This document shows, piece after piece, positions 1 to 56,562 of a stretch of 56,562 bases of DNA. The position numbers were made by a program, and so were the translations under genes. This DNA is from a virus: IMG/VR virus record IMGVR_UViG_3300021959_000047, positions 1 through 56,562 of that record, one strand, 5' to 3'. The number at the start of each line of letters is the position of its first letter. Within the stretch, counting starts at the first letter, position 1. A model generated the notes under the pieces. It had not been told where the DNA came from. It saw only the letters and a program-made list of their open reading frames with translations, and ran no database searches.

Positions 1-154
1 AACACTTTCAAGTGCAGCCATGTCAACAGTGAACCCACGTTGGTATATCTTTGCGAGGTGTACAGCCAACTGATTGGTTAAGTTGACCGTTGCTGCCAGT
101 GAACTGCATTCCTCGTATGATGTCTGCAAACGAAGGTACAGTTGCTGAGTAGCA
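1..154. repeat. terminal direct repeat, left copy
   Basis: This stretch is repeated at the right end of the window with two differences (base 1 a versus c, and base 28 a versus g). It lies inside the DNA polymerase gene, and joining the ends keeps the reading frame open. The likely cause is assembly of a circular or circularly permuted genome, with the mismatches reflecting population variation. A true physical terminal repeat is less likely because it would interrupt a gene. Confidence 0.95.
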
Positions 155-630
155 TGTAAGTCGTGGGAGAGGTACTCTGACAACTCTGCGTGAGGAATGT
201 CACGTACAGAGTAGCCCTGCTTGAAGTACTCCTTCAAGGTGTCCTGCTTCTTTGTGTCAAGGTTGTACCGTTCAGCACAAGCCTCAAGAGACAGGGGTTC
301 CTTCTGCCCACGTTGCAGCACGTACTCACCTAACATGGTATCAAAGATTGCACCTTCGTAGGTGAACCCCGACTCCCACAACCATATCAAGTCGTGTGCT
401 GCGTTGTGCATAATTAGAAGGGCGGTTTCATCCAAGTTCTTCTGGACAATGTACCGCCCCTCTGGTGTGGGTTGATGCTCAGAGTGATCAAAAGTAATAA
501 TGCTTTCGTTTCCAAGATCATCTAGCATACCCACTTGTACTAAGGTATTCTCAGGTTCAAACGGATCAAGGTGTAGCTTGCCGTTGCGTTTCACCACAGT
601 GTTTTCTACGTCAAGAGTGAGGTGTTTCAT
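1..630 (-). CDS. DNA polymerase family A, N-terminal part (3'-5' exonuclease domain); gene continues at the right end
   Basis: Replicative DNA polymerase, 5' part. Joined to the right-end segment it makes a 2052-base frame of 683 residues, close to T7 gp5 (704). This part carries the DnaQ-like proofreading domain: Exo I with D7 and E9 (LTLDVENT), Exo II HNAAHD with D80, and Exo III YLSHD with D157. The ATG at 628-630 has a good AGGAGAT ribosome site. It is the downstream end of the cluster that begins with primase and helicase and is followed by the ssDNA-binding and nuclease genes. The truncation at base 1 is only the contig edge. Confidence 0.95.
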   Translation of the reverse strand, partial: MKHLTLDVENTVVKRNGKLHLDPFEPENTLVQVGMLDDLGNESIITFDHSEHQPTPEGRYIVQKNLDETALLIMHNAAHDLIWLWESGFTYEGAIFDTMLGEYVLQRGQKEPLSLEACAERYNLDTKKQDTLKEYFKQGYSVRDIPHAELSEYLSHDLHATQQLYLRLQTSYEECSSLAATVNLTNQLAVHLAKIYQRGFTVDMAALESV

Positions 631-634
631 GGTG

Positions 635-889
635 TTACATATCTCCTTCGTGCCAATAATCCCAATCATCAAATACCTCATTGCCATATAGCTTGTCAAG
701 GTTATTGTTGAACTCTTTATCATTGGCATAGTTTTTCATTGCTTCCAATGCCTCAGTCAGTGTCAGGTTCTGACGTTTCATCTCTGCAACTAGGGATATG
801 GCATCACTTTCATCTATGTTCATGTTATGTAACTCCTTTTCTCTGGCACGATTTCTTTCTTCATGTGTCATTGGACGTATTTTCGTCAT
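635..889 (-). CDS. hypothetical protein, 84 aa, acidic
   Basis: Small charged protein lying directly upstream of the DNA polymerase start, with four bases between stop and start. The ATG follows GGAG at six bases. The sequence is mostly helical and charged (THEERNRAREKEL near the N-terminus, acidic aromatic C-terminus ending DDWDYWHEGDM). It overlaps the end of the preceding gene by 29 bases. I do not recognise a domain; position suggests co-expression with replication genes. Confidence 0.8.
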   Translation of the reverse strand: MTKIRPMTHEERNRAREKELHNMNIDESDAISLVAEMKRQNLTLTEALEAMKNYANDKEFNNNLDKLYGNEVFDDWDYWHEGDM

Positions 890-1130
890 CGTTTACTCCA
901 AACTCATACTCTGTTAGTTCATCTTTCTCATACTTGATGTGATCCTCAATGAAGTCATACACTAATTGCATGTCCATCTTAGCTGCGGCACAATACAGTA
1001 CCAACTTCAAGCCTTCCTCTGCCAGTAATTTACGGGCATGTTCATCCATCTGTACAGTGTATGTTGCACTACCATCCTCATTTTCTTTTACTGTTTCAAC
1101 GCCCAGTATTCCTGCGTCTTTATCCATCAT
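861..1130 (-). CDS. conserved phage hypothetical protein, 89 aa
   Basis: Acidic protein with the segment YTVQMDEHARKLLAEEGLKL followed by VLYCAAAKMDMQLVY, a pattern I associate with small genes next to replication genes in marine phages; function unknown. I place the start at an ATG overlapping the ThyX stop in an ATGA arrangement, downstream of GGAGGAAGA. The adjacent second ATG three bases on has a slightly better spacing and is an equal candidate. A longer TTG-started version exists but would put the ribosome site inside the gene. Confidence 0.75.
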   Translation of the reverse strand: MMDKDAGILGVETVKENEDGSATYTVQMDEHARKLLAEEGLKLVLYCAAAKMDMQLVYDFIEDHIKYEKDELTEYEFGVNDDENTSNDT

Positions 1131-1855
1131 TCTTCCTCCAAACAAAATCCACAGAAGTCACCCTTAGATGGGTTGCCACATGACACACATGTTCTCCATG
1201 AGCCCTTCATCAGTGCTTTCCAACTCTCTGGGTACAGCTTCTCCATGTATTCATCTATCTGCATTGCCACCTCACGTGTCTCTTGCTGCGTGTCCTGTTG
1301 CATACGTAGCCCACACATCTTGGCGAATGCAAACACAGTACCAGACCAGTACCACTCTGTCATCATAGACTGTGGCAGTACCATACGTGCTTGCTCTGGT
1401 GACACCCCCTTGGCTAACAGGTAGTTGTAATTCTGCCGACAGTCCTCAACCATATTACGTGCAACTGAGGGACGTATATCATTTATCTCACCCTCACTGC
1501 CCTGCTTCTTGTCTTCACTACGTCCACGCCACACATCAGGCTGATAGAACTCTGGTTCATCGTCCACATATCTACGACTGATCTCGTTCCACGGCATGTA
1601 CTCGTGCTTCACAAGCTGACGTGCCACAAAGATCGGTGCCTTAACGTGAAACGTGGCAAACGTGTGGTTGAATGGTGACTTATGATTATGCTTGGCAAGG
1701 TAACGTATCAGCTTGGCATCCTTACCTTTCAGGATATTTGGCTCACCAGTATAGATGCGTTGATGCCATTCTGATTTCTTACCAAAGCTGACACGTGCAG
1801 CATTCACTACTGATAGATCACTACCCATGTGATCAATATACGTTACTTCAATCAT
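1127..1855 (-). CDS. thyX: flavin-dependent thymidylate synthase ThyX
   Basis: Makes dTMP from dUMP using methylene-tetrahydrofolate and FAD. The ThyX signature is at residues 79-96 (R79, H84, N90, S93, R95, Y96 in RQLVKHEYMPWNEISRRY). The length of 242 residues is typical. The C-terminus carries an extra CxxC-x8-CxxC (C223, C226, C235, C238) that looks like a zinc ribbon. The start overlaps the helicase stop by four bases (ATGA). With the class II ribonucleotide reductase and MazG it forms the phage nucleotide supply set. Confidence 0.95.
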   Translation of the reverse strand: MIEVTYIDHMGSDLSVVNAARVSFGKKSEWHQRIYTGEPNILKGKDAKLIRYLAKHNHKSPFNHTFATFHVKAPIFVARQLVKHEYMPWNEISRRYVDDEPEFYQPDVWRGRSEDKKQGSEGEINDIRPSVARNMVEDCRQNYNYLLAKGVSPEQARMVLPQSMMTEWYWSGTVFAFAKMCGLRMQQDTQQETREVAMQIDEYMEKLYPESWKALMKGSWRTCVSCGNPSKGDFCGFCLEEE

Positions 1856-3075
1856 ACCTGATACCTCGCAGTTTTATATTCCAGATCGCAGTGAACAACC
1901 CCGTGCCATCCACTTAGTTTATTCTTCACAACATTCAAGTGACGTTGTGTGTCCTCTTCCTCTTGCCCATCAACCACAGGGTTCTTGGCAATCAATACCA
2001 TAAGGTCAGCCTCCGCTGCCTTACCTGTACGTGAACCTTCCATCATGCTCTGGTTCAACAACACCTTACCCTCTGCATCAGCAGATAACTGAGACATGTA
2101 AAAGATTGCACAGTTGTGTGCCTTGGCAATCTGACGGGCATAGATCGCATTAGCTTTCAATGCTTCGTCGGGACGAGCATACCCACCTGCCTTGGCAAAC
2201 TTGTCACCCATGTCAAGGATAACGATGTCAGGTTTGTATGACTTACATACTGACTCCACCCATGACATGTCACGGTCACTGGCATCCTTGATCTTGATGT
2301 TGTCCTTGACCACAGAGTACAGATCACGAGCACGGGCAGGGTTATCCTTCACCTCTTGCATTGTCATGCCTGTAGCTGCAGTCAAGTACCGTGCACCAAC
2401 ACGGTGTGATGCTTCCTCGTTACACAGGATCACACACTTGGCACCCTGATGTGCAAACCCATTGGGTGCTGCAATCAATGATGCATGGAATGATGTCTTG
2501 CCTGTGTTAGGACGGGCACCTACTTCAATCAAGTGACCTGCATTCACACCCTCTACCTTACGTGTCAGAGTAGGGATGTTGAATGTCCACTGCGATTCCA
2601 GATCATTCTTTTCAAGCAGTGTGTCAATGTCAATGTCATCCCACTCAATACGTAGATCAGGTGTGAAGTCATCTGAATAACGTTCAAGTATGTCACGCAA
2701 TGGTTCAAGGCTACCCTTGGTGCCATTCACGTAATCGAATCCAAGGTTGGCTACATCCTCACCCACTACCTGTTGGAACAGCTTAGACAACACTTCTTGT
2801 GCTACGTCACTACCCATTGGTGACTCTTTCTTGATCTGATGAAACAGAGAACTGTAAGCTGATTTCTGTGCCGTTGTGAGGGTTGGATTGTTTGACATAA
2901 ACAATGCCTCAATCTCGTCAGGTGTTACGGTACGTTCGTAACGATCCATAGCTTTGTCGATTGACTGCTTGATCTTACGTACATCTTTACTGAACAGACG
3001 ATCAGGACACTTTGCTCCACGGTGGTCATCGTAGAACTCTTTGTCCATCAAGCTGCGTACAAGTGATAATTCCAT
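1852..3075 (-). CDS. replicative DNA helicase, DnaB/T7 gp4 helicase type
   Basis: Hexameric 5'-3' helicase of the RecA/DnaB fold. The N-terminal 160 residues are a linker-type domain. The ATPase core carries Walker A GARPNTGKTS at 186-195, Walker B DIVILDMGD at about 283-291 and a FYMSQLS sensor segment. It starts inside the primase stop (TAATG, one-base overlap) behind AGGAGAAACA. In T7 both activities sit in one polypeptide; here primase and helicase are two coupled genes. It drives fork unwinding for the polymerase encoded downstream. Confidence 0.92.
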   Translation of the reverse strand: MELSLVRSLMDKEFYDDHRGAKCPDRLFSKDVRKIKQSIDKAMDRYERTVTPDEIEALFMSNNPTLTTAQKSAYSSLFHQIKKESPMGSDVAQEVLSKLFQQVVGEDVANLGFDYVNGTKGSLEPLRDILERYSDDFTPDLRIEWDDIDIDTLLEKNDLESQWTFNIPTLTRKVEGVNAGHLIEVGARPNTGKTSFHASLIAAPNGFAHQGAKCVILCNEEASHRVGARYLTAATGMTMQEVKDNPARARDLYSVVKDNIKIKDASDRDMSWVESVCKSYKPDIVILDMGDKFAKAGGYARPDEALKANAIYARQIAKAHNCAIFYMSQLSADAEGKVLLNQSMMEGSRTGKAAEADLMVLIAKNPVVDGQEEEDTQRHLNVVKNKLSGWHGVVHCDLEYKTARYQV

Positions 3076-3869
3076 TATGTTTCTCCTAAGTGTTGTAAGT
3101 TTTCTAAGTCGGTAGGGTTACGATACTTCAGGTCATCTGTCAGACGCAAGACTTTTACATCCTCAACATAACCTCTTAATTCTTTTGCGAACTGCAACGT
3201 CTTTGGTAGGGCATCGGGGTCAAGTGCAATTACAACCGTTGTGAACCGTGACAAGTACTGCTTATGTGCCTCAGAGAGTGAGGTGCCCAACACTGCTACC
3301 CCGACATACACCTCACCCTCTGAGCATCCAGAACCGCCTGTCGCACCCACAATGGCTGCACTCACACAGTCCTCAACGACTACTGCAGTTTTACCATACC
3401 CGTAGACATACGGCAAGGGGTTTTTTCCATATCTTTTCCACTTCGGTAATTTTTTCCCTAGTGCTCTGCCTGTGGCATCCACCATGATATTGTTGTGTAC
3501 CACAGGAAATACCACACGGTCTTCACGAACATCATACAACAACCCAAGGTTAGATGGGTGTAACTCCCATTCACTACAAAAGTTTTGTATCATGCTGTAG
3601 TCTTTAACTATCCACTCAGGTTTCTGAAATGTGACTGCCTCTGTTTCTTCAGCCACAGTACCAAGTGACTTACGAATGTCATCACTGGTCAGATGTACAC
3701 GTGTGCCACCAGACACACGGCACCCTGCCTTGTAACAATTCCACATAAGTTGACCCATGTTATTGGTGGCTGTAAATGTTTTTACTCCCCCACATACTGG
3801 GCAGTTAGTACGTTTAGTCTCACCATTAACTAAGTCCATATCACTTATGTGTTCTTTTATATTAATCAT
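3075..3869 (-). CDS. DNA primase, zinc-binding plus TOPRIM (T7 gp4 N-terminal type)
   Basis: Synthesises RNA primers. The N-terminal zinc module has C23, C26, C45 and C50 (CPVCGG, then CYKAGC). The TOPRIM half shows VVVEDCVSA with the conserved Glu and VIALDPDA with the DxD metal site. The chosen ATG overlaps the integrase stop by eight bases (ATGATTAA); an ATG 15 bases upstream is possible, and neither has a strong ribosome site. The gene is coupled to the helicase by TAATG. Confidence 0.88.
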   Translation of the reverse strand: MINIKEHISDMDLVNGETKRTNCPVCGGVKTFTATNNMGQLMWNCYKAGCRVSGGTRVHLTSDDIRKSLGTVAEETEAVTFQKPEWIVKDYSMIQNFCSEWELHPSNLGLLYDVREDRVVFPVVHNNIMVDATGRALGKKLPKWKRYGKNPLPYVYGYGKTAVVVEDCVSAAIVGATGGSGCSEGEVYVGVAVLGTSLSEAHKQYLSRFTTVVIALDPDALPKTLQFAKELRGYVEDVKVLRLTDDLKYRNPTDLENLQHLGET

Positions 3870-4989
3870 GTATATCACTTTCATTGTTACTCGTTACACT
3901 CGATTGTACTGACATGTCACGCAGTGTCAAGGCATTATTTGCACTATCAAATGTATGCTTCATGTATGGTTTCACAGATGCAACATGTGTATGCCCTGTA
4001 ACCGCCATGATTTGTGGCAATGGCACACCCTTGTCTACCATTTGTGTCACTCCAGTTCTACGTAAGTCCATAAGACGTAGCTCTTCGGATAGCTTTGCTA
4101 ACCGCATGACCTTGCGTCCAACCTTGGACAGTCTCTCCATTGCATAGGGTTGGAACCTACCATTGCGTGGTTGTGGGTGTGGTGCAACCCACTCTTGAAA
4201 ACCGAAGTCACTCTTCTGCTCTAACAACATGGCACACAGGTTGTCACTGATAGGCAGGAACACTTCCGACCTACGTTTACTCTGCTCCAGATACAGTTGC
4301 TGCTTCTTCAAGTCCAGATTATCCCAATGCAACATGCGCATATCACCAAGACGCTGACACCATTCATACGCCATGTGTACGATAAGTCCAATGTTACGAT
4401 ATTCAAAATCAGAATAAGCAACATCAAGAAATTTGACGACATCTCTGTGCTCCCATACTTTTTTCCTTTGCTTTTGTTGCTTTCGTTTTATCTTTGCAAA
4501 CGGGTTCTGTTCTGCATGCTCCATTTGTATGGCGTAGTTGTACACCCTACTGGCACACGTTGCCGCATGGTTTGCAAAACTTATACCACGTTCCACCCAT
4601 TTCTCATATGCTTGCTTTGCAACTTTAGGTGTAACATCTTTATACTTACGGCACCCAATTGTCTGGTGCACAATGGTTAAGAAGTACCTGTAATCTACTT
4701 TAGTTGAGTCACGCAACATATTGAAATCATTGGATTGATAGTAAAAGTTGATCAAGTCTGTGACCTTGCTGCTGGGTTTCAAGTTCACAACTTTAGCTTG
4801 TTCTTCACGGTACGTGTCTATGTCCTTGTTGTACTCACGTGCAATCTGTCTTGCAACTTTTGGATCACTCCCCAGTTCTTCACGGTCTACTACTCCTGCA
4901 TTCACCAGTGTCTGCGGTGGATTGAAACGATAAGAGATGTCACCCGAAGGTGACACTCGCTGTTGTACGTAACGTGGTAAGGTTCTCAA
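3862..4989 (-). CDS. int: tyrosine recombinase (phage integrase)
   Basis: Site-specific recombinase, 375 aa. The catalytic core shows R213 (WCQRLGDM), K238 (QSKRR), R311 (MDLRRTG), H333 (TGHTH) and the nucleophile Y342 (VKPYM); the usual HxxR box reads DxxR. An Arm/CB-type N-terminal half precedes it. The start is TTG, eight bases after GGAGG and directly after the upstream stop; no in-frame ATG is nearby. A lysogenic capacity is implied, but I find no repressor and no tRNA-like attP, so the enzyme could serve another role. Confidence 0.92.
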   Translation of the reverse strand: MRTLPRYVQQRVSPSGDISYRFNPPQTLVNAGVVDREELGSDPKVARQIAREYNKDIDTYREEQAKVVNLKPSSKVTDLINFYYQSNDFNMLRDSTKVDYRYFLTIVHQTIGCRKYKDVTPKVAKQAYEKWVERGISFANHAATCASRVYNYAIQMEHAEQNPFAKIKRKQQKQRKKVWEHRDVVKFLDVAYSDFEYRNIGLIVHMAYEWCQRLGDMRMLHWDNLDLKKQQLYLEQSKRRSEVFLPISDNLCAMLLEQKSDFGFQEWVAPHPQPRNGRFQPYAMERLSKVGRKVMRLAKLSEELRLMDLRRTGVTQMVDKGVPLPQIMAVTGHTHVASVKPYMKHTFDSANNALTLRDMSVQSSVTSNNESDIHD

Positions 4990-5820
4990 TTATGCTGCCT
5001 CCAATTCAATGAAACGTTTGTCTGATACCCACTTGGATACCTCTTGCTCACGTGACCACATGCTGATGGCCTGTGTGTCGTTGCCTGTGTTACGCAGGTT
5101 AAACCCGTTACGTTCATCAGCATACGATGCATAGTTAGTGAACGCAGAATACAGTGCCCACTTGTTATGTCCACGTGTCGCTGCCTCTTGCAGGTACAGC
5201 ATGTACATTTTTTCTGCCTTACGATCTGATGAAATCATTTCGTCAAGCAGTGACTTGATGTCCACATACTTTGTGGATGTCTGTGCCCACACTTGCATCT
5301 TACCTGCCTCAGTGTAGAAGTCAGTACGAGCACGAGCCAGTTCATATATGAAACTCTCCATAGAGAAGTTTGCAGTGTTCTTCTTACGGATTTTATCATA
5401 CTCTCCACGAATACATCCGTTGGTGCAGAAGAAATCAATAGCACCGAAGTACACTTGGTTGCTGCATGAACCGTCAATACCATGTAATGATATGATACGA
5501 TTACCGATTTGTGTTTGGTGCTTCTCAGTTGTGATATCCACCTGCATGTCAGGCAGTTCAATGTCAAGCATAGACCATGCACCGTTACGTGCAGTCTTCC
5601 AGTTGAACTTAGCATTCATCAGTTCAGATGAAAGCAGTTCATCAGTCACAGTGTCCATGACACCACGATAAAAGTCACCGTGGGATGCACACTTGAATGA
5701 CTTACCGACGATACCAAGGTACTCACCAGTGTCTGCGTTAATGACGTACTTCTTATCATTAACCTTGGTAGGTTCAAATGCTACGTCGAAGTCTAAGTAA
5801 GTTGGAATATCAAATGGCAT
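4990..5820 (-). CDS. DUF932 family phage protein
   Basis: 276-residue protein of the DUF932 type found in phages and plasmids. Supporting segments are the N-terminal ADTGEYLGIVGKSF, the central ISLHGIDGSCSNQVYF and FCTNGCIRGE, and a helical C-terminus. Biochemical role unknown; family members often sit near replication or recombination genes, as here. A strong AAGGAGG ribosome site precedes the ATG. It is the first gene after a 62-base gap and may start a sub-operon feeding integrase, primase and helicase. Confidence 0.85.
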   Translation of the reverse strand: MPFDIPTYLDFDVAFEPTKVNDKKYVINADTGEYLGIVGKSFKCASHGDFYRGVMDTVTDELLSSELMNAKFNWKTARNGAWSMLDIELPDMQVDITTEKHQTQIGNRIISLHGIDGSCSNQVYFGAIDFFCTNGCIRGEYDKIRKKNTANFSMESFIYELARARTDFYTEAGKMQVWAQTSTKYVDIKSLLDEMISSDRKAEKMYMLYLQEAATRGHNKWALYSAFTNYASYADERNGFNLRNTGNDTQAISMWSREQEVSKWVSDKRFIELEAA

Positions 5821-5882
5821 AGTAGCCTCCTTTCAGTTGTTTACTTGGCAACTGTACACTATTCATATAAGTAGTGCAACAG
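5821..5882 (-). promoter_or_regulatory. short intergenic leader with weak promoter-like elements
   Basis: Gap between the SleB-like gene and DUF932. On the minus strand TTGCAC is followed 17 bases later by TACAGT, then a strong AAGGAGG. The hexamers are poor matches to sigma-70 consensus, so promoter function is only a possibility. Confidence 0.3.
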
Positions 5883-6275
5883 TTATTTATAAAAGATGTG
5901 TGCCCCGTGGGTCACAGTTTGTGTGTAGTGTTTGCGCCACCACGGTCTAACATAATTAGCATGGTAATGTGTCGCACCATCAGTGTTATCCTTGTGAAAC
6001 CCATGTATCACATTGTGTGCAACCACTCTGGCATACAGCCATTGTGTTTCGTTTTTAGGTACATCAGATTTACCATCACAGTACCAACTAAACTGACACT
6101 TGTGTTTGCCACGATGAAATCCCTGATACACTACCTTGCAAGCATCGTCAGGGAAAGCATCGTTTGCCACACGATTGAGCACCACATGTGCTACTGCATA
6201 CTTCCCTGCCATAGGTTCACTACGTGCCTCGTGATATATGTTGAGTGCGATACATGTCAGTGCTGCTTCAAGCAT
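5883..6275 (-). CDS. cell wall hydrolase, SleB (Hydrolase_2) family
   Basis: Peptidoglycan hydrolase, probable lytic transglycosylase-type lysin. The SleB-like core is visible: IYHEARSEP with the putative catalytic Glu, AVAHVVLNRV, CQFSWYCDG and GATHYHANYV. I choose the second of two close ATGs, seven bases behind GGGAG and overlapping the upstream stop as ATGCTTGA; this gives 130 aa. No signal peptide is evident, so cytoplasmic accumulation until a holin acts is likely. It is on the opposite strand from the main lysis cassette and an early-block member, so the phage has two unrelated lysins. Confidence 0.88.
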   Translation of the reverse strand: MLEAALTCIALNIYHEARSEPMAGKYAVAHVVLNRVANDAFPDDACKVVYQGFHRGKHKCQFSWYCDGKSDVPKNETQWLYARVVAHNVIHGFHKDNTDGATHYHANYVRPWWRKHYTQTVTHGAHIFYK

Positions 6276-6783
6276 ATACATTCTCCCATTGCCAATCAAA
6301 CCATGTGGGCTTGTTACGTTTACTCCAGACCATATCAAACCTATGCTGCTTGGTATGATAAAACTTACGGTAACTGTCTACAGGCCAGTGTTCCCCTGTC
6401 TTCAGGTGTGTATATTCACTGAAGCATTCAGGGTGTGGTGTTCTCTCACCACTAGGCACATATCGTGCACCGTCATATAGTGCTTCAGCAAAACGTTCTG
6501 ATGCATGGTGCCTACCGTATCGGTGAGTATACTCCATGCACATGGCTTCCCATAGGCAGTAAGCAAACATGTAGTTGGCACGTGTCTTACCTGCCCACAG
6601 TGTGCATGGGTGCTTGGCATGTGCTACACGGTACAGTTCATGCTCATCGGCATACTCTGGGTTAGCCTGACGCACTACAGTGCATAGCATCTGTGCTTCC
6701 TCCAATGGCATCTTGACCACATGCTTGTCACACAATGCCTGTGCAATCTCTTGCGGTGTATCAGCTATAATGAAACGGTTCAT
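6268..6783 (-). CDS. conserved phage protein with CDKHVVKM motif (possible pyrimidine-dimer glycosylase-like)
   Basis: Begins MNRFIIADTPQEIAQ and contains CDKHVVKMPLEEAQMLCT, a motif I know from many phage and algal virus proteins, some labelled pyrimidine dimer DNA glycosylase-like. I cannot confirm an enzymatic role. The remainder is rich in His, Trp and Tyr (ANYMFAYCLWEAM, HWPVDSYRKFY). ATG chosen because AGGA lies six bases upstream and it overlaps the previous stop by one base (TAATG). The longer upstream extension is the other frame of the neighbouring gene. Confidence 0.75.
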   Translation of the reverse strand: MNRFIIADTPQEIAQALCDKHVVKMPLEEAQMLCTVVRQANPEYADEHELYRVAHAKHPCTLWAGKTRANYMFAYCLWEAMCMEYTHRYGRHHASERFAEALYDGARYVPSGERTPHPECFSEYTHLKTGEHWPVDSYRKFYHTKQHRFDMVWSKRNKPTWFDWQWENVYA

Positions 6784-7019
6784 TACCAATCCTTTCTTGT
6801 TTTCCAGTAGACCCAACATGTGCAGCAATGTTCTTTGCCTAAGCATAGGTCAATTAACCACACGATGTTGGGCAGTTTATCTTTTTTCCATTGCCAGTTT
6901 CTGGCACTGAATGTTTGGTTATTACTCCCACCAAGCACGACATTCGTCAATACACTTAGGGCTATCAGAACTCGGCCTAGGTATCGGCCTATCTGACCAG
7001 TCATCACACGGGTCATCAT
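6783..7019 (-). CDS. small conserved phage protein with N-terminal hydrophobic segment and LGG...ARNW motif
   Basis: 78 residues. N-terminal amphipathic or membrane-seeking segment (IGRYLGRVLIALSVLTNVVLGG), then SARNWQWKK and a C-terminal EHCCTCWVYWKTRKDW. The layout resembles short phage and prophage proteins of the pattern helix, LGG, SAR, then a His-Cys segment; no function is known to me. Coupled at both ends: ATGA with the upstream gene and TAATG with the downstream one. Confidence 0.65.
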   Translation of the reverse strand: MMTRVMTGQIGRYLGRVLIALSVLTNVVLGGSNNQTFSARNWQWKKDKLPNIVWLIDLCLGKEHCCTCWVYWKTRKDW

Positions 7020-7360
7020 GCGGCATCGGTTTGTCGCACGATGTTGATGTAGATAAGGTATTCACCTTCAGCATCCTTCACGTTAGAGGTCAGGATCACT
7101 TCGTCACCTGCCTCTGCATATTGCTTCAGCTTCTGTATGCTAATGCGTTTGTCACCACGTTTACCTGTACGATAGAAACGTACATTGACACGTTCACCAT
7201 CGGCATATTCACCAGTGATAGCCAACCTGCCACGTTCCACAAAGAATGGATCGTCATACGATATTTCAAAGTCGTTATCCAGAAACTGCTGCACAGTTTT
7301 GTTGGCATCTATGATGCTCTTGTCTAGCATCGTTTTCGTTAGTTTGATTTTAGCTTCCAT
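7016..7360 (-). CDS. hypothetical protein, 114 aa
   Basis: Mixed alpha/beta composition with charged segments (ERGRLAITGEYADGERVNVRF, shortened here to its frame). A clear AAGGAGT precedes the ATG at a normal distance. Not recognised; probable small early protein. Tight coupling with its neighbours implies one mRNA. Confidence 0.75.
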   Translation of the reverse strand: MEAKIKLTKTMLDKSIIDANKTVQQFLDNDFEISYDDPFFVERGRLAITGEYADGERVNVRFYRTGKRGDKRISIQKLKQYAEAGDEVILTSNVKDAEGEYLIYINIVRQTDAA

Positions 7361-7369
7361 GTTTACTCC

Positions 7370-7609
7370 TTACTGTATCATAAATGGTGCTTCATGTATG
7401 AAGTCATACTGTTTGTATTCTTCCATTTCAAATTCGCCACACTCCACAAAGTCAATTTGGTCTGCGTCTGGGTGTTCGTGTGCAGCCAAACGCATGGCAA
7501 ACTCTGTGGCACTGTGCCAATCATTGATTGCGGGGTAAGTGTCATCTAATTGGACAACACTTTCCACCCCGTCTATTTCAACTACGATTTCGTAGCCCAT
7601 TATTTTCAT
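7370..7609 (-). CDS. hypothetical protein, 79 aa, strongly acidic
   Basis: Acidic protein (VEIDGVESVVQLDD, then FVECGEFEMEEYKQYDF) with a net charge that would suit a small host-factor inhibitor or DNA mimic, though that is speculation. The ATG overlaps the upstream stop as ATGA; an ATG nine bases later is an alternative. No domain recognised. Confidence 0.7.
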   Translation of the reverse strand: MKIMGYEIVVEIDGVESVVQLDDTYPAINDWHSATEFAMRLAAHEHPDADQIDFVECGEFEMEEYKQYDFIHEAPFMIQ

Positions 7610-8013
7610 GCACGTACTCCTTCTGCATATAGGTATGGTCTGTTTCTGTGATCGCCAACGACCATGCTTGGCTGTAGTTGTAGCATAGCACGTTTGGCTG
7701 TACGTACTGGTGTCGTGTCGTACACATCAACGAATGTGTCAAACTTGTATGGGTTGTATGACACAAGTGTGTAGTCCAGATAATCTGGATGATGTTCTGG
7801 ATCAAAGTCGTCAAAGTATGTGATCTCACCACGAACAAATGCATGAACATTCTTCTTGCCCTCACGCAGTACACGTTCACGTCCTGACTTACGGACTACG
7901 AACTGTGGATCACGAATGTGTACCTTGTCAGTGTGTAAGATTACTCTGCCAGTGGAACACTGACGGACAGACCATAGGTATTTGTGTAGGTTAAAGTAAA
8001 CTTCAACTCGCAT
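7606..8013 (-). CDS. conserved phage hypothetical protein, 135 aa (RERVLREGKKNVHAFV motif)
   Basis: Starts MRVEVYFNLHKYLWSV and contains GRERVLREGKKNVHAFVRG, a conserved block I associate with early proteins of several marine and enterobacterial phages; role unknown. The ATG eight bases after GGAG is preferred; a first ATG only two bases from GGAG and a longer frame further upstream are less likely. C-terminus is basic and aromatic. Confidence 0.78.
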   Translation of the reverse strand: MRVEVYFNLHKYLWSVRQCSTGRVILHTDKVHIRDPQFVVRKSGRERVLREGKKNVHAFVRGEITYFDDFDPEHHPDYLDYTLVSYNPYKFDTFVDVYDTTPVRTAKRAMLQLQPSMVVGDHRNRPYLYAEGVRA

Positions 8014-8128
8014 AGTCATTACTCCTTTTTTAGACACTGCGTAAAGCCACACAAGGTAGTATCAAGATGGCATGGGAGAAAAGTAAAAAATACCGTTCTT
8101 GTGTAGCTATAGGCAATGTCTGGTGGGG
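8014..8128 (-). promoter_or_regulatory. short non-coding stretch with 7-bp GC hairpin at its upstream edge
   Basis: Gap between small genes. On either strand the hairpin GGTGGGG/CCCCACC with a six-base loop spans 8122-8141 and overlaps the stop codon of the upstream 35-aa frame. No U-tract follows on the minus strand, so it looks more like an mRNA processing or stability hairpin than a terminator. A T-run occurs about 50 bases further on. Confidence 0.45.
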
Positions 8129-8236
8129 TCAACGCCCCACCTTTGCATACTTCATTGCGATACGTTTGTTATGTGTGATGATGACCACACGATCATGATC
8201 ATCATACACAACCCATTTCTTTTTACGCTGCGCCAA
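8129..8236 (-). CDS. possible 35-aa basic protein, TTG start
   Basis: Short frame beginning at a TTG that overlaps the end of the preceding gene in another frame. The product is basic with a compact beta-like centre (KKKWVVYDDHDRVVIITHNK, then RIAMKYAKVGR). Composition looks protein-like and the stretch is otherwise unexplained in a densely coded block. No good ribosome site, so it depends on coupling. Moderate support only. Confidence 0.45.
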   Translation of the reverse strand: MAQRKKKWVVYDDHDRVVIITHNKRIAMKYAKVGR

Positions 8237-8558
8237 TCTCACTTAGTTTTGCCTCGACTGTTTTCAACTGCATACGCAACTCACGGCGTTGACGTAGCAG
8301 TGCAGTCTTGCCAGTGCGTTTGTCCTTGATGAAGTTAAGTGTTTTCAACACTTGAACACGATACTCAACACGTTCCTGATACTCATTCAAGTCCTGTGCC
8401 ATTTGTTTCATGGATTTAGTTGCCCAATTCTGTACGATGTAATCATCCATCGCAGCATAGTTGTATGTGAAAGGTACACATCTTTTCATGTGGAATGTGT
8501 GCTCTGCATACAATTCAGGGTTGGTTGCTTTAACGATTGGACGGATTGATTTAAACAT
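8223..8558 (-). CDS. hypothetical protein, 111 aa, C-terminal coiled coil
   Basis: N-terminus MFKSIRPIVKATNPELYAEH is followed by a helical half with heptad-like pattern (LNEYQERVEYRVQVLKTL, then LRQRRELRMQLKTVEAKL). GGAG lies seven bases ahead of the ATG. No family recognised. Basic and helical, so DNA or protein binding is possible but unproven. Confidence 0.72.
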   Translation of the reverse strand: MFKSIRPIVKATNPELYAEHTFHMKRCVPFTYNYAAMDDYIVQNWATKSMKQMAQDLNEYQERVEYRVQVLKTLNFIKDKRTGKTALLRQRRELRMQLKTVEAKLSEIGAA

Positions 8559-8591
8559 AATATTACTCCTTATACAGGTTACAGGTAGGGT

Positions 8592-8741
8592 TTATTGTGC
8601 AACTTTACGTTGCAGTTGCTTGTTCAAACGGGCAATCTTGCGTTGTCGTTTAACAACATCACTCCGTTTGGATTTCTGTCCAACGTTGGACGGTTTGTTG
8701 GACTTAGAAAACTTAATAAAGTTTTGCATTTCGTAACGCAT
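8592..8741 (-). CDS. small basic protein, 49 aa
   Basis: Found by reading the gap between larger genes: ATG seven bases behind AGGAG, 49 residues, very basic (SKRSDVVKRQRKIARLNKQL). The palindrome GTCCAACGTTGGAC lies in its reading frame and encodes SNVG. Overlaps the previous small gene by 29 bases. Probably a nucleic-acid binding peptide; function unknown. Confidence 0.65.
   Translation of the reverse strand: MRYEMQNFIKFSKSNKPSNVGQKSKRSDVVKRQRKIARLNKQLQRKVAQ
8678..8691. repeat. palindrome GTCCAACGTTGGAC, copy 1
   Basis: Exact copy of the recurrent 14-bp palindrome, inside the 49-aa basic protein gene. Confidence 0.85.
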
Positions 8742-8865
8742 TTTGTTTCTCCTTCTTACTGAGTTTGCGTTTGTTGCCCTTCTTGGGCGGTACGACCTGT
8801 GGACTTTTGCGTTGTTGAAGCAAAGCTTTTGCCACAGGGTTCACAATTCCCACAGGTTTTTTCAT
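8713..8865 (-). CDS. small basic protein, 50 aa (PVAKALLQQRKSPQVV)
   Basis: ATG seven bases behind AGAGGAA. Starts MKKPVGIVNPVAKALLQQRK and ends in a Lys-rich segment (PPKKGNKRKLSKKEKQ). It resembles the short basic 'NPVAK...' proteins I recall from T7-like phages, whose role is not established. One base separates its ATG from the upstream stop. Confidence 0.65.
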   Translation of the reverse strand: MKKPVGIVNPVAKALLQQRKSPQVVPPKKGNKRKLSKKEKQNALRNAKLY

Positions 8866-8866
8866 A

Positions 8867-9040
8867 TTACAATTCCTCTGTCACTACACGAAATGTGTAG
8901 CCTAGTTGTTTGATTAAGTTTACATCACGTTCAGTCAACGTAGTTGTACCTGCAATCTCAGCAAGTGTTCGTGATGTGCTGCACTTAGGGTACACTCGAC
9001 GTGTACCATAAGATGTTTCAATTGATACTAACAATTCCAT
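8867..9040 (-). CDS. hypothetical protein, 57 aa
   Basis: ATG seven bases behind GGAG. Begins MELLVSIETSYGTRRVYPKC and ends LIKQLGYTFRVVTEEL; likely a small alpha/beta fold. Not recognised. It fills the gap between the Cys-rich protein gene and the small basic genes with almost no spacing, which supports it as real. Confidence 0.65.
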   Translation of the reverse strand: MELLVSIETSYGTRRVYPKCSTSRTLAEIAGTTTLTERDVNLIKQLGYTFRVVTEEL

Positions 9041-9042
9041 TG

Positions 9043-9732
9043 TTATACTCCTTGTGCTACTGTGTCAGCTTTACGTTTACTGCTACCATGTGCAGGAAAA
9101 CCAACGATTGCATCACGTTGTTTTGCACACAGTTGGCATGTAGCACAGGACACATCGTCACGAACTGTGGCAGGGCATACAACTACTTTGCGTCCCTTTG
9201 GGGTCACAGTGTTGGTTGTCTGTGCCTCTGGCAATACAGTTGCAACAGGGCCAATGCCCAAGTCATACAATGCATCAGCATGTGTGACGTTGTTGGCAGA
9301 TAGATTGACGACAAAGCCCTTGTCATTCATACGTTTGACTACACGAGCATTATGCTTGTCAGTCAACACAGGGTAGTGTGTGTAAGTGAACCCACGTTTG
9401 CCAACATTGGCATCAGCAAGCTGATCGTTAGCCTCAGCATCCAGACGGTTGCCATCACCTGCAAGATCACCTGCTTGGTTGTGTCGCCACAACTGACCAT
9501 CCTTGAAGGATGCCACAGTGCTGATGAATGTGTCCCATGCATCACCACGTTCACCACTGGTCACTTTGGCCCAATGCATAGCAAGAGGGCCACCATTTGC
9601 ATAGCAACCACCTTCGTTGGCATTGTTAAATGGACAAGCACTAGGACAAGTGTCGGCACTTGTAGTGGTTACAGGAATAGGGCCGACTTTGCGGTTACCT
9701 GATTTGTGTGTAGTGTGTACTGTGTAAGTCAT
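9043..9732 (-). CDS. conserved phage Cys-rich protein of unknown function
   Basis: 229 residues. N-terminal Cys cluster TSADTCPSACPFNNANEGG then CYANGGPLAMHW, and a C-terminal cluster VVVCPATVRDDVSCATCQLC. The spacing suggests a metal or Fe-S site, and the middle contains THYPVLTDKHNARV and VVNLSANN. I have seen similar proteins in phages as domains of unknown function, and the layout is reminiscent of radical-SAM-like folds, but the canonical CxxxCxxC is absent. ATG chosen eight bases behind GGAG; the upstream in-frame ATG would include the operator-like palindrome. Confidence 0.78.
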   Translation of the reverse strand: MTYTVHTTHKSGNRKVGPIPVTTTSADTCPSACPFNNANEGGCYANGGPLAMHWAKVTSGERGDAWDTFISTVASFKDGQLWRHNQAGDLAGDGNRLDAEANDQLADANVGKRGFTYTHYPVLTDKHNARVVKRMNDKGFVVNLSANNVTHADALYDLGIGPVATVLPEAQTTNTVTPKGRKVVVCPATVRDDVSCATCQLCAKQRDAIVGFPAHGSSKRKADTVAQGV

Positions 9733-9752
9733 AACGGTTACTCCGTAAAAGT

Positions 9753-9766
9753 GTCCAACGTTGGAC
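9753..9766. repeat. palindrome GTCCAACGTTGGAC, copy 2 (intergenic)
   Basis: Exact copy lying between the 74-aa gene stop and the ATG of the Cys-rich protein gene, where an operator or mRNA hairpin would act on that gene. Confidence 0.8.
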
Positions 9767-9774
9767 GGTTTCAT

Positions 9775-9999
9775 TTATGAACGTTCAGCTTGTTCAAGCC
9801 AACGTAGTGCTACATCTGTAGATGATGCACCGACAGACATACAAACGTCAACAGCTTTCTGTTGAACAGCTTGTTCCTCCGCAAGTTGGTATTCCAACTC
9901 ACGTTGAAGATACTCCACATGTTCAGCAGTAGGCTGAATACCACGTGGTCTGATGCCATGTACATCCTTATACAAATCACTGAAAAAATCTAAATCCAT
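9775..9999 (-). CDS. small phage protein, 74 aa (LYKDVHGIRPR motif)
   Basis: Begins MDLDFFSDLYKDVHGIRPRG, a short motif common to small early proteins of many phages, then a Gln/Glu-rich helix (REPEATED heptad-like region around EYQLAEEQAVQQKAV). ATG six bases behind GGAG is preferred over an earlier ATG. Function unknown. Confidence 0.72.
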   Translation of the reverse strand: MDLDFFSDLYKDVHGIRPRGIQPTAEHVEYLQRELEYQLAEEQAVQQKAVDVCMSVGASSTDVALRWLEQAERS

Positions 10000-10028
10000 G
10001 TTAAACTCCATTGTTAATGTCTATACAT

Positions 10029-10069
10029 GTTATATAACACTTTCACAAAGTATTCAAGTGTTATATAAC
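10029..10069. repeat. perfect 14-bp inverted repeat, each arm containing palindrome GTTATATAAC
   Basis: GTTATATAACACTT (10029-10042) and its exact reverse complement AAGTGTTATATAAC (10056-10069) flank a 13-base spacer. The 10-base core GTTATATAAC is itself palindromic, so the element can be read as two operator half-sites or as one hairpin. It lies in the gap upstream of the 74-aa gene and downstream of the small membrane protein gene. Confidence 0.85.
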
Positions 10070-10079
10070 TGTAAGACTA

Positions 10080-10250
10080 TTAAAGCTGACCATCACCGAA
10101 CCAAATTTGTGCTATTGCCATCATAGTGACAGGAACAAGCACTATAAGTGCTGATGGATCAATCCAAGCATTTGCAACTGCAAATATGATGAGTGTGAGC
10201 ATCTGCAAGATGATTGCCCAAGCACAAACGATCAATGTTTTACCAAACAT
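10080..10250 (-). CDS. small two-helix membrane protein, 56 aa (holin-like)
   Basis: ATG seven bases behind a strong AAGGAGG and two bases after the previous stop. Two hydrophobic helices, about residues 5-26 and 33-50, separated by NAWIDPSA; short polar tail GDGQL. Size and topology fit a small holin or an inner-membrane takeover protein. It belongs to the early block together with the SleB-like hydrolase, which could be its partner, but no direct evidence shows this. Confidence 0.65.
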   Translation of the reverse strand: MFGKTLIVCAWAIILQMLTLIIFAVANAWIDPSALIVLVPVTMMAIAQIWFGDGQL

Positions 10251-10252
10251 TC

Positions 10253-10867
10253 TTATGCCTCCTTCTTAGCTTGCAAAGCAAGACGTGACTGTAGATCGGC
10301 AATAATGACCTCAAGGTCAAGGCCATTTTGTGTGCACTGCTCCACAATTGTATCCACAATTGCAGTGCGAGTAAGAGGCACTGAAACCTTAGTTTCACTG
10401 TGCTCAATCCATCCAGTGTCTGACACTAGACCATCAGACTGTCCAACGTTGGACACTTCTGCTTTAGCAGGTTTAGGTGCTTCCACTGCCTCTGCTTTAG
10501 CAGCTTGCTTCATAGCACGTTGAAGTGCAGTCAATGATGTAAATCCCTTACGGGATTGTTTGATGAACTCAACACACTCAGCTTGGTTCTCATAGAACCA
10601 TAGTGCCTCACTACGACGACGACGGTCAATGTTGTGAATACCATGTGTCCGAAGGACATGTGTTGGTATTTGACCACTATCCAGAGCACTTTGTGCTTTG
10701 AGTGTGGATAGCAGCTTGCCCAAACGAGTATCAAAGCCATTGGCTTTCGTGGACTGTTTCACATTGTTCAATGTGCTCCACATCTTGCCTAGGGCTTTGC
10801 CCTCTTTCACAAGAGCATCAATTGAAGTACCTTCAACTTTAACTGCTTTGTTTGCTGATTTTGTCAT
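10253..10867 (-). CDS. hypothetical protein, 204 aa, first gene of the leftward block
   Basis: First gene after the divergent control region, so probably the earliest leftward product. ATG seven bases behind AGGAA. Mostly helical and basic in the N-terminal half (IDRRRRSEALWFYENQAECVEF), Ala/Lys-rich linker around residue 125, then a shorter C-terminal domain (RTAIVDTIVEQCTQNGLDLE). The exact 16-bp palindrome TGTCCAACGTTGGACA lies in its coding sequence. No domain recognised; could be a host-takeover or regulatory protein. Confidence 0.75.
   Translation of the reverse strand: MTKSANKAVKVEGTSIDALVKEGKALGKMWSTLNNVKQSTKANGFDTRLGKLLSTLKAQSALDSGQIPTHVLRTHGIHNIDRRRRSEALWFYENQAECVEFIKQSRKGFTSLTALQRAMKQAAKAEAVEAPKPAKAEVSNVGQSDGLVSDTGWIEHSETKVSVPLTRTAIVDTIVEQCTQNGLDLEVIIADLQSRLALQAKKEA
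10440..10455. repeat. 16-bp palindrome TGTCCAACGTTGGACA
   Basis: Perfect palindrome inside the 204-aa gene. The 14-bp core recurs exactly at 8678-8691 and 9753-9766 and, with one change, at 11089-11102. Confidence 0.85.
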
Positions 10868-10878
10868 CGGTCTATTCC

Positions 10879-10970
10879 TTACTATCTTATGTTACATTAA
10901 GAGAGTTTATTATACTCTCACTTAACAGTGAGTGTAATAAACTATCTATGTAACTATTATAAGATAGTAA
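10879..10970 (-). promoter_or_regulatory. nested stem-loop leader of the leftward block
   Basis: Outer arms TTACTATCTTAT (10879-10890) and ATAAGATAGTAA (10959-10970) are exact inverses and continue, after a four-base bulge, with GTTACA (10891-10896) against TGTAAC (10949-10954). An inner hairpin with CTCACT/AGTGAG (10917-10932) lies between them. On the minus strand TTGACT and TATAAT hexamers occur here but only 12 bases apart, so I do not call a standard promoter. Confidence 0.7.
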
Positions 10971-11088
10971 TATAGTCAAGCTGTTTCTTCACGTGATCCT
11001 CTGCCCGTGCCGTTTCACGTGCGACTGCAGTAATCTAAGATTACGAAGTTCGTGCGCAAAACTTGTGTGCATGTGCGAGGCAATCACC

Positions 11089-11102
11089 GTCCAATGTTGG
11101 AC
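11089..11102. repeat. palindrome GTCCAATGTTGGAC, near copy in the control region
   Basis: Differs from the exact copies at one central base. It sits about 220 bases upstream of the leftward block. Confidence 0.75.
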
Positions 11103-11104
11103 AG

Positions 11105-11194
11105 TTTTGTGATCACAGTTGACATGACCCTCACCCCTTATGGGGTGGTGTATAAATGTGCATCGACTCCGTTACACACCTTGTGATCACAAAA
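11105..11194. repeat. long-range inverted pair of TGTGATCACA palindromes
   Basis: TTTTGTGATCACA (11105-11117) and TGTGATCACAAAA (11182-11194) are exact reverse complements. Each contains the palindrome TGTGATCACA. GGTGGTGTA and TACACACC form an inner, imperfect pair. It may be a pair of operators or a cruciform. Confidence 0.75.
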
Positions 11195-11534
11195 TCACTG
11201 TGGTCATACAGTCTAAAGACTGGCAACTGATTCCATAACAGTTGTCTCACCATACTAAGTCACTGTTTTTGTTACAGTTCCTCGTGTGTTGGTGAATGTG
11301 TATGCATTATGTGTGTGCACCAACGTCACATATGTGTGTATAGCATGCAATGTGTGTGTCATGAGGGGGGCAGGCAGGGGCCACACGGGGGTAGTACGTA
11401 TATGTATACACGTAAATACACAGATCAGGAAAAATGGAGTGTTAACCACATTACATATATAGTGGTTTACATAGAACAGTGTTCCATAAAACGTGGGATT
11501 ACAAGAACAATGTTCTTATTTTATCTATTAGGGG

Positions 11535-11572
11535 TTGACATGTCTCACAGAATGTGTAAAACTATAATAGTT
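11535..11572 (+). promoter_or_regulatory. candidate rightward promoter overlapped by palindrome AACTATAATAGTT
   Basis: TTGACA at 11535-11540 is followed by TAAAAC at 16 bases and by a perfect TATAAT at 22 bases. The TATAAT lies inside the 13-base palindrome AACTATAATAGTT (11560-11572), as an operator over a -10 element would. The spacing to the better -10 is non-standard. Confidence 0.4.
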
Positions 11573-11584
11573 AAAACTAAGATG

Positions 11585-11672
11585 ACACTTAAAGTGTATC
11601 ACTTAGATGTTAATATAGTTAGATATAATTATACTTAACTTATATATCACTTAAATGTAACACTTACAATGT
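11585..11672 (+). repeat. four operator-like 13-mers with CACTTA core
   Basis: ACACTTAAAGTGT (11585-11597, perfect palindrome), TCACTTAGATGTT (11599-11611), TCACTTAAATGTA (11647-11659) and ACACTTACAATGT (11660-11672) form two closely spaced pairs just upstream of the first rightward gene. The arrangement is typical of regulator binding sites. Confidence 0.6.
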
Positions 11673-11720
11673 ACCGCCGTTAGGCGAGGACTTTGTATTA
11701 TATTACGAAAGTTCTTGACA

Positions 11721-11936
11721 ATGAGTAAAAAATCAGTAAAACTATATACTGACGATGTTCTTTCTGAGTTTTATAATCACGTACTCAATGGAACTATAGA
11801 TAGATTGCATATCCCTCATAGTGATGTATTCTATGTACGAGAAGCCGTACAGAACCACTATGGGAGGAAGTTTACGTTAGAACATGTAGAGTGGGCTATG
11901 CGTATGGAAGGATGGACTGACAGTGGCGATACCTGA
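11721..11936 (+). CDS. hypothetical protein, 71 aa, first gene of the rightward block
   Basis: First rightward gene. ATG preferred over a TTG six bases upstream; the ribosome site is weak (GAAAG). Sequence MSKKSVKLYTDDVLSEFYNH is followed by a charged helical part ending WAMRMEGWTDSGDT. Size, charge and position next to the operator-like repeats would suit a small regulator, but no helix-turn-helix can be claimed by eye. It overlaps the next gene by 14 bases. Confidence 0.7.
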   Translation: MSKKSVKLYTDDVLSEFYNHVLNGTIDRLHIPHSDVFYVREAVQNHYGRKFTLEHVEWAMRMEGWTDSGDT

Positions 11937-12216
11937 ACGAGTTAAAACTAAAATGAAAGAGGAGGGGTTGACGGGAGTTAATAAGCCTAAGCGTACCCCT
12001 AAGCACCCTACTAAGTCTCACTGTGTGATGGCGAAGGAAGGTGACACCTACAAGTTTATACGTTTTGGTCAGCAAGGCGTTAAGGGTGCAGGTAAGAATC
12101 CTACATCAGCTAAAGATAAAGCACGTAAGAAGAGCTACTATGCTAGGCATAATGCTCAAGGTAAACCGACTAGTAAGCTGAGTGCGAAGTACTGGTCACA
12201 TAAAGTTAAGTGGTAA
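11923..12216 (+). CDS. conserved marine phage protein (AIPERVKTKM...RFGQQGVKGAGK), 97 aa
   Basis: Basic protein with a pattern I recognise across marine phages: N-terminal AIPERVKTKMKEEGLTG, central KFIRFGQQGVKGAGKNP and C-terminal SAKYWSHKVKW. Function unknown, but the conservation is high enough to trust the GTG start, which begins exactly at the conserved N-terminus. It lies at the head of the virion block. Confidence 0.85.
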   Translation: MAIPERVKTKMKEEGLTGVNKPKRTPKHPTKSHCVMAKEGDTYKFIRFGQQGVKGAGKNPTSAKDKARKKSYYARHNAQGKPTSKLSAKYWSHKVKW

Positions 12217-12231
12217 ATAGGAGAAGTACCC

Positions 12232-12681
12232 ATGCTAACAAAAGCACAGAAAGCAGCTAAAGCCGCACGTAAAGCAGCACAGGCAGCTAAGACAGTTGAG
12301 AAGAAAGGTAGCATTGCTACACGTACAACTGTAAGTAAATCAGATATCCAACAAGCAAAGACTGCTCGTGAGTTGGACGCAATGCAACGCCGTATTGATA
12401 ATATGCAAGACGGTAAAAGTAAAGACATGATGCAGAACATGTTGGACAGACAACGTGCCAAGTTTGAAAAGATGCAATCTGATGAAGTCACAAGCCGTAC
12501 ACTAAAGAGTGCACGTGCTAAACCAAAAGAAGAAGTGACTCTACCAGAGATGCCTTTCAATAAAGGTGGCATGGCACCTAAGAAGTACAACAAAGGCGGG
12601 TACGCAAATTGTGGTGCCTCTATGAAGCCTGCACAGAAATCAAGTAAGATGGCATACGGCGGTATGGCACGTAAGAAGTAA
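12232..12681 (+). CDS. Ala/Lys-rich protein with KGGMA tags, 149 aa
   Basis: N-terminal Ala/Lys helix (AQKAAKAARKAAQAAK), a central coiled-coil-like part (ELDAMQRRIDNMQDGK) and a C-terminal tail with repeated Gly-Gly tags: NKGGMAPKK, NKGGYANCG and YGGMARKK. TAGGAG precedes the ATG. The same kind of tag ends several other virion-block proteins in this genome. Probably a virion or assembly component; function unknown. Confidence 0.78.
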   Translation: MLTKAQKAAKAARKAAQAAKTVEKKGSIATRTTVSKSDIQQAKTARELDAMQRRIDNMQDGKSKDMMQNMLDRQRAKFEKMQSDEVTSRTLKSARAKPKEEVTLPEMPFNKGGMAPKKYNKGGYANCGASMKPAQKSSKMAYGGMARKK

Positions 12682-12685
12682 TACT

Positions 12686-12874
12686 ATGTGGGTAGGAATC
12701 TTACTGGTATGTTTTGATCCTATGGCATTGTCCTGTAAGATTATAGCAAAACCCGAACCATTCTATACTGAACAGGCATGTTTAGAAGAAGCAGAACAAA
12801 TAGCAACCAACATAAGAGCAGGGGGTGCCTATGCCACACCACACTGCCATAAAGTTGAAGGAGACTCAGCATGA
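12686..12874 (+). CDS. small protein with N-terminal hydrophobic segment, 62 aa
   Basis: Begins MWVGILLVCFDPMALSCK, short hydrophobic stretch with a Cys, then a polar helix with three more Cys in total. It could be exported or membrane attached. Its stop overlaps the next ATG (ATGA). I have seen similar short genes in marine phages; no function. Confidence 0.65.
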   Translation: MWVGILLVCFDPMALSCKIIAKPEPFYTEQACLEEAEQIATNIRAGGAYATPHCHKVEGDSA

Positions 12875-13092
12875 AACCAGTACCAAAGGGAAATAAAGGT
12901 TTAGCTAAATTACCTAAAAAAGTTCGTAATCAAATGGGCTATATGAAAAAAGGTGGAATGGCATTTAAACTATGTAAGACATGTACTACACCTACAGCGT
13001 GTACAGCCTCACAGAAATGTGCCAAAGGTGCAAACGATTATCGTGTAGGCGGCATGGTGCTAAATACAAAAGATAATAGGAAGAAAAAATGA
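12871..13092 (+). CDS. small Lys/Cys protein with KKGGMA tag, 73 aa
   Basis: Basic protein: MKPVPKGNKGLAKLPKK, the tag YMKKGGMAFK, a Cys-containing loop (KLCKTCTTPTACTASQKC, four Cys) and RVGGMVLNTK near the end. The four Cys could bind a metal. Coupled by ATGA to both neighbours. Function unknown. Confidence 0.7.
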   Translation: MKPVPKGNKGLAKLPKKVRNQMGYMKKGGMAFKLCKTCTTPTACTASQKCAKGANDYRVGGMVLNTKDNRKKK

Positions 13093-13415
13093 CACCAGAA
13101 CAAATGAATGACATCACGAAGCTAGGGTACATGGTCTTGGACAAAGGCAATGCCGTGATGGATATGAATACAAAAGAAATGGTACTCACTACAGATGCTG
13201 AAGGTAATCGTATTACAGAGGTAGCTGAGATCAAAGCTATTCTGGGTATGGATAAACCTAAGAAGAAAACTAAAAAGAAAAAAGCTGAAGAGACAGAACT
13301 TGTAATGGAACGTGCTCGTGATGAGAACGGACACTTTATTGCAGACGATCCTGACACCGAAGTAAACGAAGCATGGGTAGTCAAGACAGTTAAGAAAGTA
13401 TTTAAAAAGAAATGA
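13089..13415 (+). CDS. hypothetical protein, 108 aa, Lys-rich linker
   Basis: Acidic N-terminal half, a Lys-rich linker (KPKKKTKKKKAEE) around residue 60 and an acidic DENGHFIADDPDTEVNEAW segment before a basic end. Looks like a flexible, two-part phage structural or assembly protein. Overlaps both neighbours as ATGA. Not recognised. Confidence 0.7.
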   Translation: MTPEQMNDITKLGYMVLDKGNAVMDMNTKEMVLTTDAEGNRITEVAEIKAILGMDKPKKKTKKKKAEETELVMERARDENGHFIADDPDTEVNEAWVVKTVKKVFKKK

Positions 13416-13771
13416 CTTTAGTCACGCAGGGTAAACCCTCACGTAAACGTTCTGTGTGGGGCCACAATACAGGAACTACAACAGAAGACGTATATACTTG
13501 CCCTGCTAACTGTTCAGCAGAGGTAGTATATATTATTGTTAATAACTCTGGCTCTAGTACTAATAGTGTTAGTATTAAGTGGTATGATTCATCTGATAGC
13601 TATGCATCGGGTTTTGTAGAAGGTAAAAGTTTAGGTGCTGGTAACTTTTTAGAGTTTCAAGGTATAGAGCTTGTTTTAGAACCAGGAGATAAGATTCAAA
13701 TTATTCCAACTTCCGCAGGACACATAGACAGTATTGTTACTGTAGTAGAAACCTTTGTCCCTGTTGGTTAA
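13412..13771 (+). CDS. small beta-rich protein, 119 aa, putative virion protein
   Basis: Beta-sandwich-like sequence with alternating hydrophobics (AEVVYIIVNNSGSS, FLEFQGIELVLEPGDKIQII) and Gly/Ser turns. Resembles small decoration or fibre head proteins in phage structural regions. No signal peptide. It closes a five-gene ATGA-coupled string ahead of the 13.8-kb promoter candidate. Confidence 0.68.
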   Translation: MTLVTQGKPSRKRSVWGHNTGTTTEDVYTCPANCSAEVVYIIVNNSGSSTNSVSIKWYDSSDSYASGFVEGKSLGAGNFLEFQGIELVLEPGDKIQIIPTSAGHIDSIVTVVETFVPVG

Positions 13772-13783
13772 TGCATAACGGGG

Positions 13784-13812
13784 TTGCAATATTGTATGTA
13801 GTATGATATAAC
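13784..13812 (+). promoter_or_regulatory. candidate promoter TTGCAA-17-TATAAC upstream of DUF1127 gene
   Basis: TTGCAA (13784-13789) and TATAAC (13807-13812) are 17 bases apart. The -10 region lies in an 18-base block (13802-13819) repeated exactly upstream of the capsid gene at 23765-23782. Confidence 0.6.
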
Positions 13813-13822
13813 TATATATGGT

Positions 13823-13872
13823 ATAACTATCTCTGGTAGCAAAAGTTACCGATAACAAAAGGAGATAGTTAT
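13823..13872 (+). promoter_or_regulatory. hairpin hiding the ribosome site and start of the DUF1127 gene
   Basis: ATAACTATCTC (13823-13833) is the exact reverse complement of GAGATAGTTAT (13862-13872), which covers most of the GGAG ribosome site and the first two bases of the ATG. Between them GGTAGC/GTTACC (13835-13850) can form a second hairpin with an AAAA loop. The 5' arm would be at the very start of the mRNA from the promoter candidate just upstream. Confidence 0.7.
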
Positions 13873-14134
13873 GTTAAAGAAAATATTTGTTGCATTGATT
13901 GAGGCACGTCAACGTCAAGCCAATGCTCGTATAGCAGAGATGCAACTGAACCGTATGTCAAATCGTGAATTGCAAGATATTGGCATATCACGTTGTGATA
14001 TTAAAAGAGTGATATATGAAGACCTCAACGAAAAGACGATCAAAAGCACCAGTGGCAAAAAAGAAAATGGCTCGTGGCGGCAGTACATCTACAGTAAACT
14101 CGGCTGGGAACTACACAAAGCCAACCATGCGTAA
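13871..14134 (+). CDS. DUF1127 (YjiS-like) small protein
   Basis: Residues 1-50 match the DUF1127 pattern: basic N-terminal helix (LIEARQRQANARIAEMQLNR) then MSNRELQDIGISRCDIKRVIY. These proteins are abundant in alphaproteobacteria; some have been tied to RNA turnover and stress responses. A phage copy suggests capture from the host. The last 38 residues lie in another frame of the next gene and look unconserved, so they may be an overprinted tail. Expression is likely controlled by the hairpin over its start codon. Confidence 0.8.
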   Translation: MLKKIFVALIEARQRQANARIAEMQLNRMSNRELQDIGISRCDIKRVIYEDLNEKTIKSTSGKKENGSWRQYIYSKLGWELHKANHA

Positions 14135-14255
14135 GAATCTTTTTAACAAGATTAAAGCTGGTAGTAAAGGGGGCAGTGCAGGTCAATGGTCTGCACGTAA
14201 AGCCCAGATGTTAGCCAAGCAGTACAAAGCTGCAGGTGGCGGTTATAAAAATTAA
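14016..14255 (+). CDS. conserved marine phage protein (NYTKPTMRKNLFNKIKAG), 79 aa
   Basis: Very basic protein with the strongly conserved block NSAGNYTKPTMRK, LFNKIKAGSKGG and QWSARKAQMLAKQYKAAGGG, which I know from many marine podoviruses and myoviruses. Function unknown; perhaps nucleic-acid binding in the capsid. It overlaps the DUF1127 gene by 119 bases in a different frame, and no other start fits the conserved N-terminal region better. Confidence 0.85.
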   Translation: MKTSTKRRSKAPVAKKKMARGGSTSTVNSAGNYTKPTMRKNLFNKIKAGSKGGSAGQWSARKAQMLAKQYKAAGGGYKN

Positions 14256-14264
14256 GAGGGCGGC

Positions 14265-14726
14265 ATGGACCCCGTTACGATAATCTCAGGGGCCACAGTC
14301 GCCTTTAACGCATTAAAGAAAGGCTTTGCTGTAGGCAAGGACTTACAGGATATGAGCAGCCAACTTACGCAGTGGGCTGGGCATATGGCAGATTTAGGTC
14401 AGGCAGAAAAACAAGTACAGAATCCTCCGTGGTGGAAATCAATGGGCGGTTCCGTTGAAGCTGAAGCTATAGAAGTATTTGCAGCTAAACGTAAAGCCGA
14501 AGCTATGAGAGAAGAACTACGTAGCTATATTAGTTTTGTAATGGGTCCATCAGCATGGGATGAACTTGTAGCTACAGAGGCTCGTATTCGTAAACAAAAG
14601 AAAGAACATGAGTACCGTAAAGCTGAACTGCAGGAAGCGATAATAACATGGACATTATCAGGTTTGTTATTGCTTTCAGGTATTGGTGCTATCATATTCT
14701 TTGCATGGTTGACAGCAAATGGCTAA
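14265..14726 (+). CDS. conserved phage protein with C-terminal transmembrane helix, 153 aa
   Basis: Helical soluble part (MDPVTIISGATVAFNALKKG, then PPWWKSMGG and FAAKRKAEAMREELRSYI), followed by one C-terminal membrane helix (TLSGLLLLSGIGAIIFFAWL). A short stretch of positive charges precedes the helix. It could be an inner-membrane lysis partner or virion protein. Resembles marine phage proteins of unknown role and lies directly upstream of the lysis cassette. Confidence 0.75.
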   Translation: MDPVTIISGATVAFNALKKGFAVGKDLQDMSSQLTQWAGHMADLGQAEKQVQNPPWWKSMGGSVEAEAIEVFAAKRKAEAMREELRSYISFVMGPSAWDELVATEARIRKQKKEHEYRKAELQEAIITWTLSGLLLLSGIGAIIFFAWLTANG

Positions 14727-14976
14727 AGCTAAATCACAAAAAAGTCTGGATAGATGGACTCGCCAGAAGTGGAGAACTAAAAGTGGTAAACCTTCTACGC
14801 AAGGCCCAAAGGCTACAGGAGAACGTTATTTACCAGAGGCGGCTATTAAGGCTATGTCTAGTTCGCAATATGCAGCGAGTAGTGCGAAGAAAAGAAAAGA
14901 CACTGCGGCTGGTAAACAATTTTCTAAACAGCCTAAAGGCGCAGCTAAAACGGCTGCACGTTTTCGGAGGACGTAA
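14719..14976 (+). CDS. DUF5872-type protein, 85 aa
   Basis: Contains LDRWTRQKWRTKSGKPSTQG, then PKATGERYLPEAAIKAMS and KQFSKQPK, the hallmark of the DUF5872 family shared by marine phages and some algal viruses. Highly basic. Probably nucleic-acid binding; role unknown. Overlaps the preceding gene by eight bases and the following gene by one. Confidence 0.85.
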   Translation: MAKAKSQKSLDRWTRQKWRTKSGKPSTQGPKATGERYLPEAAIKAMSSSQYAASSAKKRKDTAAGKQFSKQPKGAAKTAARFRRT

Positions 14977-15296
14977 TGGTAGTTGACTTTGACGTAGACG
15001 GTGACGGTACGATCACTGAAGCTGAAGTAGCAATGAAAGAACGTATGCTTGAAATAGAGCTACGTGAAGAAAAAGCAGAATCACAAAAGTTTATGGCTTG
15101 GGTAGCTATGGGCATGATGATTATCTTTACTGTATTTCTGTTTACTCCCTTTATGTCAGACTCAAGAGTAAATGCTCTAGCAGATTTGCTAGGGCTATTT
15201 TATATTGCACAGACAGGCGTAGTTGCTGCATACATGGGTGCCACGGCATACATGGCAGGTAAGCCAATGGGCGGTAAAGCAAAGGATATGCGGTAA
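14976..15296 (+). CDS. EF-hand membrane protein, candidate holin
   Basis: 106 residues. A perfect EF-hand calcium loop at 6-17 (D6, D8, D10, G11, I13, E17 in DVDGDGTITEAE) is followed by two hydrophobic helices (about 41-59 and 68-92, including FMAWVAMGMMIIFTVFLF and GLFYIAQTGVVAAYMGATAY). Size and two-helix topology fit a holin, and the endolysin and spanin genes follow by one-base overlaps. The combination of a calcium loop and a putative holin is unusual. Holin function is inferred from position only. Confidence 0.75.
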   Translation: MVVDFDVDGDGTITEAEVAMKERMLEIELREEKAESQKFMAWVAMGMMIIFTVFLFTPFMSDSRVNALADLLGLFYIAQTGVVAAYMGATAYMAGKPMGGKAKDMR

Positions 15297-15763
15297 TGGG
15301 ATTTAAACTAAGTAACAGATCATTGGGTAAACTTGAGGGTGTTCACCCCGATATGGTAGCAACAGTTAAACGTGCTATCGAACTGACATCCGTGGACTTC
15401 GGAGTGACGTATGGAGTCAGAACCCTTGAAGAGCAAAAGAAACTGTATGAGTCAGGCAGATCACAAACAATGAACTCTAGGCACTTGATTCAGGGGGATG
15501 GGTATTCACATGCCGTAGACCTCGTAGCCTATGATGGTCCAGATGTAATTTGGGAAATTAATGTCTATGATAACATTGCTGACGCTATGGCAGCAGCCGC
15601 TATGGAAGTTGGGTGTGCTATTAAGTGGGGAGCAGCTTGGTCAGTTGGAAATATTGCTCGTTATGACGGTACAATGGAAGATGCTATGAATGAATACATT
15701 GACCTACGTCGATCAGAGAACCGTAGACCCTTTATTGATGGCCCACATTTTGAACTTATGTAA
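15296..15763 (+). CDS. endolysin, peptidase M15 (L-Ala-D-Glu or D-Ala-D-Ala type)
   Basis: Zinc peptidase of the M15/VanY type, 155 aa. Putative zinc ligands are H63 (SRH), D75 (HAVDL) and H152 (GPHFELM). Compared with the usual SxHxxGxAxD the motif carries a few extra residues between H63 and HAVD. N-terminal LEGVHPDMVATVKRAIELT is typical of phage M15 endolysins. It would cut the peptide stems of peptidoglycan. TAATG overlaps join it to the genes on both sides. Confidence 0.9.
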   Translation: MGFKLSNRSLGKLEGVHPDMVATVKRAIELTSVDFGVTYGVRTLEEQKKLYESGRSQTMNSRHLIQGDGYSHAVDLVAYDGPDVIWEINVYDNIADAMAAAAMEVGCAIKWGAAWSVGNIARYDGTMEDAMNEYIDLRRSENRRPFIDGPHFELM

Positions 15764-16113
15764 TGCGTTGGCTGGTCCTGATCCTATTATTATCTAGCTG
15801 TGGTCTAACTAGTTTACCTTTTTTATCTGGTGGTAGTGGTACTAATGTAGCTGCCAATACACAATTAGGTAAAGAAAACAAACAAGCTGTAGTTACTTAT
15901 GAAGAAGAAGAAACAAACAACGCAGGACGTGACATCATCACAGAAACAAAAGAAGTAGAAGCAGGCCCAGTAGAAAAGCTAACTATTAGCAATCAGAACA
16001 TTCCTCCTTGGGTTATAATGTTATTACTACTAGGATGGCTACTTCCTACCCCGACACAAATAGGTCAATCAATTGCAAACTTTGTGCTTGCATTGTTTAG
16101 AAGAAAGAGTTAA
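15763..16113 (+). CDS. probable single-protein spanin (lipoprotein with C-terminal membrane helix)
   Basis: Begins MRWLVLILLLSSC: a lipoprotein signal with lipobox LSSC and lipidation site C13. The middle is polar and acidic; the C-terminus has a strong membrane helix (IPPWVIMLLLLGWLL) and a second amphipathic stretch. Outer-membrane lipid anchor plus inner-membrane helix is the topology of u-spanins such as T1 gp11. Its place directly after holin candidate and endolysin supports the call. Confidence 0.78.
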   Translation: MRWLVLILLLSSCGLTSLPFLSGGSGTNVAANTQLGKENKQAVVTYEEEETNNAGRDIITETKEVEAGPVEKLTISNQNIPPWVIMLLLLGWLLPTPTQIGQSIANFVLALFRRKS

Positions 16114-16114
16114 A

Positions 16115-16486
16115 ATGGCACGAGCATTAACAGAGAAACAACAGAAACTACTTGCAGTCTTATTTGACGAAGCAGGTGGTGACATTGTAGCTGCAAAGAA
16201 GATTGCAGGATATTCGGATGCTACTTCATCTACGGAGATCATTAACTCTTTAAAAGAAGAAATACTAGATGCTACATCTGCATACATGGCACGTAATGCT
16301 CCTAAAGCTGCAATGGCTATGGTAGGTGCTTTGTACGATCCAACTGAATTAGGCATTCGTGATAAGATGTCGGCAGCAAAAGAATTACTAGATCGTACTG
16401 GACTAGTTAAAACAGAAAAGATGCAAGTAGAAGCAAAAGGTGGTGTAATGCTAATGCCACCAAAACAAATGGATGATGATGACTAA
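16115..16486 (+). CDS. terS: terminase small subunit
   Basis: 123 aa. N-terminal helix-turn-helix-like part (LTEKQQKLLAVLFDEAGGD, then IVAAKKIAGYSD) as in TerS proteins, a central oligomerisation helix and a short acidic tail QMDDDD. It recognises the packaging site and regulates TerL. ATG one base after the spanin stop; an upstream frame extension is discarded because it overlaps the spanin gene. Confidence 0.8.
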   Translation: MARALTEKQQKLLAVLFDEAGGDIVAAKKIAGYSDATSSTEIINSLKEEILDATSAYMARNAPKAAMAMVGALYDPTELGIRDKMSAAKELLDRTGLVKTEKMQVEAKGGVMLMPPKQMDDDD

Positions 16487-16895
16487 ACCTCTGCAAAAGT
16501 GGAAGTTACCCCAACCAACTGACATAAAAGAAGACAACGAATGGATTCCTATTCCTCGTATATCTAGGACTATCCCATTCGGCTACGAAGTAGACCCCGA
16601 TGATCCTGATGTACTCTTGCCTGTTGAGCATGAACTTGATATGCTTGAGCAGGCTAAGAAGTATCTTAAACAATATTCATATCGTGAAGTAGCTAATTGG
16701 CTCACACGAAATACAGGTAGGGATATATCCCACGTAGGTTTACGTAAACGGTTGGACAATGAACGACAACGAAAAGACAAAGCTAGAAGCCTACGCAGAT
16801 GGGCAAACTATGCGAAAAAGGCAATCGCCAAAGCGGAAGAGATCGAACGCAACAGACTTGGAGCAAAAGCCCAAGAGAGTAGCCAAGAAGCCTAA
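16473..16895 (+). CDS. conserved protein between terminase genes, HTH-like, 140 aa
   Basis: Pattern IPFGYEVDPDDPDVLLPV, then EQAKKYLKQYSYREVANWL and ISHVGLRKRLDNER, conserved in marine phages next to terminase genes. The YSYREVANWLTRNTGRDIS part reads like a helix-turn-helix, followed by a long basic helix. May be a DNA-binding packaging partner. Starts in an ATGATGATGA run overlapping the TerS stop; the exact start Met is ambiguous. Confidence 0.8.
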   Translation: MMMTKPLQKWKLPQPTDIKEDNEWIPIPRISRTIPFGYEVDPDDPDVLLPVEHELDMLEQAKKYLKQYSYREVANWLTRNTGRDISHVGLRKRLDNERQRKDKARSLRRWANYAKKAIAKAEEIERNRLGAKAQESSQEA

Positions 16896-18336
16896 GCCTG
16901 AACCAGCAAAGATAGTTGAAGAGATTCCTATTGAGGAACAGCACAACGTAATCTTTAAACCTAATGCAGGACCACAGACAGAGTTCCTTGCTGCAGGTGA
17001 ACGTGAAGTCCTATATGGCGGCAGTGCTGGCGGTGGAAAAAGTTATGCAATGTTAGCTGACCCTTTACGTTACATGGGTCACCCTAGCTTTTCAGGATTG
17101 CTACTTCGTCATACAACAGAAGAACTTAGGGAACTTATATTTAAGTCTCAGGAAATGTACCCTAAGATTTGGCCTGGAATTAAATGGTCAGAAAGAAAGA
17201 TGCAGTGGACTGCGCCCTCTGGTGCGAGGTTGTGGATGTCCTACCTAGACAAGGAAGATGACGTTCTGCGTTACCAAGGTCTAGCATTTAGCTGGATAGG
17301 CTTTGACGAGTTGACTCAATGGGCTACCCCTTTTGCATGGAACTACATGCGATCTCGTCTACGGTCCACTGCACCCGATCTTCCTATATTTATGAGGGCA
17401 ACTACAAACCCAGGAGGCAGAGGTCACCATTGGGTTAAAAAAATGTTTATTGATCCATCTCCAGCAGGTAAGTCTTTTAATGCAACTGATATTGAAACAG
17501 GTGAAGAACTCAGATATCCTGCTGGTCATGAGAAAGCAGGAAAACCTTTGTTCAAACGTAGGTTTATACCTGCACGTCTTTCAGACAATCCTTACTTAGC
17601 AGAAGCAGGTGACTACGAGGCAATGCTCCTATCGTTGCCTGAACAACAACGTAGGCAGTTACTTGAGGGGGATTGGGATATTAAAGAAGGTGCGGCCTTC
17701 ACAGAGTTTGATCGTAATACCCATGTGATTGAGCCGTTTAAGATACCAAACAATTGGGTAAAGTTTAGGGCGTGTGATTATGGTTATGGTTCTTACAGTG
17801 CTGTGCTTTGGTTTGCCGTTTCGCCTGATGAGCAACTTATCGTATATAGAGAATTGTACGTCAGTAAAGTACTCGCCACAGACCTCGCTGATATGGTCTT
17901 AGAGTTAGAAGCAGAAGACGGAAACATTAAGTATGGAGTTCTTGACTCTTCTTTGTGGCATCGCCGTGGTGATACTGGCCCTAGTCTTGCTGAACAAATG
18001 ATTAGTCGTGGTTGCCGTTGGAGGCCATCAGATCGTTCCAAAGGTTCCCGTGTAGCAGGTAAGAACGAAATACACAGACGATTACAAGTAGACGAGTTTA
18101 CAGAAAACCCCAGACTAGTATTCTTTAACACTTGTACAAACATGGTGGCACAGTTACCTGCAATACCACTGGATAAGAAAAACCCAGAAGACATTGATAC
18201 TCATTCCGAAGATCACTTGTACGATGCATTACGATATGGTATAATGTCAAGACCACGGTTTAGTATATTTGATTACGATCCTAACGGAACTCCCTCAATG
18301 GGAATGAGAGTAGCAGACCGAACATTTGGCTATTAA
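16759..18336 (+). CDS. terL: terminase large subunit
   Basis: Packaging ATPase and nuclease. Walker A YGGSAGGGKS at 86-95; Walker B WIGFDE with D183 and E184; coupling segment RATTNPGGRGHHW; RNase H-like nuclease with acidic residues in ACDYGYGS, GVLDSSLW and DHLYDALRYG. The N-terminal 60 residues are basic and overlap the preceding gene by 137 bases in another frame; a later start (Met18 or a TTG near residue 34) may be the true one since no clear ribosome site precedes the first ATG. Confidence 0.93.
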   Translation: MNDNEKTKLEAYADGQTMRKRQSPKRKRSNATDLEQKPKRVAKKPKPEPAKIVEEIPIEEQHNVIFKPNAGPQTEFLAAGEREVLYGGSAGGGKSYAMLADPLRYMGHPSFSGLLLRHTTEELRELIFKSQEMYPKIWPGIKWSERKMQWTAPSGARLWMSYLDKEDDVLRYQGLAFSWIGFDELTQWATPFAWNYMRSRLRSTAPDLPIFMRATTNPGGRGHHWVKKMFIDPSPAGKSFNATDIETGEELRYPAGHEKAGKPLFKRRFIPARLSDNPYLAEAGDYEAMLLSLPEQQRRQLLEGDWDIKEGAAFTEFDRNTHVIEPFKIPNNWVKFRACDYGYGSYSAVLWFAVSPDEQLIVYRELYVSKVLATDLADMVLELEAEDGNIKYGVLDSSLWHRRGDTGPSLAEQMISRGCRWRPSDRSKGSRVAGKNEIHRRLQVDEFTENPRLVFFNTCTNMVAQLPAIPLDKKNPEDIDTHSEDHLYDALRYGIMSRPRFSIFDYDPNGTPSMGMRVADRTFGY

Positions 18337-18346
18337 GGAAAAATAA

Positions 18347-20491
18347 ATGGCAGAAGATAACGAAGTATTTATTGAAGATGATGCTGTTATTCTTGAAGAT
18401 ACAGAAAACTCTGTAGAAGAAGATGCAGATACATCTAAGATTATTCCATTCATCTTGGAAAGATATCGTCGTGCTGAAGACTATCGTCGTCAAGACGAAG
18501 AACGTTGGCTAAAAGCTTATCGTAACTACCGTGGCATATACGGTCCAGATGTTCAGTTTACTGAGGCTGAGAAGTCTCGTGTATTTATTAAGATCACAAA
18601 AACAAAAACACTTGCTGCATATGGTCAGATTGTAGATGTACTGTTTGCCAAGAATAGTTTTCCTTTAACAGTTGATCCTACAGAATTACCAGAGGGTGTA
18701 GTAGAGGATGTGCACTTTGACACAAACCCACAACTTCCTGACCAACTAAAGACAGACGAAAAGAATCAACCTGTAAGTCCATATGGTTTTAAGGGTGACG
18801 GTAGAGATATACCTAAAGGTGCTACAAGTAAAACATTACAAGAGTTACTGAACCCAGAACTACGTGAAAAGCTTGGTCCTATTGATGGGGTAAAAGAAGG
18901 TAAAGGTACAACACCTACTGCTGTTACGTTTAGCCCTGCCATGATTGCAGCTAAGAAAATGCAGAAGAAAATTCAAGATCAGTTAGATGAATCTTCTGCG
19001 TCTAAGCATCTGCGTAGTACTGCATTTGAAATGGCATTGTTTGGCACAGGTGTTATGAAGGGACCGTTTGCTGTAGACAAAGAGTATCCTAACTGGGATG
19101 ACGAAACAGGTGAGTACTCTCCTTCATTTAAAACAATACCACAAGTTAATCACGTATCTGTTTGGAACTTCTACCCAGACCCAGACGCAAACAATATGGA
19201 AGAAGCACAGTTTGTGATTGAACGTCATAAGATGTCTCGTTCACAACTACGTGCACTAAAGAAACGTCCATACTTCCGTGCCTCCGTAATTGATGAGGCA
19301 ATCTCTTTTGGTGAAAACTACAATAAAGAATATTGGGAAGATGACCTAGCAGACTATGCACCAGAGCATGGCATTGAACGTTTTGAGGTACTAGAGTACT
19401 GGGGTATGGTAGACGTTGAAATGCTAATCGAACAAGGCGTAGACATTCCCGATGAATTGCAAGAGGTAGATGAGCTACAGGCAAACGTATGGATATGTAA
19501 TGATAAACTTATTCGTATGGTACTAAACCCGTTCAAGCCTGCTAAGATTCCTTACATGGCAGCACCGTATGAACTGAATCCTTATTCATTCTTTGGTGTA
19601 GGTATTGCTGAGAATATGGACGATACACAAACATTGATGAATGGTTTCATGCGAATGGCTGTTGACAATGCTGTATTATCTGGTAACCTATTAATTGAGG
19701 TAGATGAAACTAACTTGGTTCCAGGCCAAGACCTATCAGTATACCCAGGCAAAGTATTCCGCAGACAAGGTGGTGCACCAGGACAGGCTATCTTTGGCAC
19801 CAAGTTCCCAAATGTTGCAGGGGAGAACCTACAGCTATTCGATAAGGCACGAGTACTTGCTGATGAATCTACTGGCTTTCCATCGTTTGCACATGGACAA
19901 ACAGGTGTGTCAGGTGTAGGACGTACAGCTAGTGGCATTAGTATGCTAATGGGTGCTGCTAATGGTGCCATTAAGAATGTTATTAAAAACGTAGACGATT
20001 ACCTTCTTCGTCCATTAGGCGAAGGGTTGTTCCGTTTTAATATGCAGTTTGATTTTGATCCAGAGATTAAAGGCGACTTAGAAGTTAAAGCACGTGGCAC
20101 AGAATCTCTGATGGCTAACGAAGTACGCAGTCAACGTTTGATGCAGTTCTTGCAGGTTGCATCTAATCCTGCGCTTGCTCCGTTTGCTAAGTTTCAATAT
20201 ATTATTCGAGAGATTGCAAAGTCTCTTGATCTTGACCCCGACAAAGTTACCAACAATATGAATGATGCTGCAATCCAAGCAGAGCTAATGAAAGGCTTTC
20301 AAGAGCAACAGCAGCCCCAGCAGGGAGGTCCAGCAGGAGCAAACCCAGCGGATACATCAGGAGCAGGTGGAGGTACTATAGGTACTGGACAGGCACCTAC
20401 TCCACAAGAACAAGGATTTAGTGGTAATGCAGGACAGGGAGCACCTGAACAAGCTCAAGGGTCTGGTCAGCAACCAGCCCCAATGGGATAA
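18347..20491 (+). CDS. portal protein
   Basis: 714 aa, the size class of P22-like portals. Acidic N-terminus, then YRRQDEERWLKAYRNYRGIYG typical of large podoviral portals, a middle with WNFYPDPDANNMEEAQFVIE and PYELNPYSFFGVGIAENMDD, and a Gln/Gly/Pro-rich C-terminal tail (QQQQPQQGGPAGANP). It forms the dodecameric vertex ring for DNA passage. Located between terminase and scaffold as expected. Confidence 0.92.
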   Translation: MAEDNEVFIEDDAVILEDTENSVEEDADTSKIIPFILERYRRAEDYRRQDEERWLKAYRNYRGIYGPDVQFTEAEKSRVFIKITKTKTLAAYGQIVDVLFAKNSFPLTVDPTELPEGVVEDVHFDTNPQLPDQLKTDEKNQPVSPYGFKGDGRDIPKGATSKTLQELLNPELREKLGPIDGVKEGKGTTPTAVTFSPAMIAAKKMQKKIQDQLDESSASKHLRSTAFEMALFGTGVMKGPFAVDKEYPNWDDETGEYSPSFKTIPQVNHVSVWNFYPDPDANNMEEAQFVIERHKMSRSQLRALKKRPYFRASVIDEAISFGENYNKEYWEDDLADYAPEHGIERFEVLEYWGMVDVEMLIEQGVDIPDELQEVDELQANVWICNDKLIRMVLNPFKPAKIPYMAAPYELNPYSFFGVGIAENMDDTQTLMNGFMRMAVDNAVLSGNLLIEVDETNLVPGQDLSVYPGKVFRRQGGAPGQAIFGTKFPNVAGENLQLFDKARVLADESTGFPSFAHGQTGVSGVGRTASGISMLMGAANGAIKNVIKNVDDYLLRPLGEGLFRFNMQFDFDPEIKGDLEVKARGTESLMANEVRSQRLMQFLQVASNPALAPFAKFQYIIREIAKSLDLDPDKVTNNMNDAAIQAELMKGFQEQQQPQQGGPAGANPADTSGAGGGTIGTGQAPTPQEQGFSGNAGQGAPEQAQGSGQQPAPMG

Positions 20492-20642
20492 CTTTGAAAA
20501 ATACTTAGACGTATTAATAACCCAACAACATCGTGTAATGGAACAAACCGACAATGTTCAGATATTACACAGGGCACAGGGTGCAATATATCAGTTACGT
20601 AGATTAAAACTACTACGGGATGAGGTACTAAAAAATGTATGA
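20427..20642 (+). CDS. small conserved protein overlapping the portal end, 71 aa
   Basis: Helical protein with QHRVMEQTDNVQILHRAQGA and IYQLRRLKLLRDEVLKN, a pattern recurring after portal genes in marine phages. Starts with ATG inside the portal gene (65-base overlap, other frame), AAGGA ten bases upstream; a GTG six bases earlier is possible. Its end overlaps the next start by eight bases. Unknown role, perhaps portal assembly. Confidence 0.75.
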   Translation: MQDREHLNKLKGLVSNQPQWDNFEKYLDVLITQQHRVMEQTDNVQILHRAQGAIYQLRRLKLLRDEVLKNV

Positions 20643-22809
20643 AAAACAAATGGAACTATTTGAAGATGGTGGATTAAAAGATCAAGGTCAGTCTATTGAT
20701 CCTGTATCTGGAAATGATGTACCTGTTGGAAGTACTAAAAAAGAAGTTCGTGATGATGTTCCTGCTATGTTAAGTGAAGGTGAATTTGTTTTACCTGCTG
20801 ATGTAGTTCGTTACATAGGGCTTGACAATCTTATGAAATTACGTCAAGATGCTAAGGTCGGTCTTGAACGCATGAATCAAATGGGACAGATGGGTAACTC
20901 AGAGCAAGCTACTATTCCAGATAATCTACCGTACAGTCAAATAAGTCCATTGGCAAATCCCCCTAAGCCACAAGTAACAAATCAAATGCAAATGCAGATG
21001 CAACCAAAGATGGCACATGGTGGCGTACTACATGCACAGTCAGGTGTAGACGTTACAGGATTTACCCAGTTGTCTGAGCAGACACCTTCTACAAGACAGC
21101 CAGCTAAGATTGAAAAAGATGCAAGTGATGTACTAGAGGGCTATGAGGCCATTATGTACATTAACCCTGAAACAAAAGACGTAATTAATATTCTGTCTTT
21201 AAACGGTGTTCCACAAGAAGAAGTTCCAGAAGGATATGTTCTGTATGACGAATGGGTAGCAGGCATGGATGAAACTGAAGTAGCCGATGCTGTATCAGAT
21301 GAAACTACTGAAGCTATCCCTACAGTAGTGCCAAGTGATGATGGTGGCGGTGGTCCTCCTGTAGACACACGTTCCGATTTTCAAAAAGCTGGTGGCTGGA
21401 GAATGGATACAGCCAGCGATAAATCAGGTAAACAACTACAGATGTGGATTGACGAGTTAGATAAAGTAGCCAACACTAATGCTCTTACTACTGGTATTGT
21501 TTCTGCTCTTGGTGGCGGTCTTATGGGTGGACTATTTCACTTAGCAAACAAACACCAGAAAAAAGTTGCATACGAAATGATTGATGCAAAAATAGAAGAA
21601 GCTAAGAAAACTCCTGTCAAAGGTCAAGTAGCAAAACTACGAGAACTAAAAGCACAGTTAGAAGGTACAGGCGAAAAGAAAACAATACTTGATAGTGTAG
21701 TAGATACTGTAAGTAGTATATTTGATTTTGGAGAAGAAGAAAAGAAAGAAGTAAAAAAAGTTGCCGCAGGAGATGCCAATAGTTCTCCAAAAGATACAGA
21801 TAAAAAAACATTAACTAGTGTTGGGGTAGACCCTGTTGTTCTTGCTGATGCTGGAATGGAAGTAGATGAAAAAGGAAATATAAAGCCTATTGATCCTACA
21901 CCAGAAATAGAAACTCCTGAAATTGAAAAACCTGAATTAGACATGGAGCAAGAAATGCTTGATGCTTCTGGTGCAGCAACCGCAACGTTTCCTTCTAAAA
22001 CGGATGACTTAGAAGAAACAGAAGTTAGCACTAAAGGTTCTCCAGAAATACTTGACAGAATTGGAGAAGAAATCCCAGTAGAGCTTGAAGTATTTATTGA
22101 AAAGCCTACAGTAGATGAGGGTACTAACATTGCACGTATTCAAGATGAACTTAAATCTTTGCGTGAGATTCCTCCAACCGATAGAACTAAAAAACAACAA
22201 GAAACTATTGAGAAAAGTGAAGAAAAGCTAGTGGAAGTAGGTGCTGCTGATCCTGCTATGGTACAACGGGTAGAGGCTCGTAAAGCGGTAGAAGCATTAA
22301 AAACCGAAACGCCTGATAGCTTTCAAAATAAACTAGATAATATAATTGCACAAACTTATGGGGTTAAACGAGGTACAAGAGAAACTTTAGCAACTGTAGG
22401 TGGTCGTCCTTACGTAAGTATGCAAAAAGAATATGAAGCACTTACTCCTGCACAGCAAACTATTGCCGCTGCTGCAGACGAACAAATAGTAACAAGTCAA
22501 GCAGTTATAGCTGGGCAAAGCAAAGACTATGATCCATTTGGCGTTAAGTCATCTACATCAGGACGAGAGGTATCTTATACAGATAGTCAAACAGGTCAAA
22601 CTGAAACAACACAAGTATTCCAACAAGGTGAAAGCCCAATGGAACAAGCTATCCAACAACAAGCGGAAGAGTATCAAGCAAGCGGTAAAAAGTTTGACAT
22701 GAATGATCCAACTACTTGGGGAGCAAATAAAGGCGGTCTGGCACGGCCTGTGTTTAAATCTTCACGAAAGCCAGACACAACACGTGGTTTAGCAGCACGT
22801 AAAAAGTAA
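20635..22809 (+). CDS. large acidic virion-associated protein, 724 aa
   Basis: N-terminal block EGEFVLPADVVRYIGLDNL followed by MKLRQDAKVGLERM is conserved in marine podovirus structural proteins. At 126-142 lies MAHGGVLHAQSGVDVTG, nearly repeated in the 1208-aa protein. A small hydrophobic Gly-rich patch (GIVSALGGGLMGGLF) is near residue 290. The rest is Glu/Lys/Thr-rich and probably disordered; C-terminal tag NKGGLARP and GLAARKK. Placement between portal and scaffold suggests a head component or pilot protein. Function not known. Confidence 0.75.
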   Translation: MYEKQMELFEDGGLKDQGQSIDPVSGNDVPVGSTKKEVRDDVPAMLSEGEFVLPADVVRYIGLDNLMKLRQDAKVGLERMNQMGQMGNSEQATIPDNLPYSQISPLANPPKPQVTNQMQMQMQPKMAHGGVLHAQSGVDVTGFTQLSEQTPSTRQPAKIEKDASDVLEGYEAIMYINPETKDVINILSLNGVPQEEVPEGYVLYDEWVAGMDETEVADAVSDETTEAIPTVVPSDDGGGGPPVDTRSDFQKAGGWRMDTASDKSGKQLQMWIDELDKVANTNALTTGIVSALGGGLMGGLFHLANKHQKKVAYEMIDAKIEEAKKTPVKGQVAKLRELKAQLEGTGEKKTILDSVVDTVSSIFDFGEEEKKEVKKVAAGDANSSPKDTDKKTLTSVGVDPVVLADAGMEVDEKGNIKPIDPTPEIETPEIEKPELDMEQEMLDASGAATATFPSKTDDLEETEVSTKGSPEILDRIGEEIPVELEVFIEKPTVDEGTNIARIQDELKSLREIPPTDRTKKQQETIEKSEEKLVEVGAADPAMVQRVEARKAVEALKTETPDSFQNKLDNIIAQTYGVKRGTRETLATVGGRPYVSMQKEYEALTPAQQTIAAAADEQIVTSQAVIAGQSKDYDPFGVKSSTSGREVSYTDSQTGQTETTQVFQQGESPMEQAIQQQAEEYQASGKKFDMNDPTTWGANKGGLARPVFKSSRKPDTTRGLAARKK

Positions 22810-22877
22810 CTGCTATATTTGTCTAGCTACCCATCCCCCTACCAACAGGCTACGGTGGCCCTAGAAAAGGAAATAAA

Positions 22878-23741
22878 ATGTCCGATACAATTATGGCTGA
22901 AGAAGTACAGCCAGAAAAGAAAGTAGCATTTGCAAATCGCAAGTATACAAACGAAGAACGAATCAAGCAAGAAGAAGAAGAGTTAGAGCAACTAATCGCA
23001 GAACAAAAAGGTGAGGTTGAAGAAGAACCAAAAGAAGCTGAACCTGATACTGCAGAAGAACGTAGCTTTAAAAAACGTTATGGTGATCTACGTAGACATC
23101 AACAACAAAAAGAAAAAGAACTTGAAGATAAGATTAAAGCACTTCAAGATCAATTGAACCAAGCAACTAAGAGTGAAATTAAACTACCTAAGTCTGATGA
23201 AGACATTGAAGCTTGGACAAAGAAGTACCCAGACGTAGCTGCTATTGTTGAAACTATTGCAATTAAAAAAGCAAAAGAACAATCAGAAAGTCTGGAAGCT
23301 CGTGTAAAAGAAATAGACGAGATGAAAGCTAATGCTACACGTGAGAAAGCAGAAGCTGAATTGATGCGACTACACCCAGACTTTGGTGAAATTCGTGATA
23401 GTGACGACTTTCATAACTGGGCTGAAGAACAGCCTAAGTGGGTACAAGACGCACTGTATGAGAATAATGAAGATGCTCGTTCCGCTGCTCGTGCAATTGA
23501 TTTGTACAAGGCAGATCGTAATATTAAAACAAAACGTTCATCTTCATCAAAAGATGCTGCACGTTCCGTAGGCGCACGGAATGAACGTAGTGCACCTCAA
23601 TCTACTGGCACTGCAGGTGCTATGTTAGAATCTGAGGTACAAAAGATGTCTGCACAAGAATACGAGAAACGATCTGATGAGATCATGGAAGCTATTCGCA
23701 CAGGCAACTTTATTTACGATTTATCTGGTTCTGCTCGGTAA
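22878..23741 (+). CDS. capsid scaffolding protein
   Basis: 287 aa, very acidic and helical. Coiled-coil stretch around 75-105 (QQQKEKELEDKIKALQDQL), then LMRLHPDFGEIRDSDDFHNW and WVQDALYENNEDARSAARAI typical of marine podovirus scaffolds, and a basic C-terminal part that would bind the coat protein. It lies directly upstream of the major capsid gene and guides shell assembly before being lost or cleaved. Confidence 0.88.
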   Translation: MSDTIMAEEVQPEKKVAFANRKYTNEERIKQEEEELEQLIAEQKGEVEEEPKEAEPDTAEERSFKKRYGDLRRHQQQKEKELEDKIKALQDQLNQATKSEIKLPKSDEDIEAWTKKYPDVAAIVETIAIKKAKEQSESLEARVKEIDEMKANATREKAEAELMRLHPDFGEIRDSDDFHNWAEEQPKWVQDALYENNEDARSAARAIDLYKADRNIKTKRSSSSKDAARSVGARNERSAPQSTGTAGAMLESEVQKMSAQEYEKRSDEIMEAIRTGNFIYDLSGSAR

Positions 23742-23747
23742 ATAGTA

Positions 23748-23775
23748 TTGACATATTAGTTATTTATGATATAAC
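23748..23775 (+). promoter_or_regulatory. candidate promoter TTGACA-16-TATAAC for the capsid gene
   Basis: TTGACA (23748-23753) and TATAAC (23770-23775) are 16 bases apart. The -10 part belongs to the 18-base block shared with the DUF1127 promoter. Best sigma-70 match in the virion block. Confidence 0.68.
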
Positions 23776-23791
23776 TATATATAATGGTAGG

Positions 23792-23824
23792 TTAGTACAG
23801 CCCCAGTATGGATACCTGTACTAA
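23792..23824 (+). promoter_or_regulatory. 5' leader stem-loop of the capsid mRNA
   Basis: TTAGTACAG (23792-23800) pairs perfectly with CTGTACTAA (23816-23824) around a 15-base loop. It would lie at the extreme 5' end of a transcript from the candidate promoter, a usual place for mRNA-stabilising hairpins. The rest of the 240-base leader shows no gene. Confidence 0.65.
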
Positions 23825-23985
23825 TCTCTATATTAGCAAACAACATATCCTTTCGGACAACCTAATCCCTCATGGCCCGTAGATTACAGTGTAGGCCAAC
23901 ATTGTAAGATACGCACCCTAGTAGAATTAGCCTTCGTATAAGTATAGTTAGTTTTGCATCTGTATTGCTTTTAAGGAGAAATATA

Positions 23986-25083
23986 ATGGCATTCGCAAAA
24001 GCAGCAGGTCACGGTAACTTACCAAACGGTAATTTCTCACCAGTGATCTATTCTAAACAGGTGCAACTTGCATTCCGCAAGGCATCTGTTGTTGAAGCGA
24101 TTACAAACTCTGATTATTTCGGAGAGATCGCACAAATGGGTGACTCAGTAAAAATCATTAAAGAACCTGAGATCACCGTGAAACAATACGAACGTGGTAC
24201 ACAAATCACACCACAAGATTTGGACGATGAGGATTTCTCATTGACCATCGACAAAGCGAACTATTTTGCTTTCAAGGTGGACGATATTGAAGAGGCTCAC
24301 AGCCACGTCAATTTCCAAAGTCTTGCGTCAGATCGTGCCGCATATCGTTTGGCAGACCAAATGGACCAAGAAGTTCTTGGCTACCTATCTGGTTTTAAAC
24401 AGTCTGCATTGCATACAAATGCAAACGCAGTAAACACAACTGTAAATGGCGACAAAGCTATTGATACAGCTTCAGACGGTGCTAACCTAGTTGGTGCGGA
24501 ACTATTGGCTTCTATGTCACTAGACGCATCTGACTTTACTAACACATCTGGAACAGCAGGTTCTGCAAATAACTCAATTGGTATTGAGGCACGTGCAGGC
24601 GGTGCTACTGCTGCAAAATCTACAACTGCGGGTAACGCATTCCCATTGCAGATTCTTGCACGTATGTCACGTTTGATGGACCAACAAAATGTTGATACAC
24701 AAGGTCGTTGGATCGTTGTGGACCCAGTATTTATGGAAGTCTTGAAAGACGAAGACTCACGCCTAATGCAGGCTGATTGGGGTGGTTCAGGTCTACAAAA
24801 TGGCTTGGCGGTAAACAACCTACATGGTTTCCGTGTTTACACTTCAAACAACCTACCTTCATTGGGTACAGGTGCGTCAACTGTTGGTGGCCCTAACGCC
24901 TCTAACTTTGGTATCATCGTTGCTGGTCATGATTCAGCCGTTGCAACTGCAGAGCAGATCAACAAAACTGAAACATACCGTGACCCTGATTCATTTGCTG
25001 ACATTGTTCGTGGTATGCACCTATATGGTCGCAAGATTCTTCGCCCAGAAGCAATCGTTACTGCAGCATATAACTTGGCATAA
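23986..25083 (+). CDS. major capsid protein
   Basis: 365 aa after the start ATG seven bases behind AAGGAG. N-terminus MAFAKAAGHGNLPNGNFSPV, then IYSKQVQLAFRKASVVEAI, central DQEVLGYLSGFKQ, WIVVDPVFMEVL and near the end FADIVRGMHLYGRKILRPEA, all typical of HK97-fold podoviral coat proteins. Codons look optimised for high expression relative to neighbours. It has its own promoter candidate and leader hairpin. Confidence 0.93.
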   Translation: MAFAKAAGHGNLPNGNFSPVIYSKQVQLAFRKASVVEAITNSDYFGEIAQMGDSVKIIKEPEITVKQYERGTQITPQDLDDEDFSLTIDKANYFAFKVDDIEEAHSHVNFQSLASDRAAYRLADQMDQEVLGYLSGFKQSALHTNANAVNTTVNGDKAIDTASDGANLVGAELLASMSLDASDFTNTSGTAGSANNSIGIEARAGGATAAKSTTAGNAFPLQILARMSRLMDQQNVDTQGRWIVVDPVFMEVLKDEDSRLMQADWGGSGLQNGLAVNNLHGFRVYTSNNLPSLGTGASTVGGPNASNFGIIVAGHDSAVATAEQINKTETYRDPDSFADIVRGMHLYGRKILRPEAIVTAAYNLA

Positions 25084-25098
25084 GAGGAGGATTATACA

Positions 25099-25509
25099 AT
25101 GGCTAAATCTACTTCTTTGCTTTCAAAAGCAATCATGGTTGAAAAGGAAGTCGAACTTCCAACTACAACTGGTACAGTGACAGGTCCAACTGTTGGAGCA
25201 GGTACTCTTGTTCTAGCAGCAGGTGTTGAGTTGATTGATGCAATGGACTCAGCAGACTATGACGTTACAGTTACAGATGGCACAACTACATTTATGGCTG
25301 CTACAGCCGTAGACAGTGGTTCTGCAGGTGACTTCGCATTCGGTACTCAAACACAGGGTATCGTTGCAGCAGAAGACACAATCGACGTAACTGGTACTGC
25401 GACTGCTTCTCCAGCAGCAACAGTAACTGCTCGTGTATGGGCAATCGTTGTTGATGTTAACGAAGCAACACGTGGTGCGGCAGAAGTTGACCGTGACACA
25501 CTAGCATAA
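25099..25509 (+). CDS. putative capsid decoration protein, 136 aa
   Basis: Directly after the coat gene with AGAGGAGG ribosome site. Gly/Ala/Thr/Val-rich beta sequence (TLVLAAGVELIDAMDSADYD, FAFGTQTQGIVAAEDTID), no charged linkers. Position and composition suit a head decoration or stabilisation protein. A hairpin follows it, which would set coat and decoration expression apart from the tail genes. Confidence 0.72.
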   Translation: MAKSTSLLSKAIMVEKEVELPTTTGTVTGPTVGAGTLVLAAGVELIDAMDSADYDVTVTDGTTTFMAATAVDSGSAGDFAFGTQTQGIVAAEDTIDVTGTATASPAATVTARVWAIVVDVNEATRGAAEVDRDTLA

Positions 25510-25522
25510 TTAAAAACACTTT

Positions 25523-25546
25523 AAGGGGCTGGGAAACTGGCCCCTT
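25523..25546 (+). terminator. hairpin after the capsid genes, possible attenuating terminator
   Basis: AAGGGGC (25523-25529) and GCCCCTT (25540-25546) form a 7-bp stem with a 10-base loop. Only a short T-run follows, so termination is probably partial, comparable in position to the terminator after gene 10 of T7. Confidence 0.65.
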
Positions 25547-25570
25547 TAGGCTTATCTAAAGGATATTAAA

Positions 25571-26011
25571 ATGGCTATCACAACAGCAATGTGTACGAGT
25601 TTTAAAGCAGAACTACTTGGCGGTCTTCATGATTTAGATAGTGATGTTATTAAGATTGCACTTATTAAAGCTTCTCCTACAGGCACGTATGATGCTACAA
25701 CAACTAACTACTCAAACTTGACAGGTAACTCTGACGAAGCTTCAGGCACAGGCTATACTCCAGACGCAGAAACTCTGGCAAACGCAAGTATTACAACAAG
25801 TGGAACAACTGCTTATGTAGACTTTGGTACTGATCCAGAGTGGACTTCTGCTACTATTTCTGCAGACGGTTGTCTTATCTACAATGAAACAGCAGGGGAT
25901 AGAGCTATCTGTGTAATTGACTTCGGTGGAACTAAAACTTCTACTAACGGTACATTTAAAGTCGAGTTCCCAACTCCAGGTGCTTCTACAGCAATTATTC
26001 GCATCGCATAA
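25571..26011 (+). CDS. phage structural protein, 146 aa
   Basis: Starts MAITTAMCTSFKAELLGGLH, then VIKIALIKASPTGTYD and a long beta-rich C-terminal half (WTSATISADGCLIYNET, VEFPTPGASTAIIRIA). The opening pattern is common in phage virion proteins near tail fibres. Likely a fibre-head or tail accessory protein; exact role unknown. Confidence 0.75.
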   Translation: MAITTAMCTSFKAELLGGLHDLDSDVIKIALIKASPTGTYDATTTNYSNLTGNSDEASGTGYTPDAETLANASITTSGTTAYVDFGTDPEWTSATISADGCLIYNETAGDRAICVIDFGGTKTSTNGTFKVEFPTPGASTAIIRIA

Positions 26012-26026
26012 TAAGGGGTTATCTTA

Positions 26027-29000
26027 ATGGCTTTTGTTGTAAAAGACAGAGTAAAACAATCCACAACTACTACTGGTACAGGTAGTATAGTACTCAATGG
26101 AACTGTATCGGGCTTTCAAACATTTGCTAATGCTTTGTCCGATGGTGACACTACTTACTATGCTATTTTTGAAGTAAGCACTAATGAGTGGGAAGTAGGT
26201 GTAGGTACATGGACAGAGAGTACAACTACTTTGGCTCGTACTACTGTGCTTGCTTCTTCTAACTCTAACAGTGCGATTGATCTGTCAGCACAAGCAGAAG
26301 TCTTTATTACGCAACCTGCAGGTAAGGCTGCTTTCTTTGATCCATCAGGTGACTTAACACTGGTGCAAGACCCCACGTCTAATTTACAAGCTGCGACAAA
26401 GCAGTATGTAGATACGATTGCTGCAGCAGGTCTACACTACCATGATCCTGTACGTGTTGAGCAAGAGGGTAACCTAAGTGCTACATACAGCAATGGAACT
26501 GCAGGTGTAGGAGCTACACTAACTAACAACAGTACACAGGCAGCACTGACAATTGACGGTGTTGCTTTGTCACTTAATGACCGTGTACTTATCTATGAAC
26601 AAACAAACGGTTACGAAAACGGTATCTACACAGTTACCAACGTAGGTTCCGCAAGTACTAACTGGGTACTTACTCGTGCTACAGATGCAGACAGTTATGC
26701 CCCATCTGATCCTGACTCACTAGGTCAAGGTGATGCATTCTTTGTACTTGAGGGTGCAGCAGGTGCTGGTGAACTTTATGTAATGAATACCTCTGGTACG
26801 ATTACCTTTGGTACAACTAACATTACATTTACTCAAGTTGCATCTACTGCTGTTTATTCTGCAGGTACAGGTCTAACTCTTACAGGTACAGAGTTTGCTG
26901 CTGATGGTGCAAACATAACAAACGTAGATGCTGTTACACTTGACGGTATAGACAGTTCACAATTCCTACGTAGTGATGTAGTGGACACTAAAACTGCAGG
27001 TAACCTAAACTTTAGTGATAACGTTAAAGCACAGTTTGGTGATAGCTCTGACCTACAGATTTACCATGATGGGTCAGAAAGTTATATTTTAGATAATGGA
27101 ACTGGTGGAATTAATATCCAAGGCTATCAGTTTATAAAAATTGCCAATGTAGATGCTTCTAAAACATCTGCGTCATTTAACGTTGCTGGCGCAGTGCAAT
27201 TAAATCACAACAACGCACTCAAGTTTACCACCACCTCCACAGGTATTGACGTAACTGGCAGAATTACAACAGATGCTATTACAGAAGATACTAGTGGCAA
27301 TGTTGGAATTGGTGCAACAAGTCCAGCAGCAAACTTAGACGTTGTAGGTACAACAGCAGGGTCAGGTACGGCAGAGACTGTATTTAGACTAGCTCAACCT
27401 GCATCTACTCTTAGTGCATATAATGAAATACGTTCTGGTGTCACATCAGGAACAGACCCATACCTTGCATTTGCTGTAAGGGAAGCCAATACTCCGTGGA
27501 ATACGGTAGAACGTATGATCATTGATAGTAATGGTCGAGTTGGAATTGGAACAAGTTCACCAGCATCAAAATTTCAAGTTAAACAATCTGCTGTTTCAGA
27601 TTTAAATGGCCTTGACGGTATTCGTATTGAGCACTCAAACGGCTCTACAACTGCTTATGGTGGCTTAGGTTTAACAGGAACTAATTTAACTATAGCCGTA
27701 GGTAGTGGAGGTACTACTAGCACTAACTTGATTTTTAGAACAGCGGCAAGCGGTGTAGAAGCAGAAGCCATGCGCATCGACAGCAGCGGTAATCTCTTTG
27801 TGGGTAAAACTACTGGCTCTCTTGGTACAGCAGGAACGGTCATCTACGGCGGTTCATATCCTGGTCTGATTGAAAGCGTTACCGACAACCTAAAAACAAT
27901 GACCCTCAACCGTAAGACATCAGACGGAGATATTATAGACCTTCGGCGTGATGGCTCTCAGATTGGTGGTATTGGGGTTACTGGTGGTGATCTTTATCTT
28001 GGAACGACTGACACAGGTTTAAGATTTGTAAATTCCACAGATTCAATAGAACCATTAAATACATCAACCCAAGCAAGGCGTGATGCGTCTATTGATTTGG
28101 GTTCATCTGGCTACCGCTTCAAAGACCTCTACCTCTCTGGTACTGCTTATTCACAAAGAATACAGTTTGCGCAAGCTGCTTCTCACATTTCTAATAATAT
28201 AGATTTGTGGGGCGGCAATGACGCACACTTAATTGGTACTGAAAGTTATTACAACAGGTATGGCCCAGATGGCTGGGGTACTGGTTCTAATACTATAGGT
28301 CACAGGTTTTATGGTAGAACTGGTCAACTTACTGCGCAATTAGGAACGGGTGGGGCATCTGGTAATTTAGATTCTAGTTTCTACGGTAATGTTGGCATCG
28401 GAACCACAAGTCCAAATACTGCACTAGAAATAAAACGAACTTCAGGTACAGCAAATCTAAGGTTACACGCAGATCATATCAGTACCCCACGTACTGCTAT
28501 AGAATTTATGCGGGGAACTACAGATACATTTGGCGGTGATGCCTATACTGATTGGAAGATAGGGCACGTAGGCTCAGACCAAGCTGACTTTGCAATTATT
28601 TCTCACGATACAACTAGAGGAGCAAATGAACGGTTAACTATTGAGTATAATACAGGTAACGTGGGCATAGGAACTACAAATCCAACACAAAAATTAACTA
28701 TTAATAGTGGATCATCTAGTGGTGGTTTGTTGATAAATGCAACTACTGCTGATTCTTTTGTTCTTTTAATGGAAACCGCTGCTAATAGAGGCTTCTATTT
28801 AAGTGTAGACGGCAATAATAATAGTGGATCAAACTATTCTTTATCGTTTGTTGAAAATAATAATGGAACCACTACCAACAGAATGATGATTACTTCTGGC
28901 GGAAACGTGGGCATCGGCACCACAAGTCCAAGTTATAAGTTACACGTAGATCATGGTTCAGCTACTTACAGTTCATTTTTAGATGGAGATGCAATTATTA

Positions 29001-31861
29001 GGTCTAATGGTCCTGGGTCTTGGAATGACGGACTAAATATCTTAGATAACAATGCAAATGGGTGGGCGGGAATTACTTTCCATAGAGGTGGTTCCATTAA
29101 TGGTGCTACTACCAATAAGTATTGGACAGGGTTAAGATCAGGCACAAACAACTATATTATGTTTGGTGCACCGTTTTCTGGCATTCAATCTGCATCTAAT
29201 ATATCTGCACCTCGTGATGATATAATATTTGAACATAAAGCTGGAACAACAGGTTATCCTTTTGAGTTTTATGTTCCTGTTAACTTTGGTCAAGAAGTTG
29301 GCATTGGTACTACCAGCACTACTAATTCTGGCTTGCGTGTTGCGAAAGGAACAATTGACGGTACGTCTGATCCTGATTTAGTGCTGCATTTTCAAATGGA
29401 TGTTGCAGATACCACTGTACCAAATAAAGGCATTGGCGATGTAACAGGAACAAGATTTGGCACTTATACAAATGTTGATGCTCCTGGTGGTCAAGGCATG
29501 GACACAGGTGGTAACCTAACAGGTATTGATTTAGGTGCTGCTCCTATTGAGGGTATCAGTAATGGTGATGATTTTACTATTTCGTTCTTCTGTAAATTAG
29601 ATACAACTTTTACTAATAGTTATGTTGGTCTTTTTACTTCTTGGAGTACGCCTAATAATTTCTGGTTTGGTTTAAGAAACGTAGGAGGTGAGTACGGATT
29701 CCACACCAATCAGCAAAATGGCAGTCAATATATAGACCTTACTGCCTCAACTATTGATCCAGGGATAGGTTCATGGCATCATTGGTGTCTAGTTAAAAAA
29801 GGCACAACTTTTTATGCATATTTTGATGGACAACTACATGCGTCAGGAACGGGCACAGGTTCTATAACTGGCTGGTACGATGGAACAAGCACTGGAAGTA
29901 CAGGTACAGGTACAGGAACCCGTTATCATACAATTAACGTAACAAACTACACTACGAGTTATGCTACAGACCATGCTTTAAGTGACTTTAGGCTCTATAA
30001 AAGAGGTTTAAACGCTTACGAGATTGCAGAAATTTACAAAATGACAGGTCGTCATGCTGCACCTGTTGAACCTCAAACTGGCAATATAACACTTCCTGCA
30101 GTTAAAGTTAAATCAAGTGCCGCCAATGTACCTGCTATTGCAATTCAGCAAGTACAGCCTGAAGGTGACACTATTATTTTTGCTGACTTTGAACCATATG
30201 TTGAATATAACATTATGGCAGATAACAGTGCCGATACAATTCTTTTCAACTCTGGAACATCTACAAATAGCCTTGGCTCAAGAACGGTTTACAACGGTCA
30301 AGGTACAGCTAGGACTGCTTACGCAAAAGTATCGGTAGAACTAAATACAGGTAATCTTATAGTTGGCGGTAATGTCGGTATCGGCACCACAAGTCCATCT
30401 GCTAAATTAGAAGTAGAGTCCACAGGACAAATTTTATTATTAGGCAATGTTAACTATCAAGATCAATATATGAGATTTAGAACTCAAAGTGATGGTATTG
30501 ATTTTGGACTAAAAACAGGTGTTGGATCAAATGGAGCTGCTGTTATCAAAACTGGCAATCTCAAAGGCTTTGGTGTTGCAGCTGGTGAAACAAATACAGC
30601 ATTTGGTAACTTAACAGATGCTAATATAGACTTTTTTATTAAAGATGATGGTAAAGTTGGTATTGGCACCACAAGTCCAACTTGGGCAGTAACAGTAAAT
30701 AATCAGTCAACTGCAAACTCCTCAACAGGTACTATGCTCATCAGTACTGCACTTAACGGATCAGGTGAAGGTGTTGTAATTGATTCGTCAACTAGAACAA
30801 CAAACGACAATGCAGTTGCAATGTTTAAAACAGTCAACAGAAGTGGTAATGTTGCATTCGAAGTTCAAGTTGATGGTAAAGTCGGCATAGGCACTACAAG
30901 TCCTCAAGAAGAGCTACATGTTAACGGAGATATTTATGTTGCAGAAAACAATGGTATTATAAGACCTGCTGAAACAACTAAATATGCCAACTTCCCTTCA
31001 GGACTTGTTTACAGATACTATAATAACCCTACCGCATCTGTACACCCATTAAATCGTTTTGATCTTACTAACAGAATTAAAAATAGTTCATCCTTATTAG
31101 AGTGGGGGGTAACTTCAACCGTAAACGGCTTTACTAAAAATAGTGATTATTATCAAGTAGAGTTTCATGGCTATTACTGGGCACCTACAGAGGGGCTTTA
31201 TGAGTTCGGTATTGACTCTGATGATGCTTCCGATTTCTTTATTGACGGTGTAAGGGTTGCTGATTTTTACCAAGGACACGGTGTAACTGGTACTTATTCT
31301 GGAGGTGCTTATGCTTATCAAAATTCTGGGCAAGCTTATCTTCAGGCAGGTTGGCATAGACTGTATGCGAGATTTTCAGAAAACAGTGGTGGCGACGAAT
31401 GTACTCTTTGGCACAAGGAGCCAACTGGAAGCTTTGAAATAATTCCTGCCGATCATCTTTACCATAGTGCAGAAGACCTTATAAGAGCAAGCACAGGCAC
31501 GTTTCAAATATATGGAACCACACAAATACATGATGGCTCTTTACAAGAAGAGTTTCGTGGACTTAGTGGAACCAGCGTAACGTGTGATCCCGATACAGCA
31601 GGTGCATTTGCTTTGATAATGTCAGGCAATACTACATTTACATTTGGTGGGACTTCTAGTGGATGGTCGTCTTCTTTTGTGTTACAACTGGTTGGCAACG
31701 CATCTACTGCTTATACTGTTACGTGGCCTAGCTCTGTTGTATGGTCAGGAGGTACAGTACCAGATGCGCCAGGAACTGGTGAATTAGACATGTATGTGTT
31801 CTACACAAGAGATGGTGGAGCAACATGGTATGGGGCACAATCACACGATGCTGCCGCATAA
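26027..31861 (+). CDS. giant tail fibre with LamG-like and PA14-like domains
   Basis: 1944 aa. The conserved N-terminal 280 residues (MAFVVKDRVKQSTTTTG, LQAATKQYVDTIAAAGLHYH) attach it to the tail. Nine G-x-VGIGT-x-x-P repeats lie between residues 423 and 1625. Inserted among them, about 1114-1340, is a concanavalin/LamG-like lectin domain (WHHWCLVKKGTTFYAYFDG, LSDFRLYKRGLNAYEIAEIY). After the last repeat, about 1655-1815, is a PA14-like domain (YEFGIDSDDASDFFIDGV, YLQAGWHRLYARFSE, IIPADHLYH). The C-terminus (VFYTRDGGATWYG) matches the second fibre. No S74 chaperone is visible. Probable glycan-binding receptor protein. Confidence 0.9.
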   Translation: MAFVVKDRVKQSTTTTGTGSIVLNGTVSGFQTFANALSDGDTTYYAIFEVSTNEWEVGVGTWTESTTTLARTTVLASSNSNSAIDLSAQAEVFITQPAGKAAFFDPSGDLTLVQDPTSNLQAATKQYVDTIAAAGLHYHDPVRVEQEGNLSATYSNGTAGVGATLTNNSTQAALTIDGVALSLNDRVLIYEQTNGYENGIYTVTNVGSASTNWVLTRATDADSYAPSDPDSLGQGDAFFVLEGAAGAGELYVMNTSGTITFGTTNITFTQVASTAVYSAGTGLTLTGTEFAADGANITNVDAVTLDGIDSSQFLRSDVVDTKTAGNLNFSDNVKAQFGDSSDLQIYHDGSESYILDNGTGGINIQGYQFIKIANVDASKTSASFNVAGAVQLNHNNALKFTTTSTGIDVTGRITTDAITEDTSGNVGIGATSPAANLDVVGTTAGSGTAETVFRLAQPASTLSAYNEIRSGVTSGTDPYLAFAVREANTPWNTVERMIIDSNGRVGIGTSSPASKFQVKQSAVSDLNGLDGIRIEHSNGSTTAYGGLGLTGTNLTIAVGSGGTTSTNLIFRTAASGVEAEAMRIDSSGNLFVGKTTGSLGTAGTVIYGGSYPGLIESVTDNLKTMTLNRKTSDGDIIDLRRDGSQIGGIGVTGGDLYLGTTDTGLRFVNSTDSIEPLNTSTQARRDASIDLGSSGYRFKDLYLSGTAYSQRIQFAQAASHISNNIDLWGGNDAHLIGTESYYNRYGPDGWGTGSNTIGHRFYGRTGQLTAQLGTGGASGNLDSSFYGNVGIGTTSPNTALEIKRTSGTANLRLHADHISTPRTAIEFMRGTTDTFGGDAYTDWKIGHVGSDQADFAIISHDTTRGANERLTIEYNTGNVGIGTTNPTQKLTINSGSSSGGLLINATTADSFVLLMETAANRGFYLSVDGNNNSGSNYSLSFVENNNGTTTNRMMITSGGNVGIGTTSPSYKLHVDHGSATYSSFLDGDAIIRSNGPGSWNDGLNILDNNANGWAGITFHRGGSINGATTNKYWTGLRSGTNNYIMFGAPFSGIQSASNISAPRDDIIFEHKAGTTGYPFEFYVPVNFGQEVGIGTTSTTNSGLRVAKGTIDGTSDPDLVLHFQMDVADTTVPNKGIGDVTGTRFGTYTNVDAPGGQGMDTGGNLTGIDLGAAPIEGISNGDDFTISFFCKLDTTFTNSYVGLFTSWSTPNNFWFGLRNVGGEYGFHTNQQNGSQYIDLTASTIDPGIGSWHHWCLVKKGTTFYAYFDGQLHASGTGTGSITGWYDGTSTGSTGTGTGTRYHTINVTNYTTSYATDHALSDFRLYKRGLNAYEIAEIYKMTGRHAAPVEPQTGNITLPAVKVKSSAANVPAIAIQQVQPEGDTIIFADFEPYVEYNIMADNSADTILFNSGTSTNSLGSRTVYNGQGTARTAYAKVSVELNTGNLIVGGNVGIGTTSPSAKLEVESTGQILLLGNVNYQDQYMRFRTQSDGIDFGLKTGVGSNGAAVIKTGNLKGFGVAAGETNTAFGNLTDANIDFFIKDDGKVGIGTTSPTWAVTVNNQSTANSSTGTMLISTALNGSGEGVVIDSSTRTTNDNAVAMFKTVNRSGNVAFEVQVDGKVGIGTTSPQEELHVNGDIYVAENNGIIRPAETTKYANFPSGLVYRYYNNPTASVHPLNRFDLTNRIKNSSSLLEWGVTSTVNGFTKNSDYYQVEFHGYYWAPTEGLYEFGIDSDDASDFFIDGVRVADFYQGHGVTGTYSGGAYAYQNSGQAYLQAGWHRLYARFSENSGGDECTLWHKEPTGSFEIIPADHLYHSAEDLIRASTGTFQIYGTTQIHDGSLQEEFRGLSGTSVTCDPDTAGAFALIMSGNTTFTFGGTSSGWSSSFVLQLVGNASTAYTVTWPSSVVWSGGTVPDAPGTGELDMYVFYTRDGGATWYGAQSHDAAA

Positions 31862-31884
31862 ATTTTAGCATAAAGGAGAAAACA

Positions 31885-32106
31885 ATGGCTAAAGAAAAAA
31901 AGGCTACTGTTATCACTATTGATGACGTAGATTACACAGAAGATCAACTTACAGAGGAACAGAAGGTACTGATTAATCATGTTGCCTCACTAGATCAAAA
32001 GATTAACTCTGCTAAGTTTAACTTAGATCAACTATCTGTAGGCAGAGATGCATTTATGAAAATGCTGCAGGAATCTCTTACTAAAGAAGAAGAAGCTGCC
32101 GCATAA
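31885..32106 (+). CDS. small coiled-coil protein after the fibre gene, 73 aa
   Basis: MAKEKKATVITIDDVDYTED, then LTEEQKVLINHVASLDQKIN and FNLDQLSVGRDAFMKML: a conserved short coiled-coil protein of marine phages. ATG behind AAAGGAG. May be a fibre assembly helper given its position; unproven. Confidence 0.78.
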   Translation: MAKEKKATVITIDDVDYTEDQLTEEQKVLINHVASLDQKINSAKFNLDQLSVGRDAFMKMLQESLTKEEEAAA

Positions 32107-32116
32107 GGAGTAGCTA

Positions 32117-33202
32117 ATGGCCTTTTCACAAAATCCTTTTTCCGTAGCCAGCTTCGGTGAAAGCTATGAACAGGCCGATGTTACGATCACGGTAACTGGG
32201 TTTGCTGCTACATTATCAATAGCAGATGTAACCGTAACTGCAAGTGCTACCGTTGTACCTACAGCAGTAGAAGCTACAGGCAGTATCAATGATGATGTTA
32301 GTGTCACTGGTACTGCACTGTTCAGCATTACTGGGGTACAGGGCACAGGTGAGGTAGACACAAACTCTGTCGTTATAGCTGATGCACTAACAGTTATAAC
32401 AGATTCGTTTGAAGCTACAGCTACCGTTGATCCAAACTCTGTAGTCACTGCTGGTGCTACTGTTGTACCAACTTCAGTTGAAGCTACGGGTGAAATAAAC
32501 GATGCTCTGACCATTACTGGTACTGCATTGTTTAGCATAGTCGGTGTTGAAGCCGAAGCAATAACAGACGATCCTACAGTTAGTGGAGATGAAGTCACTG
32601 TTGATGCAGATGCATTAGTTGTAATCAGTGACTCGTTTGAAGCTACATTATCGTTAAACGGTAACGTTACAGTAACAGGTACTGCCGTTGTTGTACCAAA
32701 CGCAGTTGAAGCTACAGGTGTAGCAGACAACAATGTAACGGTTACGGGTACTGCACTATTTGATATAGGTGGCGTAGAAGGTACAGTACAGTTTAACGGA
32801 GACAACGTTAATGTCATTGCAAATGCTGACGTTGATCTTACAGGACAAAGTGTACTAGGCACTACCGCCGTAAACACTGTCACTGTTACTGCAGGTGCTA
32901 CCGTTGTAGCAAGTAGTGTGTCTGCAACATTAAGCACTAATGATGTAACAGTACTAACTACAAGATTTGATTATGCTGCACTAAAAGAACTTTACAGTAG
33001 AGTTCGTACTGCATACATAAAAGAACTAACAGACAATACTACAAGAACAGTATTTGTAAATGAGGTTCCCTATACCACAGTTTACGTTGAACCACAACCA
33101 TCAGAAGCAAGAACAGTTTATGTAGAAGAAGCACAGAATAGAACAGTATATATTGAACCCCAACCTTCTGAATATAGAACAGTATATGCCAGAGCAGCTT
33201 AA
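32117..33202 (+). CDS. beta-repeat virion protein with C-terminal RTVYVE repeats, 361 aa
   Basis: Residues 15-270 are built from alternating beta repeats: units like VTASATVVPTAVEATG occur four times, units like VTGTALFSITGV three times and units like ALTVITDSFEAT twice. After a helical linker (LKELYSRVRTAYIKEL) the C-terminus has a second repeat, TVYVEPQPSEARTVYVE, ending with EYRTVYARAA. It probably forms an elongated fibre or spike with a separate C-terminal assembly segment. No homologous enzyme domain. Confidence 0.75.
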   Translation: MAFSQNPFSVASFGESYEQADVTITVTGFAATLSIADVTVTASATVVPTAVEATGSINDDVSVTGTALFSITGVQGTGEVDTNSVVIADALTVITDSFEATATVDPNSVVTAGATVVPTSVEATGEINDALTITGTALFSIVGVEAEAITDDPTVSGDEVTVDADALVVISDSFEATLSLNGNVTVTGTAVVVPNAVEATGVADNNVTVTGTALFDIGGVEGTVQFNGDNVNVIANADVDLTGQSVLGTTAVNTVTVTAGATVVASSVSATLSTNDVTVLTTRFDYAALKELYSRVRTAYIKELTDNTTRTVFVNEVPYTTVYVEPQPSEARTVYVEEAQNRTVYIEPQPSEYRTVYARAA

Positions 33203-33213
33203 AGGATAATACA

Positions 33214-33534
33214 ATGTCATTAAAATGGCCCAACAAAGACCCTGATGAAACACTTGATTACAGTATTGATTGGTCCCGTTTTCTTGGGGATGCAACTATA
33301 TCAAGCTATATTTGGTATGTAGATGCAGCAGATGGGACTAAGACACAACTTACAGATAGTGGACCATTAGTAAATGGCGTTCAGTTAGTTTCGTCATCTA
33401 ACACAAGCACAGTAGTTACTGCACACATTGGGTCAGGCACTAACAATAAACTGTATAAGTTTACATGTCAGATAACCGACAGCAATGGACTTACTGTAGA
33501 ACGAAGCATCAGACTACGTGTGAGGAATAAATAA
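33214..33534 (+). CDS. small beta-sandwich virion protein, 106 aa
   Basis: MSLKWPNKDPDETLDYSIDW then an Ig or fibronectin-like strand pattern (SYIWYVDAADGTKTQLT, YKFTCQITDSNGLTVERSI). A WPNKDPDE-LDYSIDW opening is common in phage structural regions upstream of tail tube genes. One-base overlap with the next gene (TAATG). Likely a tail or head-fibre accessory. Confidence 0.75.
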   Translation: MSLKWPNKDPDETLDYSIDWSRFLGDATISSYIWYVDAADGTKTQLTDSGPLVNGVQLVSSSNTSTVVTAHIGSGTNNKLYKFTCQITDSNGLTVERSIRLRVRNK

Positions 33535-34253
33535 TGGCATATAATTTTCTTGGACTTGTAAATGAAATAAACCGTAGACTTAATGAGGTAGAGCTTTCAA
33601 GTTCTAACTTTGCTACAGCTACTGGGTTTTACAATACAGCTAAAGATGCAGTTAACTCTGCTATTCGACATGTCAATCACGAAGAATACAAATGGCCTTG
33701 GAACCATGTAACTGAAGAAGACATACTAACTACAGGCATATTGCGTTATGGATACCCTTCTGATGCTAAGTTATTAGACATGAATAGCTTCAGAATTAGA
33801 CGTGATGCAGACTTAAATGTTGAAACAATTAAATTAAAACCTATGGACTATCAAGAATATCTTGACAAATACATAGATTATGAGTATAACACTAGTAGTA
33901 GTAAACGTTCTGTACCAAAGTTTGTAGTACGTGCTCCAAGTCAAGAGTTCTTAATCCTGCCTACACCAGATAAAGATTATGAACTAGACTATGAATACTA
34001 TCGTAATCCAGTAGAGTTAGAGCTATACGATGATGTACCAAGTGTACCATTAGAGTTTAAACATATCATTGTAGATGGTGCAATGTTCTATGCATATCAG
34101 TTTAGGGGTGATGCACAGGCATCTCAAGTAGCACAACAAAAGTTTCAAGAGGGCATAAAGTATATGAGAAGTTTGTACATTAACAGTTACGACTATATTA
34201 GATCAACTGTTATACAAAAGAATACTTCTTACTTTACTAACATGAAAGTGTAA
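33534..34253 (+). CDS. head-tail connector / tail tube adaptor protein, 239 aa
   Basis: MAYNFLGLVNEINRRLNEVE, then FYNTAKDAVNSAIRHVNHEE and KWPWN, helical N-terminal half and beta-rich middle (LILPTPDKDYELDYEYYRNP). Pattern and gene order match podoviral tail tube A or gp4-like adaptors that bind under the portal. Followed after four bases by the nozzle-like protein. Confidence 0.82.
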   Translation: MAYNFLGLVNEINRRLNEVELSSSNFATATGFYNTAKDAVNSAIRHVNHEEYKWPWNHVTEEDILTTGILRYGYPSDAKLLDMNSFRIRRDADLNVETIKLKPMDYQEYLDKYIDYEYNTSSSKRSVPKFVVRAPSQEFLILPTPDKDYELDYEYYRNPVELELYDDVPSVPLEFKHIIVDGAMFYAYQFRGDAQASQVAQQKFQEGIKYMRSLYINSYDYIRSTVIQKNTSYFTNMKV

Positions 34254-34257
34254 TACT

Positions 34258-35835
34258 ATGGCTACACAGTGGCAAACATTCCCAGTTCCTTTTACAGGTG
34301 GGTTAATTACAAACATCAGCCCCTTGCAGCAAGGTATGAATGCAGTTGGTTCTGCTGCTTTGTTACAAAACTTTGAACCATCACTAGATGGTGGATATAA
34401 AAAAGTTTCAGGGTACAATAAATTTATTGACAGTGCTGTTGCGGGTACAGGTGTTATACAGGCACTAGCTATTGTGCAAGATACAGGCAATCAAAAGGTT
34501 ATAGCTGCACGTAACGGTATTTATTATATTGCGGATGCCACAGACTCTACTCCCGCATGGGCAACGTTAGGCACTGCACCTAATACAACAATTACAAAAG
34601 TACGTCAGGCTCGTTATAACTTCACAAATGATCCTATTATGTGTTTTGTTGATGGTGTTAACTATCCTGCTTATTATGATATTGCAGATAATACACTAAC
34701 ATACTTAACTGCTTCTACTGACTCAGAGGGTAATGTAGTCACAACAAACATAAACACTCCTGTAGAGGGAGCAAGTCATGTGTGTATGTTTAAAAGTACT
34801 TTGTTCTTTGGGGTAGGTACTGAGTTAGTATTTACTGCTCCTTATACACCAGACGATCTTGATCCAGCTAATGGTGCAGGCAGTATTAGTATAGGATCAG
34901 AGATTACAGGACTAATTGTTTTTCGTGATCAGTTAATTATTTTTGCATACGATAAGATTGTAAGGTTAACAGGTGCTACTTCTGCTGACTTTGCACTGAC
35001 ACCAGTTACGGAAGACTTGGGTTGTCTTAGTGCTGACACAATTCAGGAAGTCGGTGCTGACGTTATGTTCCTTGGGCCAGACGGTCTACGTACTTTGAGT
35101 TCAACAGAACGTATTGGTGACTTTGGCATTGACGTTGCGTCTAAAAACATTAGACCTACAGTTGCGAGACTGCAAGACTATGCCACTGTATTCTCAAGTA
35201 CAGTAATTAGAAGTAAAGCACAGTATCGTTTGTTTGCTTATGTTTCAGGTGAACGTGTCAACGTTGCTAGGGGTGTGTTAGGAAGTAAATTTATTGACCA
35301 AGGTGGTCAGGGTTTTCAGTGGGCAGAACTAAAAGGTTTTAAGGTTTATATTGCAGACTCACAATTTATTGATGAAGATGAGTATAGAGTGTTTGCAAAT
35401 GAAGATGGTTACGTGTATAATATGGACACTGGAACAAGTAGGGACGGAGAAAACATAGATGCAATCTTTGAATCTCCCTATATGCCTATAACTGATCCAC
35501 AAATGCGTAAAACTTTTTATAAGCTTGATATGTACATCAAACCATTTGGTTCATTAAATATTGTTGCAGGTGTTAAATACAACCAAAACAGAGCAGACTA
35601 CATTCAACCTGCAAGTTTTAATATTACACAAACTGGAACTACAATTGGTATTTACGGGGATAACACAACGATATATAATACCTCAAAGTATGGTGCACCA
35701 AGAACACAAAGTTACATAAACCAGATAGTTGGATCAGGAGAAACTGTAGCTATACGAATAGAAGACAATAGTTCAGATGCTTCGTTTTTGTTAGATACTG
35801 CGATATTTGAGTATGCAGTAAACGATAGACAGTAA
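34258..35835 (+). CDS. tail nozzle-like protein, 525 aa
   Basis: Begins with FPVPFTGGLITNISPLQQGM and AALLQNFEPSLDGGYKKVSG, the standard opening of podoviral tail stabilisation or nozzle proteins (P22 gp10, BPP-1-like). The rest is beta-propeller-like (LIIFAYDKIVRLTGAT, VMFLGPDGLRTLSS, YGAPRTQSYI). It closes the tail tube and anchors fibres. Confidence 0.85.
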   Translation: MATQWQTFPVPFTGGLITNISPLQQGMNAVGSAALLQNFEPSLDGGYKKVSGYNKFIDSAVAGTGVIQALAIVQDTGNQKVIAARNGIYYIADATDSTPAWATLGTAPNTTITKVRQARYNFTNDPIMCFVDGVNYPAYYDIADNTLTYLTASTDSEGNVVTTNINTPVEGASHVCMFKSTLFFGVGTELVFTAPYTPDDLDPANGAGSISIGSEITGLIVFRDQLIIFAYDKIVRLTGATSADFALTPVTEDLGCLSADTIQEVGADVMFLGPDGLRTLSSTERIGDFGIDVASKNIRPTVARLQDYATVFSSTVIRSKAQYRLFAYVSGERVNVARGVLGSKFIDQGGQGFQWAELKGFKVYIADSQFIDEDEYRVFANEDGYVYNMDTGTSRDGENIDAIFESPYMPITDPQMRKTFYKLDMYIKPFGSLNIVAGVKYNQNRADYIQPASFNITQTGTTIGIYGDNTTIYNTSKYGAPRTQSYINQIVGSGETVAIRIEDNSSDASFLLDTAIFEYAVNDRQ

Positions 35836-35845
35836 GGAAAATAAT

Positions 35846-37663
35846 ATGGGTACGGGTTACACACGGACAGATACAGACAATAACATTGCCAATGGTAACG
35901 TTATTGATGCTGATGATCTCGATAATGAATTTAATGCCATTGAAGCTGCTTTTGATCAATCTACTGGGCATACACACGACGGTACGGCAGATGAAGGGGC
36001 ACCTATTACTGTTCTTGGTCCGACTCAAGACATTGTTTCTACAGCTTCTTTACTTAGACCTAAAACAAACAATGTAGTTAGCTTAGGTGAAGGTACAACT
36101 CCTTACAAGTTTAAAGACCTGCACTTGTCTGGCAATGCTAATGTTGCTACAAATGCTACAGTGGGCGGTACATTAGGTGTAACAGGTGCTACAACACTGT
36201 CTAACAACCTTTCAGTTACAGGTACAACTACTCTTACTAATACCCTTACAGCAAATGGCAACACTGTACTAGGCAGTGACAATGCAGATACAGTTACGGT
36301 AAATGCTGATATTGCATCTAACTTGTTGCCATCTGCAGGTGGTACGTATAATATTGGTAGTGCAACTGCAGCAGAAAAATGGCAGAACATTTATATTGAC
36401 GGTACAGCAAACCTTCCTACTGTAAGTTCAACTACTGCAACTATAGGCACACTTAGTGTAAGTACCTCTTTAACTGTGCCAGATAACTCTATTGCACTTG
36501 GAACTAAAACTACAGGTAACTATGTGGCTGCTGTTTCTGCAGGTGATGCTATTGACATTAGTGGTACAGCAGGAGAAGGTTGGACTGCTACAGTCAACCT
36601 TGATCTTAGTGAGCTTACAACATCTACTACAGATGGTGACGGTGATTACTTTGTTGTTGTAGATAGTGCAAATGCACAGAAAAAATTAACTAAAGCTAAC
36701 ATTAATCTTTCTGGATTTAATAATGATTTAACACTTACAAGCGGTACAGTTACATCTATTACTGGAGGAAGCTATCTTACAGGTGGAACTATTACCACTA
36801 GTGGTACACTTGCTGTAGATGCAACTTCAGCTAACACTGCAAGTAAAGTTGTAGCTCGTGATGCATCAGGCAACTTTAGTGCAGGCACTATTACAGCTAC
36901 ATTATCGGGTTCTGCCACATCAGTAAGCAGTACTCTTACTCGTGGTACATATTTAACAGGTAATAATTTTGACGGTTCGGCAGCTACTACATGGGCTGTT
37001 GATGCAACACCAAATAATACGGCATATAAAGTTGTTGCACGAGATGCTTCTGGAGCCTTTACCGCAAGTCAAATTACAGCTTCTTTTATAGGTAATGTAA
37101 CAGGTAATCTAACAGGTGATGTAAGTGGTAATCTGACAGGCGACACTACAGGTACTCACACAGGTGCAGTTAATGCTACTAACGTAACAGTAACAGGAGT
37201 TGTTACAGGCAACGTTACAGGTGATATACTTGGCGATGTAAAGGCTAATAATGGTACTGTTATTCTTGATAATGGGACAAATGGCACAGATGCAACATAT
37301 ACAGGCAATGTAGACGGAGTAAAGTATACTGATACGTACACAGCTATTAGTTCATCCAGTGGCACTGCTACACTTGACTGTGATTCAGGTAACGTATTTG
37401 CACTAACACTAACTGAAGATGTGACTACCTTTACGTGGAGCAATCCTCCTGCAACAGGTACTTCCTATTCGTTTACACTAAAAGTAGTTCAAGATGCTAG
37501 TGCCAGTGGTTACACAATTACGTGGCCTACATCAGTTGACTGGCCTAATAATGTACAACCAGCATTAACTTCTACAGCATCTGCAGTAGATCAATTTGTA
37601 TTCTATACGCATGATGGTGGTACTACTTGGTATGGATTTACGGCAGGACAGAATTTAGGATAA
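35846..37663 (+). CDS. second tail fibre protein, 605 aa
   Basis: N-terminal attachment region GTGYTRTDTDNNIANGNVID and ADDLDNEFNAIEAAFDQ, HTHDGT, as in marine podovirus fibres. The shaft is made of repetitive Thr/Gly/Asn-rich beta units (VTGTTTLTNTLTANGNT, GNVTGNLTGDVSGNLTGD). The C-terminal 60 residues share a module with the giant fibre (YTITWPTSVDWPN, VFYTHDGGTTWYG). Probably trimeric. Confidence 0.85.
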   Translation: MGTGYTRTDTDNNIANGNVIDADDLDNEFNAIEAAFDQSTGHTHDGTADEGAPITVLGPTQDIVSTASLLRPKTNNVVSLGEGTTPYKFKDLHLSGNANVATNATVGGTLGVTGATTLSNNLSVTGTTTLTNTLTANGNTVLGSDNADTVTVNADIASNLLPSAGGTYNIGSATAAEKWQNIYIDGTANLPTVSSTTATIGTLSVSTSLTVPDNSIALGTKTTGNYVAAVSAGDAIDISGTAGEGWTATVNLDLSELTTSTTDGDGDYFVVVDSANAQKKLTKANINLSGFNNDLTLTSGTVTSITGGSYLTGGTITTSGTLAVDATSANTASKVVARDASGNFSAGTITATLSGSATSVSSTLTRGTYLTGNNFDGSAATTWAVDATPNNTAYKVVARDASGAFTASQITASFIGNVTGNLTGDVSGNLTGDTTGTHTGAVNATNVTVTGVVTGNVTGDILGDVKANNGTVILDNGTNGTDATYTGNVDGVKYTDTYTAISSSSGTATLDCDSGNVFALTLTEDVTTFTWSNPPATGTSYSFTLKVVQDASASGYTITWPTSVDWPNNVQPALTSTASAVDQFVFYTHDGGTTWYGFTAGQNLG

Positions 37664-37668
37664 CATAA

Positions 37669-39048
37669 ATGAGTAGTGGAAAAAAATTTTTAATGGCATC
37701 GGGTGGCAGCGGCGGCGAGTCTGGATGGATTAGAGTATTTGGAGATTCTGGTGATCGTAATTATTTTACTGATGTTCATGTAGATAGTAGTGATGATATT
37801 TATGCAGTAGGATATGCTGGATATAATTATCCCTCACAAACTTATTTTGAAGGATCGGTTGCTAAGTATGACACTGATGGAAATTTGCAATGGCAAAAAT
37901 TAATTGAGCATGACACTTCTCCTGATAATAACTGTATTCTTCACAGCGTAGCTGAAGCTCCCGCCAATAGCAATGTTATTTATGTTATAGGATACACACG
38001 CCAAGGATATTCGTCGGGAAACTCTATTATCGACAAAGCATTAGTAAGACGACTAAATAAATCTGATGGCTCTAGGTATAGTAATGCAAATACAACATAC
38101 TACTTTGGAACATCTGCAGACCCAGGAACTATAATCTATGAAAATGGAGTGTTTGACAGTAATAGCAATATTTGTTTAGTTGGAAGAACAGACGCAGGAG
38201 GTGGAAACACTGCGTTTTTTGCAAAGAAAATGGACGTTAATTTAAATAGTCTTTCAGGAAGTTTTAACAGCCACATACATGGAAGTTCTAACGATGAAGG
38301 GGAAGACATTGTTGTAGATAGCTCTAATAATATTTACATAGTTGGACAAACAGGCAGCGGAGGTTCAGGTAGCTACGATCAATTTATTGCAAAATACAAT
38401 AATGCTGGTACTTTACTATGGCAAAGGGCTATTGGGTATAGTAGCGGTGACTTGTGTTACGCTGCTACACTAGATAGTTCAGGCGACATACTTATGGCAG
38501 GGACGTTGCGCCCAGGAGCATTTGCAGCTTCTATAGTAAAAATTAACAGTAGTGGAACACTTCAATCCACTATTGCATACAGAGACACTGCAAACAGCGG
38601 GGCGTCTGCTTTTTATGACGTTGCTGTAGACAGTAGTGGTAACATATACGGCGTTGGAACAGATGGTGGAAGCGATGCATTGATAATGAAGTTTTCAAGC
38701 AACGGTACTTTACTATGGCAAAATTATTTTTATGCAGGAGGGGTAACTCATTTTAGTGGCATTAAAATCGACAGTAACGATCAGCCGATTGTATGTGGTT
38801 ATTCTAATGGAATTATTAATGGTGAATACCAAGCATTGCTTTTAAAGTTACCATCAGATGGTAGTGGTCATGGAACTTATGGTTATCATACTTATGCTTC
38901 CTCAAGTTTAAGCTCTATGTCATTAACTCCAACAGTAACTACAACTAGCTTAACGGTAGCAGCACTAAGTGTAAGTACTGCTAGTGATAGTACTATTGCT
39001 GAACCTAAAACTTCAACATACACTGAGTGGGCAGATTACGAAATCTAA
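37669..39048 (+). CDS. beta-propeller adhesin (SBBP-like repeats), 459 aa
   Basis: At least five repeats of the SBBP type, each with VDSSxxIYxVG and a KYxxxGxLxWQ segment (VDSSDDIYAVGYAG, VDSSNNIYIVGQTGSGG, AKYNNAGTLLWQRAIG, VDSSGNIYGVGTDGG). These build a propeller. Location directly downstream of the second fibre and upstream of a tail assembly chaperone marks it as a likely fibre tip or receptor-binding protein. Codon use and context show no interruption; host transfer of the domain is possible. Confidence 0.82.
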   Translation: MSSGKKFLMASGGSGGESGWIRVFGDSGDRNYFTDVHVDSSDDIYAVGYAGYNYPSQTYFEGSVAKYDTDGNLQWQKLIEHDTSPDNNCILHSVAEAPANSNVIYVIGYTRQGYSSGNSIIDKALVRRLNKSDGSRYSNANTTYYFGTSADPGTIIYENGVFDSNSNICLVGRTDAGGGNTAFFAKKMDVNLNSLSGSFNSHIHGSSNDEGEDIVVDSSNNIYIVGQTGSGGSGSYDQFIAKYNNAGTLLWQRAIGYSSGDLCYAATLDSSGDILMAGTLRPGAFAASIVKINSSGTLQSTIAYRDTANSGASAFYDVAVDSSGNIYGVGTDGGSDALIMKFSSNGTLLWQNYFYAGGVTHFSGIKIDSNDQPIVCGYSNGIINGEYQALLLKLPSDGSGHGTYGYHTYASSSLSSMSLTPTVTTTSLTVAALSVSTASDSTIAEPKTSTYTEWADYEI

Positions 39049-39065
39049 ACTAAAAGGAAAAAACT

Positions 39066-39527
39066 ATGGTATATGCAAAAATACAAAATGGAGAAGTGTC
39101 GGTATATCCGTATTCTATCGCACAATTAAAACTGGATAATCCTAATACTTCTTTTCCAAAGTCTATTACAGAAAGTGTATTAGAACGTTTTGATGTTTAT
39201 CCTGTAACAATTGAAAGACCTGATTACACTATCAGAACTCAAAAATTGGTAGAGGATACTAATCCAACATTAGTAGAGGATGTCTGGACATTAAACTTTA
39301 ATGTGGTCAGTAAGACAGCAGAAGAGATACAGGCATATGACGATTTATATGCTGAAAGAAACAGAAACATACGCAATAACAAGATAGCAGAAACAGATTG
39401 GTGGGCACTACCTGACAGTCCTGCCATGACAGATGCACAGACAGCATATCGTCAAGCACTACGTGATATTACAACACACTCTAACTGGCCTCATCTTGAG
39501 GATTCAGATTGGCCCACCAAACCATAA
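39066..39527 (+). CDS. phage tail assembly chaperone-like protein, 153 aa
   Basis: C-terminal half matches the Phage_tail_APC pattern: RNRNIRNNKIAETDWWALPD, AYRQALRDITTHSNWP and DWPTKP. The N-terminal half is beta-rich. Family members assist tail fibre or tail assembly. Located after the propeller gene. Good ribosome context (AAAAGGAAA). Confidence 0.82.
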   Translation: MVYAKIQNGEVSVYPYSIAQLKLDNPNTSFPKSITESVLERFDVYPVTIERPDYTIRTQKLVEDTNPTLVEDVWTLNFNVVSKTAEEIQAYDDLYAERNRNIRNNKIAETDWWALPDSPAMTDAQTAYRQALRDITTHSNWPHLEDSDWPTKP

Positions 39528-39537
39528 GATATAGCAA

Positions 39538-39792
39538 ATGTCCGACATTAAATTATCATCAGACGAGTTTGAAGAAATGCTAGATCGTGCAGCCAGACGT
39601 GGAGCTAAAGAGGCACTACGTTCTATTGGACTGTTAGATGACGATGCACATAGAGACATTACAGAGATGCGAAGTTTACTTGAAGCATGGAGAGATACTC
39701 GTAAATCTATATGGTCAACTGTAGTAAAATTATTCACTGTCGGTACACTGACATTTATTGCAGGGGCAGTGTGGATGACAATGGGTAAGTAA
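39538..39792 (+). CDS. small membrane protein, 84 aa (RGAKEALRSIGL)
   Basis: LSSDEFEEMLDRAARRGAKE then ALRSIGL and EMRSLLEAWRDTRKSI, followed by one C-terminal membrane helix (LFTVGTLTFIAGAVWMT). Similar short proteins occur in roseobacter prophages and marine phages. Helical membrane-anchored protein; could contribute to lysis or to DNA ejection, both unproven. Confidence 0.78.
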   Translation: MSDIKLSSDEFEEMLDRAARRGAKEALRSIGLLDDDAHRDITEMRSLLEAWRDTRKSIWSTVVKLFTVGTLTFIAGAVWMTMGK

Positions 39793-39804
39793 AGGTATAA
39801 TACA

Positions 39805-42800
39805 ATGGTAAATAAAACCAACGGATACGATGCAGAAACAGGCACATATTATCATATGGGCAAAGCATTTGATAATGCAACAGACTATTCGGCATCTGTG
39901 CAAGCATTACGAACAAGCCTTGGAATGGATGGTACAAAGGAATCTGGTCAAGCTTCTTCTCAGTTGTCTGATGTAGAACAAAGATTAGTCAACGACTTTG
40001 GTTGGACAGATAATGGTAACGGCACCCTAACCGCAAAAAGTACAGGCAAAGTATATGATCACGAAGCGGGAACAACTTTTGCTGAACGACATGGATTATC
40101 ACAAGACTACTCTCCTGAAAGTGCATCTATAGATTTGGCTCAAACATCTACTGAAAGCTCTACGCAAAAATTAACTCAAAGTACTAATTCAGACATTGAA
40201 GTACCTACTATGCATGTTGAGTTTAAACGTGATGAAGCTGGCAACATTTTAAAAGATGCTGAAGGTAAAAATGTTGTTGAATCTTTTGGTGTAAAATATG
40301 CAGATGGCACCATTAGTTATACTGGTGCAGGCAGAGAGGGTGTCCTTGAAGCTGCAAGGCAACGTTCCCAAGCATTAGAATACAATAAATACATAAATGA
40401 TAATAGAACTCGTGAAGACTTTGCAAGTGATCAAGAGTATCAAAACCATATGATTGTTAAAAACATTCGTATTGGTCAAGGCGCATACAAAATTATAAAT
40501 AATAAAGATGGTACTAGTACTCTGTATGCTCCAAGTAATATTATTATAACGTCAGGAACTGCAGAGCAAATTAAAAATGAGTATCGTAGTCGGTCTAATA
40601 AACTTAATATGGCCTTGACTAGGGCACAGAAAGAACCTTCCATTACTCCATTTGGAGTACGGTTTATGATGGAGCAGCAAGGATATGCTACTGAAAAAGA
40701 TGTTTATAAAAAGCTGTACCAAGATTATAAAAACAGAGGACAAGACCTTAAAAATATTTTAAACAATTGGGGAAATTTAGCAGTAGACCAAAATCTTAAA
40801 GGTGGCCCAGAGTTTGCTAAAGGGGCTATGGGATATCTTAACAACATAGCATTTCCTACACAAACTACACAGTATGAAGATTTTGATACAGATTTTGAAA
40901 ACAATTATCTAAACTTTAAATCTAACTATACCCTTCAAGATGATCCATCCTATGCAAGCTATGATGACTTTTTGTTTGCTACTACAGGACAAGCTCCAGA
41001 AACTACACAAACTACTACGGGTACAGGTACATACGATACTAATAAAGATGTAGGCATTACTGGTGCGGGAACAACCACAGGCGGTGGCATGACAGGTACT
41101 GCAGGAACAGAAGTAGGTGGAACGGGTACAAGTCTTCCAACTTTAGATAACTTGCCTAGCACTATTCCTTTTGGTGACAATACAGGCATAGGTGGTACTA
41201 TGACAGGTACAGGAGGAACACAAGTAACAGGAACAGGTACTACAACTCAACAGTCTACGCCTACAAATTATAATCCATATGCAGGTACGTTTACCTATAC
41301 AGGCTCACCTACAGATCAAATGGCGGCAGGAGTATTTACTATGGGACAGACTCCTCCACAAGCAACGCAAGGTGGCATTGGTGGTGGTATGACAGGACAG
41401 GCAGGAACACCTGTAGGTCAAACAGAGGTACGTATGTATCGTAATGCTGCAGGTTTAACTGCAGGTATTACCTTTGTAAACGGTCAACCACAGACTCCAA
41501 TCCCTCAAGGGTTCTACCCAGTAAGTGCGCAGCCACAACAAGCTATGGGTAATACTTCTGTTGACATGTCTAACACACAGGTGCAAATGGCACAAGGTGG
41601 GGTTATATATGCACAGACGGGTGTGGATGTAACAGGGGCAACAGACTATCAGTCTACCTCTGATACTCTTGAAACTAAAGCTACGCCTACTACACTAGGG
41701 CAACAGTATGTTCCAATCCAACCTGAGATTGCTGATAATGCTGGTATTACTGACATTATGGAGTACCAAGCTAAAACCCCAGGGTTACCTGAAGGTGCCG
41801 CTGTGGTTCCTGCGGGTATTACAGAAACACAAGGGCAGTTTGTAAGCCCTAAACAAGGACAGGTAACTGGGGATGTAACAACTACGACTACAGGTGCAAC
41901 TACCACTATGGCAAGTATACCTGATCAGACAAATGCAAACCTAATGACTGCAGCACAAACTGCCCCTGCAGTAAACACTGCCGTAGAAGCTACACAAGCA
42001 GCCACACTTGCCCCTGAAGACTCTAAGGCACAGATTACTGCAGCACAGGCAACAAGTAGTTCTGTGTCCAACTTAGAAGCAGCTACAGGTAATCATATTA
42101 AACTTGAGAATCCTACTACCCGTGAGATCATGGACGGTGAGATTATCTCAGGTTCAGCAGATGCACAGAAAGCAGCTAAGTTTACAGAGCAAATACAAGC
42201 AGCAGAAGCTACACCATCTAAACAGGCTACAGTACAAGGTCAGTTAGAAGGTATGATGCAGCAGTTTGAAGGAGGTGCTACTCCTCCGTGGGCTGCAGGA
42301 GCAATGAGAGCAGCTACACAAACACTTGCTGCTCGTGGTTTGGGTGCCTCATCTATGGCAGGACAGGCTGTTATACAGGCAGCTATGGAATCTGCACTTC
42401 CAATCGCACAAGCAGATGCACAAACAATTGCATCTTTCGAAGCACAGAACTTGTCAAATCGTCAGCAACGTGCTATGCTTGCAGCACAACAACGTGCCGA
42501 ATTTATGGGACAAGAGTTTGACCAAGACTTCCAAGCTAAAGTATTTAATGCTACAAAGATTGGTGAAGTTGCGAACATAAACTTTACTGCTGAACAGCAG
42601 ATTGCTCTTGAGAACTCTCGTGCAGCTAACACAATGGAGTTGCAGAACCTTAACAACGAACAAGCTTTAGTAATGGCAGAGGCAGCAGCACTATCTCAAT
42701 TAGATGCAGCTAACCTAAACAACAGACAGCAAGCTGCAGTACAGAATGCTCAGAACTTCTTGTCTCTTGAAATGCAGAACCTGTCAAACAAACAGCAGAC

Positions 42801-43431
42801 AGAGTTGTTTAAGAAACAAAATCAGATACAGGCATTGTTTAACGATCAGGCAGCTATTAATGCTGCAGAACAATTCAATGCTACATCAGAGAATCAGACC
42901 GATCAGTTCTTTGCTTCATTAACTGCTGATGTATCTAAGCATAACTCTATCCAAGCTAATGCACAGGCACAGTTCAATGCAGGCGAAGCTAATGCGATGA
43001 CTAAGTTCACAGAAGAAATTAACAATCAACGTGAACAGTTCAACGCAAACAACCGTCTTGTTATTGACCAATCAAATGCACAGTGGCGTAGAGAGATTGC
43101 TACTGCAGACACAGCACAGGTAAACAGAGCTAACGAGATCAATGCATCTAATGTTCTTGGAATGAACCAAGCTGCTTACAATAACTTATGGAACTACTAC
43201 AGTGATAGTATGTCATGGGCATGGACATCTGCAGAGAATGAACGTGAACGTGCTGTTAACTTGGCTATCGAACAGCTAAGAGCAGACAGTAAAAAAGACA
43301 TTCAGAATATTGTCAACGACTACAACTCTTCCGCAAACTTCGGTGCAATGATTGGTAAAATTATGACAACTGACTTGTCTGGTAGTTTCTTAGAAGGTGC
43401 ATGGGATTCACTGACAAGCGTATTTGATTAG
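39805..43431 (+). CDS. large internal virion protein, Gln/Asn-rich helical, 1208 aa
   Basis: N-terminal charged domain of about 370 residues, then a Thr/Gly low-complexity linker (GTGTYDTNKDVGITGAG, about 395-560), MAQGGVIYAQTGVDVTG at 595-611, and a long helical C-terminal half with repeated NLSNRQQ/NLNNRQQ/NLSNKQQ units, about 880-1010. Such proteins are ejected with the DNA in podoviruses. No lysozyme motif visible. Mainly membrane-free apart from short Ala-rich patches. Confidence 0.78.
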   Translation: MVNKTNGYDAETGTYYHMGKAFDNATDYSASVQALRTSLGMDGTKESGQASSQLSDVEQRLVNDFGWTDNGNGTLTAKSTGKVYDHEAGTTFAERHGLSQDYSPESASIDLAQTSTESSTQKLTQSTNSDIEVPTMHVEFKRDEAGNILKDAEGKNVVESFGVKYADGTISYTGAGREGVLEAARQRSQALEYNKYINDNRTREDFASDQEYQNHMIVKNIRIGQGAYKIINNKDGTSTLYAPSNIIITSGTAEQIKNEYRSRSNKLNMALTRAQKEPSITPFGVRFMMEQQGYATEKDVYKKLYQDYKNRGQDLKNILNNWGNLAVDQNLKGGPEFAKGAMGYLNNIAFPTQTTQYEDFDTDFENNYLNFKSNYTLQDDPSYASYDDFLFATTGQAPETTQTTTGTGTYDTNKDVGITGAGTTTGGGMTGTAGTEVGGTGTSLPTLDNLPSTIPFGDNTGIGGTMTGTGGTQVTGTGTTTQQSTPTNYNPYAGTFTYTGSPTDQMAAGVFTMGQTPPQATQGGIGGGMTGQAGTPVGQTEVRMYRNAAGLTAGITFVNGQPQTPIPQGFYPVSAQPQQAMGNTSVDMSNTQVQMAQGGVIYAQTGVDVTGATDYQSTSDTLETKATPTTLGQQYVPIQPEIADNAGITDIMEYQAKTPGLPEGAAVVPAGITETQGQFVSPKQGQVTGDVTTTTTGATTTMASIPDQTNANLMTAAQTAPAVNTAVEATQAATLAPEDSKAQITAAQATSSSVSNLEAATGNHIKLENPTTREIMDGEIISGSADAQKAAKFTEQIQAAEATPSKQATVQGQLEGMMQQFEGGATPPWAAGAMRAATQTLAARGLGASSMAGQAVIQAAMESALPIAQADAQTIASFEAQNLSNRQQRAMLAAQQRAEFMGQEFDQDFQAKVFNATKIGEVANINFTAEQQIALENSRAANTMELQNLNNEQALVMAEAAALSQLDAANLNNRQQAAVQNAQNFLSLEMQNLSNKQQTELFKKQNQIQALFNDQAAINAAEQFNATSENQTDQFFASLTADVSKHNSIQANAQAQFNAGEANAMTKFTEEINNQREQFNANNRLVIDQSNAQWRREIATADTAQVNRANEINASNVLGMNQAAYNNLWNYYSDSMSWAWTSAENERERAVNLAIEQLRADSKKDIQNIVNDYNSSANFGAMIGKIMTTDLSGSFLEGAWDSLTSVFD

Positions 43432-43440
43432 GAGTTTTAA

Positions 43441-43644
43441 ATGTATAATCAAGCATACAAAGCATATAAAGGTCTTCCTAAAGTGGAGGATGCCCCAGTT
43501 AAAAAGGTTCGTAAGACAGGCTTGCTGGGACGTAGTGTTACACAAACTAATGAACAAGCTCCTGCACCCAAGGAACCAAAGGATGTAGTAGCTAACTACG
43601 TACACATGCTGGCAAAAGCAAGAAAGGCTTTTAAAGATGGCTAA
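43441..43644 (+). CDS. small basic protein, 67 aa
   Basis: MYNQAYKAYKGLPKVEDAPV, Pro/Lys-rich middle (TNEQAPAPKEPKD) and a C-terminal helix (YVHMLAKARKAFKDG). GGAG precedes the ATG. Overlaps the next gene by eight bases. Unknown; in the internal virion protein region. Confidence 0.7.
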   Translation: MYNQAYKAYKGLPKVEDAPVKKVRKTGLLGRSVTQTNEQAPAPKEPKDVVANYVHMLAKARKAFKDG

Positions 43645-44176
43645 GTTTAGTGAAGAGCAAATGATAGATGCCCCTATTCCTGGGCAAGCTTTAACGGGTA
43701 AGTTGGGAAACTATCCTTGGCAACAGCCATCACAGTTTAATACTGTAGAAGAGGCTAGTGAATTTTATATTAAACGAATTACAGATGAACAATTCCTTGA
43801 TGACATATTGGACAATATGGAGTTAGGTATTCCTCTAACAACTATGGCAAATGCTCTTCAGATTTCTGGAGTCATGCAGGGTAAACATACTATCGACGTA
43901 GGCATGTTGGTTATACCAGTGATTATGGAAACACTTGCATACGTAGGTGATATGTTTGACGTTGAGTATGACATGGGTACAGAGTTAGATAAAGATGAAA
44001 CACCATCACGTGGTGCTATTGCACTGGCTCTAAAGAAAGTCAAAAAGAAAATGGAAGGCATGGACTTAGAGAAAGCAAAAATGGAACGTGAGCAAGAAGA
44101 ACCTGTAGAAGAACCGATGCCAGAGGAAGAAACAGGTGAACCTGTAATGATTGGACTTATGGCAAGGAGAGTATAA
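43637..44176 (+). CDS. conserved virion-region protein, 179 aa (IDAPIPGQALT motif)
   Basis: MIDAPIPGQALTGKLGNYPW at the start, then a helical domain with ITDEQFLDDILDNMELGIPL and a hydrophobic stretch HTIDVGMLVIPVIMETLAYV, and an acidic Pro/Glu-rich end. The opening motif is common to marine podovirus proteins located between internal virion proteins. TAATG overlap with the next gene. Confidence 0.75.
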   Translation: MAKFSEEQMIDAPIPGQALTGKLGNYPWQQPSQFNTVEEASEFYIKRITDEQFLDDILDNMELGIPLTTMANALQISGVMQGKHTIDVGMLVIPVIMETLAYVGDMFDVEYDMGTELDKDETPSRGAIALALKKVKKKMEGMDLEKAKMEREQEEPVEEPMPEEETGEPVMIGLMARRV

Positions 44177-45258
44177 TGGCTTTTAATTTTGGTGCATTTG
44201 TTGGGGGCTTATCTCAGGGTGTCGTAAAGGGCATCGAAGATGAAGAACAACGTCAACATGAATTTGATAAGATGGCTAAGACAGAGGCCATGCGTCAAGC
44301 TGCTGCCTCTCGTGCCAAACGTGCACAGAAACAAGAGGCTCTTGAAGCATCTATAGGTGCACTAAAGTTTCTTGGATACAATGACCAAGCAGCAGCAGCT
44401 ATTGCTCAACAGGGTGCAGTCGCAGTTGAAATGGCGGTAGATGCTGGACAGAAAGCCATGCAAAAAGGCAAGAACATTAATACAATATTAAGTATGCCTA
44501 ATGTTGGTGAAGACATTGAGTCAAGTAAACCTGAGATTGACTCTACAATTGATGGACCAAAGAAACCTACCATTGGTATGTTTGATGCTCAAGCTTATAA
44601 AGGTTTGTATGAAGACCCAGACGAGGTGTCAAACTCTTATGGTGAACGTCTTGCAATTATATCACAGAAACAAGCTACACTTGCTGAAGATAGTACCGAG
44701 TATAAAAACTTGGAGTCTGAAAAAACTATCTTACTTAAAGATGTGGCGGCATACCATGAGGCACAACGTGAACAAAAAGGTGAGGATGCACCCGATCCTT
44801 CATTGTTTAACTTAGGCACTATCGAAGCAACAGTTAACTCAGTACAGTCTCGTGCTTTATCAGAGTTTAAGTTTGAGTTATCCGATATTGATCGTGCAAT
44901 TGCTAAACGTATAGACGGGGATGAGGGAAGATACGGTGTGGCTATGATGAAAGTAGCAGAGGAATTGCAAAGCACATACGGAAGTCTTGATGATGCATTG
45001 ATGAATGACAAAATAGAATTTCTTAGAGCAGAATCTGTAAAGAATTTAGACTTATATGCAAGGCAAATTGCAACTAAACCAGACTCAGCTTATCATGTAG
45101 CAAAAAGTTCTGCAGCAGAAGCAATGGCTGCAGTGCAACAGAAGCAGGTAAAAATAGGAGATGTAATTATTTGGCAAGAAGATGGTGTACAAAAGATTGC
45201 AGTGTATACAGGATATAATGATCCGATTGAAAATGTTCCTTTGATTATGGTGGAATAA
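44176..45258 (+). CDS. internal virion protein, helical, 360 aa
   Basis: N-terminal Gly/Phe segment (FNFGAFVGGLSQGVVKGIED) followed by long charged helices rich in Ala, Glu and Gln. C-terminal beta patch IGDVIIWQEDGVQKIAVYTG. Placement between large ejection proteins and TAATG coupling to both sides suggests an ejectosome component. No enzyme motif. Confidence 0.75.
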   Translation: MAFNFGAFVGGLSQGVVKGIEDEEQRQHEFDKMAKTEAMRQAAASRAKRAQKQEALEASIGALKFLGYNDQAAAAIAQQGAVAVEMAVDAGQKAMQKGKNINTILSMPNVGEDIESSKPEIDSTIDGPKKPTIGMFDAQAYKGLYEDPDEVSNSYGERLAIISQKQATLAEDSTEYKNLESEKTILLKDVAAYHEAQREQKGEDAPDPSLFNLGTIEATVNSVQSRALSEFKFELSDIDRAIAKRIDGDEGRYGVAMMKVAEELQSTYGSLDDALMNDKIEFLRAESVKNLDLYARQIATKPDSAYHVAKSSAAEAMAAVQQKQVKIGDVIIWQEDGVQKIAVYTGYNDPIENVPLIMVE

Positions 45259-48200
45259 TGGATGACCTATCTTTACAGAACTTCTTTGGTGTGAGTGACA
45301 AGGATGAAGCTTTAGAGGAAATAACTCCAAAGCCTGTTACCATAGAACCTCCTGCTCCCACAGAAGATGATGCACTTAGTAACTTCTTTAATACAAGTAA
45401 AGCTACTGCTGATCCGTTTGTGGACACAGCACCTGATGTACCTGCACCTGTAGAGGTACAGTTTACTGAAGATGAAATGCTTTCCATACAGCTATCCCCT
45501 GAACCAGAAGTCACAAAGAAAACTATCCTTGAGTCTCGTGGAGTAACACCTACAGATGTCCAGACAGAGGACGTAACACGTCTTGAAAAACTCAATGCAG
45601 AGTATATAAACTTTGATGAATACTCTGATGAAGAAATGGCAGAGATAGGCAGTACAGTTGCAGACTTTATGCGTGACGATTTAAAAAAGACACGTGGTTA
45701 TTCTCAACAAGGTTTAATTGATCATGCTATTATCAAAGCAATAGATGGCAAAGCAGGTGGCACACGTGTACTGCTAAAGGCGGGTAACTTATTTGAAACA
45801 ATAACTGCAGGCACAGTAGATCAAATTGAAAATGGTCTAACAGAACTAAATGAAAGTGGCTGGCTTGGTTCCAAAATATATGGAATGATCAACAGTACAG
45901 TCAATCAGTTTGGACGAAAGGCTCTGTCTAAGAATGAAGGGCAGCTTGCAGAAGAGATTGCTGATGCTATTGGTGCAGGCTTTGAGTTCTCTGAAACATT
46001 ACCTGCATATGGACAGATACTTAATGCTGTAGGTCACGCAAACAGTGCTCGTAGGTTTGCTAAAGAAACACGTAAGACAGATAAGATAATTGAACGATAC
46101 AACAAACGCAGTGCTAAACGTGCTGAGTTAGTTAATCGTGAGGCAGCACAAGAAGCCTCATTACGTGCAGCACAAAAGGCTTCAGACAACCCTGCAGTCA
46201 CAGAGGATATGATTCTTACTTTTGAACAGAGACTGTCTGAACAAGCAGGACGTGAGATCAGTATATCTAAAGTCACAAATGGTAAGCTTGAACTTGATCC
46301 TGATAAGATTCGTAGTGTAGGTAATGCCGTTAACACTGAGGTTGCAACTGCTGAACGTAGAGGAGCAACAGATGTAGTCTTAGGCACAGGACGTGTGGAC
46401 TTCAACGAGTTTGCAGAACTGGCTACTGGTGATGAGATCATGATGCCTATACTCAAACCTGAAAAGTTTGATGGTATCGTAGCTGTAGCAACTGACCTAA
46501 AAGAAAAGCACCCAGACTTTTTCAAATCGGATAAACCTGTCATTGACCAATTGGTAGACCTAACTGTGAGTGGTGATCTTGATGGACAAGAGTTAGTAGA
46601 TATGTTAGATAACTACGGCCTGTCATTCGAGGATTACGTACTCAGTGTGGCAGGGTCTGGTAGCACTGCGGGTAGAATCCTTAACAAGTTATCACAGGTT
46701 AAACGTGCACGTCCTTCCTCTGTCAGAGAAGATGCCGCAAGTAAAGCTTTAGTTGAAGCACAAGGTAATATTCGTAAGGGTGTGATGCGAGTAGAGAATG
46801 TTCGTCGTGGTCTACTTGTTTCTCAGTTAGCTACTGCAGCACGTAACGTTCAATCGGGCGTTATCCGTGCACCTATGGAGGGGCTAGGAAACGTAATCGA
46901 CACCGCATTGTGGAAGTTTTCCAATGAGGGCATAGGCAATGGTGTGGGTGCCATGTTTAGTCCCAAGAACTGGAAGGGTAGCTTCAAAGGATTTACATAC
47001 CTGTTCGATGGTAGACCAGATGAGATCAAAGGTTTTGTAAATCTGATACTGGATAGACCAGAACTGTCAGATCAATTTGATCGTATGTTTAATAACCTAA
47101 ACGAGATACAGCAAGCCACAGGACGTGGCACAGGGACTGCCTTTGATAAGGTAATGTCTGGGTTAGAGGACGTGACAGACACACTCAATACTCCTAACCG
47201 TTGGCAAGAATATCTTATTCGTAGGGCCACATTCTTAGGTGAGCTTGAACGACTGACAGAACGTGAGTATGGTATTAACCTAATCGACACACTACAACAG
47301 GGTAAACTGAAGTCTCTGTTGAATGATTCGTCTGATGTAAAACCAGAGGGTGCTCGTAGCTTTATTGATCTAATTGATGACTCAGTTACACAGGCGTTAG
47401 ATATTACATATGCTAAACAGCCTGATGTTCCTGTGTTCAGGAGTACGTCTAACTTTATTGTACGTAACGGCCTAACAACTGTCATGCCTTTCCCTCGTTT
47501 CATGTTCAACTCTATGGAACTGATGGGGCAGTATGCAGGTGGGGCAATGATCCCACTGACACGTAAGATAATAGGCTTAGTGGATAGCACATACGCTGCA
47601 CCGTTAAGTAAAAAGGATAGACAACGTATCAGTCGTAACGCAGTAGGTGTCCTCGGTGGTGGAGGAACATTGTTCGCAGGCATGAGTGCACTAACAGAGG
47701 ACGATGAAGACCCTGAGTCACTACAGCAAAAGATATCCGATGCCTTTATGTCTATAGCTACAGTAGGTGCTGCATATCAGTACCGTATGGGGCATGCTGG
47801 TGAGGTGCCTGCTGACTACAAAGAAGTGTACACAGGTGATGACACGGTAATGGATACGTCACCACAGTTTCCATTGCGACAGTACCTGTACTTAGGTGAG
47901 GCAACCAAACGTTTGAATGAAGGAACATTCGGTGATTGGTTTAAAGCTCGTGAGTTTGTGGAGACATTTGCAGGTACAAACTTCCGTACTGGTACAGGTA
48001 ATGCTATCTTAGATGAGGTTGCACAACTTGCTTCAGGCACAGACTTAACTACAGGTGAACGTGTAGGTGAGGCAGCAGGGGATGCATTGGGCAATTACCT
48101 TGGTACATGGATGGTCCCTCTTGCGCAGGTGATTGAAGCACAACGTGCAACTGGTGAACGTGGACTTGAATACCGTGACGTAAGACAAGACCCTACGCTT

Positions 48201-48875
48201 GATGGTTGGGAAAGCTTTACTCAGTCTGTAGCTCGTGGGCCAAGACAACGTGGCATCACAATGACTGCTGAAGAAGAGGCAGATATGCCACTACGTGAGT
48301 TCATGTTTAACCCAGAGCCTACTCGTGTTAACCCACTGTCTCGTGTTCTGTTGGGTATGAGTCAAAGGAATGCCGATCCAGAATATGCGGAGTACTTAAA
48401 GAACCTAGGCTTCAATGAATACGATTTCCGTGTGTCTGATGTACCATCTGTTCAACGATTTGAAGTAGACTTCTTACAAAAAGAATTGCCTCTCATTGTT
48501 GAGTCTGCACAAGGGTACGAAGAACGATTACGTGAGCAGTATAAAAATAAAAGTGATGAGTACAAACGTAAAGTGTCTGAGGATAAACATGTCAACACAT
48601 ACGTTAAACCATTTATAAAGAGCCTGTATACTGAATCTAAAAATTCAATTACTGAGGTGGCAAAGAACACTGCCAATCTTTACATACGAGAAATGCTTAC
48701 CTACCGTAGGGTACCCAAGGATTACAGAAAGATTGCAACTGTGAAGTTCCTTGAACGGAATGGCAGGATGCCTTTGGAAATTGACACAGAGGGCATGACA
48801 GATGAACAAGTCATACGTGCCAAAGGTAAGGACTTAGCAGAGTTAATAGTGATAGCAGAGACATTTAGAGAATAA
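45258..48875 (+). CDS. large internal virion (ejection) protein, 1205 aa
   Basis: Last gene of the virion block. Acidic N-terminal segment of 120 residues, then helical domains with hydrophobic helices (AVGVLGGGGTLFAGMSALTE near residue 800) and a basic end. Contains NVQSGVIRAPMEGLGNVIDT and PFPRFMFNSMELMGQYAGG, which I recall from large marine podovirus proteins. No lytic transglycosylase or peptidase motif that I can see. A strong terminator follows its stop. Confidence 0.78.
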   Translation: MDDLSLQNFFGVSDKDEALEEITPKPVTIEPPAPTEDDALSNFFNTSKATADPFVDTAPDVPAPVEVQFTEDEMLSIQLSPEPEVTKKTILESRGVTPTDVQTEDVTRLEKLNAEYINFDEYSDEEMAEIGSTVADFMRDDLKKTRGYSQQGLIDHAIIKAIDGKAGGTRVLLKAGNLFETITAGTVDQIENGLTELNESGWLGSKIYGMINSTVNQFGRKALSKNEGQLAEEIADAIGAGFEFSETLPAYGQILNAVGHANSARRFAKETRKTDKIIERYNKRSAKRAELVNREAAQEASLRAAQKASDNPAVTEDMILTFEQRLSEQAGREISISKVTNGKLELDPDKIRSVGNAVNTEVATAERRGATDVVLGTGRVDFNEFAELATGDEIMMPILKPEKFDGIVAVATDLKEKHPDFFKSDKPVIDQLVDLTVSGDLDGQELVDMLDNYGLSFEDYVLSVAGSGSTAGRILNKLSQVKRARPSSVREDAASKALVEAQGNIRKGVMRVENVRRGLLVSQLATAARNVQSGVIRAPMEGLGNVIDTALWKFSNEGIGNGVGAMFSPKNWKGSFKGFTYLFDGRPDEIKGFVNLILDRPELSDQFDRMFNNLNEIQQATGRGTGTAFDKVMSGLEDVTDTLNTPNRWQEYLIRRATFLGELERLTEREYGINLIDTLQQGKLKSLLNDSSDVKPEGARSFIDLIDDSVTQALDITYAKQPDVPVFRSTSNFIVRNGLTTVMPFPRFMFNSMELMGQYAGGAMIPLTRKIIGLVDSTYAAPLSKKDRQRISRNAVGVLGGGGTLFAGMSALTEDDEDPESLQQKISDAFMSIATVGAAYQYRMGHAGEVPADYKEVYTGDDTVMDTSPQFPLRQYLYLGEATKRLNEGTFGDWFKAREFVETFAGTNFRTGTGNAILDEVAQLASGTDLTTGERVGEAAGDALGNYLGTWMVPLAQVIEAQRATGERGLEYRDVRQDPTLDGWESFTQSVARGPRQRGITMTAEEEADMPLREFMFNPEPTRVNPLSRVLLGMSQRNADPEYAEYLKNLGFNEYDFRVSDVPSVQRFEVDFLQKELPLIVESAQGYEERLREQYKNKSDEYKRKVSEDKHVNTYVKPFIKSLYTESKNSITEVAKNTANLYIREMLTYRRVPKDYRKIATVKFLERNGRMPLEIDTEGMTDEQVIRAKGKDLAELIVIAETFRE

Positions 48876-48879
48876 ACAA

Positions 48880-48907
48880 AGGGGGCCATTACAGCCCCCT
48901 CTTTTTT
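48880..48907 (+). terminator. rho-independent terminator between converging blocks
   Basis: GGGGGC (48881-48886) and GCCCCC (48894-48899) enclose a 7-base loop, extended by an A-T pair, and are followed by C then six T. It stops rightward transcription. On the opposite strand only three A-to-T positions follow, so leftward termination is weaker. Confidence 0.92.
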
Positions 48908-49272
48908 CACCGCTTGTCACCACTCCCTGAGATGACACCCCTTACCTTTCGGTCATGCAGCTTTCGCAAGTTACCTTTTGCTAACTCTGCCATGTCTACA
49001 TTTAGATCACGACACAGTGCAGCAATGTACCAGAGACAGTCTCCTACTTCATCTGCAATTGCTTCACGATCAAACTTCCCATCACGTAAAATCTTTTTAA
49101 CTTTATTGGCAACCTCACCTGCCTCTGCTGCCAACCCTAGTGCAGGGTAGATTACCTGATGTTCTGATTTGTAGATCGCAGTTTCTGATGCCATGTCTTG
49201 ATATGACCTGAAGTTTATATTCCCATATTTGCTTTCCATAAATGCTCTAGCCTCGTCCTGTAGCTTGTTCAT
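48907..49272 (-). CDS. mazG: MazG-like nucleotide pyrophosphohydrolase
   Basis: 121 aa. The MazG core reads YPALGLAAEAGEVANKVKK (EAGE metal site), then AIADEVGDCLWYIAALCRDL with the second acidic cluster. It would hydrolyse NTPs or (p)ppGpp-type signals and is common in marine phages. ATG sits one base behind GGAG, so an internal Met may be used; the conserved domain starts near residue 23. It is the last gene of the leftward block and overlaps the previous gene by 26 bases. Confidence 0.9.
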   Translation of the reverse strand: MNKLQDEARAFMESKYGNINFRSYQDMASETAIYKSEHQVIYPALGLAAEAGEVANKVKKILRDGKFDREAIADEVGDCLWYIAALCRDLNVDMAELAKGNLRKLHDRKVRGVISGSGDKR

Positions 49273-49471
49273 ACTCCTTCACCCGTTTTAACTGCTCAAA
49301 GTAGGCTTGATTAAACCCACGTTCCCATTCCCTGTATTGCATTGTATCTTTGTGGAATGGGTTAACGACGACTCCACGTCGAAAATCTTTGTAACCTTTC
49401 TCGTGTTGAAATTTTAACGGTGCATCATATTTGCCAAGGCCACGTTGTTTGCGAGTTAGTTGTTTGTTCAT
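49247..49471 (-). CDS. small RMF-like phage protein, 74 aa
   Basis: Basic; contains NPFHKDTMQYREWERGFNQA followed by YFEQL, a short motif resembling ribosome modulation factor-like phage proteins. ATG seven bases behind AGGAG; an upstream TTG start is disfavoured. Function unknown. Confidence 0.72.
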   Translation of the reverse strand: MNKQLTRKQRGLGKYDAPLKFQHEKGYKDFRRGVVVNPFHKDTMQYREWERGFNQAYFEQLKRVKEYEQATGRG

Positions 49472-49482
49472 ATGCAATCTCC

Positions 49483-49929
49483 TTATGCTACGTTGATTAA
49501 TTCTGCTTCGGTGTATGGTATATGGTAGAACAGTTCACCCTTCAGGATGTTACGTCCATGTGCCTCACGTAGACGTTCCTCTGTCAGGCTTGTATCCTTG
49601 ATACGCCAAGCTTGCTTCATATCTTTACGGAAGATGTAGAAGTTAAGTACCCCATTCTCCCCCTCATATTTTGCAAGTAGTCTACCTTTACGTTCGGGAA
49701 TACGTATGTCCTTCCAGTGTGTGGGCCATTCCTCTTTCCATGCCAACTTAACTTCTGCTTCATTGAAGTAAGTATAATCGTTTTTCTTTGATACAATGTC
49801 TACATTGTAGTCCTCTTCTGCACTTTCAATTTCATGCCCCGCACTCTTGAGATACTCCATGAGTTTGTTTTTTGCAGGAGCATCATATGCATCGTACAGT
49901 GCACGGCTAAATTGTTTTCGTGTTCCCAT
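49483..49929 (-). CDS. putative PD-(D/E)XK-fold protein, 148 aa
   Basis: DYNVDIVSKKNDYTYFNEAE followed by VKLAW gives a D...ExK arrangement like PD-(D/E)XK nucleases, with WPTHWKDIRIPERKGRLL after it. The similarity is short and I cannot confirm catalysis; it could be an inactive relative. GGAGG lies seven bases upstream of the ATG. C-terminal half beta/alpha. Confidence 0.6.
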   Translation of the reverse strand: MGTRKQFSRALYDAYDAPAKNKLMEYLKSAGHEIESAEEDYNVDIVSKKNDYTYFNEAEVKLAWKEEWPTHWKDIRIPERKGRLLAKYEGENGVLNFYIFRKDMKQAWRIKDTSLTEERLREAHGRNILKGELFYHIPYTEAELINVA

Positions 49930-50110
49930 TATCTTTCCTCCATATTAGTTCAAATAAAAGTTTACGTTGTTCGTACTCTGACATTATACACCATTCACGT
50001 ATCTCGTCAATAGTCCTTTTGCACCCCACGCAAAAGCCATCATCGTCTATGCGACAGACCTTTACGCAGGGTGACTGAACAGTACCTAAGCTCTTACGAT
50101 TTCTACTCAC
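49907..50110 (-). CDS. DUF1289 small Cys-rich protein
   Basis: SPCVKVCRIDDDGFCVGCKR then TIDEIREWCIMSEYE is the DUF1289 pattern with four Cys that probably bind a metal or Fe-S cluster. I place the start at a GTG overlapping the ribonucleotide reductase stop (GTGAGTAG); a longer frame runs into the reductase gene. Coupling to the reductase hints at a role in its maturation or redox supply, not known for the family. Confidence 0.78.
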   Translation of the reverse strand: MSRNRKSLGTVQSPCVKVCRIDDDGFCVGCKRTIDEIREWCIMSEYEQRKLLFELIWRKDNGNTKTI

Positions 50111-51842
50111 ACTGACGTAGGCCAGTTGATGGATCGTAGTAGCAAGCACCACCTTCTTCTACGTAGTCTTGTGTTTCCTCGACTACTGGTTCTTCTGCAA
50201 CATCCTCAGAGTTGGATGCATTTAGAATGCCGTAACGTTTACCTGCAGCACGGAAGGTTGTACACCCCGATGCACCACCATCATATGCATCCATGTACAC
50301 TTTCTTAAACTCTTCCCATGTTACATCGTCACCTGTGTTACATGTCTTTGAGCATGCGGAGTCAACGTAACGGGAGGCAACGTTCAATACTTTAACGTGA
50401 TCAAACACAGACAGTTCATCTGCAGTCTTACCCTTAACACCAAACACACGATAGCCGTAGTCTTCTACTCGTTCAACCTTGGGTCCATCGAAGGTTTGGA
50501 TAGTTCTGTCGTAGTAATGTGAGAAGACAGGCTCGATTCCAGAGGATACGTTATCGGCTGACAAGCTGATAGTTCCTGTTGGCGCAACTGATAGAAGGTG
50601 ACTGTTACGAATGCCATGCTTGCTAATGAGATCACGAATATTATCAGGCAAAGACTTAGCAAAATCAGAACCAAGGTATGCCTGACTAAAGAGAGGAAAC
50701 GGACCTTTCTCAAGTGCAAGCTCAACTGACGTAGTATATGCCACATCTCTAATTACTCCCATGATTTCTTCAAGAGTCTGTAGAAACCGAGCACTACCAT
50801 ACTCAAATCCTAACGCCTCAATAGCATTGGCTACACCTGTAACACCAAGACCCATACGGCGTTTACTCTTGGCCTCTGTCTCTTGCTCTAACAGTGGGTA
50901 GGTTGCACGATCTACAACGTTATCCATAGCACGTACCACATGAGGTATGTCGTTACGTAGTTGGTTCATGTTGAAGACATTCTTACCGTCATGATCAAGT
51001 ACATACTTAGCTAAGTTGAATGAACCCAGCAAGCATGCTCCGTTTGGTGGTAGTGGTTGCTCACCACAAGGGTTAGTTGCTGCAATCTTTTCACAGTACT
51101 GTAGGTTATTCTTCTTATTAATACGATCAATAAATAGAATCCCAGGCTCTGCCCAATCCCATGTGCTTCGTAATATCTGATCCCACAGGGCACGAGCATT
51201 CACAGTTTTATATACACGTCCATCGAACTTTAAATCAAAGTCTTTGTCTTCCTTTACTGCAGTCATGAACTCGTCCGTCACACCCACAGAGATGTTGAAC
51301 TGTGTCAATGTATCACTGTTGTTTTTAGCTGTAATAAACTCTTCAATGTCTGGGTGGTCAACACGTAGCACCCCCATCTGTGCCCCACGACGATGCCCTG
51401 CAGATGCAATAGTCTTACACACGGCATCAAAGATACCCATGAATGACACGGGACCAGACGACTTACTGTCCAGTGACTTGATCAGTGTACCACGTGGACG
51501 TAGTGTACTGAAGTCATAGCCAATGCCACCGCCAAGGCGCATTGTCTCTGCCGCACGACGAGCAGCTTCCATGATACCGTCCATGCTATCTTCAATTGTC
51601 ATTGATACAAAGCAGTTGTATGGTGTTACACGACGAGGTGCACCCATTGCTGATTGTACTCGTCCTGCAGGAAGAAATCGTTGTTCGTACAAAATTGTAC
51701 GGAAGTTATTAAAATGTCCTTCGTTATCTTTTAGTGCTTCAGCCACACGTGTCATTGCCTCACGAAAGGTTTCTCCGTGGCTGCGGTATTTCATTGCGTG
51801 AATCTCCTCTGAGATTCCAAGTGTTGGTCCATAAGTTTCCAT
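50103..51842 (-). CDS. nrdJ: class II (adenosylcobalamin-dependent) ribonucleotide reductase
   Basis: Reduces ribonucleotides to deoxyribonucleotides using coenzyme B12. 579 aa, no ATP-cone. C77 in PYNCFVS is the first redox Cys; N257, C259 and E261 in NPCGEQPLPPNG form the radical site; RRGAQMGVLRVDHPDIEEF and GGASGCTTFR agree with the NrdJ family. Phage forms lack parts of the host enzyme. ATG eight bases behind GGAG; an ATG six bases earlier overlaps the preceding stop. Cobalamin must come from the host. Confidence 0.93.
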   Translation of the reverse strand: METYGPTLGISEEIHAMKYRSHGETFREAMTRVAEALKDNEGHFNNFRTILYEQRFLPAGRVQSAMGAPRRVTPYNCFVSMTIEDSMDGIMEAARRAAETMRLGGGIGYDFSTLRPRGTLIKSLDSKSSGPVSFMGIFDAVCKTIASAGHRRGAQMGVLRVDHPDIEEFITAKNNSDTLTQFNISVGVTDEFMTAVKEDKDFDLKFDGRVYKTVNARALWDQILRSTWDWAEPGILFIDRINKKNNLQYCEKIAATNPCGEQPLPPNGACLLGSFNLAKYVLDHDGKNVFNMNQLRNDIPHVVRAMDNVVDRATYPLLEQETEAKSKRRMGLGVTGVANAIEALGFEYGSARFLQTLEEIMGVIRDVAYTTSVELALEKGPFPLFSQAYLGSDFAKSLPDNIRDLISKHGIRNSHLLSVAPTGTISLSADNVSSGIEPVFSHYYDRTIQTFDGPKVERVEDYGYRVFGVKGKTADELSVFDHVKVLNVASRYVDSACSKTCNTGDDVTWEEFKKVYMDAYDGGASGCTTFRAAGKRYGILNASNSEDVAEEPVVEETQDYVEEGGACYYDPSTGLRQCE

Positions 51843-51847
51843 AAGCA

Positions 51848-52006
51848 TTACTCCGTTATTATTTTTATTGCTTTGATTGACATACCGTCTATGTCATAAA
51901 TAAATTCCTGTAGACTTTGTTCGATTTCTTCATCAACTTCTCCGTCTACAGGAACTGGATATTCCTCTTCATCTATGTTCAGGGTTAAGAATACTTTAAC
52001 TATCAT
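51848..52006 (-). CDS. small acidic protein, 52 aa
   Basis: MIVKVFLTLNIDEEEYPVPV, then DGEVDEEIEQSLQEFIYDID; conserved short phage gene just upstream of the reductase. ATG behind GAGGA, overlapping the DUF3310 stop by 11 bases; its stop overlaps the reductase start region. Unknown function. Confidence 0.7.
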   Translation of the reverse strand: MIVKVFLTLNIDEEEYPVPVDGEVDEEIEQSLQEFIYDIDGMSIKAIKIITE

Positions 52007-52211
52007 CTACTTCCTCAATAAGTTTGGTCAAATACCACTGTGCCTTCTTCAAGTCCTCTGCTCCATTCTTATATCGGTATCGCCATAGATACTTCATTAT
52101 ATTACCTTGAAGATAGTGTTCGTACCCATCACCAGTGGCAGCACGAATGGCATCAATGCATTCAATACCTGCTTGATTATAATGTGGTGGGTTGTTTACA
52201 TTGTCTACCAT
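51996..52211 (-). CDS. DUF3310 (SaV-like) protein
   Basis: NPPHYNQAGIECIDAIRAAT, YLQGNIMKYLWRYRYKNG and EDLKKAQWYLTKL are the full DUF3310 pattern. Often labelled nucleotide kinase in phages without proof. AAAGGAG precedes the ATG. Sits among nucleotide metabolism genes. Confidence 0.92.
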   Translation of the reverse strand: MVDNVNNPPHYNQAGIECIDAIRAATGDGYEHYLQGNIMKYLWRYRYKNGAEDLKKAQWYLTKLIEEVDDS

Positions 52212-52223
52212 TCGTTCTCCTTT

Positions 52224-52544
52224 CTAAAAGTTTACTTTAACTACGTTACCGTCACGTTCTTCAACCAACGGTTTGTTCATATCCAATTCATCTGCGTCAA
52301 TCTGATCAACTAACTTGAACAGTTTACGTCTTACGTCATGATCCTGCTCCATTAAAGGTATAGCAGCAATCAACATGTCCGTCAACACTTTCAGATGTGC
52401 AAAGTCGTCTGCTTTCATTGTGTTATCATCTGTGGTCAGCATACCAACAGAAAGTTCTCCTGTCCAATCTCCTTTGTCATCCACATCTGGCGAGATACGG
52501 ATAACGAAATCGTTAGGGTTAAAGTTTATTAGTGAATTTAACAT
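52224..52544 (-). CDS. hypothetical protein, 106 aa
   Basis: INFNPNDFVIRISPDVDDKG, then a helical part FAHLKVLTDMLIAAIPLMEQ; acidic. ATG five bases behind GAGGAG and directly after the endonuclease stop. I recall similar proteins in marine phages near endonuclease I. No function. Confidence 0.75.
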   Translation of the reverse strand: MLNSLINFNPNDFVIRISPDVDDKGDWTGELSVGMLTTDDNTMKADDFAHLKVLTDMLIAAIPLMEQDHDVRRKLFKLVDQIDADELDMNKPLVEERDGNVVKVNF

Positions 52545-52545
52545 A

Positions 52546-52998
52546 TTAGCTCCTCTTTATTTTATCGTAAGGAAACTCTATCAGGTCTGGATGTGTGTCT
52601 TTACCTTTCTCTTTCAACCATTCCTCTGGAATAACCCTATCTGCATACAAGAATTTATTTCTCTCACACCATGTAGCATATGTACTCTTTGCTCCCTTAC
52701 TTAACTTACGTCTACTGTTTTCAAACACAAACCGTATGTCTAAGTTTGGGTGTTGCTTCTTTATTGCTACGTGTTTACGTCTATCATCTGATGTGAATCT
52801 CCCTTTCACCTCAATGATGATACCGTTCTGCAATATAAAGTCAGGAGTATAGGTGCGGTACATCAAGTCTTCCCATTCGATCTTAATGGCTTCGTACTTG
52901 AACTTGACTTTCTTCTCCTTCAAGTAGTCTTTGACTTTGATTTCTAACCCACTCCTATACCCATGCTTCATAGCAGCCATGAACTGCTTACCGTTCAT
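52546..52998 (-). CDS. endonuclease I (T7 gp3-like Holliday junction resolvase)
   Basis: 150 aa, as T7 gp3 (149). Catalytic residues line up with T7: E19 (SGLE), D53 (YTPDF), E63 and K65 (IEVKG); also RFTSDDRRKH and LDIRFVFENSRRKL. It resolves branched DNA and helps degrade host DNA. TAATG overlap with the coiled-coil gene upstream. Confidence 0.95.
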   Translation of the reverse strand: MNGKQFMAAMKHGYRSGLEIKVKDYLKEKKVKFKYEAIKIEWEDLMYRTYTPDFILQNGIIIEVKGRFTSDDRRKHVAIKKQHPNLDIRFVFENSRRKLSKGAKSTYATWCERNKFLYADRVIPEEWLKEKGKDTHPDLIEFPYDKIKRS

Positions 52999-53204
52999 TA
53001 GATAAACGGATGCCAGTTTAAACGGCGTACTCCTAATGCCTTCAGTTCTTCACTCAGTAACTGATCGGCTTCCTTACGTGCTTTCATTGCTTTACGGACA
53101 CCCGCAAATCGTGCTTCACGTAATTCTTGTTTCATTGCCTCAAGGTTTTCTTCCATTGCCACAATTTCATTTTGTAAGTCTTCTATTTCTGCATCACCTA
53201 ACAT
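52998..53204 (-). CDS. small coiled-coil protein, 68 aa
   Basis: Heptad pattern through EIEDLQNEIVAMEENLEAMK and QELREARFAGVRKA, then a basic end. Encoded between two nucleases. Unknown; possible oligomerisation partner. Confidence 0.7.
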   Translation of the reverse strand: MLGDAEIEDLQNEIVAMEENLEAMKQELREARFAGVRKAMKARKEADQLLSEELKALGVRRLNWHPFI

Positions 53205-53206
53205 AA

Positions 53207-54058
53207 TTAATCCTCTATGTATGCCACCGTCTTGGGGTCTTTTGCTTTCGATACCCGTGATGGTTCTTCAACCATGTTGGGCCAACACTCGTATCTGTAA
53301 TCACAGAAACGACAGTTATCATTTAGTACCTTGTTCCCTGTGGGTTTGCCACGGAAGAACTCTGGCACTGGGCTGAAGCAACGTTTGAACTCATTCTTGT
53401 TTACTGCTTCAACCGTGTCCTTGATTTTATCAAGTTCTTTATTAAGGTCAAGACCATCGGCTGGTACATATTTAAACTCACCATTACCTTTGTTCACGAC
53501 CCACCATCCACCTACACGTTTGCCAGATGCTTTGGCATAACCTGCAAGCTGTCCTACGTATCCGAACCCGTCACCCTTGGCTAGTGTAGCAAAGGAATCA
53601 AACTTGTTCTGGTACGACCAAGGGGATGCCGACTTCACGTCATCAACGGCACCGTCTATGACAAGATCATAAGAGCCAGAAACCCTAGTATCATTAGTAT
53701 CTCCCACTTCAAGGCTAACTTTATCAGTGTCTTCAAACTCCACGTTAGCAGCTTTAAGCAGCCCTTTAAAAACAGCCTCAACAATATCTCCTATCATCAT
53801 GTTCATTACAAATGTCGTCGGCTTTGGTAATGCACTCTCAGGTTTATTCTTTTGAAACCAGAGTTGGCAAGTAGGACGCCCAATGTTGGACATCCTTAGT
53901 GTGAAAGCATCACGAGACTTGCCACTACCGAACTGACGAAGTACTGCATCAGCAACCTCTGTGCCAATATCCTTAGCCTGTTCATAAGTGAACGTGCTCT
54001 TTCCATTGGCAGCATCAGTCATAAACTGGTGCAGCTTTAGTTCAGCAGGATGGTTCAT
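53207..54058 (-). CDS. Cas4/RecB-like PD-(D/E)XK exonuclease
   Basis: 283 aa. Conserved MSNIGRPTCQLW with first Cys; nuclease core GSYDLVIDGAVDDVKSAS (D, then DxK); QLAGYAKASGK; and a C-terminal CRFCDYRYECW, giving four Cys for an Fe-S cluster as in Cas4. Probably a 5'-3' exonuclease for replication or recombination, partner of the ssDNA-binding protein encoded just upstream. TAATG overlap with it. Confidence 0.88.
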   Translation of the reverse strand: MNHPAELKLHQFMTDAANGKSTFTYEQAKDIGTEVADAVLRQFGSGKSRDAFTLRMSNIGRPTCQLWFQKNKPESALPKPTTFVMNMMIGDIVEAVFKGLLKAANVEFEDTDKVSLEVGDTNDTRVSGSYDLVIDGAVDDVKSASPWSYQNKFDSFATLAKGDGFGYVGQLAGYAKASGKRVGGWWVVNKGNGEFKYVPADGLDLNKELDKIKDTVEAVNKNEFKRCFSPVPEFFRGKPTGNKVLNDNCRFCDYRYECWPNMVEEPSRVSKAKDPKTVAYIED

Positions 54059-54948
54059 TACACGAAATCCTCTTCGTCAATGTCTACGAATGACTCAACA
54101 GTATCTGTGTCTGTGTCATCATTCTTATATGCATTGTCATTCCAAGCACCCTTGATGTACTCGTTATAATTCTCAACCCATGCAAGGAAGTTTGCGAATG
54201 TCTCTTGCTCTGAGTCTGCCACGTCAAGTGTCTCGTTCAGATCAAGTGCCAAGGTTGGCAGGTAAAACGAATTGCCATTTGGCAATGAACGTTCTTCAGT
54301 TGCAGCTTTGATGTTATGCTGCACTGGCAAACGCCGCATCTTACCCAGCTTGTTGAACAGGGTTCCTGCAGTCTTGAATGCATCACGGTTCTCAATCTCC
54401 CAGATGAATGCCTGTGGCTCTAAGTCAACTGGGTTACCCTGTGCATCTGTAACATCATGCAGTTCTACTGTACCGAACATGACACGGACACGTTTGATCT
54501 GACGAATTAACTCTTGTGTTTTCTCAGGCAATGCTTTGAAGTCTTCAATGTAACCTGCAGGCTTACCACAGTTGAAGCCTCCGTCATTGTCCTTCATGTC
54601 ACTGTTCAGATCATTAGCCATCAAGGTTTTGACATAACGATTTGGTGTTGTGTCACTACCCTTGATGAAACGTTTGTACATAAATCGTTGTAGGTAAGGA
54701 CGAATAGTCGCAGTAGGTGCATAGTAGGTTGGCCCATCTGGGATTTCCAACTTGTATGTACCGCCAGATACAACTTCCATCTTTACCTTTTTGCCATTCA
54801 CTGTTTCCTCACCCATGATGGCTGAGTGATTAATGCGCAGCCGTGCAAGTGTGCTTGACTGTGACTTCTGAGTATTGTCAACGGACATGCCCATTGCCTC
54901 TGCCATTGCATTGAAGTTACCAGTGTTAATTGTTGCTACTTGATTCAT
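54058..54948 (-). CDS. probable single-stranded DNA binding protein
   Basis: 296 aa. N-terminal MNQVATINTGNFNAMAEAMG is conserved in marine phages; the central part is beta-rich (MEVVSGGTYKLEIPDG, VRVMFGTVELHD); the C-terminus is acidic and ends in VDIDEEDFV, like the acidic tails of SSB and T7 gp2.5. Located between the polymerase and the exonuclease. The ssDNA-binding role is inferred from tail and position. Confidence 0.7.
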   Translation of the reverse strand: MNQVATINTGNFNAMAEAMGMSVDNTQKSQSSTLARLRINHSAIMGEETVNGKKVKMEVVSGGTYKLEIPDGPTYYAPTATIRPYLQRFMYKRFIKGSDTTPNRYVKTLMANDLNSDMKDNDGGFNCGKPAGYIEDFKALPEKTQELIRQIKRVRVMFGTVELHDVTDAQGNPVDLEPQAFIWEIENRDAFKTAGTLFNKLGKMRRLPVQHNIKAATEERSLPNGNSFYLPTLALDLNETLDVADSEQETFANFLAWVENYNEYIKGAWNDNAYKNDDTDTDTVESFVDIDEEDFV

Positions 54949-54986
54949 ATAAAATCTCCTTTTCTGTTTGCGAGTTCTTAGTTATA

Positions 54987-56562
54987 TCACGACACATCTT
55001 TTGTGTCAAGCCAATTCGGACCAATCTTTGCCTCTAATAAAAGTGGTACATTGAAATCCAGTTTCCACTTCTTATTCACAATAGAAAGCAGTCTGTCGTT
55101 GGCTGCATTTATTATCCGTAATACTTTATCCTTCTCATTTGGGTGCACATCAATCACGATGGAGTCGTGTACGGTATTGACGATGCACGATTGCATTTGG
55201 TTTACCCCTAATAACTTGTCGATGTATATCAGAGATATGGGTACAATGTCAGCCGTGGCAAACGATTGTACAGGAAAGTTTTTAATCTGTGTGAAAAAGG
55301 TCACAGTACCATTAGCACGACGAGTGACATCAGGGAAAGAGAACTCACGACCTGATGGTGTCTTGATCTTACCCGTAGCCAGAGCCTCACGTGCAAGCTC
55401 TTTGTGCCACTTGCCTATACCTGAGTACTTCTTAGTGAACTGCTCGTAATACGCAGCCTCTGCAGGTGTACGACCAAACCCACTGGCACCATACAACGGT
55501 GCGAATGTGTGTGCCTTGGCTTCCTGACGTGACATGTTCTGCCCTGCATCAGTGATAACCTTTGCGGTGTATGAGTGTACATCAAAGCCCGTGGTCACCT
55601 CGTCAATAGCAGTCCTGTCCTGCGATAAGAATGCAGCAACACGAAATTCTAACTGCGCAAAGTCTGCTTCCATGATCTCACCGCCATTCCAACGTGATTT
55701 GAACACACGTTTAACTGGGAACGTACCACCACGTGGCATGTTCTGCATGTTGGGATCGGCACCAGACAGTCGGCCTGTGGCAGTGCGGTGTTGCAGTAAC
55801 CTGACGTGCAGCTTACCATCTTGTTTTACGTGAGTTGATATACCTTCCACAAAGCTTGAGAGATATGTGTCAACGGCAGACAAACGGCGTACTCGTTGTA
55901 AGAACAACACTGCGTCTTGCATATCACGTTGTCGAGCCACACCTTCAAGGTACTCAAGTTTATCTTTACTTGTGGCGAAACCGTTAGCTGAGGTCCATTT
56001 TGCTGTAGGTGCATTGAACTTTAATCCAGCGACCGAACTACGGATGTCCATAAAGACATAGCCAGTAGCATTACAAGTAATACATTTATTGGGTTTAGCA
56101 TATTGTGTTCCATCCTTCTTTGTTTTGTAGGTCTTGCCAGTGCCATTGCAAGTAGTGCACTGCTTTGCCTTTTGCTTATACAACCTGTCACTATTGTGAC
56201 GAACTGTGCTTCTGTAATCCGTATCTGTCATACGGAAGTCATCAAATAAATCAGCCCATACTTTCTTGTCCTTTGGCTTCTTGCTGTAGATAACCCAAGA
56301 CAATTGCTCTGGACTGTTCAAATTGATTGGACGATCCCCCATAAGTTCACGTACCTGTTCCTCAAGATCAGCGACCAACTGATCACGTTCCTGTTGAAAC
56401 TCATGACGCACACTTTCAAGTGCAGCCATGTCAACGGTGAACCCACGTTGGTATATCTTTGCGAGGTGTACAGCCAACTGATTGGTTAAGTTGACCGTTG
56501 CTGCCAGTGAACTGCATTCCTCGTATGATGTCTGCAAACGAAGGTACAGTTGCTGAGTAGCA
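54987..56562 (-). CDS. DNA polymerase family A, C-terminal part with DnaJ-like zinc motif
   Basis: Continuation of the polymerase that starts at base 630. Full-length residue numbers: zinc motif C294-xx-C297-NGTG and C319-xx-C322-NATG, a CxxCxGxG pair as in the central domain of DnaJ, inserted before the palm; motif A EADFAQLEFR with D459; motif B R504, K508, F512, Y516 (RQEAKAHTFAPLYG); motif C VHDS with H624 and D625. F512 is equivalent to E. coli Phe762. The zinc insertion is the hallmark I recall from HMO-2011. Confidence 0.96.
   Translation of the reverse strand, partial: ATQQLYLRLQTSYEECSSLAATVNLTNQLAVHLAKIYQRGFTVDMAALESVRHEFQQERDQLVADLEEQVRELMGDRPINLNSPEQLSWVIYSKKPKDKKVWADLFDDFRMTDTDYRSTVRHNSDRLYKQKAKQCTTCNGTGKTYKTKKDGTQYAKPNKCITCNATGYVFMDIRSSVAGLKFNAPTAKWTSANGFATSKDKLEYLEGVARQRDMQDAVLFLQRVRRLSAVDTYLSSFVEGISTHVKQDGKLHVRLLQHRTATGRLSGADPNMQNMPRGGTFPVKRVFKSRWNGGEIMEADFAQLEFRVAAFLSQDRTAIDEVTTGFDVHSYTAKVITDAGQNMSRQEAKAHTFAPLYGASGFGRTPAEAAYYEQFTKKYSGIGKWHKELAREALATGKIKTPSGREFSFPDVTRRANGTVTFFTQIKNFPVQSFATADIVPISLIYIDKLLGVNQMQSCIVNTVHDSIVIDVHPNEKDKVLRIINAANDRLLSIVNKKWKLDFNVPLLLEAKIGPNWLDTKDVS
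56409..56562. repeat. terminal direct repeat, right copy
   Basis: Second copy of the contig-end overlap, 152 of 154 bases identical to the left end. Removing one copy gives a circle of 56408 bp. Confidence 0.95.

Follow-up and report, generated by a model that had tools for sequence, protein, structure and literature searches.

A predicted promoter within the arm of a start-burying hairpin may select the transcripts from which a marine phage DUF1127 gene is translated

How can a phage gene be expressed when its ribosome binding site and start codon are held in a fully complementary hairpin? The question is raised by the DUF1127 gene of a 56,562 nt stretch of viral DNA, analysed here over its whole length and called the window. 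It is a closed phage genome of ~56.4 kb with a 153-bp terminal repeat, encoding replication genes, an integrase, a terminase and portal-like and major head proteins. Its nearest named relatives are the HMO-2011-type Roseobacter phages, with CRP-1 at the top (81% identity, 97% query coverage). Phages of this type are reported to rank with the most abundant marine phage groups known, and some of their subgroups have been noted as possibly temperate (PMC9038755). The integrase gene of the window (3865-4989, - strand) is of the tyrosine type (phrog_1, E 2.1e-38), given which this phage may be temperate as well. The DUF1127 gene is flanked by a conserved 119-aa gene on its 5′ side and by lysis and packaging genes on its 3′ side. 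Its start region comprises the following elements.

13823-13833, + strand: 5′ arm (anti-Shine–Dalgarno, anti-start), ATAACTATCTC, from sequence and folding
13835-13850, + strand: inner hairpin GGTAGC-AAAA-GTTACC, from folding and a base check
13860-13864, + strand: Shine–Dalgarno sequence AGGAG, from sequence
13862-13872, + strand: 3′ arm over the Shine–Dalgarno sequence and start codon, GAGATAGTTAT, from folding and a base check
13871-14134, + strand: DUF1127 gene, 87 aa (PF06568, E 1.5e-8, 34.6 bits against a Pfam gathering cut-off of 23.3)

The two arms are exact complements of each other, and the 3′ arm contains most of the Shine–Dalgarno sequence together with two bases of the AUG (13871-13873). 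A wobble pair between T13822 and G13873 extends the helix, and 28 nt lie between the arms. The minimum free energy predicted for positions 13795-13880 is -26.4 kcal/mol (z -6.5), a value as low as which was reached by none of 200 shuffles. An earlier note on this DNA, made from the sequence alone, had described both the 11-bp hairpin over the ribosome site and AUG and the inner hairpin with its AAAA loop, and both are confirmed. Its suggestion of a riboswitch-like element finds no counterpart in Rfam, no family of which matched the window at the gathering score; no tRNA or tmRNA was found either.

Protein and pattern scans yielded at least 303 loci besides the window with at least 162 unique upstream regions, which were reduced to 78 representatives; 77 of these were kept (E <1e-5, recognisable Shine–Dalgarno sequence). 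Twenty-four of the 77 starts come from loci retrieved with a search pattern of which the tandem -10 boxes described below are a part; the other 53 were found by protein alone. The control genes are open reading frames of at least 60 aa with GGAG and ATG, some of which may not be real genes. At least three Shine–Dalgarno bases are paired with an upstream partner in 71 of the 77 distinct phage DUF1127 starts, and many members have the AUG buried as well. A stricter recount confined to GGAG gives three or more paired bases in 65/77, compared with 66/231 other genes from the same loci, and all four bases are paired in 55/77 compared with 25/231. The leader is not shared by the cellular DUF1127 genes checked: in 20 of them taken from genomes, the Shine–Dalgarno sequence is never fully paired, three or more of its bases are paired in seven, and TATAAY is present in one.

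The pairing is maintained by several unlike arm types, for example ACTATCTC/GAGATAGT, ACTGTCT/AGACAGT, GTCTCTGTAA/TTATGGAGAC, CTACTCCT/AGGAGTAG, TATCCTC/GAGGATA and ATGTTCAT/ATGAACAT. RNAalifold found no pairs when 59 leaders were aligned with MAFFT, and the arms were therefore tested by duplex energy. Arms from the same phage form duplexes of -12.4 kcal/mol on average, compared with -8.7 kcal/mol for arms swapped between phages, and none of 10,000 permutations came near the observed sum. This test is conservative because many of the swapped arms come from close relatives; the own arm outranks all others as a partner in just 16/77. The control genes show no own-arm excess (z +2.8; 80 of the 235 genes used). 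In one arm type the Shine–Dalgarno sequence has shifted from AGGAG to GAGGA in two members, with four matching double changes, and the inner stems also vary, some being changed on both sides. The window's own arm type has just 3 of 18 pairs changed on both sides. For A5 the measure of further pair types does not rise above shuffles (494 of 500 reached its value), and the result for A6 is weaker, with a covariation score reached by 9 of 500 shuffles. A DNA operator with dyad symmetry was considered and rejected since the arms diverge widely in sequence while their pairing persists. Conservation and compensation of the arms, on which the earlier note had let its hairpin depend, are thus borne out by the arm swaps, the double changes and the split test given below. 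Judged from this comparison of leaders, the hairpin that buries the DUF1127 start in the mRNA is real and under selection. One type (loci L012, L014, L019 and L020) has in addition a GGCCCA upstream of the leader and, within the coding region, a complementary TGGGCC; the two may form a second long-range pairing.

The earlier note had overlooked a second TATAAC, which lies within the 5′ arm itself. With it, two promoters, P1 and P2, can be read by consensus in front of the gene.

13784-13789, + strand: -35-like TTGCAA of P1 (TTGCAA-17-TATAAC, consensus reading)
13807-13812, + strand: -10 box TATAAC of P1, predicted +1 near 13820, giving a transcript that includes the whole hairpin (consensus reading)
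13822-13827, + strand: -10 box TATAAC of P2 within the 5′ arm; its +1 is predicted near 13835, where the inner hairpin begins

The P2 hexamer lies 15 bp downstream of that of P1, and it is the consensus reading of P1 that yields the mRNA start near 13820 supposed in the earlier note. Neither promoter is listed by the promoter scan of the window because its rule demands a T at the sixth -10 base. A -10-like hexamer starting 30-65 nt before the AUG is nevertheless present in all 77 DUF1127 leaders (53/53 in the protein-found set), against 28 of 235 control genes, and the exact octamer TATAACTA occurs in 66/77 against 3/235. Tandem -10 boxes, spaced within the narrow range of 13-15 bp, are found in 52 of the 78 representatives, the unbiased count being 28/53 in the protein-found set. 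CRP-1 (L016), a phage of roseobacter strain FZCC0023, shares the tandem and the arms of the window. In the fetched viral contigs the tandem pattern matched 118 times, and for 100 of these matches a DUF1127 start lies no more than 120 nt away. Among the remaining 18, the match in L267 belongs to a DUF1127 gene located close to the end of its contig, and the others appear unrelated, mostly members of one repeated sequence family; the idea that the tandem leader also serves other genes was accordingly dropped. The P1 hexamer is absent from 25/77 members, in which P2 and complementary arms are nonetheless present. A pyrimidine-purine step is found at the predicted P1 start in 44/52 tandem members and at the predicted P2 start in 49/77, including 20 of the 25 members without P1. 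There is no clear -35 element for P2, in the window or in the P2-only members, and several of the latter carry other sequence, partly dyads, at the expected -35 place, which suggests that P2 may depend on an activator. Four P1-less loci (L126, L153, L022 and L021) have short dyads (AGGTACTACTACCT, CACCTAATTAGGTG and GGTA..TACC) upstream of the P2 -10 box; these are possible activator sites.

The position of the P2 box was compared with that of the pairing across the leaders. For the comparison, the P2 hexamer was defined without regard to the arm, as the TATAAC, TATAAT, TAAAAC or TATAGT closest to the AUG yet at least 30 nt from it. The anti-Shine–Dalgarno segment ends 9-13 nt past the start of a -10-like hexamer, that is between the -10 box and +1, in 59 of the 71 starts with a paired Shine–Dalgarno sequence, the other 12 having another geometry. 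We split the leaders 13 nt past the hexamer start, where transcription from P2 is predicted to begin; L021, with its hexamer in the loop, was omitted from the limited regions of this test and from the sliding test, and starts that had less than 8 nt of downstream sequence were not used. Upstream of the split the leaders are strongly complementary to the start region (z -10.6 for tandem members, n=52; z -7.4 for P2-only members, n=24), with none of 5000 permutations as good in either group, and downstream they are not (z 0.1, n=49, and z -1.2, n=22, respectively). In sliding windows the complementarity is maximal at +5 to +12 and tails off by +14. The part that pairs with the start is therefore mostly the part that a P2 transcript would lack. 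In 41/77 the inner hairpin has its first pair at +0 to +2 relative to the predicted P2 start. Leaders in which the P2 hexamer takes no part in pairing with the start, those of the GTCTC type for example, retain it all the same; it is therefore kept for a role in the DNA, which points to control by promoter choice.

The predicted costs of opening the start are in line with such control. To free the region from the Shine–Dalgarno sequence to the AUG, the mean predicted cost is 10.0 kcal/mol for read-through RNA and 10.5 kcal/mol for P1 RNA (n=52), compared with 3.1 kcal/mol for P2 RNA; for the window the values are 7.2, 12.0 and 2.1 kcal/mol. Opening is cheaper by at least 4 kcal/mol in the P2 RNA of 66/77 members, the drop being smaller in 11/77 (e.g. 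L020, L079 and L123). The closed translation anticipated by the earlier note is upheld in so far as the transcripts containing the arm, from P1 or from further upstream, are predicted to be closed. Read-through from the upstream genes is possible since no terminator-like site was found on the + strand between 11.4 and 13.8 kb of the window.

We consider it probable, from the sequence evidence, that a translation switch based on promoter choice gates the phage DUF1127 gene by way of the predicted P2 in the 5′ arm. Polymerase that reads in from the genes upstream, or that initiates at P1, 15 bp before P2, would give an mRNA that carries the arm, and translation would be off. Initiation at P2 would yield an mRNA without the 5′ arm, beginning at the inner hairpin, with a free start site from which the protein could be made; the inner hairpin may in addition stabilise this mRNA. 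The infection stage, a phage activator or the state of the DNA are candidate triggers that could shift transcription to P2. More tentatively, and with somewhat less confidence than the switch itself, we propose a wider picture in which a pair of promoters, spaced 13-15 bp, would yield a closed and an open mRNA whose 5′ ends lie ~15 nt apart, with the octamer acting as promoter box and, in the window type, also as part of the anti-start arm. Very common ocean phages would thereby gate a possibly RNA-binding DUF1127 protein through promoter choice, often rewriting the arms while holding the geometry.

Sigma-dependent promoter-proximal pausing has a precedent at lambda PR′, where the pause element lies just past the promoter start. 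The second hexamer could act likewise on the P1 transcript and load an antitermination factor onto the late operon, as described for antiterminator loading at such a pause (PMC7171158), with the hairpin merely keeping DUF1127 low. The narrow tandem spacing would suit a pause element lying roughly at positions +2 to +4 of the P1 transcript. We regard this as unlikely, given that 25/77 leaders have the second hexamer alone, with arms that are complementary upstream of its predicted start. Also, when 40 window proteins were compared with PHROGs profiles, no Q-like protein came up except for a weak match (E 0.00058) that falls within the DNA polymerase; the same comparison revealed neither a sigma factor nor an RNA polymerase. 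Autoregulation, in which binding of the DUF1127 protein, or of another protein or RNA factor, to the leader would open or lock the hairpin, takes some credit from CcaF1, a DUF1127 protein of Rhodobacter described as binding RNA (PMC10253847), but other DUF1127 proteins are described as working through protein contacts (PMC12501420). The loops and arms hold no kept sequence that could be a binding site for such a factor or for an sRNA, and the end of complementarity at the predicted P2 start would be left unexplained, which makes this explanation distinctly unlikely. The hairpin might instead be a constant damper of translation or a stabiliser of the mRNA 5′ end, without any switch. In B. subtilis a short hairpin at the sigG ribosome binding site lowers translation 2-4-fold (PMC5942855), and P1 transcripts would begin at the stem base. 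Opening costs near 10 kcal/mol, however, would almost silence the gene, and the fixed position of the -10 box at the arm has no place in this very unlikely account. The thermosensor proposed in the earlier note was rejected: the AU-rich stem does hold the Shine–Dalgarno sequence and AUG, but the predicted cost of opening them in the P1 transcript drops from 20.9 kcal/mol at 5 °C to no less than 10.7 kcal/mol at 42 °C, leaving an RNA thermometer next to no probability.

Promoter choice acting through a hairpin is not without parallel. Late promoters of phage T4 have the motif TATAAATA and are recognised with the sigma factor gp55. In the T4 genes e, soc, 49 and I-TevI a hairpin sequesters the ribosome binding site and a late promoter lies at its 5′ arm (PMC3014915, PMC2988022). 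As in these accounts of T4, the Shine–Dalgarno sequence and/or AUG of a small gene within a longer transcription unit is in a helix on upstream transcripts, while a local promoter, here a predicted one, gives transcripts missing the 5′ part of the helix. In contrast to T4, the present device is found in marine HMO-2011-type phages on a DUF1127 gene, and there is often a second -10 box just 13-15 bp upstream that would yield the closed form. Its -10 motif is the octamer and not the T4 late motif, and a T4-type late sigma was not found among the 40 window proteins with PHROGs; the leader is therefore not classed as a T4-type member. It resembles the T4 late-promoter hairpins in its working and is not their homologue. 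In enterobacterial pyrC, start-site selection at one promoter gains or loses a hairpin at the ribosome binding site through a shift of 2-3 nt in response to nucleotides. The phage leader likewise would make two mRNAs that are a few 5′ bases apart, one of them closed, but the shift is 15 nt and involves two predicted promoters. For B. subtilis sigG, it has been proposed that the read-through transcript is kept from being translated by a large hairpin, which is absent from the own-promoter transcript (PMC5942855), an arrangement similar to that predicted here. However, sigG is a host developmental gene, and the description drawn on here does not make the -10 box part of the arm. The duf1127 gene of Sinorhizobium meliloti is described as controlled by attenuation, which involves a translated upstream ORF and the termination of transcription (PMC12218461). 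Control by the mRNA leader would thus be common to both DUF1127 genes, whereas no upstream-ORF/termination device is seen in the phage leader.

The novelty claimed by the earlier note holds in part. No paper on a phage DUF1127 leader was found among titles and abstract starts in searches for DUF1127 with phage or RNA-binding and for HMO-2011 with roseophage or promoter, and the words DUF1127, hairpin, sigma and operon are all absent from the text of the HMO-2011 comparative paper (PMC9038755). As far as these searches show, a predicted promoter-in-hairpin leader on a phage DUF1127 gene is new, while the kind of device is already known from T4. It would represent a precise regulatory device, predicted in abundant marine phages. 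If promoter choice is true, the T4 promoter-in-hairpin logic appears in an unrelated phage group, and DUF1127 is marked as a gene that these phages translate only from certain transcripts.

A few further observations concern related sequences. CRP-13 contains a DUF1127 ORF with its own rewritten hairpin (L023, 1971-2135) that is not annotated in the published phage record. A promoter-like TTGACA-TATAACTA at 54986 on the - strand of the window points toward the - strand replication genes and suggests that the host polymerase may recognise the octamer. Behind another TTGACA-TATAACTA (23770), a leader of 244 nt (23741-23985) precedes the gene for the major head protein (from 23986). This leader opens with an 11-bp stem, GGTTAGTACAG/CTGTACTAATC, and shares GCACCCTAG...AGCCT with the capsid leaders of L188 and L201.

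Follow-up and report, generated by a model that had tools for sequence, protein, structure and literature searches.

The family A DNA polymerase gene of the viral record analyzed here encodes two DnaJ-like cysteine boxes within a basic insert that, judging from sequence alignment and a predicted structure, almost certainly forms the loop between helices H1 and H2 at the tip of the polymerase thumb. The record, IMGVR_UViG_3300021959_000047 from IMG/VR, was taken over its whole length of 56,562 nucleotides (the window), and a preliminary description made from the sequence alone had pointed out the boxes. The feature is real and universal in the HMO-2011-type phage group, and it is already known, having been published as a hallmark of that group. 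According to PMC6918029 and PMC9038755, all members have a "partial DnaJ central domain" that carries two CXXCXGXG motifs and lies between the exonuclease domain and the polymerase domain. A partial DnaJ domain with two such motifs is a criterion for the group in PMC9038755 and PMC8528129, and PF00684 is annotated in the polymerase of the HMO-2011 record. We found no mention of HMO-2011 together with the thumb in the literature searched, which was incompletely covered. We add a better location for the module and a testable mechanism.

The cysteine boxes and their conservation

The minus-strand reading frame from 56561 to 54987, which contains KAKQCTTCNGTGKTYKTKKDGTQYAKPNKCITCNATGYV, matched PF00476 (DNA_pol_A) in Pfam at E 1.1e-55. 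Bases 1 to 154 of the record repeat bases 56409 to 56562, with 152 of the 154 positions identical, and the 5' part of the polymerase gene was the second match within the same record. This 154-bp end overlap indicates that the genome is circularly permuted or terminally redundant and that the polymerase gene is split over the record ends, and the two mismatches in it suggest a mixed population. When joined across the overlap, the polymerase translated in frame as a protein of 683 amino acids, the same length as the CRP-1 polymerase, and its N-terminal part aligned as an exonuclease. The catalytic residues of the exonuclease and the polymerase were all retained, so this is predicted to be a working enzyme. 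We also observed that motif C (residues 624 to 626) reads HDS in 94 of 94 relatives, against a family A norm of HDE, and that the phiKMV-type consensus at this motif is HDC. Both the HMO-2011-type and the phiKMV-type enzymes thus have another residue where a Glu normally stands close to the catalytic Asp.

The polymerase fragment was 92.9% identical to the DNA polymerase of Roseobacter phage CRP-1 and 65% identical to that of HMO-2011. The gene set of the window (integrase, primase, helicase, ThyX, polymerase, a 296-amino-acid protein, Cas4-like exonuclease, endonuclease I, and ribonucleotide reductase) agrees with that of CRP-1 and in outline with that of HMO-2011, and the family matches in the window, compared with these two phages, showed the replication-module order primase, helicase, polymerase, endonuclease. 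The family A polymerase is related to HMO-2011 gp12, with intact exonuclease and polymerase motifs, and it has the two-box partial DnaJ domain, the second box being in the CxxCxAxG form. We are nearly certain that the window is an HMO-2011-type marine phage with Roseobacter phage CRP-1 as its closest isolate. The ThyX-like thymidylate synthase (1127 to 1855, minus strand) ends in CVSCGNPSKGDFCGFCLEEE, a small zinc-ribbon-like tail at its C terminus. HMO-2011-type polymerases (L466 to L475) also occurred in contigs assigned to bins of Flavobacteriales, Neomarinimicrobiota, Euryarchaeota, and other groups. Since two of the contigs recur with identical names and lengths in two bins, the contigs of this set are probably mis-binned phage contigs.

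Bases 56061 to 56159 of the minus strand encode CTTCNGTG-x17-CITCNATG within the polymerase. The position given in the preliminary description was exact to the base, as was its spacing of 25 residues from first Cys to first Cys. PF00684 (DnaJ_CXXCXGXG) matched at E 1.5e-4; the 22.4 bits fall short of the gathering score, 32.7. The claim of DnaJ-type boxes in a family A polymerase is correct.

Table 1. Coordinates of the polymerase gene, its insert, and the neighboring gene in the window
Feature	Coordinates	Strand	Basis or remark
Family A DNA polymerase gene, 3' part (last 524 codons and stop)	54987..56561	-	ORF; PF00476
Same polymerase gene, 5' part (exonuclease domain), at the other record end	1..630	-	In-frame continuation
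Predicted thumb-tip insert, H1-H2, about 100 aa, residues 253-352	55983..56282	-	phmmer against Bst polymerase, AlphaFold2
Zinc-ribbon-like module, residues 287-336	56031..56180	-	Four predicted strands, CxxC knuckles in turns, pLDDT about 86-91
First knuckle CTTCNGTG, residues 294-301	56136..56159	-	Cys and both Gly invariant, 94/94
Basic stretch KTYKTKKDGTQYAKPNK between the knuckles, residues 302-318	56085..56135	-	305 and 307 always Lys/Arg
Second knuckle CITCNATG, residues 319-326	56061..56084	-	Both Cys and last Gly invariant, 94/94
Conserved 296-aa protein with acidic C-terminal tail, candidate partner	54058..54948	-	Downstream of polymerase in isolates examined

Since the published sets had been picked by the motif, we avoided circularity by gathering relatives with peptide patterns located elsewhere in the protein, in five scans of viral contigs; the CRP-3 scan alone had one pattern between the boxes, KIQKIKKD. 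The nonredundant set comprised 94 full-length polymerases with less than 90% mutual identity, reaching down to 35% identity to the window protein. C294, C297, C319, C322, G299, G301, and G326 were invariant in all 94, residues 305 and 307 were Lys or Arg throughout, and the three other cysteines of the window protein varied, being kept in 62, 22, and 58 of the 94. Both boxes had been described as CxxCxGxG type, which is correct for the first; the second is in the Ala form in the window, and its first Gly position is not conserved (Gly in 43, Ala in 36, and Ser in 10 of the 94), giving a family form of CxxCx(G/A/S)xG.

Both CxxC pairs were also present in all 345 IMG/VR loci spanning the region; 351 polymerases were found, and the remaining 6, without boxes, lie on contigs that end before it. 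The comparison with HMO-2011-type polymerases proposed in the preliminary description therefore found the boxes in the relatives, with the Cys pairs kept in 94 of 94 and 345 of 345, and a search among these polymerases for group members without the cysteines found none. A single full-length MAG contig, L468, did not fit our strict pattern; its polymerase keeps all four cysteines and has lost only the last Gly of the first box. The excess of invariant columns in the motif was weak (hypergeometric P of 0.07), so we relied on the Cys counts instead, and the conservation of the four cysteines in all 94 sequences led us to reject a chance origin of the motif. Searching 50,697 phage records by tblastn with the insert and its thumb flanks returned 12 records, all HMO-2011-type.

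Location and predicted structure of the insert

A phmmer comparison with solved structures aligned the residues directly before the insert with FNINSPKQLGVILFEK of Bst polymerase and those directly after it with GYSTSADVLEK of the same enzyme, so that about 90 window residues stand where Bst polymerase has a few. The main Pfam DNA_pol_A match starts past the insert, at fragment residue 183, which accounts for the published wording "between exonuclease and polymerase." The preliminary description had likewise placed the boxes between the exonuclease and the palm; this holds for the Pfam matches only, and in the predicted structure the insert belongs to the thumb tip, between H1 and H2. By our own count, the H1-H2 loop presumably falls within the thumb-tip stretch of E. 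coli Pol I deleted by Minnick et al. in 1996. Thumb truncation reduces the processivity and fidelity of Pol I, as that work is cited in PMC10061031.

We modeled the full-length protein L007, a relative sharing 93% identity with the polymerase fragment, by AlphaFold2 with 90 other sequences and obtained a mean pLDDT of 91.7 and a pTM of 0.84. The best solved Foldseek matches were Bst and then Klenow polymerases. The model has thumb helices H1 at residues 243 to 251 and H2 at 358 to 370, and between them are insert helices at 258 to 265 and 272 to 282, followed by strands at 287 to 293, 302 to 306, 312 to 318, and 327 to 336. The two CxxC knuckles (294 to 301 and 319 to 326) lie at beta-hairpin turns in a zinc-ribbon-like arrangement, and the boxes are paired in this model at the level of secondary structure only. 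We consider it highly probable that the insert binds one zinc. For the insert alone, the nearest solved sequence was yeast Ydj1/MAS5 (E 0.056), matched over two successive repeats, which we take to be repeats 2 and 3 and to form one zinc site. This match is a weak sequence resemblance that does not prove descent.

Proposed role and competing readings

The net charge of the insert averaged +11.4 with a minimum of +6, and that of the whole protein averaged -1.8. We give an even chance to the reading that the insert is a basic, metal-stapled tip of the thumb gripping DNA, with DNA grip and processivity as its main role; zinc, DNA contact, and the processivity effect are what we infer for the HMO-2011-type insert. 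By this mechanism, the insert at the thumb tip would consist of two short helices followed by a DnaJ-like zinc ribbon, whose four cysteines would bind a single metal ion, which is probably zinc. This ion would staple a small, highly basic beta hairpin, and this hairpin would extend the grip of the thumb on the duplex behind the active site. With this stronger grip, the enzyme would bind DNA more tightly and be more processive, and it would need no separate factor like thioredoxin for this. Thumb inserts of T7 and mitochondrial polymerases serve processivity factors, and those of plant organellar polymerases have been modeled as touching DNA (PMC7699545). A thumb clamp fits best among the three roles that the preliminary description had suggested, and while its observation is confirmed, its interpretation is supported in part.

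An acidic partner is an equally conceivable ligand of the basic patch, and the main rival to the DNA-grip reading, which we consider rather unlikely, is that the insert serves as a platform on which a replisome partner docks, with DNA contact secondary. The acidic tail of the conserved 296-amino-acid neighbor (net charge of -4 to -11 over the last 40 residues) would suit a basic insert, the SSB tail of T7 binds the thioredoxin-binding domain (PMC7699545), and an SSB contact at the thumb tip is predicted for another family A polymerase (PMC10061031). However, the neighbor had no Pfam or PHROG match and no solved relative, and we rejected it as an SSB because it had no family match and was SSB-like by position only. 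Its tail is also weakly conserved, and in HTVC033P and CRP-738 it is only slightly acidic. An acidic helicase tail was rejected as the partner too, as the helicase has none. We are similarly doubtful of a combined role, in which the zinc ribbon would both give the polymerase a processivity device of its own and dock it to replisome partners, as an independent counterpart of the T7 thioredoxin-binding domain. If true, a device for processivity and docking would sit at a neighboring site of the thumb in a phage group that ranks among the most abundant in the sea.

The metal site might merely stabilize an enlarged thumb fold and make no specific contact with DNA or a partner, to which we assign a low probability. 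The phiKMV-type polymerases have Cys-free inserts at the same site, which shows that a metal is not required for a thumb-tip insert as such, but the invariant basic positions and the consistently high positive charge of the HMO-2011-type insert suggest a binding surface. We consider it very improbable that the element truly derives from DnaJ and that it recruits or imitates host chaperones in replication, like DnaJ in lambda. Apart from the likeness to the DnaJ zinc domain seen in the PF00684 and Ydj1/MAS5 matches and a mention of the DnaJ-lambda link in PMC9038755, this role has little beyond the name in its favor. The PF00684 score is under the Pfam cutoff, the module is located inside the polymerase thumb, there is no substrate-binding domain, and a Pfam search of the polymerase fragment gave no match to a J domain with its HPD motif. 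The idea of a host chaperone mimic in the preliminary description is unsupported, since a J domain is lacking and only two of the usual four repeats are there.

Dominant marine phages include those of the HMO-2011 type (PMC9038755), whose polymerase serves as a marker gene. So far the module has gone by the name "partial DnaJ," with a passing link to chaperones. A position at the thumb tip exchanges that link for a direct idea, open to testing, of how the module affects DNA grip and processivity.

Comparison with known polymerases and DnaJ

The site of the thioredoxin-binding domain of T7 gp5, likewise a basic thumb insert in a phage polymerase of family A, was our first guess. We rejected it because the T7 insert precedes FNPSS, whereas the window insert comes after the equivalent INLNS, so the two occupy neighboring thumb sites. 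The T7 insert lies between helices H and H1, and the window insert lies between H1 and H2, following the NLNSPEQL motif of H1. T7 gp5 has no Cys boxes where the window polymerase has two, in agreement with the earlier remark that the motif is foreign to T7, and no sequence similarity was seen between the insert and the T7 thioredoxin-binding domain.

At the same H1-H2 site, the phiKMV-type polymerases (Autographiviridae) carry an insert whose conserved basic stretch, YxSGKxxGxxK, was aligned by MAFFT at the position of the first knuckle, and 81 of 83 such sequences from IMG/VR have no CxxC. The MAFFT alignment made homology plausible, but an insert-only hhalign comparison with the zinc insert was not significant (P about 0.1; probability, 0.6%), and the phiKMV-type insert is predicted to be all beta, in contrast to the helices and ribbon of the HMO-2011-type insert. 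We therefore rejected it as a homologue and retain it as an insert at the same site only. The two remaining phiKMV-type polymerases (L461 and L464) have a different block, CxxC-x11-CxxC, in the thumb insert directly before YKSGK, which may be another metal site, distinct from the first, at this place in the thumb. Taken together, the phiKMV-type and HMO-2011-type inserts indicate that the H1-H2 loop takes basic inserts in the polymerases of more than one phage group, and some of these inserts probably carry a metal site.

The zinc domain of DnaJ/Hsp40 (PF00684) resembles the insert in its CxxCxGxG knuckles, their similar spacing, and a weak sequence match. It has four CxxCxGxG repeats that bind two zinc ions, whereas the window polymerase has two repeats, from which we expect one metal site. 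HMO-2011 gp12 and CRP-1 gp19 are the same gene, with the same neighborhood, length, catalytic residues, and both Cys boxes. Nothing essential differs between them and the window polymerase, which has Ala for the first Gly of the second box.
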